Source: Capitulum mitella
Lineage: Eukaryota; Arthropoda; Thecostraca; Pollicipedomorpha; Pollicipedidae
DNA: 64,000 nt
NCBI GenBank assembly: GCA_030062745.1
Contig: CP099841.1
Coordinates: 25,981,398-26,045,397 of the forward strand
Direction of reading: 5' to 3'
Positions within the stretch are counted from its first letter, which is position 1; the number at the start of each line of letters is the position of its first letter. Position numbers and translations under genes: made by a program. This document shows positions 1 to 64,000 of this stretch, piece by piece. The notes beneath the pieces are model-generated. The model had not been told where the DNA came from. It was given only the letters and a program-made list of their open reading frames with translations, and did not search any database.

Positions 1-65
1 GCTCAGACCGCCAGGGGGCCCGGCTTGGCCCCCAGGGGGCCATGGCCCCTTTGGCCCCCCCTTGG
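1..65. repeat. GGCCCC/GGGGCC-rich short inverted repeats
   Basis: Repeated GGCCCCC, GGGGGCC and GGCTTGGC words form several small hairpins at the window edge. Whether they belong to a longer repeat cannot be seen. Confidence 0.5.
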
Positions 66-2640
66 CTACGCCTTGAAGTGGAAGCGTTTACAACTAATTA
101 GTAGAAAAATAGCAATCGATTAAAAGATCAGCAATAGGGAGGTTACCAATGAAAAGCAGTCGTAATGCGCACCGCAAAATCGAAAACAACTGGAAGTAAT
201 GCAGCCTCGCTCGATCGCCCCTGGGTGCTCAATCTTCCGACAGGTCCTGCAACGGCCCCAGGTCCATAGCTGGCAGCAGCAGTGCCTCCAACAGGTTCAG
301 GATGCCGTCGCCGACGCAGCTGGCCGGGATCGCTTCGGCGAACACGCCGTCGGCGGAGTCGCCCTAAGTCGCCCTCCCCCGCCGCCGCCTCGACCTCCGC
401 CAGGCCGTCCGGCGAGTCCACGTGCCTGCTGAAGCGGCAGCCGGCCGGCCGGGACAGAACGCCGCGCCGAGACGCCGGTCCCGCGCCGGCCGCCGCACCA
501 GCGAGGTGACATTGGCGTCGGAAAGCGATGAAGGGTGGGCCGGCGCCGGCGGCGGCGGGTCGGTCGGCGTGCTCGCCTTCTTCCTCCGCCGGCTTGCTCG
601 CGTGGTCACGTCACCGTGCTCTCTCGGGCGGAGGCCGGCGTCCCCGCAACTGTCGCAGCTGTCGCCTCTCGCGCCGCCTTCCTTCCACTTCGCCGCCGGC
701 GCTCCGAACTCTTGCACTGAGGCACCGAATCCCGGATGATAAAGGCACCTTTAGAAGGGCGGTCTGGAACACGCTAAGCCGGGTGCAGCTGCGTACGGAA
801 AGCATAGAGTGCTGTATAAACACATGCAGCATAGTCAGACATGCAACCACTCACACAATGGGACAGGGTTCCCACGCTGAAGGCCTGTGATGCAATGATG
901 AAACGGTGAAAACCATCGAGACATCATAATATACGTTGCATGTGCGCACGCGGGTTGTTTGAAGTCATGGAATGACCCAAAACACCTGGCCTCCAGCGCG
1001 CTGTTATGTCGTCGAGATGCTAAATAAGCGCATGGATATAAGCTTCGGTAAGGCATTAACTTCATGTTTTGACTTTTCAAAGTCCCTTGAATATTTGGTG
1101 AAGTGCAGAGGAAATGTCCTGTCTCTGTTCTTTGGTCGAACTCACCCATGACTCCCATGGTTTCAATAATGAGCCCATTTATCACAGTTTCAAAATCAAC
1201 GACAAAAATCCAATCCAGTCGGCGGCACCTTCAACATAATTGTTCGGAAACTACGCTGTTGATCTGCGGCGCAGGATGCAGCAAAATGTAGAGACAGCCA
1301 GGTTTTTAACAATTAGATTTCATGTTTTCTGGAGGACTTGTTTTACAACATAATACGGCTCTCAGTTAAGTTGCAATGGAGCCAAAGTCATTTTCCTCAC
1401 TCAGTTCGTCGGCTATTCTCCTGATAAAGCTAATAATTTACTGTTACATAACACTATAACGTGGGATTATGTTACCAGGCAGTTGCTCTCATCGAGGCAA
1501 TTGATAAGGCCACATAGCGTTATTGGTGTTCTTCTTTATTGATATGCCGCCATTCTTTGCTGGAATGCGGTTATTATGGCTGCATCTGCGATGTTATCGA
1601 ATTCGCTGCTGCTTACCGGAGGCAGCCGCCTCCAGCGCGCACCATGACTGGACGGCTAGACCAATTCTCCGCTCCGTAACACCCACTCACGCCGCCAGAA
1701 AGTGCGAATTCACGCGATCGGCTCGCAAAACCACCGCCAGAACATCGCGGACGCGAGCGATGGGTCGCTTCCTCCGGGCACAGGCAAGCCCAATGTCCCT
1801 GCCCCACGAGAGAGAGGCCCGGCCCGTGCTCAAACGGCCAGCGCCGGGCCGGCGGGTCCATATCGCCCCCTGAAGGCGGGGGGGAGAGACCGGTCCATAA
1901 ACTCCGACTGGCCCTCCGGTCGCCGTCAGGCCGAACCTCTGGCCGCAGACAGCCGGTCGCCCGCCCCGCCGTCCGACTCCGAGCCTCATCGCTGCCGCGG
2001 CGCGTCGTAAACGGCAGGCCTGCGAGCGGGGGGGGGGGGCTACCGGCCCGGACGACCGCCGCTTTATGACCCTTTGTGTCGTGCGGCGATCTCCGATCGC
2101 GCATACGCTCTCCGCTCGAAGATTTGTGTGGGGAACGGCCATCAGTGCGCTTTGTGCAGTATGCATTCATTAAATCATAATTATAGGGATGCGGCCCGTT
2201 AAGAGATTTTCGAGCGCGCTCTACGGTGCACGCCAACTGCAGAGGGGATTGGGCGGCTGCAGAGCAGTGGACGTAAACCACTGGCGGTCACGGAGCCGGG
2301 GAAAGCTGGCTGTGACGGAGCGCAGGGAAGAGTCCGTGACGCCGGGGTAACTCCCACTCGCGCGTGGTACCGCGTTCGGTCTACACTCCGTCGCCAGGCT
2401 GAGCACTGGCGACGGAGTGCTCAGCCAGCCCGGCGACCGTGACTTGCACGCCGACGTCGAAGCCTCGTGAAGCAACGACGTACGAATCGAAGAAAACTGG
2501 GGTGAGACGAAAGAAGATTTTGACGCAGTTAACATGGCGGGCGACCACGGGGGAGTCTGGACCCCCAATATTTAGGGATTTTAACGTTAGACCTATGGCA
2601 ATGACGAAATAATCGGTCTGAAATCCCATGTGGTCCCCGA
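66..2640. other. distal upstream DNA, no gene seen
   Basis: AT-richer DNA contains GC-rich parts at 350-700 and 1600-2050. A CSL site (GTTCCCACG, 868-876) and TTTATGAC (2063-2070) are present. Reading frames here have no recognisable protein features. Confidence 0.6.
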
Positions 2641-2729
2641 ACAATTTTCGGAAATCTCAAGCTAAAGCGATTATATTCACTCAACAATATAGACCTAATG
2701 CTAAGACTCTTGAACGATGAGGGTCGTCG

Positions 2730-2744
2730 CCCCCCCCCCCCCCC
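2730..2744 (+). repeat. poly-C tract of 15
   Basis: Fifteen consecutive C residues lie at the left edge of the GC-rich island that starts near 2780. Confidence 0.95.
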
Positions 2745-3970
2745 AGTTCCTTCATGGGTAAGGGCTGGCTGGAATGATCGAAAACAACAGGACGCGGCGC
2801 CTGAGACCCGGGGAAGGAGGGGACCGCTGCCGGGCAGGGCGGCCTTCCAACCTCCTCAGCCGGACCTGCGATCACCGGCGGTGGCGGTGGCGGCGGCGGC
2901 GGCGGCGCGGGGGGCCGCCGGCCGGACGCCGCCGGCCCAGCCGCCCCGCCGTCGGACGTGTCGCGGTCGGACGCACGCACGGGGCGCGCCGGGCCCGCTC
3001 TCGTGACCGCGCCACATCAGCCGCCATTTGAACGTGCCGCCGCGGCGGCCGGCAAAAAGCGTCGAGCCGGCGGCGGCGGCCGAGATCGCCGCCGCCGCCG
3101 CCGCGCGCCTTTTTGTCACGTGGTAATTTGGCGGGGCTTCCGGCGGCCGGCGGCGGCGCGGCCCGGGGCGCGCCCGCGGGCCGCGCCGCCGCCCGCCCGG
3201 CCCGTGGGACAGCAGCCTCGCGGCAATTATCACGTCAGCGGACAGGTAATCGCCCCCAGTGTCGGCCCGGTCTGACGAGACGGCCGACAGGTGATTTAAA
3301 TTGTGCGAGGACGCCGCGGGGTCAGGGTCAGGTTGCGGGATCGCCGAGGAAAGGCTGCTGAACTCCGCCTGGCCGACACCCCAGCCGATCTCCGCGTTCG
3401 AGCCGCTCTTTTGTCGTGCTCCGCTCAGGTTTCAGACGCGACCTCGGCGCAGAAGCGTCTCCGCGATCGCGTGCCGGAGCCAGATGACTGCCTGCGCGTC
3501 ATTATGTCCACCCCGCCCGACGCGACCCCGCAGTCTGCCAATCAATCAGTCTCGCACGCTCGAATCTGCGGCCGCGGCCATCGGCGGCTCGCGTGCATGA
3601 TGAATTGATCAGGCCATGGCCAGTTAGGGCCGTCGTTCCGGCGGCCAACGAGCGGCCGCCGCCAAACCGGCGGCGGTCACGCGCGCGCGGCCCGCGGCCG
3701 GCCGGGTTTCTACGCTGACCCCCGACCGGCCTGACCTCGGCGCGTCGTTAATCGTCGCCGGCGCGCCGCGGCCGCCGCGGTTTCTCCGGCGCCGGGCGCG
3801 CGCGCCGGCAGCCGCCCGCTGCCGCCTGTGTGTGCAAACGATGACGGCGTCCCGCCGCGAGCGCAAATTGGCCGTCGGCGCGGCTGCTGCGCGGTGGAGG
3901 AGCCCGCGCCGGAGACGCACACCGGAGCGCCGGCTCCGCGCACCTCCTGCTCCGCTCCAGACGAGGCAGA
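2745..3970. promoter_or_regulatory. GC-rich island pair, candidate regulatory
   Basis: Two CpG-rich blocks (2780-3330 and 3600-3960) contain AT-rich insets: TCACGTGGTAATTTGG near 3116, GCAATTATCACGTCAG near 3223, GTGATTTAAATTG near 3291 and GTCGTTAATCG near 3745. No coding potential was recognised. Confidence 0.35.
3319..3330 (+). promoter_or_regulatory. GGGTCA direct repeat without spacer (DR0)
   Basis: Two GGGTCA hexamers abut directly at the edge of the GC-rich island at 2780-3330. Low-information evidence, noted because similar sites recur in the locus. Confidence 0.25.
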
Positions 3971-4040
3971 CGGGCGACTCACCTCTGAACGCTGCCCGTG
4001 ACGGTGGGCAGATCGCTGCAGTGTGCTGCCAATGACTGGT

Positions 4041-6480
4041 CTTTTTACCACGTGACGTGTTGCTGAGGGCGTTTCGCAGGAGGAAAGTTTTTGTTTCTTC
4101 GCTTTGTGTATTCGAAACCCCTCAAAGCAAAGGGTGGCACTCAAGGGCGGCAATTCGCCAAAATTCCTGGCATATATACCTAACATAGTTTGCAGATAGA
4201 TATGCCTCACAAATATTCAATATCAGCCTGTTGATGCGAATTTCAAGTGCCATTATAGCGGTTATAAAAGTACGTAGAGCGATGGAATACCTCGGATTAC
4301 GTTGTAAAAGCATGGTGTTATGAATTTGGTCATAACCGCAAAGTGTGTTTAAATGAACCGTTACTCTCTGGACATGTTTCCATAGGCGCATATTCCATAT
4401 TCCATATACCATTCCATATTCCATAGGCAAGGCCATACTTGTTTTCGTACAGCAGCATAATGACTGAGTCTGTTTGTTGTACAGGGAGGTATTCTGCGCC
4501 GATTTAATGTTATTTAACCTGACCTCTTCCTACCCCAATATCCTGTCTGCCAGTTTTTCCTGTCTGCCACCATCATCTACTTGTTCCGAACATGGAACAA
4601 ATGGACGATTTCTCATGAATGTTTAATATTAGCAGCTAAACGGAATGGATCAAGCATGTAAATGCTACCATTGTCTGCTTTGACCAGCTTCACAAAATTC
4701 TTTACGGGGCATGTGTTTTGGCTGATTTAACGCCGTACCAAAATAAAATAAATAATTCATGCAAAACGCTGAAACATTCACACCTTCTTTCCATCCAACG
4801 GAAGGGTGCAAGGATGACGCGGACTCGTCAGCAGTCTTCCCACACTCGCCGATCAGTCGACTCCCCGAGGACAACGGTCAGACAGAAGTGGTCACTCTCT
4901 CTCTCCCTCCATCTCGCTCTTCCCCTCTCTCCCTTTCCGCCGCCATTTCCGGAGCGTGAGCGCCCATTCCTCAGATCGCGGCCGGAGACAAACGGTGGCG
5001 CCACGTCGCCCAACACGGCGCGCCGTGCTGCGCCGCGTCCTCCGCGCGCTTTATGACGGCCACCGGGCACAGGCGAGCGGGCGGCAGCCCCGGGCCGGAC
5101 GCCACAGTTCGCGTGCCCGGACAGCGGAGGCCATGGCTGCCGCGGGAGGCGGGAACGGCTGCTGCGCCACTGATAAACCGGACTTGGCGACTCGGACCGG
5201 GACGGCGAGACAAACGTGGCAATGTCTCATAACTCCACTGGATCCGTCCACCGTGAACCGTTTACCAACACACAAACAGCTCTGAGCCGAATCGTCCGCA
5301 TTTATAAACATATCCGAATGAGTGATTTGGAGGATGAAGTTATTTGGAAGACTGGACCAACTAGGTTCATGTAGAGTGACTGCTGTAGCCGGGATAACGT
5401 TGTAGTCAGGTTGACTGGGCATCTCGGAATGGCCAGTCACAGCTGGACTGAGTGGGCATGTCTAAAGCTACGAATAAAGGCCGGAGCAAGCACCGTACAA
5501 TGTTGATACGAACATAATTTTGTGGGAAGAGACATCGAAACGTTCCTTAAAAATGCCCTCCAATGTAATGCAATCCCAAGAGAAAGATCGAGAAAAAGTC
5601 GGCGAATACTTGTTATATCATTTCATTGATGCCCTGCATGTATGCAACGGTAACCTGGTGGCAATTGTTGACACATTATGAATCTGTAGTGTAAAACGCC
5701 GAAAAGGGTACAAGGAGTTCTTCGCGGATCCAGAGTAGAGGGAAACGCAGATTTTGTGGTGCTTCTCTTCACCCCAGTGCCTCTCATCCCTTCATAATAC
5801 TACATTCTGTGGAATTCCGCGGCACATGCCTGTCTCTCAGTGGCGAAACCCATGCGGATAGATCCTGCCAACGATTATGAAAGGGACCGAACCGTTTTCA
5901 GCGTCTCAAAACGTGTTGAATGTAGACCATGAGTTTTTTCAAATAACGCTCGCAATGCACCAAGCACGTAACACTTGTAAATGCTTGCCAAACTTTGGAT
6001 ATGATAAAAAAAGATCCTGGCCACTTTCTCTCAATTCTTGGCTCTTCCATAATCAAACCAGTTTCTTTTTGGAACGGCTTCGCTCATTTTCGGAACCATA
6101 TTCTTGTTCCTCATCCTACGTGGATCTACTGGTGATACAGCTGGCCGCAGAAGTCAGCGAGACCGTCAGCGAACGGCTCATGTCGGTCAGACCGCAGAGG
6201 TGAGACCTCTCAGAAGGGTGCCGTGCACCGCCTGTGAACCAGAAGGCTCGAGATGCCGCCCGAGGGCAGTGTGGTGTTTCGATAAATATTCGGGCCGCGG
6301 CCGGCCTCGGCCGTACAGGGCCGCCGATTTACAGGCTGTCGGCGCGCCGGCACGTGACGCCAGTGCGGCCGGCGCCGACACACGGCCAGCCCACCCGTGC
6401 GTCTTGCGTCATGCAGCGCCTCTGCTCGCTCGCACGCGGAGAGGAGCCGATGAAAGCTCGAACATGGACTCTCAGGGTGG
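4041..6480. other. mixed AT-rich DNA with small GC islands, no gene seen
   Basis: AT-rich DNA is interrupted by GC-rich blocks at 4960-5170 (with GCTTTATGACGG at 5050) and 6240-6480 (with GATAAATATTCGG). Positions 5290-6230 hold nothing recognised. Confidence 0.55.
4386..4428. repeat. ATTCCAT short repeats
   Basis: ATTCCATA and ATTCCAT words repeat about five times in 43 bp. No larger unit is apparent. Confidence 0.7.
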
Positions 6481-6507
6481 CGGCGGCGCGGACGCCTTCA
6501 GGTAGAG

Positions 6508-6838
6508 ACGCCGCCGCGTGGGTTCTCGGAGCTTCACAGACGCCGCTGCGTAGCTTCTCGAAACTTTGCACACGCCGCCATGGAGTCTTCCCTGGTTCAG
6601 AGACTATCATGGGGCTCCTTACGGACGATACTGCGTTAACACGGCCGCTGTGTGGCTCTTCAAGTCTACACTGTGTGACTCTTTACAGTGCCGCCGAATG
6701 ACTCTTCACGGCGGCGCCACGGGACTCTTCACAGCGCCGCCGAGCGACTCTTCACGGCGCCGCTGTGTGGCTCTTCACAGCGCCCCTGCGTAGCTCGCCA
6801 CAGCGCCGCTGTGTGAATCTTCACAACGCCGCTGCGGT
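6508..6838. repeat. 23-bp minisatellite
   Basis: Units of the form CTCTTCACAGCGCCGCTGTG plus three bases repeat with a 23-bp period. The copies at 6660-6838 are best preserved and those towards 6508 more degenerate. No coding function is seen. Confidence 0.85.
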
Positions 6839-6849
6839 GGCGGAATGAC

Positions 6850-8410
6850 ACCTGGCCGCGTTCCGTGGAAGTCAGTGCCGACCTGGCGCCGTACCGCCCC
6901 GGTTTACGGCCCCTGGCCGGGCGAGCGCGGCCCGTGCGGAGCCGCGGCCCGCCGCACGCCGGCCACGCAGGAAGAGCCGCTGCAAAACGTGGGAACAGCG
7001 CCGCACTAACGGGGACCGCCATAGAGGTCATGTGGTCCCGGCGACTTCATGCGGGAGCGAACGGCGAAGTTAAATGAGCATGGAATTTTCTCGCGTGGAA
7101 ACCAGGGTGCAGGCATGCACTTATATGCGATATTAGCCCCCTTCAGTCCGTGAAGTTCTGCGATGAATGTAAGAACTTAACGAAAGTACTGATAATGGTA
7201 AGAAATCGAAAGGCATTGTATTGGAAAGCAATTTTGTAGGCTGGCAAGGTAACAATCTGTCAAAAATTGAAGCGACAACGATCGACTTTTCAATCTCCCC
7301 CAAGCCAGGTCGCACAAGTGATACTGCGATTTTAGAGTACCTGATGGTTTTCTGCAGGTCTGTACTCTCCAACTCCAAGACTATGAATATGTCTGTATTA
7401 TGGGAGGCTTCAGGAGATAACCATAATGACAACTGCTACTGTTATTATGTAAAAAAGGACTGTTTTTTTTTACCTGCAGCTCTTTGCAAACAAATGTTAA
7501 ATTCATTTTGCATGCCATTCGTTCAGCATTTGTTAAATAATTATCTTTTTTCGCTAGATTTTAACCAAAGAATTTGCTATTCTTTCTTTTAAACCAGTAT
7601 TGATAACCTGTAGCTTATCGCGGCAAAGGGCGATTGATGACAAAGTTAACTGGAAAACAGCTAGTGAACGTTTCACATCTTTTCATGAAAGTAAGCCATA
7701 AACAGTAGAAGCTACTGATCATATACCTGATAAATAGGACACAAGCGTATACCAAAAACAAAGTCCCTCCCAAGAGCCACCATAAAAACCGCAAAACCGT
7801 GAAGCTTCGTTTATTTTTTGTCAGGTGTGTGATCGTATGTAGAAGGAAAAGGAAAATGAGTATCCGTGAAAATTAGAGCACGAAACGCGTACACGGAGTC
7901 ATGAGCTCAGGCCTCAGGAATTTGGTTACCAATTAAATTCTCGTAAGTGTCAGTGGTTCCATGTATATTGCCCAATTACAGTAACAAAGCGGAAACATGG
8001 GTAAGCGCCGCATAGCTATGACTAACGGTTGAATGCTGCAACTGTTATGACTAACAGTTGAATGCTTCAACTGCTATGATAACAGTTGAATGCCGTAGGA
8101 ACGTCACATGCAGGTTACATATCTCGCACAACGTTCATGGAGACGCTTCTTATGGTTCTATACGTTGTTCTTGGGTTTTTCCAAAAGGGGTTTTACCGAA
8201 TCAGTACACTGCATGGAACTTGCGCAAAATAAATTTGGTTTAAAACGGAAACTTAAATGCACCAAGCAATGAAATAAAAGGACTGGATTGCAGCATTTGG
8301 GTGTCTGTCCTGGATTGTTGCTTCCAGTCATACGTAAAGCCGCAAATCCTGTCCCGGCTAAAATAATTCACTTATTTTCGTAGCAATCCAGTTTGCTTTC
8401 AAATGCAATA
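6850..8410. other. small GC island then AT-rich DNA, no gene seen
   Basis: The GC-rich part (6880-7030) contains a CSL site, CGTGGGAAC, at 6988-6996. From 7080 to 8410 the DNA is AT-richer with only the short tandem repeat at 8014-8096. Confidence 0.55.
8014..8096. repeat. 28-30-bp tandem repeat, about three copies
   Basis: Units containing CTATGACTAACAGTTGAATG and CTTCAACTG-like segments repeat nearly three times in AT-richer DNA. Confidence 0.75.
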
Positions 8411-8419
8411 AGTATCTAA

Positions 8420-9830
8420 ACACGTTATCCGCCAGGCCGTCAGTCTTCAAGACACCCCGGCTGCCCCGGCCGTGGCCACGCTGACCCCGCAGCAGCCCCT
8501 GACCCGACGGGTCAAGATCGACACCGACCCTGTGGGCCAAGGTCGACGCCGGCCGGTCGCCCGTCGGGCGTCGTCTGCGGCGGTCCTGTGGAAGGTGCAA
8601 GGCCCGTTCGGACGCCGGTCAGCCGCGAGCGACGTGACTCATGGGTCCTGCACGGCAGGAGCCGGTCGTCAGCAGCTGGCGCCGCTGTGGTCATGGGGCC
8701 AGTGCAGAGTCGACTGGCAAAAGCAAAAGCAAACATCCAGAAGCTGGCCTAAAGCAACCGCTCTTCTGACGCCGGCAAACTTCCGTCACGATCTTCCACG
8801 TAATGGCGCCTGGCTCACCTGATGAAAAAGGGGTGCCGATGGGAGAGGGGGTTGTGCAACGGCGCCTCGTCGCCTTCCCTCGGCTCTCCCGGCTCCCGCG
8901 GCGGCTCGCGGCGCGGCTGATGACCCGAGCGGGATGGCGCGCCACTTGCGAAACGGACGCCGCCGGCGAGACCGACGCCGGCGGAACCGTCCCACCTCCA
9001 TCTTCCGCCGGCGCGCCGGCGCTGATTTATGCGCGGCGTCGACTCTCAGGAGCCATGACTTTTGTTGGGAAAGCCGGCCGGAGCCGGCGGAAAGCGGCGG
9101 TCGCCGCGGCGCCCCGCGCCGCGCGGCTAATTCGACGATAATCGCCGGGCGGCGGCCGGCGGCGCACTCCCGGCGTTACGCGGCGCGCCGCAGTTCGTCA
9201 CCCGATCCCGGCGACACACGCGTGCGGCGCCGACGGGCGATTGCGGCTGCGGCCGAGCCAGCGCTGCACCTGTCAGCCTTGCCGTTCGTGCCTCGTCCCT
9301 TACCAAACAGCCAAGACGGATGGTCCGGCTGACTGCTAATTCCGGGACGCCGGCACCAGGAAGCTTCGCTCAGGGAGTGCCACGACCACTAATACGCCAG
9401 GCGATTTATGACGCGGCTATGACTTATTACACAAGGCGGTATCCAATTTTGAGCGGAATAAACTATGCATCAAAGTTGGCTGCAGTGTGGTCAATTTGTT
9501 ACAGGCATTGCGTATGCAGGGCCTTTCGCCGGCTATAAACCGTCATGGGGCTGTGCGGCGGCCGCTCTATTGTCCATACGGCTTATTTATCGCCGGTTCG
9601 ACTCCGCGCTGAATGCAGAGCCGGCCGCCGCCGCCGTTCTCCCGGTACGATATGGGTCGGTCGCCGGCGCCGCTCGGCCGGCTGGAGGCTCTGGAGAGCG
9701 CTTCGAGCCGGCGCCAGCGCCTCGGACGGTGAGTGTCGGAGCCTCGGGAGAGGCTTGCCGGCCCTCAGGCGGGTTTCGGGACAGGTGCAGAGAAGCTTGG
9801 ATATCGTTATATCGGTGTGATCCTTTGTCG
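8420..9830. promoter_or_regulatory. GC-rich island, candidate regulatory
   Basis: The island includes the half-site cluster at 8482-8514, GATTTATGCGC near 9023, GGCTAATTCGACGATAATCG near 9125 and ACTAATACGCC near 9389 next to TTTATGAC (9405-9412). These AT-rich cores in CpG-rich DNA suggest an enhancer-like function; none is demonstrated. Confidence 0.35.
8482..8514. promoter_or_regulatory. TGACCC / GGGTCA divergent pair with extra half-site
   Basis: TGACCCGACGGGTCA (8500-8514) is a 15-bp palindrome made of two divergent half-sites spaced by three bases. A further TGACCC lies at 8482-8487. The group sits in a GC-rich island. Confidence 0.35.
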
Positions 9831-9970
9831 TAACAGCGTCTGATGACTGACATCAAACAAAGGCTTTTCAGTAATGAATTGCATCAATTTGTCTTCTTTG
9901 TTCGTGTACTGAATGTTAGGCAATCAGAGCCCAGCATTTTCAGACGACTTTGCCCCAGGCTGCCGTCGTT

Positions 9971-10235
9971 CAGCAGAGTCCAACAGACGCCGGACAGAGT
10001 CCATCAGCATCCAGCGGCATCCAACGGCATTCAGTGGCGTCTAGCAGGCCTCAGCAAATCTCTGCAGAATCCCGCAGAGTCCAGCCAGTCCAACATTTTC
10101 ATGGAGCCCGGTAGAGAGCTAAAAAATCCTGCGGAGTCAATGCAGAGTCCGGCAGAACCGAGGGGAACCTGGCGGTATCCATTAGAGTCCGACGGAGTCC
10201 AGCGGAGTCCACCGGAGTCCAGCAGCGCCCGGCGA
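9971..10235. repeat. degenerate ~10-bp tandem repeat (CGGAGTCCAG-like)
   Basis: Words such as GAGTCCAGCG, GGCATCCAAC and GCAGAGTCCA recur at about 10-bp spacing, best preserved at 10185-10225 where CGGAGTCCAG-type units are consecutive. A non-repetitive interruption lies at about 10095-10130. Confidence 0.65.
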
Positions 10236-10239
10236 GGTC

Positions 10240-10618
10240 AGGACGAGCCGGACCTCTCGCAGCGTCCCGGCGCCCCACCACGCGCAGCGCGGCCGCGTCT
10301 CGCAAGTCACCACCGTCACCGGGCGGCCTTACGGCGGCGCCGCGCTGACGGGTGGACCGGCGCCGGCCAGCGCCGGCCGCCTCCGGACCGGCGGCACCCT
10401 GCAGCCGCCCCTGCAGGCGCAACGGCGGGGTGCTGAGGGGACGGCAGGCGCGGCGGGCCGGAGGACGCGCCTCCGACATAGGTGCGCCCCTCCGTCGTTG
10501 TCGCGGTGTCGCGCAGTGTCGAGGAGGCGGTGAGGTTGTAGATATTGCTATATGGTTTGGATGCAGGCTGGGCCGAGGTATATGTAACGTGAGGATTGAT
10601 CAACTGACACAAAAGGGG
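10240..10618. other. GC-rich block between the tandem repeat and the transposon
   Basis: High-GC sequence with no recognised motif cluster or gene ends directly at the TTAA of the piggyBac-like element. Confidence 0.5.
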
Positions 10619-11835
10619 TTAACCCTATTCCCGGAGGGCTAGACGGTATGGTCGATTCCCGGCAGGGGGGGCGGATTCGGCCCCCCCCTGAGATCTCGAG
10701 AACTACTAGTCCGATTTTATCGCAACAAACGGAAATCGATTTGCCGTCACGTGAACTACATTTTTATAAAAAAAAATTTTCAAAATTTTGAAATTTGCGG
10801 ATACAGGGGGGCAAAAATGTTAAAATGGGTGGGTACTTTTGGACTTCTTATAACTCCGTTGTTTATGGACCGATTTCAATGAAACTGGCATGAATCGAGA
10901 GATTTTGGATACGGCTTTTACCATGGGTCCCCAAATCTGAATTTTTTTGAAAATTCATGGGCGTTCACAGGGTTTCAAAAATAGGAGGATTAGTTTTCTA
11001 ACAATTGAATGAACAAAAAAGTCAAAAACACTTTTTTTGCTTCTGCTAGTCATGCCATGCTAAAGAAGTAAAAATCGCATTACAATGTTTGTATAATGTT
11101 AGCATAGGCGGTGTCAGGGACATGAAAAAGGGGAACTGTCATGGTCACACGTTCTTCAGATCAACCTGTGACCTTTGGCCTTAAATGACCTCCAGTGGCC
11201 TTGGAGTCACTTGGAATGATCTCATGTGCATTTGATATTATCTGTAAACGTTTTCAATCATTTGAATTCACTCTATTCCAAAAAATTCATTTTATGGCTA
11301 TTGCGATATAAAGTACGCGCACTGACATTTTAGGTCATAGCTCCGTGACCCGACCTGATATCAAGCTGAAGCTTCGTACACAAGTAGAGGGCACCCTTCT
11401 ACGTCACATATATTCTGGGTTTGCTATTTGAAAAGATGGCGCCGAAATTATTGCAAAAAAAACAAATTTTGAATTTTGACCTTGACCTGACCTTGTAGAA
11501 GTGACCTCAGATAAACGAAATTTTGTGTGCTCATTGCCCAATTATTTAGCTATACATCCATATAAAGTTTTAAGTTGTATCTTAAAAACTCTGTTTTTGG
11601 CAGACATTTTTCTTTTGCCCTCAACATGGCCAAAAATGGCCTGAGGTGCCTCCCAAAAACGTTGCCTGGCTCCGCTCCTAAGCAAAGAAGAATTGTGAAA
11701 TTTTGTCACAGCGCGTGGAAAGAATAACTAGGAAAAGTGACCAAGTTTCGTGAAGCTGCGTTAAAAAGCCTGGAATTGGCAAGCAAAAAACCCGAGGGGG
11801 GCGGATTCAGCTCCCCCTGCCTGGAGTAGGGTTAA
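10619..11835. mobile_element. non-autonomous piggyBac-like DNA transposon (MITE)
   Basis: A 1209-bp segment (10623-11831) is flanked by TTAA on both sides (10619-10622 and 11832-11835), the target duplication of the piggyBac superfamily. The ends form an imperfect inverted repeat: CCCTATTCCCGG on the left and CCCTACTCCAGG read inward from the right. A longer subterminal inverted repeat rich in G and C runs begins GGCAGGGGG on both sides (10661-10692 and its complement near 11796-11825). The interior is AT-rich with no transposase reading frame, so any movement would need an enzyme supplied from elsewhere. It also carries many TGACCT-type half-sites. No second copy was seen in the window. Confidence 0.8.
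11169..11507. promoter_or_regulatory. nuclear-receptor half-site cluster inside the piggyBac-like element
   Basis: The stretch contains TGACCTTTGGCCT (11169-11181, a DR1-like arrangement), TGACCT at 11186-11191, TGACCC at 11346-11351, TGACCTTGACCT with an overlapping third TGACCT (11477-11493), and TGACCT at 11502-11507. On the reverse strand the last group reads AAGGTCAGGTCAAGGTCA, which includes the extended monomer site TCAAGGTCA. Receptor binding is inferred from the motifs only. Confidence 0.4.
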
Positions 11836-13800
11836 AGGACCACGGGTAGCGCTTAGATGCTTGGACGGTAAGAACATTCGCGACATAGGGACTGCTTTCA
11901 CGGAGAGCATGTGCGATACCAGCAAGGTAAACAAGAACATCCATCTGTAAACATTTTCTTTCCGTATAATTCTCCAATAGTTCCAAGCAATATAGTTCCG
12001 CACGTTGTCAGTCGATCGCAGAACTGCTCGTGTTCGACTTGCCTTCCCTAAACGGAAACACTGGTACGCGTGTGTTGGGGCTATGCTGTCGTCCAAGAGT
12101 TTATAGTAAGCGTTAGCAAAAAACTGATGTATTTAAGACGTCATAGAAATGTTGGGAAAAATAGGCCTGGTGTAAGTCCAGAAAGAACAAACAGTTGTTT
12201 CTGGACTTACAAGATTGAGATACTCAGCATAGCGCTATAGTAAACTTAACAGCATACAAGCCACCACTTAAAACACCCCTTCCCCTAAAGCACGGCACCT
12301 TATAAACGTAATAACGTTGGGAGATGAAAAAGATAGAAGTCGACCTAGATTTCATGATACAATTCAAAAATTTATCAAAAAAAGAGAAACGCAGAATTGA
12401 TTATTAAATTAGGCATACGCTGCCTTCGTAGGCCGTCTGAGCCAGCGTGCATATACAACAAGCCGTAACAAGCGCACACTCCGCTTCACTCCACCTTCCA
12501 GCAATTTACCCGACTATTCCCCGTATGCTCTCAACACATTCACACATAAACGTATAAGCGCACGCACATGAAAGCTTCTTGTTACATGCCTTGCACACAT
12601 GGTTTTACCTGTATTGCCGGTAGGATGTATGCCGCATGCTTCAGCATTGTCGAACACTGCAATGTTAATGGTGTGCAGTGAAACCGCATTTATGCTCTTC
12701 ATGGCCACCGAATGGACAGACTCTTGAAAAAGGGTAAAAAGACACCAAGTCTAAACGCAGGCCCGACGAAGACGCAGAAGAAGAAGACCGTCCTGACTGC
12801 GTGTGAGAGGCGCACACATGAACAAAGAGCTGTCGAGGGTTCCGGTGGGTCGCGTACGCTGTTTGCGGTTGAAACAAAACATTTACAGTGAACGACAGAA
12901 TGAAGACGTATTCCTGCATTGATCTGGGCAGGGCTGAGGGGGAACGTTGGCAGTGAAGGGCAGGACGGTCCTTAAAACACAGCTGTACCACTGAAGCATT
13001 TCTGGCATCAAACATGAATATTGCGATGATCCTCGGCCAGCTACGCAGAATACTACGCAATCAGTATCGTAAAGGCCAGTAGCCCGAAGTCCGTCATATG
13101 CCCGAACGCACCAGCAAACATGACGTAGCCGTGGAACGTATTCCCGCCTCTCGCGTTCAGGAATGATCGACAGTCAGCTGTTGCTCTAGTAGCGCGGTAC
13201 CTCAGCAATCAGCCATCTGCTCCGCCAGGACGGCCAAAACCATGTCAGTTGGCCAGACAGAGCGACAAAATCGGCCCCGGAGCCGGCCCGTTTGAAGCGA
13301 CAGCTGGCATGCTAATTTACGACGAAGACGATCCAAATAAGGCTTTGTCTCGCCTCATCGCGGACACTTACACGTCGAATACTGAAAGCTTTCGTCCGCA
13401 GATTGGCTCTACCGCCGTAATAATGTGTGGTCCGCGGAATTACACCCATAGGCGCGACGTGATCACGTGAAGCCTTCCTTGCTGCGCTAACCGACAATTT
13501 TTAGCAATCTTTTTGGGATATAGTTACCAGTCGAATTGGAAGGTAGTATGGAGGCCATAGAAGGCGACATATAACGTCATCACCGTCTCTAGCTGAAGTA
13601 TATCGTGTTTTTCCCAAGGCGGATGATAATGATGATTACTCTTAAATGCTGCCTGTATTCATCGAAGTCTTCTTCGTCATTTTGATGTCCTCTTTAGTCA
13701 GAATTTCGCTTCACGACCCACATAACCAGAGTCGAAAAGCGTTTCTGAGGTCGAGCTGCTCGTACCGATGATGACCAAGTGCAACACCACCCTATCTGAT
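11836..13800. other. AT-rich intergenic DNA, no gene seen
   Basis: Apart from the hairpin at 12172-12210, nothing is recognised. The reading frames on both strands lack known domains. Confidence 0.55.
12172..12210. repeat. perfect 13-bp inverted repeat
   Basis: GTAAGTCCAGAAA and its exact complement TTTCTGGACTTAC flank a 13-base spacer. The stem is short for a microRNA precursor, and no larger inverted structure was seen. Confidence 0.75.
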
Positions 13801-14510
13801 GCTGACGAGATACCTGTTCACGAACCATGTTTTTATCAGCCCCCCGCCCCGATCTCGGCCGCCGGCGACGCTCTCGTGCGTCGCCGGCGCGCCGCTCGGC
13901 CGACCGTCGCTCCCAGGCGGCGGCGCGCGCGGCTCGTTGGCCGCGTCTCCGATGTTTCCCATGCAACACGACCGTTCGCGAGTTTAGTTGCTTGGCTGGT
14001 TTTCTGTCCGGCCGGCCGTGCGTGGCGGCCGGCCGCAAATGGCGGGCGCCGCGCCGCCGGTTCCGGTCGCGGCGCGGCGGCGGCGATGGCGGCGCGGCCG
14101 GGGTCAGCCGGCTGCCTCCCACGTCGCGGCGGCGCGGTCCCGCGCCCGGCGACGCGCCGGCCCGTTGCGAACCAGCATGCGAGCGGCGCAAACAATACGC
14201 GTTCTCACGTCGGCCGGCCGGGATGAGCCATTATCCTGTTAACGGCGCGGCGCGGCGCGGCAGGCCGCCGGCCCGGCGGCCCCCTAATGAAGCCCGACCT
14301 GCTGATGTACGGCGCCGCCGGCCGCCCGGCCGGCCCGCTGACGAGCTCCGAAAATTAGCCCGATTTATTTGTTTGCTCGGAAGAGGGCGGCATTATTTGT
14401 GGTCCGATGCGTCGCTCGGACTGGACCCAGGAATGGATCGTGTCTTCGCTCCGGGCCCGTCTCCATCCGAGTCAGTCGACACGGACGAAACGACGTTCCT
14501 GTGACCGATT
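13801..14510. promoter_or_regulatory. GC-rich island, candidate regulatory
   Basis: CpG-rich DNA contains a CSL site (GTTCTCACG, 14201-14209), CCCCTAATGAAGCC near 14281, and AAAATTAGCCCGATTTATTTG running into a forkhead-like TGTTTGC (14370-14376). Confidence 0.35.
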
Positions 14511-15930
14511 CCCTGGAATTATACATGCATGACATGACAGGCATTTCACGTCGTGGCGGCAAAGGGACGTGATACGAACTTTTGCGACTGAGAGGTAGAC
14601 ATTGCAAGCCCACAAATGGTTGGTGGTTTTCGAGACAATTTATCATTCGCTGTCCATGCTTTAAATGAACAGCTCTGTCGTTAAAATGATGCTCCGTTTA
14701 TCGTTTTCAAAGCTTTGCCTTAAATTTCAACAGTTTTCGTTTATGGTTTGCTAAAGTATAAAACGATGAATATGATTTCATGTACACTAACTCTGACCAC
14801 ACGATGTTCCTAACAGATCATGAAGGAATAACAAGCGCTTGTAGAATTTAGGACATTTCAGTGCTCTCTGGCATGACTCCGATACTATCTGGACAAAATT
14901 AGGCCGGCTAGCGCGCTGACGAGGAAAAGGCACTTCAGCATAGTCAGAAATAACGGACTGGTGGTTGTGAATGGGAAGCATCGGCAGGCGAAGGTGTATA
15001 TCATCCTCCCCTACGTGTTACGCATAAAGGCGTAGTGTTAAACTTCGCAAGATTTTGAGTGAAATCCTCCACTTACCTTTTGGCGATGATCATGGTAAAA
15101 AACCTGGCAAATAATAGCGATTTACGCGCATGAAAATTGCGAGACAGAAAATCATCCATAACATTGAACTGAACCTTTCGCACTGAGACAAACAACTCGA
15201 AACTGGTAAGTATAAAACGGGCCACGCATGCCGAGTAGAACTCCAAGGCGGTCATGGCCCGAAGTACAGCGAAACATACGGACTGGTGCGTCTACCAGTG
15301 CGTTGTATTCTCCCCCGTTTAGCAATTTTCGGTTCATGACATTAGTTGTCACCTGTCATTAGTCTTAGTCTTAATCCAAGCCGTTTTAGCGTCTTAGTCT
15401 AACTTTCTAACTCCAAGTAGCTATCTAATCTTTGCTAAGAGCGTCACGGATACCCGGTATCCGTGCTGGCAGCAGTTTCCCTCACTTCAGGGAGCTGACT
15501 CCCGAGACCTGATCAGTGGGCTTTGTATCTTTGTACCTATATCTGTTTTGCATTTGATTGACGTTTGTTATATTTACCTATTGTCGCAATATTATTGAAA
15601 ACAGTTCCTGTTATCTGACAGCTCTTTGGTCAGACGCGGCCCGGTCAGTGTTTGGTGAGCGACTGTGCTTAACCTGCAATCCATGCACCGTTTTGAAACA
15701 CATGACACTTTACACAAACGACCCGCTCTTTACCCATACTACCAAGGTATAAGATAAGGTGAGGCTGAAATGGGTAATGAAGTGCTTTTTGAGTGGTGAA
15801 AGATCCTGCCAGAATCACCACCAACCAGATGCTGCTTACATATTCCCAGTGCATTAGAACAGCCTAATCTATTTGAAAAGTTTTAATGTCAATAATCCGA
15901 TTCATTCGAACTATTTTAAAGCCTGCAGTG
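14511..15930. other. AT-rich intergenic DNA, no gene seen
   Basis: Only the palindrome at 15445-15465 and nearby TTAGTC repeats were noted. Confidence 0.55.
15445..15465. repeat. palindrome CACGGATACC-C-GGTATCCGTG
   Basis: A perfect 10-bp inverted repeat with a one-base centre. TTAGTC-type short repeats lie just upstream (15358-15400). Confidence 0.7.
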
Positions 15931-16720
15931 TTCCTGTCGCAGCCGGCGCATGTGTTTCCTGACGACGGTCGTGCAGGCCTGGGCGGAGCAGCGCCGGCCG
16001 CGCCGGAGCAGGGGCGGCTACCGGCCGTGATTTTCACACCCGGCGCCGGTCACCGCGTCCGTTATGACCTCTGGACGATAATCGGCGCCAACAAATTACC
16101 CGCGCGCCGGTCCGGCCCGCGAAATGCCCGGAAACGCACCATTGTCGGAAATTACTGGCCACTCAACCCTAGACGTGATCGCCGGATGATTTATGGACGG
16201 CGACCGCAGTGCGCGCCTCCGCGGAGACCGAGTCGCCATGAGCCCTCGCCGGCGCCCGCCGGGCATCGCTCCGCGTGGCGTCCAGCCCGGCCTGCAAACG
16301 GCCTGCCGAGCGCGTCAGCCCATTAAAGTGGCATCAGCGCTTCCGCGGCGCCCGACGTCCGGGTTCCACGGAAATTAGGATGCAATTGCTCGTTGCCGAG
16401 GTGGCTGCCAACGGGCGGAGACGTGCGAGGCGCGGCGGGCCGTGGCGGGTTCCCGCTGGCCGCGTCGGCCGCCCGCTCTGTCCTCGCCCGCCGTCAGTAG
16501 CCGGAGCGCGGTCCAACCGGCCGGCCGCCGACTCGGGCCATCGCGCCGTGACGTCACGGCTATCGGGTCCGGGCTTTATGGTGTCCCTGATGATGGAGCC
16601 GGGTCCGCGGGGCAGCCGCTCGCCGAAAATCAATTACCGATCACCGCGGAAACAGTGATCGGAGCTGCTTCAAACAGACGCCGGCGGGTAAATAATTTCT
16701 GCGTCAAAGCGCGACGGCAC
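15931..16720. promoter_or_regulatory. GC-rich island, candidate regulatory
   Basis: AT-rich cores lie in CpG-rich DNA: GTTATGACC near 16052, GATAATCGG near 16077, AACAAATTACC near 16090, TTTATGGAC (16190-16198), TTTATGGTG near 16574 and ATCAATTACCGATCACC near 16629. The mix suggests homeodomain and caudal/Abd-B-type sites. Confidence 0.35.
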
Positions 16721-17339
16721 TGGGAGTAAATCACAAAGCGCGATTGTCCGGGCATCTGGAGTAGATGGCCGGAGACAGGGCCGGACAGAGGAAGAGAGGC
16801 GGAGGTCAAAAGAGAAGGAACGAATGAGAGGGAAGGGAAAATTCGGTGGAGATAACTGGCGGATGGAGAGGTCAGATAGAAAGCCAAAGAAAAGGAACAG
16901 GAGAGAACTAAGAAGGAGGATGAAAAGTGCCGTATTGGAAGCCAAATGGAATATAGATTTTAGTTTACGCACAATGCCCAGAATGGAATTTTCAGATATT
17001 AGCTATTTGATAACCTTTGATTAAAGTTGGACGATAGAGATGATGTTTATGCACGACTGTAAATAGGCTATATTGTAACTGTTTTTGGGTAGAGGGTAGA
17101 AAGCTGCAATGGGAAGGGCTTTGGGCTTAAACTGTCTTCACTCATTTCCTGTAGAAAAGAAACAGGACTAGAAAAAAAGAAAAGAGAAAAAGAAACAAAC
17201 TAGAATGTATGTCGTCTCAAGAAAATGGATCTGTCGCCTTGATCGGTAGCTCAGTTTGTAGCAGAGCACTGCGACAACCGCGGCAAAGCGGTCACTGCTC
17301 CTGGCAAGACGACTTCCAGTCGCCGCGGGGCTAGATATT

Positions 17340-17353
17340 TGACCCAGGGGTCA
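17340..17353. promoter_or_regulatory. divergent half-site pair, spacing two
   Basis: TGACCCAGGGGTCA holds TGACCC and GGGTCA separated by AG. This is a plausible receptor dimer site in a moderately GC-rich stretch with no other recognised function. Confidence 0.3.
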
Positions 17354-17502
17354 GCTAGACACTGACACTGGTGCGTCATACTGTCTTCCACACGGTCGGG
17401 TTGAGTCTGGCGAGGAGTTACATTTCCGCCACAAAGTAAACAGTCACTTGGCGTTACACGATGAGCCTTGGATTTAGATTCTGCTCTGTTATCTCAAGTC
17501 GT

Positions 17503-17540
17503 CAGGGGCGCAGCCAGGATTTTCATAAGGGAGGGTGCCC
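17503..17540. mobile_element. possible DNA-transposon terminus (CAGGGGCGCAGCCAGG)
   Basis: The start CAGGGGCGCAGCCAGG followed by a G-rich stretch resembles hAT-like terminal sequences common in animals. The partner end was not located, so this is a weak call. Confidence 0.25.
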
Positions 17541-18843
17541 AGGACTCAGTGTGAACTGAAATCGTACGGAAACCGTTTACTGGAAAGGCGATGTGCAATG
17601 GTTGTCGTAATGAATGAGGGCCTTAGAGGCGGGCGGGGCCCCAGCTTCCCCTTTTGGCTGCGCAGATGCAGATCACCGCAAGATACGAAGCTTGCTGTGA
17701 ATTCAGTAACCGAGAATCATATCAACCGGAACCAACATAATCGTGTTTCTCTTTAAAATTGAAAGGAAGATCACCTTGCCCAAAACATCACATTGTCCAG
17801 CGCGCAAGAGCCACACTACGAGATTGTACTCCATCATACAAAGAGCTCCTCTGCTATTCTTACTCAGTCCGAACAGCACATAACGGAACTAGACCTCTGT
17901 TTCAGATCACGACAAAAAACTTCATTTCTTCAGGGCGTCAGGACGAGCGCTTCTCCAGTCGAGGCACGAGTCCATCTGTGCTGGCGCCATTTACCCCACA
18001 CACTGCCGTCATACGTGGCCGGTGTGGTCCGTGACAATGCCAGGCGGGGACGGTGCGTTACCGTCTCATGCTCACGCCGGATGGCCGTGCGGTCGGCGGG
18101 TGACCCGCAGGTCGCGTGAGGTCGCTGGTGTCGGCGCATCATCAGTGCCCAGTCACGACAATTGTGCGTAGCGCAACTAAAACCGGACGCCCGCACGCAA
18201 AAGACATAAACCGGCCGACGCATAATGGGAAAAGCAAACCGAACGTAACCATGATGACTAGACAAAGCGACTGGGAGAAAGGGCGAGCGGCGCGTGTAAA
18301 AACTGTGGCTTTTCTTGACCCGAAACCCAGTTGTTTGTTCAATTACGCGCGGCTATCCGGTGCGGAGTTTCGTCAGCTGAGACGATTCAGGGACGTTCCT
18401 AGAAGGCGGTCGTGGGAGTGTAGCGGGATTACGACGCCAGCGAAAGGTCGAGCCCGTGTTTTGTGTGCTCGTGAGCCCCGCCGTTGCTTTCATTTCGGAT
18501 GAGCGCGGCGAGGGGTCAGCACTGGGCAGCCGAATGCAGCGTGGCGTTCGAGCTTTCAAACGGATGAATGGGGCTGCCGAATTTAGATGAGCAAGACTCG
18601 CCGATCGTCCTCAGATGCCGCCCGGCATCGTCTTTTCATGGCGAGGCGTAGCTCCGTTTTCTCGGCTGGCGGCGTGTGATTGGAGAGTCGTGCTGACCCA
18701 GATGTGACCTGTGGCGCGCTCAGCTGGCGGTGGTCGGACGGCGGGCCGCTCCCGGGGCGGGCCGAGACAGCGCGTGACCGGCGCGCCAGCAGGAGGTGCC
18801 CCTCGACCTCCGGATCCAGCCGGGGACGGCCGACCGATCTCAT

Positions 18844-19192
18844 ACAGCCCCGGCCGAGTGAGCCCAGACAGCCCCGGCCGACTGAGCCCAGACAGACCTG
18901 GCCGACTGAGCCCAGACGGCCCTGGCTGACTGAACCCAGACAGCCCCGGTCGACTGAGCCCAGACAGGCCCAGCCGACTGAGTCCAGAGAGCCCCGGCCG
19001 AGTGAGCCCAGACAGCCCCGGCCGACTGAGCCCAGACAGACCTGGCCGACTGGGCCCAGACGGCCCTGGCTGACTGAACCCAGACAGCCCCAATCGACTG
19101 AAGCCCAGACAGCCCCGGTCGACTGAGCCCAGACAGGCCCAGCCGACTGAGTCCAGAGAGCCCCGGTCGACTGAGCCCAGACAGCCTCGGCC
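18844..19192. repeat. 24-bp minisatellite with 144-bp higher-order period
   Basis: About 14.5 copies of a 24-bp unit (core CCGACTGAGCCCAGACAG) are present. The variant marked by AGTGAGCCC occurs at 18857 and 19001, exactly 144 bp (six units) apart. Other variants follow the same order in both blocks until a single-base insertion and one extra unit near 19100. Because 24 is a multiple of three, long open frames arise on both strands, for example 18583-19293 on the minus strand; these are not genes. Confidence 0.9.
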
Positions 19193-20560
19193 GTACAGTC
19201 GGAGTCTCGCTGCCAGTCCGACTCGCCCAGCTGGGTGATTCGCAGCAGAACAAACTGGCCCCTCCACGAGAAGGGCAGTCTAACTTGGATCATTTCGCGG
19301 CCCAGTCAAGCTGGCTTCTGGGCTATGACAGTCATTCTCACAGTCAGGGCAGCCTTTTCCTCCGCCAAAGCCGAGTCCAGCCATGTCTTCTTCGTCCTAG
19401 GCTGCACCATCTTGGACTTCTGTCTCATTACTCCTGAACTGTCTAGACTCCCATACCCTCATGTCCGGCCACTGATGATCACGCCGATCTCGCCATTCCT
19501 GACGGCCGCCAGCCTGCCAGACGCCGCCAGCCATTACCAGTCGACCTCCGTACCGCCGGCACCAGTCCGAGGCGCGCCGACCGTCTCCACATCTCCGCAC
19601 TGCGCCACTCCTCGCCGCCGTCGTTACGGCCGCCCGGGCGGCGACGGCGAGGCATTTCCGGCACGGACGGCAGAACTGGCGGCGCAGATCGCGTCGGGCC
19701 GAACTCTGTCCGGGGCCCGGACGGTCGGCGCCGCAGTGAGCGCCGGTCGCAGACGTCGTAACCCGGGCCGTCATCACGGCAGACGCCGTCGTCGGCGACG
19801 ACGCCCTCCCCGCTGTCGTCTGTCGACAGGCCGCGAGGCCGGGTCCAGCCGGGCCAGGAGCGGGCAGGCCGCGTTGGAGATGCAAGGGGTCAGACGGGAT
19901 GCTGCAGAGCGTCTAATAAATCACTGGAATTGTTCACACAGCGGCTGAAACGACTGGAGCCTCTCTGGTGACTGCAAGCGGATTTGCTTTTAGAGCACTA
20001 CGGCGGCGTCCTTCTCAATGACAGAGCTGGTGAGAGTGCTGCGAATAGCCAGTATTTGCCGGTATGTAGCAAAAGGAATTGTTACTTCGTTTGTCACTTG
20101 TTAGACTATAACACAATGGTGAAAAAAACGCTGAGATAATAATGTTACTCGGTTACAGCGACAAAGTACGTACGACAAAGAATACGCTGGGCACAATCGC
20201 TGCTTAGATCTAAGCTATACAGATATGTAGTTTGATATGGGACAGAGCTGGGATTCCGTATGGTAATGCGAAACATATTTCACAATGCCTAGGGAAACGT
20301 TTCGCCATTGTTTTCGTTGTTTTGCAAAGCCTTGACAGCTGCCATAAGACGTCGTCTCGGCTATGACTGCGATGAACCGAAACCCGAAAAGCATGCTCAT
20401 AATGCTAAGGATTACGTCTGTAAATCGTCACCTGTCTCAGTCTGTAGCCTGTCCGCATGTCCATTAACGCTACCGTTTGCCGCAGCTGAGCCGGAATGCC
20501 CGTCAACACAGTCAGATACATGACAGGCGGCAATCACGGTCATCTGCATACCGTTCCTTT
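19193..20560. other. mixed intergenic DNA with a GC-rich part at 19500-19880
   Basis: No gene or strong motif cluster was recognised. TCTAATAAATCACTGG occurs near 19909. Confidence 0.5.
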
Positions 20561-21510
20561 CATGCAACTGCCACCGCACGCTGCGCGCGCCGCCAGTTGC
20601 ATGAATAAAATCACGATCAGCGCGCCCGTTCGGCTCGCCTCGCTAATGAAACGCATCGGTCTTGCAGGCTCCGGCCGGCGGCTCGGCCCCGTCGCCCGGA
20701 CGAATTACTGGCGGCGTGATCGGCTCTGCCCGGCCAGCTGCCGCCGTAACCTGCGGCGCCTCGGCGCCGCCGAGTCGAGGCCGACGCTGACTAATACGCG
20801 GGCCTGATCGTCTTCGCGGCGTGTCCGCCGGGCGCGGGCCGGCCGTGTATTTATCACGGCGCCGACACGCCGGCTGGCGCGCCGGCGGCGGCGGCGGCGG
20901 CTCGGCCGGCCGCGCGGCCGCGCGTCCCACGCCCCGGGCCAGCCGCAGCCTAGCTGTGCAGCCGCGGAAAGCCGAGAAATGCGCGCGCGGTTTGGCGGGC
21001 GCCGCGCGCCTTGCCGCGCCGGAACCGCGCCGCCGCGGCCGGAGGCGGGCCGTCGGTGCGGTGGCGGCGGCCCGAGCCGGACCGCAGCGGCGTCCGTCTG
21101 TCCGCGGGCGGGCACCGGCCGTTCCGGCCGCCCAGCTCGCCGGGCGACCCGGGTCGACGAGTCGGCGCCGCGGCCGCCGGTGGCGCAGACGGCGCGGCGC
21201 GCCGCCCCGCCCCCGTCGACGCCGACGGCGGCGGCTGCGACGCGCCGCGCCCGCGCCGCGACACGCGCACGACAATGGCGCGGCGACTTTTGTTTTTCGA
21301 TGCGGCCGCGTTTCATTAATCTCGGCGCGGCGCCCCGGTCGGGACGGGGACAAATGGATTCCCACGTAATGATGGGTCCGGCGGCGGCGGCGGCGACGAC
21401 TCCGAAAGGGGCCGCCGAATGGTCGGCGCGCGGACAATCGGCGACGACGTGCCGACGGAGCCGCGTCGCGCGGAGGCGCTTCGAGCCGGTGGCGTTCTGG
21501 ACGACGGAGT
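20561..21510. promoter_or_regulatory. large GC-rich island, candidate regulatory
   Basis: About 0.95 kb of strongly CpG-rich DNA has AT-rich insets: ATGAATAAAATCACGATC near 20601, GAATTACTGG near 20702, ACTAATACGCG near 20789, GTATTTATCACGG near 20847 and TTTCATTAATCTCGG near 21311. Long open frames on both strands reflect composition. Confidence 0.35.
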
Positions 21511-21819
21511 GGCGTCTTCTGAGGATCGGTGGCGCCGACAACCGACAATACTCTGTGTCTTTACTTGGCATTGGAGGCACTAAAAAACTGCGGTTGGTCG
21601 GTTGGTCGAAGTCAATCCTTCGGACAACATTTTCATGTGACAGCTTAGCTTCTGGAAACGATACGTTCAGGGCCACGATTTTGAAGACATCAAGTAACCT
21701 TACCATGTAAGGCTAGACTGGTTCGCTTGTATTTTAAATCATTATATTTGCTAAGAAACGCGTCTGGCTCTAACTTTTCCTTCGATGATCCATATAAAAA
21801 CACGCTGCGCAATGACGCC

Positions 21820-22930
21820 ACGTCACCATCGCTCTCCAGTGAGCGAGTGACGACCGTCTGTGTCTGCCGGCCGTCGGCGCGTCACGCGGCCGCGCCCGTC
21901 ACGTGACGCGCCCGGGGCGTGGGCGCCGTGGCCCGAGCGGGCGTCACGGTCGGAGGCGGCTGGCCCCGGCGGCCGGCCATGGGACCCGCTCCGCCCGGTG
22001 GGAATCCAGAACAGGTAACCGGCTTGAAGTAATTTCGGCGCGGGACAATTCATCATAACACTTCCCACGGCAAGATCTGTCGGTAATGGCTCCCGGCCGG
22101 CCCGAAACGTGCCGGGGGTCAGTTATAGCAGCCGGCGGAATGATGGCTCGGATGAACTGCGTTCCGGGCCGCTTCGGGCAGCAAAGCTTTGAGCCGGCGT
22201 TGGGCCTGGGATTCTGCTGGCCAGGCCGCGAGGTGGCCGGACGGGACATTTTCTGTTCACAAAAAGGCAATCTGCTTGATTACCTTGTTGCGCAACTCGT
22301 CAATCGCGGAAACGAAAGACGACGAGAGAAAATCCGGACGAATGGCTTCCGAGCAGCCCCGAGCCGACGGCACAGCTCCCGCCACCGCGGCGCTGAGCTT
22401 TCCCCCGCGCAGCTCGGGAAAGCCGCGGATCACGACCCGGCCGCGTCTCCCTCCCCCGGCGCGGCCGCCGTCCGACGCGGCTCCGAACGGGACCACCGCC
22501 GCCCTGTCCGACAGCCTGACGAACAATTCAATTAAAGCCGGCCGAGTCCGTTACATCCCATTAGCCGACTGTCTGCGGCGCCGCGTCCCGCGCGCCGCCT
22601 GTGCCGCTCTCGCCGCCGCGCACGTCGCTAAGCGGCGGCGCACACAGGGCGCCGGCGGCGCGCGGCCCCCGGGGCGGCCGCGCGGCCGCGAGGCGCTCTG
22701 ATTGGATTAGCGCGACGTTTTGACGCGGCGCATCGGCGCGACGCGTCCCGCGGGGAGCGGCCGCGGCCCGCGGTCGATCGCCGCCGCGCCGGCCGCGCCG
22801 CCGCCGCCGCCAGACGCAATAAGCCGCCGAGCGCGCCGCCATTATATTAATTGACAGGAATGCGTGGCGTGGCGGCGATGGGATCGCCGCTGTCGCCGGG
22901 GTTCCGAGGTGATCAGCTCGCGAGCCTGAT
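21820..22930. promoter_or_regulatory. GC-rich island with Hox/Meis and TEAD-like motifs
   Basis: CpG-rich DNA includes CAATTAAAG (22529-22537), CCCATTAGCC near 22557, GATTGGATTA (22700-22709) and TTAATTGACAGGAATGC (22847-22863). The last joins a homeodomain core, a Meis/Homothorax TGACAG and a TEAD/Scalloped-like GGAATGC. Confidence 0.4.
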
Positions 22931-23925
22931 GCTGTCCGCGTCCGCCTAGTAGGCCTGATTCGTACACTGTCTTCGGTCCACAGAATTGTTGTACTTACAA
23001 TGTGGTTTCCTTTTCAGGTTGGTTTTATTCGTTTCGTGTTGCAGAGGGAAAACGTATGTCCATGTTGATAACTGCTGCTGACGGAAATGAATCAACATGC
23101 AGTAGCATTCCAACGTCGAGCATGGACTCTGGAAGAATTCAAATCTGTGTAACTATGGGACGCTTGGCAATGCGCGTTCTAAAAGGCTACTTAAGCTTGC
23201 CTTTTTGCCAACCGTTGATGAGACTTTCTTGGCATGGCATGCACAACATGAAAAATTAAAACTAAAAGCAATTTTCCGTAAGTACATAACAACACCGTGC
23301 GAAACATTACATACGAGTGTTTTGCTCAATCGGCTTAAAACCGCAAATTCACCACAGCTTGCAAGATTCTTGAGACTTCGCATTTTCCTCGGGGCTATTG
23401 CTTTAGACATATGGTGCAGATTACATTTCAGTCACAACAAGCCGACGCGGCTCAGGAGGCATGGTGTTATCCTTTGAACCGGGATTCATAAGGGCCGTGA
23501 GATTGTGGTGGATTTTTCGTTCCATCGCTGTCGTGACGTGATTGAATAAAGAAGAACTAGCAAATCACGGAATTTTCCCTTGTTTCTGCCGTGAGTCGTT
23601 CTCGTTCGTCATTTCACAGCGCTGAATGTTTCTGGCCTCCGACGGCGGCAGTAGGCGGCCAGCCCGCCCCCGACGCCTGAATGCATACTGTGCCGTAATG
23701 CATGCAACCATGAGTCGACCGACGCGCAGGAGACCGCGACGCAGCACATGTCGAGAGCTTTTGTTGTAAATCGCTCTACTTGTAGAACGCTGAAAATTTT
23801 GACCATTTAAGGAGTGCAACTTGCAGCAGAGCTGGCACTGAGTACACTCCAGACCTGCATGATGACTGGGCCTTCTATTTTCGGGGAGATCCCTAGACTC
23901 TGCTGCCCTTCCTTCCCCTGCGACG
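22931..23925. other. AT-richer intergenic DNA, no gene seen
   Basis: Reading frames at 23002-23259 and 23205-23477 show no known domain and no supporting splice context. Nothing else was recognised. Confidence 0.5.
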
Positions 23926-24240
23926 CCGTGGGCCAGCGAGAGTCACCTGTTCTCCCCGCCGTCCGTCAGGTCCGCATTGTTGCCCGCGGCGGCCGCGTCC
24001 AAATCTCGATCCTTTTTACTGCCGAGCATCGGCCCATTCCTCCGCGACCAGAGACGGCTCCGGATAATAACCCCAATGAAAAATCCCCGGGGACGAGCGG
24101 GGGAGATTGATTAAAAAGCGGTAATGGCGCGGTCCCCCGCGGAACGGACCGCACGGCCCGCGCCGCGGCCGGCCCGACCGCAGAGCGCGGCGAGGGGGCG
24201 CCGATGAATGGGGGGGCACGTGCGCGCGGGTGATAAAATA
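23926..24240. promoter_or_regulatory. GC-rich island, candidate regulatory
   Basis: Insets include GGATAATAACCCC near 24061 and AGATTGATTAAAAAGCGG near 24104, a Pbx/Hox-like stretch, followed by GGTAATGGCG. Confidence 0.3.
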
Positions 24241-25070
24241 CGACAACATGACACAATGCAGGCAGGAGGGACTCAGCCGGCGCCAGAGAAAGGCACGTCT
24301 GCGCGTGCCGCGTGTCGCGGGAATTGGCCGACGGCAGCCTTTTACATTATTACTCGGCAGCAATCAATGGGGAGAAGGGCTCCGTGATGAAATACCTGCC
24401 GCTTATGGATTTAGGGAGGACTTGCCTTCAGTGGCACATGTCTCACGATATTAAAGCTTAGGCGAAATGGTTAAACAGTCGATGGTCCATGGAGAAGAAG
24501 TTAACGCTCTCGGTGTTTGTGCTTAACACAATTATCTGTTACTCATTATATGTGGATCCTGGTTTATTTTGTAAACGAATCAGTATATACCACTTCCATT
24601 TCAATTGACTCGATATATGTGCTGCTTTGGACCTATTTGTCAATCAAACATACTTCGTAATAAGGCAAGGTATAAAAGCCTTAAGCTCTAATGCCCGGAA
24701 ATAATAAAACGTAGAGAATCATTAACTTAAAAGCAAAAACTTATCATTTCATCATTTTATCATTTACCTTATTACAACAGTCATGCTCACTCAAGCGCTC
24801 AGTTATAATGAAACAAAGACTATGATCCGGACTTCCTGAAACCACAGAATGATTGAAAATGATGGCGTTTTAGATTTAGTGTATATCTTTACCACATGTG
24901 ATATATCCAAAATACTAAATGCTTATGTGCTCCCCATCTTGTCGGGACACTGAGCCCTTGTAATTCTATTATGCCATTCATTTTATCATCTATGCTGTAA
25001 TCTACCTCTGCGTCTCCGAACCGCACAACCTTTCAGGCAGACTTACAAACTTTTCTCGTCGGCTTACTCA
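24241..25070. other. AT-rich intergenic DNA, no gene seen
   Basis: AT-rich sequence without recognisable genes, repeats or motif clusters. Confidence 0.55.
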
Positions 25071-25640
25071 AATCCGGCGGTAAGCCGCGCCGCGTCACGC
25101 CAACCTTTCCGCGCGAAAGAAGGCGGCGTCGGGTGCCGATGAGCGCGTGGCGATCCGCCGCATTGATCCTCGGCGGCACCTCCTCGCGCCTCAACAATCG
25201 CGCGCGTTCAAGCCGCTCGCCCGGCGCCGTAAATCATGCAAATGCAGTCGGCCCGGCGGCGATGCGGCCGACTCCGGGGAGGCGCGGCGACAGTCCAACG
25301 CTCTCAATATTGTCCCCTAATGGAATATGGTAATGCGGCGTCAGTTAGCGCGGCGGCGGGCAGATACGACAGCGGCCGACCTGATTAATACCCCCCGGCC
25401 AGCGATACGGCCGCATAAAGTGCCGGCGGCGCGCCGACGCGGGTCATGCTCGGGAGACCGCAGCGGGCGCGGGGAGACAGAACGCGGGGGGCGGAGACGG
25501 GGCGCGGAGAGCAGAGATAACCGGGAGTCATTTTTCGTCGCCGCGCGCCGCGCGCCGCACTGTCGCCACTTTTTGCTGTCGAGGACAAACGGATGTACTT
25601 GGAGTGCATGTGCGGCGGCTCGATGTCGGTAGACCTGCCC
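25071..25640. promoter_or_regulatory. GC-rich island with POU octamer
   Basis: An exact octamer ATGCAAAT (25236-25243) lies within TAAATCATGCAAAT. CAATATTGTCCCCTAATGG near 25306, GGTAATGCGG near 25329, TGATTAATACC near 25382 and GCATAAAGTGC near 25412 are also present. Confidence 0.4.
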
Positions 25641-26250
25641 CTGTCAGGGCCAAGCCCTTTGGGGCTCTATATCGGTATCAATTTACATAGTAATCACCTG
25701 GCTGAGATGAAACCCCCTTTCAAAAGGGCGGAACCACGGAGCATAGTTTTCATTGGGGTAAGGAAATGGAACATCTGTCATGTCTTTTGATTCGTGAGAA
25801 AATGAAAAACTCCTTCAAGCAATATAAAGAACAAAATTTGAGTCGTCTGCTACCACAATATCCGAAGCAATAGCGAAGACCCAGGAAATACGTTCAACTC
25901 AGTCTTACAAAGTGAAAGCCAACATGAAGCAATATGGTTCTAATGTTTCGGATTTAAAATGTGGGTGCCAAGTTTGCGGAGATACTTTGGTTGATTTCCT
26001 TTAAACAACGCGAAACGCTCTTCGATAATGAAAAGGAGTTAAGCGTTGAGACTATCTCTTTACCAGTTCATTGATCTTAAATATCTTAAATATACTTCGG
26101 TCATTTATAAATTTATATGAAAACAAATATAAAATCGTGACGTTGTAACCAACGAAGCATGCAAAATCGCAGTTTCCACAATTGTGATGTTGCATGCCAA
26201 TGTGGCGCTAGTTTCAATTAGTCAGTAACGTGATATATAAAAGACCATCC
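25641..26250. other. AT-rich intergenic DNA, no gene seen
   Basis: Nothing recognised except a CSL-type CGTGAGAAA at 25793-25801. Confidence 0.5.
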
Positions 26251-27060
26251 TAAAAGCCATCCTCAGTTTCCAGTTCACAAATTCTACCCCTTGGCTCCAA
26301 TCCCCTGTCGCCATCGATAACGCAGTCAGACACGCGCCACGTCAAAACACATCCACCTCGATTCGTCCGCCCGGAGGAAGCACTAAAAAGCCTTCGATAG
26401 CTATTTACGGCGCTCTGTCGCGTCGGCCGGCGGGCGCGGCGGCCCAACATGGCCGCCCGGCGACGGGCGACGCGGCGCGGTCGCGTTAACGGCCGCGACC
26501 CGCGCGCGGGGACGCCCGCGCCGCCGATCCCGCACCAAATCCAGAAAGGCATCCGGCGGCCGGCGCTCCACTCCATCATATTGTCAATACGCTCAATCCG
26601 GGGCTCTAAATCACGTCCCCGCTCGCCGGCCGACGACGGCCGCCAGGTGCTGAATACATAAATCTGGCGGCGGACGCGGCGCGGCCGGCCGGCGACGAAC
26701 CCGGCGCGCCCGCCCGGTCACCGCGGCGCATTTGTCGCCGGCGCGGACGCCGCCGTAATCCCGATATTGTTTGTCATGCAATTAGGCGGCGACGCGGCGC
26801 GCGCCGGCGCGGATGCCCGGCGTGGCTGCGTGGCTTCTTGCGAGCGCTTTTTTAGCCGTAAATCGGCGGCGGCAGACAGCGGGGACGAATTGACGACACG
26901 TTTATGCCTTTTGTCGCGTCCCCGGCCGCGTGCGCGCCCCCAAGGCGGCCGTTTTTACCGCGCGGCCCCCTGAGCCTTTAAAACAGGCGACCGGTTTGCG
27001 CACGCGCGACATCTGGTGTCGAGAAGAATTATGACGCGATCGGCGGTAGCGATGTGTGGC
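26251..27060. promoter_or_regulatory. GC-rich island, candidate regulatory
   Basis: Insets include GAATACATAAATCTGG near 26651, CCGTAATCCCGATATTG near 26753, TCATGCAATTAGG (26774-26786), AGCCGTAAATCGG near 26853 and GCCTTTAAAACAGG near 26973. The POU/homeodomain word TCATGCAA is shared with the island at 25236. Confidence 0.35.
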
Positions 27061-27960
27061 AAATGTTTTGACAGCGGCGGCGGACGGACATGGTGCGTTG
27101 GGGAGTCACATGCCCTGCGGTGTTTGATGACATGCGTTGACTGCCATGTCTTTGGGGATTACGTATAGCAAAGCTGCCCTCGTGAGGTGTGCCATTTTGG
27201 CAGCATTATTTTTTCAAGTCACCATAAGATAAACGGCTTTACCGAAGATGGTTCAAAACCTACGGAAATGTTCCGTTCCAGTATGCGACCGTTTATCAAA
27301 GGAGTTTCTGGCGCGAGTTGCCCATCAGTTGACGTCATCTCGGGCAGACTCGCACCGTCCGCGACCTGCCCGGCTCCGCGGCAGTCCCGCCGGCGCGATG
27401 TCGCGACCGGCGGCGACTGCCGCGCCGGGCGCTGCCCCCGTCGCCGCCATCGCGTCCGGCTGGGAACGGCCGGCGGCGGCCAGGCGGCGGAAACGAACAG
27501 GGGCCAGCCAACCTGGGCAACCTGACCTCCCCGGGCCGGCGACCGCCGGTCACCGCCGGTCACCGGCCGTCGCCGCCGGCCACCGGTGGTCGCCGGCGGT
27601 CACGGACGTCCCGCGGCGGCGCGCACAAAGCCGGCGTCTGCGGCTGTTCCGCGCGCCGTGATTGGGACCTGATCGATCGCCGACGCCACCGGCCATTGTT
27701 CACGCGGAGCACGGGAAAAATGGGCCGTGTCCGGCTTTTTGCGCGGCCCGTCGCCCGTGGGAGGTCACGAGGCGGCGCGGCGCGGCGCCGGGCCGTGATC
27801 CGGGCGGCTCCGAGGCGGGCGGGCGGCGGACGGCGCGGCACGCCGGCCCCGCCGCACAAAAACCCGCACAAAACGGCCGGTCTTAACAGCTAACGTGCGT
27901 TCCACCACCTGGAGCAGCGGTATGATTCGCCGCGGGTAGCGAACGCCTGCTCCGTTGCCG
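27061..27960. other. mixed then GC-rich DNA, no gene seen
   Basis: A GC-rich part (27340-27900) contains the short GGTCAC-type repeats at 27540 and AGGTCACGAGG near 27762. No gene is recognised. Confidence 0.45.
27540..27605. repeat. short CGCCGGTCAC-type repeats
   Basis: CCGCCGGTCA-like decamers recur within the GC-rich island at 27340-27900. They contain GGTCA cores like the intron 2 minisatellite but are shorter. Confidence 0.5.
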
Positions 27961-28770
27961 CACAAAAAGAATGCGTGGTGGTTTGCCTCGATTGTTTAGA
28001 GCGGAGGCAGATTGACATTTATGCTGGCTGAAGTTGATGCGCCTAACAGCGGGAGCGGATAGCTGAGATGTTTGCTATGGTTTAGTGAGCCTCAGGCTCA
28101 TAGGTGGGCCCAAGGGTGGGAGCCGTGGACACGGATTTTCGCCCTCTTTCTCCTTTTGGTCGTTGTTGGTGGGAACGATAACTGGTCATTAGGTATTTAG
28201 GCATAGCTAGTCGCAGACTATTAAAAAGGCAATAAATAGACTAGCTATGTAAGCACAAAAACTGTTATAAACTGATACCCGAGCCTCGATTGGTTTTCCA
28301 TATTTTTACTCATTAGGTAAAACTACGATTGAAATCACTTGGGATTCACCTGGGGCTTGATGGAGCCAAGGCCTGGACGTCAGAGGTTTGTGTGCTCTGT
28401 TTGGGTCAACAGTGAAAACAAAATAATATTCCCTGCTATTCCCTGCTGTTGCCTCCCATCAAATCGTGCCTGTAAGGTCAGAGATATAGCCAAAATATTC
28501 GTCGAAAAGTGATTTCTGGCCGGTTGATAGTCATCGTGCTGCATAGCACGGTTTGATGGCAAATTGTAAATTTTCTTTTTCCTTAACTAAATCAGATATT
28601 TTTGTCCAATTAATTTTAGTGGGCTTTTTTACGATTGCATGAGCTTCGGTCACGAGCTGGTTGATAATACCCTGGAATAACTGAGTTGGACCTTTCCTTA
28701 TTTTCCCAGCTCAAGGATCACTCCAATGCTAAACTTTCCAAAAAAGGACTAATTCAGCACAAGTTCCTGG
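27961..28770. other. AT-rich intergenic DNA, no gene seen
   Basis: The inverted repeat at 28202-28249 and a tandem pair of ATTCCCTGCT-like words near 28427-28450 are the only structures noted. Confidence 0.5.
28202..28249. repeat. 11-bp inverted repeat
   Basis: CATAGCTAGTC (28202-28212) and its complement GACTAGCTATG (28239-28249) flank 26 AT-rich bases. Confidence 0.65.
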
Positions 28771-29500
28771 TGACGAATCTGATGCCTGATGTTTCTAAGT
28801 GTTCCCTTCAGGCCGTCAGCGGCGGGTGGTAAAAGTGCCTGTTCAAAGCTGTTGGCCGCCGCGCCTCGCGTGCTGGGCCTAACAGCCCGCCGAGTGCAGC
28901 GTTCCCCGGCGGGTCCGCGTGAGAACTCAGACTTGCACCACGTTGTCACCCATTTACTGCGTGCCCATCAGCGGCCCCGCGATGCATGCCTCGTCATTAT
29001 CACGAACTGCCACGGGGGCGGTGTGGGTCCCAAATCAACGCGGTCGTTCAGGTGATGAAGGCAGATGGACGGACGGCGGGGATGGAGGGGCGTGGACCGT
29101 GGAGGAGGACACACGTGGGCGAGCCGGTGAGACCCGACCCGTTTCGCCTGGTTGGGCGCAGGGTAATTGTTGTTGTTACTGTTTACTCCCCTCCCGCCCC
29201 AGGGCGTTCCCAGACTCTGATCTTATGACCCCAGGTAAAAAACGGCCAGCGCCCGGCGACGGCACGAAGGGTCATATTACCCGGGCCCACAATGCCCGCG
29301 CGGACCTAATTGCAACGGTGCGTGGAGGTCATTTTCTTCCAGGAAATCTTCAGGCGGAGGAAATGGGCCGACGCTAATTCCATAATAATGACACGGCATG
29401 GCTGCCGCCAGGGTCTGGCGCCGGTGTCCGCGTCAAATAAATAAGCCGGCCATGGCAGATAAGCCTGATCTGATATCGCACCTGGGCGGCTCGGCCGCTG
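28771..29500. promoter_or_regulatory. GC-rich island, candidate regulatory
   Basis: It contains a CSL site (CGTGAGAAC, 28918-28926), CCTAATTGCAACGG near 29305, CGCTAATTCCATAATAATG near 29373 and GTCAAATAAATAAGCCGG near 29432. Confidence 0.35.
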
Positions 29501-29935
29501 CGTACGCTATAGACCCCTTTGATACAATCTGAATAGCTGTCATAAACAATATGGTACACGAAAATCACTCCCACCCACCAATCCCCCTTTTTATTGCGCG
29601 GGCCAGGGCAAAGCCGGGCAAACAAAAACAGGCCGCCGCTCTGGCCGGCCGTCGGACGGCCGGAGCGGCCGGCGGCGGCGCCCCGGCACCGGAAGCGGCC
29701 AGCGCGTGCCGCGGGCTGGGTCAGAGGTCAGAGGTCACTCTGCCGGGCCAAATGGAAGCGGCAAGAAGCCGCTGTCGGCGGAGCGGGAAACAATGTCCGG
29801 CGAACGCTAGTTGAGCCGTGCGTGACGCCATCAATCACGACCCGAACTGTCGCCGCGGCCATTATCTTTCTTTTTCTGCTTCAAAAAGATGAAGGATTGG
29901 GTGCACTAAATAAAGGGAGCGTCATCAGTCCATAG
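29501..29935. promoter_or_regulatory. GC-rich island carrying the triple DR1
   Basis: Besides the triple DR1 (29718-29737) it contains CCATCAATCACGACCC near 29828 and GCCATTATCTTTC near 29858. CpG content is high throughout. Confidence 0.45.
29718..29737 (+). promoter_or_regulatory. triple DR1 nuclear-receptor response element
   Basis: GGGTCA, AGGTCA and AGGTCA follow each other with single-base spacers, giving two overlapping DR1 elements. DR1 is the arrangement favoured by COUP-TF, HNF4 and RXR-class receptors. It lies in a GC-rich island about 19 kb upstream of the gene. One DR1 of this quality is expected about 0.03 times in a window this size with uniform bases, so a triple is very unlikely by chance. 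Confidence 0.6.
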
Positions 29936-30400
29936 TCGGCCGCACGGTGGGCTCCATTTCGAACGCGCTAAATGCCCTGAATGGCAGATTTACCGAGATC
30001 AAAAGCCGGATAGGAGAGAAATGTGGAAGGAATGAAAAGGCGAACAAGGGATGAACAGGAAAAACATACGGAACGCTGGAAGGAAAGATAAATGATGGCT
30101 GCTGAGGACAAAGGGCGAGCACAGTCAGACTTGGTTGTTTACGAGAGTATTAAGCAGTGGCTACCCATTACGGAGAATAATTAAGACGATGATGCCTGTA
30201 GTTCGTTGGTGAGCTGGTTTATGGTAATGCACGTTTGCCAGCATGTTGCACAGGGCTCGTGAGGCTCGACCGATCTTTTCAACCAGGCCAAGACCGATCG
30301 TTGCACTGATGCATCACTGATACGACATCACGTATCACTGGCGTACCATAGCCGCAGTCGGCCTGCCATGAACCATGACCCGAACTTTCCTCGCTGGTCG

Positions 30401-30960
30401 TAGTCGGGTGGAACTGTCGCGGAGTGCCCCTCCGCGAGCCGCCAGGCCCCGCAGCCGCCGGGAGTGTGGATCACGTGGATCACGCAGGTCGGGCGCGCGG
30501 ATCACGTGACCGTCGCGGCGCCCGTCCGTGCGTCCGTCGGCCCGTCGGCGCGCGGTCGTGTGGGAGACGGGCCGGCTCGCCCTCATTCATCATTCATCGC
30601 CCATATGCCACAGAGCGGGCAGACTCAGAGCCCGTCATTAGAGTTTTTACGGGGCGGCGGCGGCGCGCGGGCGGCGGCGCGCCACCGCGCGGTCCGGCCG
30701 ACATCTGGCCGCCGCCGCCGCGACATCCGCCCTGCCCGCATTCTCCGTCATTTGTGTTTTCTCGAAATGACCGGAGCGGCGCGGCCCGGTCGGTTTTTGC
30801 TGGCGCGCCGGGCATTAGAAATCGTAAAGGATGCGCCGCGCGGACGATTCTCCCATGCGCCGGCGCCCGCAAGCATCGCATATGCTGCGCGGAGCACTTA
30901 GACCAATTACGGACCGGCTTCGGGTGTCCATTAACGAATAAAAGGACCATGTTTCAAAAT
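30401..30960. promoter_or_regulatory. GC-rich island with repeated E-boxes
   Basis: CACGTG occurs at 30472-30477 and 30503-30508, each within GGATCACGTG, with a third GGATCACG between them. CGTCATTAGAG near 30632, CCAATTACGG near 30903 and CCATTAACGAATAAAAGG near 30928 are also present. Confidence 0.35.
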
Positions 30961-33290
30961 TGGGAAAGGGTCATCAGAGGGGAGGTGAGTCTTTTGCGGA
31001 GGACCTGCGTGAAAATCCTTCACCGCAAATGGAGATTTTATTATTCAAAGCCAGTATTTTGAGAATCCTGAACGCCAGCATTGAGACAGGCTTTTGGGGT
31101 TTTGGACCTTGGTTGTTTCAAGCACGGGTGTAGGACGGCAAAATGAGGAAACAGGGCATTTGAAAATCGCCCAGAACTCCAAAAAGCTAGGATGAACCGC
31201 AACCGAAAAGCGTCTTTCTCTGCGAATTCGGGCCACGTCCCATCTCGAACACGTGCATTTGGAACTCATATGATTTAAGCATTTCACATTCTAGAAACTG
31301 GCCGCAGTTTTCTGCGGACATCATTGTCAAGGTTGACAGAGGACCTACCAATTTCTGAAATGGTAAGCCACTGGCTCTGCTCATCCCATGGGTGCCTGCT
31401 GCCTCTGCATACGATTCTAAGTGTCTGTTTTATGGTTCAGAAATATATTCTTCCAGGCTATCACGGAAGACCAGAAGCTATGTTTAGAACCATGACATAC
31501 ATCGCCTATTGTTTGCATATGGGAAATAATTTCTTTAGAATGACAAAAGGTTCTTCAATCTACCTTCTTTCCTGTGTATCCGGTTGAATGCAACAAGAAA
31601 GTCAATATAGATTTGCAACGTTTAATTGGCATTTGGGATAGCACACAGATGGAACAGGAGTCATGGCACATGCTCTGAAAATCCCAGTGCCCTCCCACTT
31701 TTTGCGCGTGGTAGGGCTCGTCGTTGCACTCCAAGGTTCATCGAACAAACGCCGTGTAAGAAACTGGGAAGACTCAATAAACCGCTCAAAGTGCAGCACG
31801 TCCATGCTGTATATAAGTGTTTATCGTTAGTATACTATACCAAGACGGATTTTTTTTGCCCATGAGATGAATTATGAGAATACGCACTACATACGCTATT
31901 GACAAGGAGATGTGGCCGTTAAAAAAAACTTGGAGTTAAAGATGTCTTTCATTGCTGTTTCCGTGCTTTTGGTTGCATGGCATAGGTTTGTTTATTTTTG
32001 GAGAAGGAGACAACGGAGGAACAAATGATTGTAGGGTTATCATTTACCTATTTAATTACGCCCCAACACGCTTGTTCATGACGTTCGAGATCTACACCAA
32101 CCCACTTTGTTAAAAAAAAGTACTTTTTATTCTTGCTCCTTGCATAAAACGCTTTCCACAGCTATCATATTCATTGAAATAACTATATCGTTTCATTTTC
32201 CAAAATAACAAATATGACAAAGTTATTCATCCATAAAGAAACATTCACTTCTGAGGCATGAAAGCAGCGCAGATCTTATTTAAAAAGGCCGTTGCACTTT
32301 TTCTTGTACAAGAATTGGCAGCTGTTGATGATACACCACATAAAGAGCATTTAGATGCAATTGCTGAGTGTTTATTCTTAAACTGTGAATAAAACCAAGT
32401 ATGGAGCATGATTGTTTAGATGTGGAGTAATGAACCTAGAAGCGACTTTATTTTTTGTTCACATCTGAACAACAAAGAAAGCCGCTTGAACAGGAAATGC
32501 AACAAGCGTTTTAACAAGAACATATGTTTTCTTGTTACAATGCAAAATATATGAGTATCAGGAGTAATTCGTAATTTAAATCAAATATTTTTACGCATTT
32601 CCAGGCACATAGGTATGCTGATGTCTGATGCTTCACTTTATTGCATGACCAATGACCGCGGGCCGTAAATCCGGGTAGACAAACCGCTTAAGTCGATGAC
32701 AGGCAAACCCTCACAAAACAGTTTGTTTTAGACAACGTGAGCAAATAACCCCCACACTCCATTACCAAAGTCCATCTATTTGTCAGCATCCAAGTCCACA
32801 AGCTCTCTTAGTCACTCGGGTATGGCAGTTTTGAGATATTGTGTGTCGCAGACAAAGTGAATGTTCTAGACTCTAGGCTGGCGACAATCCGCAGCAGCTT
32901 TTACGACCTCTGCACGGGACATTGCAGGCCAGCACTTGGGATTAGTTGGATGAAATATATAGCATGCATGATGACTTGGAACTAGATGTCATCACACTGT
33001 TCTTCTTTACCTCTCGAGCATTGATGGTGCTAGTTTATTTTTCACGAGATGGGATTCCCTTTTTTATACCGGTGTTTTGCCTGTCTACTAATTGCTGCGG
33101 ATGTTATAGCACATCGCGCATGTTACTGTCATATCGTTTCCAGGCAAACTATTAGAATAACCCAAGTTACCTTATTTATGCAGCCACAGCATCATGTAAG
33201 TACATGCTTCAGTTCGTAACGTTTTTGCCCAGCTTCTGATACGTATAAACGTTGTCCAAAAAACACCCACGATGCCCCTTCGCTGAGCAC
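30961..33290. other. AT-rich intergenic DNA, no gene seen
   Basis: About 2.3 kb of AT-rich sequence has no recognisable gene, repeat or motif cluster. Confidence 0.55.
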
Positions 33291-34580
33291 GATGGCCCTG
33301 CTCCTGACATCCGAACGCGTCGCAATCTCGGCGGGCAATCTCCGTTTTTCAGGGCGTTCGCCGGAAGAGATCAGCGTGCTTGTTGCCTCCCGGACTCAGC
33401 TCGGCATAATAAGCGGGCGCGGTAAAAACGGAGAGACATCGGTACACTGCAATTTGGTGCGGCGATGAACGGACCGCCAGAAAATTACAAACGCACAAAA
33501 ACGCCCCGGGGATGGCTGTCATGCCCGGGAATGTCTTTATTGTCACATAAACCGGGCAGAGACGCCGGCGCGCTCTGAGAAACGGACGCCCGGCCGGGCT
33601 GAAGCCGCAATGGAACGGAAGGGGGCATTTTTGGCCTGCAGCCGCGCCCGGAACGAGCTTCGTATGACAATGGTACTCCAAATTGGCTGCGACGCTAACT
33701 GGGTGCTCGTTCGGGCTTTAGGAGGCAAGACGAGTGCCATTTTTTAACGTCTGCATCTCCGTGAAGAGAACAAACAGCGTAAAAAGGTGGTGTTAAGTTC
33801 CACGGGCCTGCTGTTGATAACACGAGACAGTGTTTCCAGTTGCGACTGCGGGTTCCGGATTGCAGCTTGTCCTGTTTTCTTTCTTGCAATGACATGTGAC
33901 GGAATAATGCAAAACTTTTCGACGTTTACCACGTTCAGAGCGATGACGGATTACTCGGCGCGCGGAAACATCACCGCCGGCCGAGCCAAACGTCGGCCCC
34001 TGTTTCTTCTCCGCAGCCGTGTTTACTTTCGGGGCGTTCGGACAACCACCGCCTGTCGCCCCCCGTCCGTCGTCCGCCCCTATCTATAACATTGCATTCC
34101 CGCAATTCCTCTCCGTCTGCCGGTGAGAATGTGGGCATTTTCGGCATTGCTCGGCTCCACATGAGCTCCGTCGGCTCGGGGAGCAGCGAAGGGGTTCGCG
34201 GCTGGCCACTCAATCACCGGACCAGAAGAAAACACGGCTCACCTAGGGGGAGAGCGGCTCCCCCCGGTTCCCACGCTGACCCCCGGCCGGGGCGCCGCCG
34301 ACGGGGGCCCGCCGCGAGATGCAGAGGAACGTGAGAAGGCTGGTGATTGAGGGGTGCTCAAAATTGGAGCACCCGCCACGACGGCAGGGCCCTCAGCCCT
34401 GTGCCGGAGATGTGTGGACGTGTGGGACATGTCTGGGCTAAGACGATGCTCCCCAGGATGAGAAGCTATTTGGGTGGAATGCGCGCGAAACCGACGGGAC
34501 GCGGGATGAAAACCAGACGGGAAACGTTCGCAGAAATTTATTGTGGCTTCAGAAAATGTATGACATACTAGGCCTGCACA
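33291..34580. other. mixed DNA with moderate GC islands
   Basis: A CSL site (GTTCCCACG, 34267-34275) lies in a GC-rich patch. The surrounding 13-mer GTTCCCACGCTGA is identical to that at 868-880. No gene is recognised. Confidence 0.45.
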
Positions 34581-35030
34581 TAGGGATGATGCGGGTCGTG
34601 GATTTTTTCATTTCCATTCGTTCATAAAAGATAGCATGAAGAAATACGAGCAGCCGATTGACACGCAAAGAAAAAAACCTAAAGAACGCCAGAGCCAGAG
34701 GAGCATGCAGCTAACACCTAACCTAACGTTTATTTCTGATGTGACTCTCTGCCATCAAAAACGGGAACAGTATTCTTACGTGGAATCAACTAACGCAGCG
34801 TACCCTCAAAGATACGGCTGGATCTTCCGTTGAAAAGGAAAGAGAGTTTCCAAAAGTTTAGATCCAGACTGGAGTAACTTTTGAGAACGAAAGATGGAAA
34901 AGGTGACAATCGGCTTCTGTAACTATAAACCCGCGCTTTCCCCCTGCTTCCTAACCATGCTTGCATTAGCCAATAACAATATACTTTAATGGAGACCAGA
35001 TAAACAGAGAAACATGCCTTATTCGTCCCC

Positions 35031-35830
35031 AGTATCTAACCATTTCCATCCGTTCCGGGAGGCGGCTGACCTTGCCCTCTGAGGCCCGGACTTTGACCCG
35101 ACTGGTACCGGAACGGTCCGGGCCGGGCGCCGCCCGCCGAGCCGCCGCCACCGCTGACCGACTGTCGAGGGCCTCGACCACCACCGGCGGCCCGCTCCGC
35201 ATTGTTTGCACTACAATCCAGCATTATAAACAAAAACAATGGCCGCGAGGTATCATAACAGGCCGGCTAATTGCCGGCGGGACGGTTTGTTTTCTCTCGG
35301 GCCGGCCGGTGGCGGCGGCTCGTCGGAGCGCGCGCGGCCGCGACCCGCGACCCCCACGACCGCCGCCGCCGTCGCCGGCGACGCGCTGAAAAACGAGCTG
35401 GTCAGCGGCGGCGATCGGCGGCGGGCGGGGCGGGGGCGGCCGACACCCGAGTCGCCGGCGGCGGGGCGCAATAATAAATAGGCCGGCGCGGCGGCGTCCT
35501 GTGGGAACGCGGCCCCGGTCCGCACAGGTGGCTGAGAAGTGGCCGGCCTTTTCCAGGCGCGGTCGTCCATCATCGGCCCGTGTCGCCGGGCCGCGGCCGG
35601 AGCAGATGGCCGGGGCCGGCGACACGGGCGGCGCGCCGGCCCGTCGGCGCCGGCGGCCCGGCCCCCCGGGCGCCGTCGCCGCCGTCGGCGGGCCGCCGCA
35701 GGGCTGGCGGCGCGTCGGTCCGGGCAGCTGAGAGCCGACGGCGGCGAGCTGGCGGGGCTCCCGCGCCGTGGACTCGGCGAGCGAGCGTGCCGAGTCAGCC
35801 GCGACTCTGCTGAGTCACTCGCGCCATGAT
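35031..35830. promoter_or_regulatory. GC-rich island with Fox, Sox and CSL motifs
   Basis: TATAAACA (35225-35232, forkhead-like) and AACAATGG (35235-35242, Sox-like) lie two bases apart. GGCTAATTGCCGG follows near 35267, AATAATAAATAGG near 35470 and a CSL site TGTGGGAAC at 35500-35508. TGACCTTGCCCT (35067-35078) is a DR0-like half-site pair. Confidence 0.45.
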
Positions 35831-38510
35831 ACGTATCATTACACTTCATCTGACAGGTGGCGGTAGCGCAGAGCAAGCGACGGGGTCTTGTGAGCGCTGG
35901 CTGATTACGACTCCGTGAATGTTTTATTGGTCTCGTGACGTTCATGCTGTTCCCAGTGCAACAAACGAATTTAGTCATAGTCATCTGGCTGATGTTAAGC
36001 ATTAAAACATTTGTAGTCGTCGTTCGGTGAAGCACAGCTGCAAAACGTGGGTGAGCAAAACGTACCTAAACCAATACGAGTGAGCTTTTCAATACCCTGT
36101 AACAGTGATATGTTCGTCATTTTTCCAGCAGTAGAAGGTTATTTACCTATATGGAGGCATTTCTCTGAAAGCCCCCAGTTCTCAGTTGTGTAAGCATTTG
36201 ACTCTAACATTTCGGCAGCATCCAACCAAAAACAAACGAACTTAATGGAGTTTTGGCTTTGATCCAATAAGTTGAGACCATGGTTTCTCTTATTTTTTCG
36301 AAGGCAGTTTTCATTTCACAGTGGGACAAGGCTGCTGCAGCAGTCCTTGTTTCTACCTCCTTATCAAGCGACGTTCTGTGTAAAGGTGCGGTATATCGGT
36401 TCTCATCTGATGACAACGCAAAAAACGCAAAATTGCAGAGGTCATTGCGCCTTGGGTACAAAAGCCAGAGCAAGCTCCATGGTGATGGACGAGGCGAGTC
36501 GAAGGCGTTTTTTCAGCCGACACATTTAGGCCATGCGTCATCCGTCAGTCCCCGTGCTGAACCAATCGCCGAAGTGAGGAAATCGCGCGGACAAAAGCCG
36601 CCGGCCGGCGATGATAAGCCGGCTCGGCCCGCGCCGTGCACCGGCCCCATTACCGCCCATGAGGTCATCGCTGCAAGCGGGGCGACCGGCGGGCCGGTGC
36701 CGCCGTAATCCCTGCCCCGTCTCCGCCGACAGGGGCGGCGGCCGTGTGGTGACGCGGCGTTTTGTATTGAGACCGAGAATGCTACTGTCAAGAGGGCTTA
36801 CAGTGCGGCCGATTATGGACCGAGTAACAATGATTTTACGAGTGATGCTGTTAGCCAGGCTTTATTTCTTTCATCTGGTCCGAAGATATCGAATGGCGAA
36901 AGAGCAGCGACGTGGATCAGCCAATGCGTTTGTTTAGCCAAGTGTTACAAACGACGATTGAAATGAAAGTGTCATAAAAAAGTTTGTCTGGACGTTAATA
37001 ATAGCACTCGTCGTTATAATGGCATAGCATAGCGTCATAATAGCACTTACGTCATCATTTTTCTTGCAAGACACACAAAAACGCCCAAATGATAGTTGAA
37101 CGTTTGTAAACCAGTGGTTTTCAACGGTTCCCATCAAAACGACGGACTCCTGCAGATTGTCATGGACCATTGCCATTTAAACACGATGGCATCACTGACC
37201 GGGTTGGATCTACTGGTCGATGGTCCAAAATAGATTAATGGCACTTTGATGGGCGAATGAACCCAAATATTTTTGTCTGGCCAAGTTATCTACCATTTGT
37301 TCGTTTGGCTCTGTTAAAAGGCAGTTATACGTTTGCTCGTTTTTAGTTCCCACGCATCAATTTTTAATGAATGTCTTGTTACTCGAGATTCATGGCCACT
37401 TTGTAGGACGATTAAAGTAAGACTAACAACCCAATGGTCGTTTCTTCAGCTCCTAAAATTAATGTGGCAAAGTTATTGCTTCTAGCATATAAAAACGCCC
37501 TATGCCTTGGTATGCTAGGCCCAATTCTACATGTATTACGCCTTTTCACTCTACTGGAGAACACTCGACGTCTTTCTAGCGCATGTGCCAGTATTTCTGC
37601 ATTTGAAGTTTCAGCCAGCGGATATATTTTAGAGCGTCATAAAGGTACCTTTGCTGTGAATCTTAATTCTTTTTCATCACTGAAAAAATCGAACTAGAGA
37701 CTCCATGGGGGCCGCCCATCTCGACATAATAAAAAAAGTAACGGAAGAGTAGCTAGTGTAGTGTCTCAAGGTTCCACAAAACGTCGATGGATAATGAAAA
37801 CAAGTTTATGCGATTTTTTTTTTAAATCTAGCGAGGCGAGATTTAAAGGATGTCTAACCTGGCATTGAAAAGAAACCTGTTACAAACACCAAGAATGCTT
37901 TTTACCGCAGTAAAGAACCTGTCTCGACAGTGCACAGGATAATAAAAACTTATGTTCTTGGCTCAACGTCACGTGGTTATTCTTGAAGTTGCATCCTTCT
38001 TGTTTTTTTATGCTGTCGGTTGGCAAGGACTGGTGTGAGTTGGTGCACACGGAGGTAAGCGTTGCTTGACGGGACACGGTGCTAACATAGTGCTCAGAAA
38101 TGGGGGAAGCTCGGATAATTGCAAGAGTTTTGTACGGACATTAGAAACCATCGTTGTCGTCAAAAACGGTGTCTTTAATTCCCTCATCGCCACTACCAAT
38201 CCATTCAGGTCAGAGACGTCGTCAGCTCCCGACTAATCTTCACCGGTATTCATTACAGCTCCAGAGATGTGATTTATACTATGCTTTACGAATATATTAC
38301 ACATTTATGCGCACATATCCAGTCGTCTTCTGGAGTTCCAGTCTTTCCATGGAGTTCCTCTGAAGGACGTAATGATTCCACTCGTGTCTGTTATTTTCCA
38401 CGGTGCTGGCTAGTTCCAGTTACGCCACTGACAAACATTGCTGCGTAACGGTCATCCCAACCGGTCCCTGCGCCCAAGACTGCCAAACTCCAGCCTGCTG
38501 AAACCCGCGA
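35831..38510. other. AT-richer DNA with one small GC island
   Basis: The GC-rich patch at 36580-36760 contains CCCCATTACCGCCC, TGAGGTCATCG and GCCGTAATCCC. A CSL site (GTTCCCACG, 37346-37354) occurs in AT-rich DNA. No gene is recognised. Confidence 0.5.
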
Positions 38511-39180
38511 CTGCACTGTAACCACATGCGGAGCCGGTTTACGTCTGTCGGCTGCAGTCATCTTGACGCCGGCGCCGGCTCGCGGTCGTCCCGTGACAGC
38601 CAGCGTCTGCCGGCCGCCGTCATCCGCCTGACGCCGTCATCTTGCCTCCGGCGTCCGCCACGGCCGCGAGGTGTCCGGCGGACACGGCCGTCATTACCGG
38701 CGGGCGGCGGACACGACAGGCGACGCATTCCTCCGGGCGCCGCCGGGGGGGGGGGCGCCCCGCCCGCGGGGTCGGCGCGCGCTGACCGGCGGCCGTCGGC
38801 GGCGACGCGGGCGGATTCTTTCCCACGAGGCCCCCCGGCAAACAGAGGGCCGGCGGCGGCGCAGGATGCGGCGGCCATCCGGCGGCGCCGCCACCGGAAC
38901 CCGCCGGGTCGCCGGGTCACGGTGAAAACGAGCGGCTCTCACACGTGGCGCTCGCCGAAAGCTGCAGAGGAAGCGCCGCCGAGCGTGCTGCATAAATTTC
39001 GCGTATTTGGGGCAGCGGAAGCTCCGGCGCTGTCTCGGCCGGCGTCTCCCCTCTTCCCTTCGGCTGCGCGGGCGGTGGTCCGGGCCCGGAGCCGTCTCCT
39101 GGTCGGCTGTCTGCTGGCGCAGTGGAATTCGGCGCCCGCACATGGCGCTCCGCTGCAGCGTGGATCCTGCTGGCTGCTTT
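38511..39180. promoter_or_regulatory. GC-rich island, candidate regulatory
   Basis: It contains a CSL site (TTTCCCACG, 38819-38827), GTCATCTTG words near 38556 and 38635, and GCTGCATAAATTTCGCG near 38986. Confidence 0.3.
38745..38755 (+). repeat. poly-G tract of 11
   Basis: Eleven consecutive G residues lie inside the GC-rich island at 38511-39180. Confidence 0.9.
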
Positions 39181-41250
39181 GATTGGTGACTCACGAAATT
39201 GCACCTGTAAACAGGATTCATTACATTATCCTCGCTTTTAAAATGTAATTATCAAAGCCGGCATGCAAGTGTAATTGGAATCAGTATTTATGTGTGAAAG
39301 CTCGCGATGACTAGACACGTGTTCCATAGAAAACACGTGAAAATGACCATAAATTGCTGCAATTAATGTATTTGATGTAGGCATTCACCAAGGAACCAAA
39401 ATATACTTAATTGATAGACCCCATGATCGTGCACAATAGAATCGTGCCATGAGACGCGTACGTTGTATGCTCATAACACTTAGCATTATTTACAGCACAG
39501 CGATGCACAGATGAGCGTAGATATTCTGTTGAGCCCTTTCAAATCTTTGAAGGAGATCGAGATAACATTTGAGCTCATGACATTGGCACTCATGGAATGA
39601 TCAAAAAACATAGCTGAATCCTCTGCAACTGTCCAGATGAAGCCTTGGGATGACATGCTTAGTACCCTTGTCACTCCTAATACACTAAAATGCCATCGGC
39701 TTTTTTAATCTAGGTGATGAAGGGAACTTTCGCTAAATACAAAACATTTTAATCAGATGAAAAAGAAGCTTTTTAGGTCAGGAAAGCTTGGGATGAAACC
39801 TAAAAGATATTCATAAACATCCAACTCAACGTTTCATCTCTTGACAGTTTCCTTCATGTTCTTGGGCACTTTCAGGAGTGATCATAAACAAGGGTACAAA
39901 TTTTTAAAAGGTGAGGAACGCGACATCCCAATAACCAGCCTAACAGCCACAATACATCAACATGGAAGACATAATCCAAAAAGGGCATTATTTGCGTTGA
40001 AGCAAATCAACGCAGTCAAAAGTCCATTATTCATATTGTCCTCACATATTTAAGTGTGTACATTTCGCACATGTATAAAATACACGAGCAATATCGACAA
40101 AAATCACGACCTTATTCCCATATGTTTACCCCAGTGCGATTGGGCACAAGATAAGGACCCTTATTTGGTGCAACCCGCACGAGTTAAGGGTTTTCACTGC
40201 TCATACGTACGAAGAGAAGGGATAAGACCACGACTTTCTTTTCTTCTCCGTTTGACTGAAATGAAGCACCAAAATGCAGTCTGCTTCGCATTGTTCTTTG
40301 CGGTGGCTAGAGTTTAGGTGAAGTTCGTGTGTGTTTGTCTGTTCGTGTGTTGTGTCGTTATGTTGCATGGTCGAGAGTAGGCATGTGCCGGGATCCCGAT
40401 GGAATGCAAGAATGCTCATTTTGCGTCGGATTCCAAGCTGATCAGGGTAAGAGTTGTGTCACCTGGGCACTGCTTTGTTCCGGAGGGACATGACTTTTCC
40501 GAGATGACACAATGACCCGCATAGGTCAACGAGGGGTTGAACCCATCCTTACTCGAAATGGCGTATTTACATCAGACAGATAAGCCCTTCGATAGTGCGT
40601 CTTGTACCCATGTTCGGCGTGCCTTTTACACCCATTTGTCTGGCAAACAGTAGTTTAAGCATAATTACACGAATGACTGATAGCGGGGGAACCTCTGTGG
40701 AGACGGGGCATACGTGATCTTTACCTCGTTTCTTTCCATGCACCACCATAGGGTTAATGTTAAATGTTGCCTCAAGTTAGGGGGGCAGCTGCCCCCCTGC
40801 CCCCTCCTCCCCCGGTTCCAGCGCCCTTGCGAATGGCACTGATTACAGTAAAACAACCTTTGTACCAATACATTCATAAGCGTCTTCTGATCAGTTCCTA
40901 AAATGAGGATGCAGAACATTGGAAACTTTCACCTGCCTTTCCGTAATCCATTCTCGTTCACAGTGAAACAGATCAATATCTCACGATACATAACAGACGT
41001 TTGCAGTTTTCACTGACGAAAAAGGAATCATGTGTATTACTGTGATTAAGAAAGACCTCCTATTCTGCGATATGTTTCTCCTCGACATTTATGAACTCCT
41101 CCAGTCCCTGCAATTTGTCTCCGTCTACTTCTGCATAAAGAAAACCGTCCCTTTGAAGGAAAAACACTTCCTCAACGTCTCAACTGGCCACTTCGTCCCC
41201 TGCCCTATACAAACTTCCACCTGTAACAAGCAGAACGGATAGACAAATAG
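39181..41250. other. AT-rich intergenic DNA, no gene seen
   Basis: Only the probable transposon terminus at 40779-40830 was noted. Reading frames have no recognisable domains. Confidence 0.5.
40779..40830. mobile_element. probable DNA-transposon terminus with 20-bp palindrome
   Basis: AGGGGGGCAGCTGCCCCCCT (40779-40798) is a perfect palindrome followed by C-runs and GGTTCCAGCGCCCTTG. Read in reverse, this resembles the CAGGGGCG...GAACCGGGG type of end seen in many animal DNA transposon families. No partner terminus or target duplication was found, so this may be a solo or decayed end. Confidence 0.35.
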
Positions 41251-41860
41251 CACGACCTGTCTGTTCGTGCACGGAGAGGGCGGTCAGGGCGGCCGGCCGG
41301 GCGCCGCCGGCGCTGTGGGAATCGGTCGCCGCGTGGCGGGGGTCAGCCGGCGCCGATCACGGCGCGCCGCGGCGATCGTCATCGGCCGGCACGACGCGGC
41401 GGCCGCGGCGCGCCGAAAGTCGCCGCGCGCGCCATTGTCCGCCGCCGGCCGGGAGAGCCGGTCGGCGCCGTGACCTCGGCCGGCCGGCCGCCGATGCCGA
41501 TCTAATGCGGCCATGATCCGCGGCTGTAGGGCGTGCAGAGGGAGAAACATTAGGCATGCACGCCTCGCCGGCGCGGCGCACGGCGCGCCGCCGCGGCCGG
41601 CGGCCGGTCGCGGCGGGCGGCGCGGCCGCCGGGGTCGCGCCCCGTGTCGCGCTTAACGGGCGCGCGACGCCGGACGTCGGCGCGCCGGAGGTGACGCGTC
41701 CCGACGCGCCTCTCGCGCCAATCAGGCCCCACTGTTCGGGCCCCGGCGGACGCATCCATCTCCGAGAACGGGCTGGCGGGCGCATTTTCCGCAGCTGTTG
41801 CGCCTTGGATGCATTCGTTAGGGACTTTTGAAAACGGAGTGCATCGGATCGAGCGATCAC
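41251..41860. promoter_or_regulatory. GC-rich island, candidate regulatory
   Basis: Strongly CpG-rich DNA includes a CSL-core near-match (TGTGGGAAT, 41314-41322) and GATCTAATGCGGCCATGATCC near 41498. Fewer AT-rich insets are seen here than in other islands. Confidence 0.25.
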
Positions 41861-42739
41861 TCGTCCTCTAATGGTACAAATTGTCGACGGAATTCAGTCT
41901 GTTAGTTTAACAGTTCGGATTAAACGAGGACGACTTAAAGTGAGTCTCATCGCGTCGGCCATGCGTGATGGATTGAGGTACATTCAAATAAATCAGTGAA
42001 ACCGCCGTCTATTTTGCAGGAAAGATATTCATATTTTGGGATCGCCTCGGACGTTTAAAAAGCTACAATGACACATCACGGATCACAGCAGAAAAGCATG
42101 CAGTCACAATATCGTGTCATGGCAAAACAGAGAAAGACAAAACAATCTTGGAAAAAGTAGGAGAGTGGGGATCACAGACAGATATAGAGGCAACTTCTGC
42201 CATGCAAGCAATAATGGAAAAAAACGGGGAAAAACCGCGTCATGGCCCCCTGGTCCTTCCGCTTCTCCCATGCCCTTGAGCAACTATGGGTAAAGACTGC
42301 GTCCAGCATAGCTTTCCGAAATGACTGTAAAGAACTGTTAGGAGTAAGTTATATCGTACTGTATGACGTCAAACTTGGTCTGACTGTTGTCCTCATCTAC
42401 TGTTTTATTTAAACGATGTTTCAGCTATGTCATCTCATGAGAAATGTTTGCAGATCTCCTGAAGCCTAGCAGAGAAAGATGCATGTATCAAACGCATGAA
42501 ACAATTCACAAGTTATGTTCTATATTCCAATCCGCTATGCACACGTGTGGGCATACATAGTAAGGCGTAAAAACTTAAATATACATATTTCACATAAATC
42601 CAGACAGCTTGCGTGGCTTGGTTTGCCGAGGTTACGGCAAACATTTCCTTCGAAGTAGCAATAATCAACGTTACGTACACCCAACGTTGCTTATACTGTT
42701 GCGAATCAAGCACGTCAAAATTTTAAGATAACCGGCGTG

Positions 42740-43190
42740 CTGTTTCGATGATCTGCATCGATAACCGTAAGCCGTAGCGGGACGGGCGTGCTTCACCCAT
42801 CGATATGTCGGCTGCGTCGGGATGAGCGAGCCTCTCCTACCGATGTTCTGTCGCTGTGACGGACGGACGGGTGTGCTCCTCTTATCGATAAACGCCAGCT
42901 GTGGTGGACAGGAGTGCTCCTCCTACCAGCATCCTCCTGCTGTGGCGGGCCGGCGGGTGTGCTCCTTCAGCCGATCAGCTCCGGCTGTGGCGGGCGGAAA
43001 TGCCCCTTCTATCGATACTTAGTTGCGTTGGGACAAGCATGTCCTGTTATCGATACCTTAGCTGTGTCAGGCTGAGTGTGCTTCTGGCTCCGGTACCCCC
43101 AGCCCCGCCGGGACGGGCGTGCTGCCTCTATCGCTGCCCCGGCCGTGCTCCCTCTATCGGTGCCTCCGGCTGGACCGTCGGGCGTGTTCC
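42740..43190. repeat. degenerate ~41-bp tandem repeat carrying TATCGATA
   Basis: Units of 38-44 bp repeat, each with an ATCGATA-like start, then AGCTGTGGCGGG-like and GTGCTCCT-like segments. Exact TATCGATA occurs at 42883-42890, 43010-43017 and 43048-43055, and CATCGATA near 42756 and 42798. TATCGATA is the DREF/BEAF-type element known from Drosophila. Confidence 0.7.
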
Positions 43191-46100
43191 TCCCCGCGTC
43201 GCGAGCCGCCCGGAACCGATCGGAGCGTCATGGCGGCCGGCCGACGGTCACGACCGGCCGACCTCTTCCATGTCTGGCGGACCTGTCGTGCACCGGCCGG
43301 GGGCGCTGGGCACGCCGTGGCGGCCGGCCGACCGGGCCGACCGCCCCGGGCGCCGCAGGGTCGGCGGCGACGGCGCCGGCGGGGTGCTGGGGCGCCCGTC
43401 GATGCTGTGTCGGGGGTGGACGGGTGGCGACGGAACGGGGTGACGGCACGGCGAACGCTGCCGAGATTGAGTTTGGGACTTACCGGTGATGCGATGAAAA
43501 GAGAAATGTCGCGACTCAGGCAGAAAAGAACAAATATTGGGATTTGCAATCTAAAATTGCTGGTGATTTCAAAAACGTTTTATATTGGACATATTATTTG
43601 TAAAATCGTTATCGCAAACAGCTGGTAATAATTTTCATTGGGCATGCACGATTGCCAATTGACCGTAGTGAAGAAAAATGTTATTTAATTACATATGAGA
43701 TGTAAGTCATGAAACGTTCACACCTAAGCAATACAGAGAATGAAAGCTTGGTCCACGACGTATTCGAAACTTTTTGCAGAAGAAAAACATCAACATTAAA
43801 TCACATCCCGTGAAGTGAGACGTAATCGGCAAAAACAAAACAATAGAAACAAAGAAAACGAATCTAAATGATGATGTCAGAATACAAGTCAAATGATTCT
43901 AAATAAAGAATAAACATTCTATGGATGGAGAACGTGTTGATGGGTGCCTATATTCTAAAACGGCCTGTCGAATTTCCTAAAATGCTGCACAATGTTAAAT
44001 GGCATTACTACGTCTGGCCAAGAAAATCCGTCCATGCTCGTTTCAAAACTGCGTTATTTTAAATTTCAAGTAAAATGAAGGCGGTTATTGTTTTTTGGGG
44101 CACGGAGAACATGTTTTAGGCTCCAATGCTTGTAACAGAGCTATTACTCCATTAATTGCTTATCAAACTCGATCAAACCTTGTACGTAAAAGTAGTGAAC
44201 ATGTCAAGGACTGCAACACTAACGTGATGCACGCCACGGACCCGGATGCGCCGAGCCTCGAGCACCTTACAGGCCATAAAAAGCCCTCAAAACTGGTCTT
44301 ACAGTTACAGCATTCTCCATCGGCGAAAATCGGACGCAGAAAAAATGCATCGTTTTTTTGTGACAGGACTGGTCGGTCATGACATTTCTGAGGTAATCAT
44401 AGGTAACTTTTGTTCCCTCCATTTTCCTAGAGCAACTACTCATTTGCAGGTCCTCATGCATCCATGTAGCGATGGGCGGAGCTTCGGAAGTAATAATTCA
44501 GGAGATGAAGGTGGTAACAGCAGTCTTTTCGGAATTCCAGGAAAAGAAAAAAACATACTTTCACAGCGTAATAAATCAGATGCTCTATAGGCACGTCAGG
44601 CATGCCTGAGGTCACGTTTTTTATTCTCAGTGAACAACCAAGTCAGCTTGAATTAACGCCCACAAAAAAAGGACAGGAAACTCGACGCAAAAATCCGAAT
44701 TCATTTCAGATCACTGTTACATCATTTCAACTGGTTTTGATCTAGAGGAGGGATTTAGCCGATTTCACATGAAAACGATTTCTCTGGCGATTACAAAGTA
44801 GCTTTTAACAAGATGTCATTCTGACCAGCGAGTGGAATCTTATTTAAAGCCGGTATAAGTAGCCCTTAGTGAATCCCACAAAGGGCGTGATTTGTAAAAG
44901 AATGAGCTATCTAGGAAAGAAAAAAAACAGCAATGTCGAACCTGAAGATGTATGTGTGTTTTGTCCTGGATGCTGCTTAATCCTGGAGAAGTAATAGGAA
45001 TAAGTAATCGGATGAAGAAAATAATCAGTAAAGCAATAGTCGTTGTGCAGGCGATGTGAGTAAGACCATTTTGGCGTTGGTGGCACCATTTCGGTGTCAC
45101 GTTGGGAGACGTTTGTTCGTGATTCAACACTAATGAAAGAAAAACTGGAATCAATAGGGCACTACAGCACCATTGATGGTTATAACTGTTTTTCCTCTCA
45201 GAAATAATTTAAACACGAAATGCCGCAGTGCCTGAAACTACTGCCATAACCTTCCTTAAAACATGCATCAGATACGTTTCATCCATTCATTAAGGACATC
45301 AATCAAATGCAAACTGAACAACTGCATGACTGAAATGAATCAACGTAATCTTTCAATGTCTTCGCTTATGCAAATTTGTATCGTGTCACAAACGTACTCT
45401 GAAGTAACTGGAAGAAAGTAGACGTTTAAGAAAGCCATATTATTGTCCGGCAACAGGCCTGTAGTATTGCATGGGAAAATCGTCCGAAAATCTGCTCCCA
45501 GCGTTACCGCTTTTTTGAATTTTATGCAAGAGGAGTGTCGCATTTACTATATCCTTTATAGATCCGTCTATATGCCCTTACATTTACTATAGTCGTTTGG
45601 ATATCCGGCCCTAACCGGATGTACAGACCGCATTGTTCAACCAGACAGCGCAGTAACATGGTTTCCGCAAAAGTGGACAAGAAGTCCCAGCAAATTAAAT
45701 CTAGAAGCTCAAGAGGCGTTAAGCATTGAGTATTTGACAAGACGCATTACTAGTTGGTTCTTAGATTTTGTGCAAATGGGCCATTGCAGGGCGTATCTGG
45801 TCTTCATGAGTTTTTTTAGCATCCAGAAATCAAATGTCTGCTCGATGCATGGGTGCAACAAGTTTTCGGCAGGCTAGAACCTAATCCCCGCATGACTGGA
45901 AACTCCTCGTATTTCGGCCGCTTTATTTTCGAGTTCTGCACTTATATTGTTTTATTTTTGGTGCGAAAAGCCGCGCAAAATTTTAAATCTTAGGGATTGG
46001 TAATGACCAAAGGTGAGCAATAGTACCAACACAGCAATGCACGATACTGAAAATTTTAGCCTTCTGACCATTCTCCGTGACGGAAATATAACCCCGAAGA

Positions 46101-48120
46101 CACGGAATGCACAAACTGATTATTGGGTCTCAACTTCGAGTAGCCGAGAAAATAAAGAAAACTTCTCAAATTTAACGAAATAAGATGAATCGCGACGAAG
46201 GATTTGCAACTTGGTCCCCATTCATCGTATTTCCTCAGAGAGATTCCGAGAAGCAAGACGTGTGTTCTGCCTGTTTTAAATTGGTTACAGTTGAATACCT
46301 GTTGTAAACTGGATTCCTTGACGTTCGATATCAAAAACTTCTACTTGCACAAAAAAGCAGCAGCCCACCAGAAGTAGCCCATGGTGAAAGGAAGTGCTTT
46401 GTACCGGTATCTAGACCACAAAGTTCGCTGTCTATGCTCCTCTGCAGCAAGTGAGACAAACGAGAGCATGTCAATGCATGGGAAGTGAACTGTAACACAT
46501 TGTACTGTACCACTTCGTATTTGGAGCATTTTCCTATTATTTCCCCTGAAACAGGGCATTTTTAAGGATTTCGAATTCGACTGGATAATCCATATGCACA
46601 CAGATGGTGACGTTTCTCCTGACGATGTAATTATTTTCTCCCGACAAGAGTCAAAACAAAATAATTACAAACTTGAATATTAAGTGTTTTTTTAGAGGAG
46701 ATTTCAGAGGATTCCATTTTTGGTGGTTGAAGTTTTGTGGTGGAAAATTTTGCTGGTGGAAATTGCGATCATTTTTCGCCCCTGGAGATGGCCCTCTTGG
46801 CTCTTACCTTGCCTACACCCTTGGCTCGATGATACACTTTTATGGTGCTGAAAAATGACTGCATGTTTACTTCTGTTTTGGCCAATTCTGTTGTGATGTT
46901 GTTCAAATTTTTTCTAGCGTCGTCATCTCAATTTTTGGACTACGGGCTATTTTCAGCAAGAATAACAAAACTAACAAGAAGGCACAACAAAACTCATATA
47001 CGTCATAATAAATACAAAAAAATACGTTGAATAAATTTACTCTTCCGTTCTTTTAAACACTATGTTTTGTCTTCCATCTTTTTAGTACAAAAGGAAGGAA
47101 CACTAAACCAAACGTGCAACCCAGAGTGGGATTTGCAAGTATTTTTAGTGGCTGGGTCTGAAGTAGCACAAAGAAAGCATTTTAGCAACTATTGTAAAAA
47201 TTAATATTATATATATATAGTATATGTATATATACTATATATATATATAGTATATTACTGTATATAGTAATGCACAGTAATATAAAATATTACTGTGCAT
47301 TACAATAAATAGAAACTGTAGTGAAACATTTTCTACGATATAGGTTATGTTCAGGGAACAACTGTCACGATTAACTGACCAGGCTATACTTTCGATGCAT
47401 TCTCAAGTGTACCCGCTTTCTTCACGCAGCAGAACGCGCAAGAAAGATGTAGGATGAAAAAGTTGTGGGTGTGAAACTTTACCTATTGATGAGTTTTGTC
47501 CGAAATGTCACTGCCACTGTCCGAAATGTCCACTGTCAGTTAGGGTAAAATGTAGCTTTTCGTCAACTAGATACAAAATTTTGGTTTGAGTTGGCCTGGA
47601 ATTTATAGGCAAATGTGGTAATTACATATCTGGTATTTTCCGTACACTGTGGGAAATATGAGCACTTCACTACGCCAGCAGAGGAAAACGAGTCTATTAC
47701 ATCAATTCCACCGAAAAATATGATTTGAAAAACCGAATATTGAAGTACAACTTTGATGACTTAATACTCTGCGAAAAGAATCATTTAGCACCAGATTCCA
47801 TGCTGTTCGTATTTTCACACCTGCGACATTCCTGGAATCGTTTGCGTGTATAGTTACATTCTTTCTGAGTTGTAACATCAACATCTTGGAATCTGTCCAT
47901 GCCGATACCGATACATATGTTGTTTCGTTTTAAAGTGAATGCCCTTTTCTCGGTGTAACATCCGCTGTGTAAATTGCCCTGTTTCATAAAGCTCATTTTC
48001 GACCGTTGCTTGATCGCGGATGTAAAAAAAATTATAGAAATTCTCAGTTTCATTAGTCCCCTTTTCCACCCAAGCTAACCTTTTTGGGCAATATTTCAGT
48101 AACAGTGTTTACACCTGCGC
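43191..48120. other. GC-rich tail then 4.6 kb of AT-rich DNA, no gene seen
   Basis: Positions 43191-43450 are GC-rich. From 43490 to 48120 the DNA is AT-rich with only the hairpin region at 47208-47303. No upstream exon with a clear coding frame was identified here, though a non-coding first exon cannot be excluded. Confidence 0.5.
47208..47303. repeat. (TA)n region and perfect 17-bp hairpin
   Basis: Imperfect TA-repeat palindromes at 47208-47260 are followed by a perfect inverted repeat: arms GTAATGCACAGTAATAT at 47267-47283 and its complement at 47287-47303, with loop AAA. This may be the core of a small palindromic element or a cruciform-prone site. Confidence 0.85.
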
Positions 48121-48257
48121 TGTACCTGGGCGACATCCTCACGCCAACCTCTCCGTCCCAGCCATCACGCCGTCCTGGTCATGCGGCATATTTTGGACGG
48201 CGTGCCAGCTCGCCGGGACCGTTCGGTCGCCATGTTCGAGCAGGTCCGTCGACCGCT

Positions 48258-48266
48258 CGTGAGAAC
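48258..48266 (+). promoter_or_regulatory. CSL/Su(H) site near the promoter
   Basis: CGTGAGAAC is an exact match to YGTGRGAAM, the binding sequence of the Notch effector CSL/Su(H), about 810 bp upstream of the start codon. It is the CSL match nearest the promoter. Confidence 0.45.
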
Positions 48267-48743
48267 AGTCGTCGAATAACGCTGCCTCCCTGATAATTTC
48301 ACGGGCGACGGCCTGCTCGACGGTGCGTCCCGCCCGCGGAGCGCGAGCGACGACCTCCGACCGCGGCGGCCCGCCGTCGACTGCGACGCCGGGGCAGGAC
48401 CTGGGCAGGACCTCCGACGGTATCGACGCAGCCTCGCACGCCATTGGCTGACTTCCGCCGACCGACCTCTTTGACGGCCAGGCGCCGAGGTAGCTTTTCC
48501 GACGGAGCTCCGACGGCCGTGTTGGCGTCGTATTTTATTGGCGGGGCCGGCACCACAGCGATTCTGGATCGGAAAACCATCCGTTGCTCCCGCTTATGCT
48601 TACGTGGGCAAACCGGCCTTGAAGCTGGTCGTCTCTCGCGCCCGTGGCGGCCGGGCGCACCTTTTCGCCAAGTTAAGACCGCGCCAAACCGTTCGTCGGC
48701 GCGCAGCAGACAATATGTTGACGGTAATAGATGTTTGCCGCAG

Positions 48744-48748
48744 CCAAT
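48744..48748 (+). promoter_or_regulatory. CCAAT box, NF-Y type
   Basis: The motif CCAAT sits in the context CAGCCAATCAGCG, which matches the extended NF-Y preference, about 330 bp upstream of the preferred start codon. Two inverted copies (ATTGG) lie 200-300 bp further upstream. Confidence 0.5.
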
Positions 48749-48826
48749 CAGCGGCCGGGATCTCGCGCCGCAGTCATGCCCCTCGCCTGGGGGCTCGACG
48801 CGCGTAACCTCCCTGCCATGCGCCCG

Positions 48827-48836
48827 CCAAATATGG
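48827..48836. promoter_or_regulatory. CArG box (SRF/MADS type)
   Basis: CCAAATATGG matches CC(A/T)6GG exactly, in otherwise GC-rich DNA about 240 bp upstream of the start codon. It ends six bases before the X-box. Function is inferred from the motif alone. Confidence 0.45.
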
Positions 48837-48841
48837 TACCG

Positions 48842-48855
48842 GTCGCCATGGCAAC
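48842..48855. promoter_or_regulatory. RFX X-box
   Basis: GTCGCCATGGCAAC matches the RFX/DAF-19 consensus GTHNYYATRRNAAC at every position and is nearly palindromic, about 220 bp upstream of the start codon. Less than one chance match is expected in the whole window with uniform base composition, so its promoter position is notable. Confidence 0.55.
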
Positions 48856-49031
48856 GGGCAGTCGGTGTCAAGGTTCAGCCCGTGTTGTGGCAAGCCCATC
48901 AGATGCACAACGGTGCGGGCGCCGTGTGGGTCGCTCCGCGAGCGGGCGCGCGCGGACGGGGCGCTAGTCTTGTGTGCGCGGGTGCGGACGGTGCAGGTCG
49001 GTGGTGGTGCGCTGGTGCCGGGGCGCGGTGA

Positions 49032-51772
<2,741 letters not shown>

Positions 51773-51922
51773 GGTGCAAGAGCTTCTTCAAGCGCAGCGT
51801 CCGGAAGAACCTGACGTACGCGTGTAGAGGGAATAGGAACTGCCCCATAGACACGCATCATAGGAACCAGTGCCAGTTTTGTCGCCTGCGCAAATGCCTC
51901 AAGGTCGGCATGCGGAAAGAAG
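51773..51922 (+). CDS. svp: COUP-TF / seven-up, coding exon 2 (P-box, zinc finger II, start of hinge)
   Basis: This exon completes Gly100 and encodes residues 101-149 plus the first base of Ala150. It supplies Cys101, the last ligand of finger I, and the recognition helix [16 protein letters not shown] with the P-box CEGCKS typical of receptors that bind AGGTCA half-sites. Finger II follows with Cys117, Cys123, Cys133 and Cys136. The acceptor is a pyrimidine-rich tract ending CCGCAG at 51772, and the donor is G|GTAAGG at 51922/51923, so both flanking introns are phase 1. Compared from memory with the near-invariant family core, finger II differs slightly: [17 protein letters not shown] here against IDQHHRNQCQYCRLKKC. 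All eight zinc ligands are intact, so the domain should fold and bind DNA. Confidence 0.96.
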
Positions 51923-53684
51923 GTAAGGGCGTGCGACGTAGCGTCGTGCTCGCTGGGGCGTTTCGGTGGTGGATGGCGGGCTGGGTTGTCATCTCGCCGA
52001 ACCCGTGCCGTCAGTCGTCTTCTGTGTTCCGTACTCTTGAATTTTGCCCTTCGCTGAATTAGTGCCCTTGATCCTGTTCGCGGGCTGTGGAGCAGCGCCG
52101 TAGGGACGGCGGACAAAATCTTGGGAACACGTCGCGTTGGAAATGTGCTTTCAAATGCCACCGCGCGACGTGCAAGGACACTATCACATTTAAGCTGGAG
52201 ATAATGCCGAAGAGTGGATCCTCGACCGGTCTTTGCACTGGGTCCCTGGCCCTGGAAATAGATTATGACTTTCCTTGTCATTTACGAACCGGTCAAAAAA
52301 CGTTAGGCTCTTGCGTCAACTTCGGCAAACGGGTCGTACGGACTGGCCTCGGTTGTGGTGTGCTCTGTGGGCTTGTCGAAACCAAACCTTGAATTTGCGC
52401 GGATTTCTACAACGGTTGATCGTTACCTAAGAGTATAAGATGAGACGCGGCGTTTTGTTGCCTAGATACATGCTGCATTTGATGGGAGGGCAGCCTTTTA
52501 AATGCAAGTGACCTGCCTGAATGGTGCTTGCTTGCTGACTCTGTGCTGTACATACATGACACCATCGAAAGAGGTTGCACTTTACAACAAACTTAATGTT
52601 GGATGGACAAGCTTGAGCGACTGCTACTGAAACCCCAAATGGAGGAAAAACTGGGGAGGAATGCACGTTTTGCAATGGCGTGGATGATTTTGTAGCGACT
52701 GCTGAATTATTGCCATTGTACTGGGCAAAACTGGCGTCAAGTTAACATCCGAAACCCAAATGAACCGCTTAAGAATGGTGTCGATTAGATGTTGATCAGT
52801 GCTGTTTGTCGATAGGTAAACCCTTATGCACATTTTGTTTCCTTTCAGGGCATTTGGACTATGGTTGTAAGTGGCGAGTTCCCATTAACATTCTAGTAGT
52901 TTCTGGCCCTTCCCAGTGCCTTACGCATTAACCAGGCTCGGGCGTCGAGCTGTTCTGCAACAATCTAGCTTAACATTTGTTCTTCGCATCTAGTCGCTGT
53001 AGTTTACCTGACAAAAAAACCGACGTGTTCTTGGGACTTTGTAACTTGAGAACCAGTTACAAAGACGGGGATTGGGATTAATCGCATTTTCCACTTTAAC
53101 ATGGTACAGATAGTAGCGGCTCTGTCCGGGAACAAGAGGGCTGAGCATGTTTCTGGAGAGGCTGGATCACAGAGACCGGCGCGCTGAACCGAGACGCCCA
53201 GGGTGGCCTCTGAGGCGTACGGCGTGGCCTGCCCTGCCCGAGCCGGTGACGGCGGCCACCCAGGCCGGCGGCGGCGCCCCCTCGCCGGCCGACCGCTCCG
53301 GCCCCGGCTCCGGCGGCCGGTCCTGGCCGGCGGCGGGTGTCTGGACTGCGGCCGGCACGCGAGGGCGGCCTGCACCGTATGGGCCGTCCGCCCCCGGCCG
53401 TTTCCGATCCGTTCGTAGTCGGCTGTTCGCGCGGAACGCTGTGAACCCGGCCGTTGACGGCTGGACGCTGTTCCGCGCGGTCGCTGTTGCCTGATGGGTT
53501 GCGGTGTGTCGCGCACTGAGCCGTCTGAACGCGGCCGGGGCGCGGTGCGCCGCTGAGCGGTTTGAGCCGACTCGGTTACGGATCGTCTGGCGGTGGATCG
53601 CCGCAACGGACGTGGAGCGTCTAAACTGAACGGCTCTCCTCCGCCCAGGCGTGGTCCTGCGACCGCGCCAATTCCTGCCAGCCC

Positions 53685-53946
53685 GGTCAAATGTGGTAAA
53701 CCTGGTCAGATCCGGTCAGACTTGGTCAGATCCGGCCAGACGCAGAAGACAAGTTCAAATGGGGTCAGACGCAGTCAGACGCGGTCAAACGCGGTCAGAC
53801 GAGGTCAGGCGTGGTCAGGAACGGTCAGACACGACCAACATGATGAGACCTGGCCACACGTGGTCACACGCGGTCGCGCTCGGTCAGGCGTGGCCAGACG
53901 AGGTCGTGCCCGGTCAGACGCGGCCACGCGCGGTCAGACCCGGTCG
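53685..53946 (+). repeat. 10-bp GGTCA minisatellite in svp intron 2
   Basis: About 24 degenerate 10-bp units of the form GGTCAGACGC run for 262 bp, with 14 exact GGTCA cores. Most cores are preceded by C or T, so only two make the full RGGTCA hexamer. The period places cores on nearly the same helical face, with a four-base gap between hexamer positions as in DR4. It may simply be a minisatellite, but its half-site content inside a nuclear-receptor gene is notable. Confidence 0.75.
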
Positions 53947-53994
53947 GCGGCGCGCGGCCCGGCCCCGCCCGGCCGACGCCGGCCGGCCCGGTGA

Positions 53995-54003
53995 CGTGGG
54001 AAC
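53995..54003 (+). promoter_or_regulatory. CSL/Su(H) site in intron 2
   Basis: CGTGGGAAC matches YGTGRGAAM exactly, 49 bp after the 10-bp GGTCA minisatellite. Confidence 0.4.
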
Positions 54004-54269
54004 GGGACGCGCCGGCGCTATGCAGGCGGCTTGCGGAGCTCACCGGCGATCTCAGGCATCCGGCCAGCCGGCGTCAATGTGCGAACGCCCGCCTGCAACG
54101 AGCGCCGCGCATGCGACTCCGGCGGCCGGCCGCGGCTGCCGTGTTCCGGCGCGCCGCCGCTGGGTGCTCCGCCGCTGGGTGTTCCGGTGTTCTCGAGCGG
54201 GGTCGGGAGAGGCTCCCGGCCGTCGCGGCCGCCCCGCGAGGAGCCCGCCGTCGTCCGGCGGATACTAAT

Positions 54270-54420
54270 GGAGGCGAATACCTGTTGTCATATTTAACCG
54301 GCGGCGCTATGAAAAATATTATCTTGTCAGGCCCGGCCGCCGTCGCCGTTACAAATGAGGTAACTGGAGACGGCGCTGCCGGGACCGTTTGGCGCGCGGC
54401 CGATTACTTTCCCACAGATG
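54270..54420. promoter_or_regulatory. candidate intronic enhancer with CSL and GATA-like motifs
   Basis: CATATTTAACC near 54289, AAAAATATTATCTTGTC near 54310 and CCGATTACTTTCCCACAG near 54400 lie in GC-rich DNA. TTTCCCACA (54408-54416) is a CSL site on the minus strand. Confidence 0.35.
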
Positions 54421-55782
54421 TCGAACGCGCGTCGGAAGTGCGGCCGACGGCTGCCGGGGGCGCCTCGCCCCGGCGACGGGGGGCCGGGCGCCGGGCCGCC
54501 GCCCGCGCTGGAGGCGTCCGCCATCGGCGACGCGTCGGAGGCGGCGGCGGCCGGGCAGCTGGCCCCCGTCGCCGCCGGCGACACGCGACACGACCCGGCC
54601 GCCGGGGCGCCGCGTTTATTTGCGTCTGCCGTGTCGGCCGCGCCGGCGGCGGCCGGCCGTCGCGCGGACGCGGCCTGTGCACGCCCGGCGCGCCAGGAAC
54701 GCTCCCCGTCCGTTCAATAAAACACGTCGCTGCACGGGCGACGCGCCGAGAGGGGGCCGCGGCCGGCGGGTCGGGCGACAAAGGAGGCCGTCTCCGGCCG
54801 GTCGCGCGCGACGCGCCGCCGGCCCGCGTTTTTGTCCGGCGACGGGCCGCGTCGTCGCCGACGGTGCCGGCGGCGGCCGCCCCCCGCGGCGGCGCCGACG
54901 ACCCGTCCGGCTGGCGACGCGCTGCGAGGGTTCGGCTGGCGGGGACGCAGACGGTCGCCTGCAGAATGGTCCGGACGTGCGGGGTAGCGGGTGCCGGTGA
55001 TTGAGGAGGGTAATTGGGCGATCATGATGGAACGGGCATGCTATCAGATGTGAATGTGCGGTGAAATTCGTCGCAATCTTTACCGTGGTTGAAGTAATGA
55101 CTGATGGAAAACACGCGGTGAAATAAAACCAGGACAAGGCTGTCATGGGCTGCCTTTCCATTCCCACAAGACGGGGGCAAATGTGGTTTACCGAAAGGAC
55201 ACGTAAATGTTAGAACGATAGAAGCAGGCTGTGAACATCTGTAATACGCGGGATGTAAACACGCCTGTGACACATTCGGCATGGAGCATGCTAACACCAC
55301 CTCAGGTGTCAAAATACGTAAGGTAACGACGCATCAGCAGGGCTGAGAACGAGCAAAACGATGTGAGTCTGACTCCCAAAGACGCATGGAGTGAACGAAA
55401 AGACAGCATATGCATGAAGGGTGGACTGGATTTAAGGACGGGCATGCGAATGCGCTTTACGGATGGAACGCCTCGAAATTCAGCACGATGTCTGTGGATA
55501 TCTGCAGTGCAGGGGCGTTTTTCGGTTGCGAGGATCAACAGCTGAATTTCTCGTAATAAATAACCCCGGGACGGTCGTGTGAGGGATGACACTGATACTG
55601 TCACCGCCTTCTGTCCAGCGTGATTGCAAGCGTATGTTGTCGAATGTTCTGACACAGAACGGACACAGTTCGGACACGGAGCGGGTGGACCGTGGGTCCC
55701 ATTCAAGTGGTACCTGGCGGAGTATCCGGCGGGTCGGAGGTAAATGGAATCAGTCGTTTGCGTCACTATGCTGGTGCCAGCC

Positions 55783-55797
55783 AGGTCAGACAGGTCA
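55783..55797 (+). promoter_or_regulatory. perfect DR3 of AGGTCA in intron 2
   Basis: Two exact AGGTCA half-sites are separated by GAC. COUP-TF proteins bind AGGTCA direct repeats with varied spacing, and DR3 is also used by other receptor dimers. Its place inside the gene's own intron suggests feedback, which is inference. Confidence 0.45.
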
Positions 55798-56939
55798 GGA
55801 AGACGAACCGGAATAGGCGGACAAGTCGGACGAAATGCGCAGGTTTCATTTGGTAAATTATAGACAAGCTGGAAGAGTGCTCCGCAATTGATGCGTGAAA
55901 ACCAGGCGTACAGTACGTACTAACGGTCCGAGTCTAGTCGTATATATCCAAATGAAATGTCCTGGGAACCTTTTTGAAATGACTGTGGTGTCCGGTGTGA
56001 GAAAACGCAGGGATAATAACGCCTAGCTGTCTGGCTGCCATGTAACTTTCCATCGCCCGGTCTGCGCGAGGCTCTCTGACATTCGCTTGATCTCCCGCTT
56101 TCTTGGAAGGAGCCTGTTCCGCAAACTGCTCAGGACACGTGGCAAAATGTTCGATGTGTAATGCTCTCTCTAGGAGATCTTGGAACAAATCCCAGGGGAG
56201 ATTTTCCGACAGACGGCCAGCAGACGTCATGAACCCCAGAGACTTCGGCGGGTTGGTAGAAAAACGTCGGGACACAACAGACAGAACATACCGCTGGCCG
56301 CACCGCAGATCATCCGCAGACGACGGACTCCTTTCGCGGAAGACCATCGGACAGATTACAACAGACCCTCGGCCTGCCGCTCGACAGGCGGCCGCTCCGA
56401 CAGGCAGACCGGCCGACAGACGGCCCCAGACCCCGCGGAGGCCTCGGAGCGACGGACCGCCGACATGCAGACCGCCTGGCGTCCCGCCTCCCCGTCCGGC
56501 CGGCCGCGGGCAGCAGGGTGACCGCGGCGACGTCGGAGGCGGCGCCGGCCGGTCTCGCTCCAGAGGGCGGCCCATCAGACGTCAGAGAGGGGAGCGCCCG
56601 GTCTCGTTCGCGAGCGTGACTCTCAGAGACGGCAGAGGGGCGGGGTAGGGGTCTGTCTCTTTCAGGGGTCAGGGGAGACGCCAGGGGGGAGGCCCACCGA
56701 GACGGAGGGGTGGGGAAGCAGAGGCCCGCTGCGATCAAGAGAGACTCCGGCCGGCCGTTCTGGGGAGGCTGACCCTCGGAGACATTATAGGCGGACGCGG
56801 CGCGGGCATTGACCGCGACCAGCGACACGAAACCCAGTTCCGAACCAAGGACATTAAAAACGCATCGACCTCATTCGGCGTGAGCGCCGCCGGCGGCGGC
56901 GGCGGCTTCCTCGACAGCTGCGTGAGCTGCTTCGCGTCC

Positions 56940-57160
56940 GAATTATTCCTGGAAGATTAGCCCGTAATTCCGTAAGCCACACGTAGTGCACCTAAACATG
57001 AGAACGGGCCATAGTTCCTGCAAACGCTGAATATTTCCAAATTGGCCCGGTAATAACGCCCATTAGCCGCGCGGCCGGCGGCCATGAAGTGGCGTAACCT
57101 TCTGCCGCGCCGTGGGAACCGATGGCCGCCGCCCGCGGGCCCAAGCCAAACATTCATTAA
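56940..57160. promoter_or_regulatory. homeodomain- and CSL-containing candidate enhancer in intron 2
   Basis: GAATTATTCC, AGATTAGCCCGTAATTCCG, CCAAATTGGCCCGGTAATAACG, CCCATTAGCC and ATTCATTAATTCGG cluster here, with a CSL site CGTGGGAAC at 57111-57119. It is the densest AT-core cluster in intron 2. Confidence 0.4.
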
Positions 57161-58110
57161 TTCGGTGGGGTTCTCATGGCGGACGGCGGCTCCTCGGCGG
57201 CCGCTCTGCCCGCCGCCCCGGCGCTCTGTCCCCGGCGGGTCCTTCCTGACCAGGTCAGCGCGCTCGGCCGCCTCCGCGCCTCTCCAGCCGGCCCTCCAGC
57301 CGCGCCGGCCGGGTTCGTGCGGCCGTTATCGCTCCATTGACCAGCGCACCTCCGAGTGTATCGGCTAATTGCGATAGCCGGGGTGTACCGGCAGGATGAT
57401 CCCCGCTTATCGGGGTTTAATCTTGTTAAACTCCCACCGGGCTGCGCCGCGCCGCCACGTAACACCATGCTGTTCAGACGCGCCCTCTCGACCTTAGGGC
57501 AGGTGTGTGTGGCGGCGGCCGTGTGCACCGCGGCACGCCGCGGAATGCGGAGAGCGCCGCCGCGAAGCCCGCCCGCCGGACCGCGCCGCCAACGCGTCCG
57601 CCGCGTCTCGGGACGATTACGGTCTGCCATGTTCTCGGTCGGGCTGCGAACCGGCCCGGCGGTCGGGCGATCAGACGGTGATTGGGGGCACCGTGCGGCC
57701 GCCGCGCGGACCGACATTCCTTTTCTCCGCGCGGCGGAGGCGGATCGCGCGCGGCGGCCGGCGGCCGCGCCGCGCCGCCGCACGAAACGAGTGCAATTGT
57801 GCGCCGCGAGGACGCCACAATGGGGCCTGTTAGCCGATAAAGGAAGGCGACGCTATCGAGCCGGCCGGGAGTGCCGCCCCGCCGCCGCGGCCGGCCCAGC
57901 GCCGCATCCTCGAGCGCCTATTAACCCCGGCTTAATTGCGGCCGCGCGCGAGCGAAGAGCCGCGGCACGGGTGAAAGTGATGAGGAATTCGTTAGCACCC
58001 GTTGCCGATGACCACGATTCGTGTGGCGCGGCCCGGCCGGCCGCTGCGGTCAGGTGGGCGGTAAGCCGGCCAGGTGGGGCCGGCAGACGTCGGTCTTCAG
58101 CTGTCTGCCG

Positions 58111-58200
58111 GGCCGAGCCGAGCCGAGCCGAGACGGGCCGGGCCGGGCTGGGCCGGGCCGGACCGGGCTAGGCTAGGCCAGGCCAGGCCGAGCGGAGCCG
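58111..58200. repeat. degenerate GAGCC/GGGCC pentanucleotide array in intron 2
   Basis: Units GAGCC, GGGCC, GGGCT and AGGCC repeat with a 5-bp period for 90 bp. The unit is that of the larger array downstream of exon 3. Confidence 0.8.
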
Positions 58201-58227
58201 GCCCACTTGTGAATGTGAATCGAACGC

Positions 58228-58231
<4 letters not shown>

Positions 58232-58267
<36 letters not shown>
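58232..58267. repeat. (CGG)12 microsatellite
   Basis: Twelve uninterrupted CGG units lie in intron 2. Uninterrupted CGG tracts can form stable secondary structure and vary in length. Confidence 0.95.
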
Positions 58268-58973
58268 ATAATGGGCGGCATATGGCCGGCCGCCGGGTGA
58301 CATATGGCCGGGTCGTCCGCCGGCCGGCGCGGCCGGCAGGTGCCGCCGGGTCAACGCTCGGCCGGGCGTCGGTAGCGGCCTGTCCGCGCCCGGCGCGGGC
58401 GGCTCGTCAGCCGCCGGCGGCGGCGGGCCGGCCTCGAGCCGCCGGCGCCGCGGGCTCACGGCCCCGTCGAGACGCGCCGCGAACGGCCGCCGCCTCAATG
58501 GCCGTAATCCAATTCGGAACTATCCGCCTGCAATCGGAGCGGGCGCGGCGGCCCTGTTTGCCGGCGGCCGCCGTAATTCGGTTAGCCGGGCCATCCGAGC
58601 GGCGGCCGCGCGCCGGCGGCCGGCGTCCAGTCGGCGGCGCTGCGGCACCCGATCCGGCGGCCGCCGCGATCTCGCGTGGCCGCCCGGACAGGTGCAGGGG
58701 TTACCGTTTTTGCTGAGCTGGGCGTGCGCCGCCGGCGTAATCCGAATCAAGCCGGCCGGGGCTGGTGGCCGCGGCCGGCCGGCCGGCGCCGGCGCGTGCT
58801 GCGCATCTCCGGCGCATGACGGCCGGTGATGGACGTGAACATTGGAGTCGTGCGGCGCCCCGGCGGGCCGGCGACGGCGCCGCCGCGATGTGGGAACGGC
58901 CGGCCGCCGGCCAAGACGAATGATGCAAACAGCGCGTCGGCAGGCCGGCCGGAGAGAGTCCGCGGTCGTCACC

Positions 58974-58991
58974 GGGGGGGGGGGGGGGGGG
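58974..58991 (+). repeat. poly-G tract of 18
   Basis: Eighteen consecutive G residues lie in intron 2, followed by AGGGG. The length is likely variable or error-prone in sequencing. Confidence 0.95.
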
Positions 58992-61054
58992 AGGGGTGAC
59001 TGGTGGCGGTGCGATAGCGGACGTGATGCTGCCGTTGGGGCTGTGTCGGGGAGCGGCGGCGGTCGGCTCGGGTCACGGCCCAGAGGCCAGCTCCGCTCGA
59101 GTTGATCGCGGTCCGGACCAGGATGTTGGGCGTGGCTGTATCGTTGCCGCTGAGCGCCTGTCAGGTGGCCTCCCACTCACTTGATGGCCGGCACTCGGTG
59201 AACGATGGCCGCGGCCAGCCTTGCACTGATCATTACCATCCGCCCTTAAACTCACTTTATCAGGTGTGTGTTCGGATGTCGTGAAATGATGCATGTGAGA
59301 CTGTCGCTACCAATTGTGACGTCGATTGTAATGATACCATCGCGCCAACCTTTCGAAGTGCGTCTCGTCGTCTTACCACTCATCGGCCTGACATCCTCCG
59401 TCGTGCCTCAGTCCTCCGTTCCTCAGACATCACCTGCACCATCCTCCAGCCTGGTAGTCCCGTCCCAGCGCCGTCCCAATGCGGTCCCGGCGCGGTAACA
59501 GCCGTGACGGCCGGTGGGTGCGGCCGCCTCCCGCCCCGTCGCCCGTGTCCGGGGAGCCCCGCGGTGCGGCTGGCAGCCGGCGCCGACAGCGGCCCGCCAC
59601 CCGGAGGACGGGGGCGGCCGCTCGTGACGCGCGGAGGACGGCGCCGGCCACGCCCCCGGGCGTCCGCCGACGGCCGACGGCTGAATTACACACATTCCCC
59701 GGCCGACCGCGGGCGACGGCCGACCGGGCGCCGCGCCGCCGGCGCGCCGAAAATCGGAGCACACGCGCCGCGACGGGGCGAGGTAGCGAGCTGCGCCGCG
59801 CAAACAGCGCGCGATTGGATTAAGGGCGGTCTTGTGTCAATACGGCGCAGTCCTTCCGAAAGCGGCGCCGGTCAGGTCAACAGACGCGCGGGCTCGGCGG
59901 GATCCGGCCCGCGGGTCGACGACCAGACGGTGCGCCGCGCCGCCGGGATGAGACACAACAGCCGGCGACAGCGTTGGGTTGCGCTGAGTGGCAGACGCTG
60001 GGCGCCTGACTTCAGCGGGCGGACGTTGGCGGGCCGCCGCGGGCTGACGCGGGCTCCCGCGCAGACGTGCTTAGCTGGTCGGCTTGGCGCCGGTCGGGGC
60101 GTCGCGCGGGGCATTGTCCTGGCCACGCCGAAAACGGAGACGACCTCGCGCCAGTCGCTCGTGTGGTCAGCGGGTTTTGGCGCCCTTTGCGTACGCCGTG
60201 CTTGCTGTTGTGGCGTGCGCTGGGCGCTGTTTTTTGTATCCTCGCCTCGTGGAGTACCTTCAGTTTGTTCAGCAACAGCAAACAGTTTGTTCCCAATTCT
60301 TGGCGGTTTTATGTGGATGTGTTTATCACAGGCGTTCTCAGACCGTCAAACTTTCCAGCATTATCCTGTGTCTGCGGTATCCCTGTTCATTGCCATCCAT
60401 GCCCTCCCGATATATTCCGTCGACGGCGACGGCCACCTTCTTCATTTTCCACCATGTGCACCATCTTCAGCGACACCTGGCTCTCCCCTCCACGTCACAC
60501 CACGTGCCATTTGTTACAGCGCCTGCGACCCTGACATAGTTCTGCCTATGCCGACGACATCGTGTCGTCCTCTTTCGGCCTATGACTTTCTCTGGCGACG
60601 TTGTCCTCTGTGACTGACCTTCAGTGGCCTCTGCCGCCTCTGCCTGTTTGTTTCATTGTCCTGTATCGCGCTCGACCGCGCTGTGTTGTGATCTGCCTTT
60701 TTACGGTCCCCTTCTCTGGCCATGTGTTTCAGAGTGCTGACGTATCTCTGTGTTCGTGGACGTGACATTGTTCGTTGCAATGTGCCCGTTGCATCTGATT
60801 GTGCTCCAGTGCGAGGTCACGTGCCGCAAAACGCAACGTCACTTCTGAGTGTAACTGTATAGTCTGTCACCTTTTGCCATGCTCCAGCGAGAGGTTGTGT
60901 GCTCAGATCGTCCACCGCCTCTCACTGGCGTGCTTGGTCACCTCTGGCGTGCTGTAGTGTGCTCCGGTGTGTTCTGACGTGCTCCGGCCGTGCTTTGTCG
61001 CCCGCGATTGTGTTCTGTCGCCGCTGACAGCCGCCGTGCGTCGCTCTGTTGCAG

Positions 61055-61591
61055 CGGTCCAGCGCGGCCGGATACCGGTGCCGCAGCACGGCATCGTGCC
61101 CGGCCAGTTCTTCACCAACGGCGACGCGCTCAACGGGCACGGCTACCTGTCGGGCTACTCGTCCTACATCTCGCTGCTGCTGCGCGCCGAGCCCTACCCG
61201 CCGTCGCACTACAACCAGTGCCTGCAGCCGGGCGGCACCATGGTGATCGAAACCATCTGCGAGCTGGCGGCGCGCATCCTCTTCAGCGCCGTGCAGTGGG
61301 CGCGGTCGATCCCGTTCTTCCCGGAGCTGCAGCTGCAGGATCAGGTGGCGCTGCTGCGCTTCGTCTGGAGCGAACTGTTCGTGCTCAACGCCAGCCAGTG
61401 CAACATGCCGCTGCACGCCGCCTCGCTGCTGGCCGCCGCCGGCCTCCACCCGTCGCCGATGGCCGCCGAGCGCGTCATGGCCTTCATGGACGTGATCCGC
61501 ATGTTCCAGGAGGAGTGCGAGCGGCTGAAACAGCTGCGCTGCGACTCGGCCGAGTACAGCTGCATGAAGGCCATCGTGCTCTACACCACAG
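61055..61591 (+). CDS. svp: COUP-TF / seven-up, coding exon 3 (hinge and most of the ligand-binding domain)
   Basis: This exon completes Ala150 and encodes residues 151-328, leaving one base for the next codon. It begins with AVQRGR, the typical post-finger segment, then a variable hinge and [14 protein letters not shown]. The ligand-binding domain starts near [13 protein letters not shown] (187-198). The nuclear-receptor signature lies at [20 protein letters not shown] (231-250), followed by [11 protein letters not shown] and [15 protein letters not shown]. The acceptor is TCTGTTGCAG at 61054 and the donor G|GTGGGT at 61591/61592. The rest of the domain, about 95 residues in human COUP-TF including AF-2, lies beyond the window. 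Third codon positions are almost all G or C. Several positions usually fixed in the family are changed, for example HAASLL for HVAPLL and [12 protein letters not shown] for QEQVEKLKALHV, suggesting a fast lineage or a second paralogue. Confidence 0.95.
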
Positions 61592-64000
61592 GTGGGTCTG
61601 GTGATGTGCGGGGAGGTGGACGTCCGGCCGAGTGGAGGCGCCCGGGGCGTGCCGCCGCGGGCGGTGGCCGGCCGCTGCCCGGGCCGCTGAGGTGGCGGCG
61701 CCGGCCCGCGCCCCGTCAGCTCTGACGCCACGCACAGCCGGTGTCGGCTCCCGAACGTCGTAGTAGCCCTGCGACGCTACCGCAGGGAGGGCTACTCGGT
61801 GTCCTCCGCGCCGGCACTGAAGTGGTGGCGCTAGACGACGATGCTGGACAAAGGTTTTGGGGATTTTAAAGGGGCGTGAGGGCTTTAAAGTCGTCTGTGT
61901 TCATCAGATCCCTGGGGTGACCCTCAAACGCGCGCCTGGAGACAACGCGACCCTAATCTGTGGCGGCGGTTTAGGATTAGAGCTGGAATGCACCCTTCTA
62001 AGGTGCTAAAGCGATACCGCACGCGAGCTACCGTCAGGCACCCAAATCCGATCTGGACTTCTCGCTGATGGTCTCTGCAAAGCGCGGGCTGCTACATTTT
62101 GGTCCATCGGCTAAGGCGTTCAGTCGCTCATCAAGAAGCTGTCTGGTTTACGGTTTCAGGCTCATGGCCGTCACAAACGTCTTACTGAGCCCGCCTTATT
62201 TGCTGATCCTGGATCTGACGGCACCTTAATTACGCTCAGATAACACCCACGGCTGGCGGGGTTTAATCTCCATTGTGGGTCCGCTCGCTGATGGAAGTTC
62301 AGTCCCTAGCGTTGGTTCAATCAACGGTTTGTATTCGGTCCCCATTGGGTCCGATCCACAGGTGCAGGAGGGGAATTTTAGTTAGTAGGACGGGCTGATA
62401 ATTGTCGACAACAGCGAACACCAGTCGAGCGTACCCCAATAACCCAAATACGCTGTTCTCTCTGTGGAGTTCAAAGGGCATGCATATGCATAGACACTGG
62501 CCTTATTACCCGCTCAGTGGTTGTTTATGGACACGACCCAGCGTCTAGTGTCTCTCCGGTCCCCGGTGTGGTCCGGGCCGACCAGAGCCGAGCCCAGGTC
62601 AAGTCCGAGGCGAGGTGAGGCGAGCCGAGCCGAGCCGAGCCGAGCCGAGCCGAGCCGAGCCGAGCCGAGCCGAGCAGAGCAGAGCAGAGCAGAGCAGAGC
62701 AGAGCCGAGCCCAGGTCAAGTCCGAGCCGAGCCGAGCCGAGCCGAGCCGAGCCGAGCCGAGCCGAGCCGAGCCGAGCCGAGCCGAGCCGAGCCGAGCCGA
62801 GCCGAGCCGAGCCGAGCCAAGCCGAGCCGAGCCGAGCCGAGCCGAGCTGGGCCGAGCCGAGCCGAGCCGAGCTGGGCCGAGTCGGGCCGAGTCGTGACCG
62901 CCCTCGGCCGCGCCGCTCGTTGCAGGCCGTAATTAGGCGGAGAGTTGGAGAAGGTCACGCGTCGGCAGGCGCCGGCGGACGCCGAGACGGCTGGCGTGCC
63001 GCCGCCCGATCCGGTCCGGTCCGGCCAGGGCGGCTGAGGACGCGCCGGACGGCGGCCGCGTCGACAGCCGGCGGCCCGCCGGCGCCGGGTCAGGCCGGCC
63101 GTACGCCACCGAAGCGGGTCAGAGCGGATCTGCTGACGGCCGGTGTCTGATGACCCGTACGGCCGCGCCGGCGCCGGCCGCGCGCCTGCCGCCTGCCGAC
63201 TGCCGCCTGAGGTCGGCCGGCTGGTCTGTTGACTGGTTCCCGGTGGACGGCGTGTCGCGGCACACTAGCGGGGCCGCCTCCCACGTCGTGATGCCGAGCG
63301 TGCCGCTGGAGCCGGGATCGGCACCGGGCCGATCGAGGTCGGACACCGAGCCGGGCGGTGGTGGCATCGGCTGAAGCGTCGTAAGCGGAAATGCCTGATA
63401 CCGTTCGGGGAGCGTCGTCCTGCGGTGGCTTGCAGACGTGAGCGCGCGGCCTTATCGATAAGCCTGTACCGATTTACCCGTGCCGTGCCAGGCTGGAGGG
63501 TGACTGAGATGCCGTGGCACCGTTGCAGCGTGGGGAGCGGCGTCGAGCCGCCGCCGACCACTCAGCATGCGCGGCCGCCGCGCGCGCTGGCCGTCATTGA
63601 GAGTGCTGTTGTGATTGCGGCGCGCCGTCCGCGGGCGGCCGCAAAAACGGCGCGGAACCCGGCGAAGAGCCGCCGCGCCGCTGCCGCCGCCGCCCGGTGT
63701 CGTGCCGAGGGGCCGTCTCGGGCGGCGGCGGCGGCCGGGGCCGGCGGGTCCGCGGCCGCCGCTCGTCACCGCGCCCCGGGCCACCGGCCGGCGGAGCTCC
63801 GGCGGGGACGGCGCGAGCGCCGCGGCCGGGCGGCGCGGGCCGGGGTCGGCCGGCTGACCTTCCCGGCCCGGACCGGTCGCCGGGGTCCGGCAGACGGCGG
63901 CGGCGGCGGCGGCGCGTCACGGCCGCCCTGCAGCCGGCCGGCCGCCCGCTCCGCCCCGGCTGCAGGGGTTATCGCCGCGATCGCCGGCCGCCGCGCGGGC
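61592..64000 (+). other. svp: svp intron 3, 5' part
   Basis: The segment begins with the donor GTGGGT and runs to the window edge. The expected continuation, the family segment DACGLSD after IVLFTT, was not found in any forward frame, so the next exon lies beyond position 64000. The segment holds a GC-rich start (to 61740), a mixed stretch (61740-62570) with nothing recognised, the GAGCC pentanucleotide array, and a GC-rich island from 62900 to the end that contains TATCGATA at 63453-63460. Confidence 0.8.
62585..62892. repeat. GAGCC pentanucleotide array in intron 3
   Basis: The array consists mainly of (GAGCC)n with an internal block of (GAGCA)n at about 62674-62704. The same 25-bp leader, GAGCCGAGCC followed by CAGGTCAAGTCCGAG, begins both halves (62585-62609 and 62702-62726), 117 bp apart, showing a segmental duplication. 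Open frames over it are repeat artefacts. Confidence 0.9.

Follow-up and report, generated by a model that had tools for sequence, protein, structure and literature searches.

The rat CRBPII element contains several AGGTCA half-sites 1 bp apart. The CRBPII promoter is activated by RXR and suppressed by COUP-TFII together with RXR (PMC4890907). Direct repeats with one spacer base (DR1) are the configuration bound by COUP-TF with the highest affinity, and many other spacings are bound too (PMC2811727). COUP-TF2 was described as tolerant of varied spacers (PMC10345098), and it was also reported that A is strongly preferred as the DR1 spacer (PMC6555819). The binding of RXR and COUP-TF2 in vitro is reported to be nearly identical (PMC6555819, citing another study). 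DR1 is recognized alike by homodimers of HNF4, RXR and COUP-TF2, and HNF4 binds it with a preference for a CAAAG core (PMC10315846). In the rat genome, matches to a COUP-TF model occur once per 1124 bp (PMC2811727).

We analyzed a 64-kb stretch of DNA (the window, positions 1-64000) in which a triple DR1 had been predicted upstream of a COUP-TF gene. The element comprises the following features.

29718..29723, + strand: half-site 1, GGGTCA (read from the sequence)
29725..29730, + strand: half-site 2, AGGTCA, common to both overlapping DR1s (read from the sequence)
29732..29737, + strand: half-site 3, AGGTCA (read from the sequence)
29719..29737, + strand: 2.7 tandem copies of GGTCAGA without mismatch (100% matches in Tandem Repeats Finder; exact period-7 scan)

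Direct reading of the + strand at 29718-29737 (GGGTCA g AGGTCA g AGGTCA) confirmed the three RGGTCA half-sites with single-base spacers that the original prediction had placed there. Defined as two direct RGGTCA or RGKTCA half-sites with one spacer base, DR1 is present twice in overlapping registers, and both spacers are G. This is the single instance of an RGGTCA triple at 1-bp spacing within the 64-kb window. At the same time, 19 of the 20 bases repeat the 7-mer GGTCAGA perfectly and constitute a short tandem repeat, with at least two adjacent head-to-tail copies of its unit. Approximately 50 bp before the triple DR1, a GC-rich stretch of 35 bp (29635-29669) forms an imperfect palindrome (86%).

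We consider the element to be a product of GGTCAGA tandem duplication, most likely not dedicated to the regulation of the COUP-TF gene, and we give this reading a probability of about 0.68. A DR1-like pair, GGGTCAGAGGTCA, would have acquired its third half-site by one further 7-bp duplication, in DNA where such duplications are approximately 3 times more common than base composition predicts. In vitro, the product would accommodate one DR1-binding dimer at once, in either of two registers that have the middle half-site in common; this view of the binding mode is partly carried over from overlapping ESRRG monomer sites. The perfect period-7 array, detected by both Tandem Repeats Finder and exact scans, speaks for the duplication reading.

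The frequency of DR1 sites was compared with chance under base composition. With uniform bases, 0.03 DR1 had been claimed per 64 kb and the arithmetic gives 0.0305; the strict triple is then expected 0.000015 times per window (about 0.0015%). In Markov simulations of orders 1, 2, 3 and 5 (150 runs each), which contain no local tandem duplication, the mean numbers of DR1 pairs were 0.007, 0.033, 0.013 and 0.060, respectively. We observed three, and none of the 150 runs of any order reached this number. The triple, present once in the window, was found in 0 of 600 runs. This result and the perfect period-7 structure, which suggests duplication, argue against the view that base composition produced the triple by chance and with no duplication involved. 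Such a coincidence would be helped by the fact that half-sites are fairly common, with 87 RGGTCA in 64 kb, but we regard it as very improbable.

The number of RGGTCA half-sites exceeded the 46-57 expected at orders 1-3 and was equal to the 87 expected at order 5. We also compared direct repeats of RGGTCA (spacing 0-5) with those of 385 hexamer classes, each consisting of R and five letters and occurring 60-120 times. Six places were found for RGGTCA, while the class mean was 0.89, and four of the 385 classes reached at least 6. These were RGGTCA itself, RGTCAG, three of whose six places are also RGGTCA places, and two classes found mostly in GAGCC arrays near 62.7 kb. The control speaks for RGGTCA direct repeats being somewhat enriched in the locus. 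Half-sites of the RGKTCA form are locally dense, with 8 within 750 bp on either side of the triple; among 1220 overlapping windows of 1500 bp that lie away from it, 47 had as many. The half-site excess at orders 1-3, the rank among the top four of 385 classes and the local density of RGKTCA count against the duplication reading.

Tandem duplication was assessed for any hexamer repeated at 1-bp spacing. We found 59 such period-7 stretches, or 57 without homopolymers, against a mean of 19.3 in 60 order-3 simulations (maxima 28 and 39 in two sets). For units of at least three letters the numbers were 40 vs 13.1, and for units with all four letters 13 vs 4.5. Period-7 arrays of at least 19 bp were present three times, with 0.017-0.033 expected; two of them contain at least three letters, and the only one with four letters is the GGTCAGA array. 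The other two, at 4389 (CATATTC) and 25539 (CGCCGCG), are built of unrelated units. An excess of tandem matches was seen at all periods from 5 to 12 across positions 1-64000, and it was strongest at period 10 (75 vs 15.3).

We then calculated odds with this background by giving the stretches, in place of their own units, 7-mers drawn at random from the window (20,000 trials per setting), using between 57 stretches (high) and 39 (low; low complexity and the triple's own site removed). At least one DR1 is expected in 12-18% of windows, a core of three GGTCA in 0.4-1.4% and the strict triple in 0.08-0.5%, odds to be read with the triple having been chosen post hoc among many possible motifs. Repeating the statistics with matched complexity filters and with the triple's own site taken out moved the chance of the triple from 0.5-1.3% to 0.1-1.4% and that of a DR1 from 18% to 12-18%, and our weighting of the readings did not change. 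The duplication background multiplies the chance of the strict triple approximately 50 to 300 times in comparison with uniform bases. The rarity of the triple had been an argument for its function. This argument is weakened by the perfect 7-bp repeat structure of the element and by the tandem-rich DNA in which it lies; the part that stands is that the triple is still uncommon (0.1-1.4% per window even with the duplication background), which counts against the duplication reading.

The six places with RGGTCA direct repeats are 3319 (DR0), 11477-11507, 18694 (DR5), 29718, 49153 and 55783 (DR3). Half of them overlap arrays found by Tandem Repeats Finder (11476-11495, 29719-29737 and 55778-55798). 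Outside the triple, the sequence scan also located the following DR1 sites.

30369..30381, - strand: relaxed DR1, GGGTCATGGTTCA, 632 bp from the triple, overlapping a 7-bp duplication at 30366-30378
49153..49165, - strand: RGGTCA DR1, AGGTCACGGGTCA, in codons of COUP-TF exon 1

The DR1 at 49153 was set aside as a regulatory partner because it lies inside codons. GGTCAG is also present in tandem stretches of other periods, namely the 10-bp repeat at 53704-53945, a 9-bp repeat at 55778 and the DR0 at 3319. The period-7 excess, these further occurrences of GGTCAG and the existence of another DR1 in coding DNA all support the duplication reading.

On the - strand, 11477-11507 holds four RGGTCA half-sites in 31 bp, among them TCAAGGTCA, presumably the extended half-site type used by ERR/FTZ-F1 receptors. 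The repeat at 53704-53945 is a 10-bp minisatellite of approximately 24 units GGTCAGAnnn (65% matches), located within the second intron of the COUP-TF coding region. It contains 13 GGTCA cores, only two of them preceded by a purine; the 12 gaps are 10 bp in six cases (DR4 spacing), 20 or 30 bp in four and 39 bp in two. One could imagine that the COUP-TF locus gathered arrays of the half-site of its own protein by tandem duplication, these being the 29718 triple, the cluster at 11477-11507 and the second-intron GGTCAGA minisatellite with neighboring cores at DR4 spacing. They would then form an autoregulatory or titrating platform, the strength of which could change rapidly as units are added or lost. 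We treat this idea as speculation with little chance of being correct.

An interspersed repeat as the origin of the element was rejected, as the 701 bp around the triple matched elsewhere in the window only in short segments (15-58 bp, E no better than 8.7e-4). The strongest non-self hit of this flank (E 2e-5) was the triple's own upstream palindrome. Comparison of the window with itself (low-complexity filter, at least 40 bp) revealed only a 24-bp minisatellite at 18.8-19.2 kb. This minisatellite (18827-19193) has 15 copies and is open in several frames. Long 5-bp arrays of GAGCC/GAGCA were observed at 62621-62872.

The gene downstream of the element was modeled from three coding exons.

49074..49371, + strand: COUP-TF coding exon 1 (a further in-frame ATG at 49059), beginning of the zinc finger, with a canonical GT donor (Pfam zf-C4, 1.1e-6; spliced model)
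51773..51922, + strand: COUP-TF exon 2, remaining zinc finger, CEGCKS across the junction (Pfam zf-C4, 1.1e-19)
61055..61591, + strand: COUP-TF exon 3, beginning of the ligand-binding domain (phmmer match to 3cjw_A, COUP transcription factor 2, 3.4e-69)

The model (NR2F/Svp) gives an open frame of 328 residues with GT-AG introns. Both the domain matches and the best solved-structure match of the ligand-binding part, COUP transcription factor 2 (E 3.4e-69), bear out the identification of the gene as COUP-TF. A probe for the C-terminal ligand-binding exon gave no match in the window. The name svp for this gene presupposes an arthropod. The DNA-binding domain contains the residues CEGCKS, which we take to be the P-box, in agreement with the claim that the protein has the P-box for this half-site. 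Judging from these residues, the COUP-TF protein would recognize AGGTCA.

The distance from the element is 19,337 bp to the ATG at 49074 or 19,322 bp to the ATG at 49059, which agrees with the predicted 19 kb upstream; it is counted to the coding start, and the transcription start may lie elsewhere, with the triple possibly in a 5' intron. The triple is located, as expected of an autoregulatory element, near a COUP-TF gene whose protein is predicted to recognize AGGTCA. That the downstream gene would encode a receptor for this very type of motif counts against the duplication reading.

The triple could be a distal response element for COUP-TF/Svp itself, on which Svp dimers, or Svp with Usp/RXR, bound in either register would damp svp transcription. 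It is consistent with this that DR1 is the preferred site of COUP-TFs (PMC2811727), that COUP-TF2 accepts varied spacers (PMC10345098) and that, for rat Nr2f1, a distal COUP-TF motif was hypothesized to serve as a repressive module of autoregulation (PMC3681674). COUP-TF is also the nearest recognized gene in the Pfam scan (ORFs of at least 70 aa, 8-49 kb), and the relaxed DR1 lies 632 bp from the triple. However, local duplication is a simpler origin, the spacer is G instead of A, and another cluster rich in half-sites exists at 11477-11507. COUP-TF autoregulation through the triple DR1, which the original prediction had called plausible, is plausible also in our view, but we consider it rather unlikely. 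The concept of a distal COUP-TF motif in autoregulation has a precedent, as it was already put forward for rat Nr2f1 (PMC3681674). Among the excerpts of papers considered, those of that paper alone proposed COUP-TF autoregulation.

The fit of the 20 bp to the receptors depends on the half-sites and on the spacers. The 20 bp should be bound in vitro by COUP-TF/Svp or RXR/Usp-type dimers, and the G spacer is probably below the optimum for Svp or Usp-type dimers. The preferred spacer A is absent, with G at both positions; the preference is not strictly defining, as COUP-TF2 tolerates other spacers (PMC10345098). DR1 had been named as a target of COUP-TF, HNF4 and RXR. The half-sites fit COUP-TF and RXR, but HNF4 fits more poorly, with CAGAG in place of CAAAG; an HNF4 CAAAGTCCA-type 3' side was not found, and the element reads CAGAGGTCA. 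With its preferred CAAAG core missing, HNF4 was judged less likely as the main binder and ranks last in likelihood among the three named receptors. Sequence alone predicts little here, because COUP-TF model matches occur approximately once per 1.1 kb in the rat (PMC2811727). Frequent model matches in genomes, together with G spacers where A is preferred, are in favor of no dedicated role (PMC2811727, PMC6555819).

The element might also respond to another DR1 binder (Usp/RXR-type dimers, EcR/Usp or HNF4) that tunes svp or an unrecognized transcript near 29.7 kb. The near identity of RXR and COUP-TF2 binding in vitro (PMC6555819) and the sharing of DR1 by HNF4, RXR and COUP-TF2 homodimers (PMC10315846) would allow it. 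The missing CAAAG core and the fact that no second gene was recognized in the 8-49 kb scan, which short exons and non-coding genes would escape, make such a response improbable. Counting all functions together, autoregulatory or otherwise, a functional element seems unlikely to us, although it merits consideration.

In that scan, all ORFs of 70 aa or more that overlap 8-49 kb (240 in total) were searched against Pfam in two sets (134 ORFs and COUP-TF exon 1, then the remaining 106). No other gene family was found, short exons being invisible to the scan, and exon 1 alone matched a gene family. One ORF of the second set matched Prion_octapep (0.00019), which was taken for low complexity and not for a gene. 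No RNA family of Rfam matched at the gathering threshold. A tRNA-Arg (gcg) reported by ARAGORN at 41558-41653 is probably false, as it overlaps a GC-rich repeat and has no Rfam match at the gathering score.

The main lesson of this analysis is that the rarity of a direct-repeat motif should be judged against local tandem duplication. The regulation of Svp/COUP-TF expression pulses was described as poorly understood in any system (PMC4694770). Therefore a genuine self-binding element in the svp flank, if true, would be valuable.

Compared with the DR1 element (AGGTCAnAGGTCA; COUP-TF, RXR, HNF4), the triple matches the half-site letters, the orientation and the 1-bp spacing twice, but it has three half-sites in two overlapping registers with G spacers and is known here from its sequence. 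The CRBPII element lies in a promoter and comes with reporter data, whereas the triple is located 19 kb from the ATG. The COUP-TF motif in the Mcs1a gene desert resembles it in its long distance from a COUP-TF gene and in the repressive autoregulation proposed for it (PMC3681674). What sets that motif apart is its known conservation across human, rat and mouse and its position in a region that, when mutated, lowers Nr2f1 (PMC3681674). The DR2 elements of Alu are similar in that receptor direct repeats arose from repeat DNA (PMC1785376). The Alu DR2 elements were spread by an interspersed element (PMC1785376), while the triple appears to derive from a local 7-bp duplication and its flank has no interspersed copy in the window.
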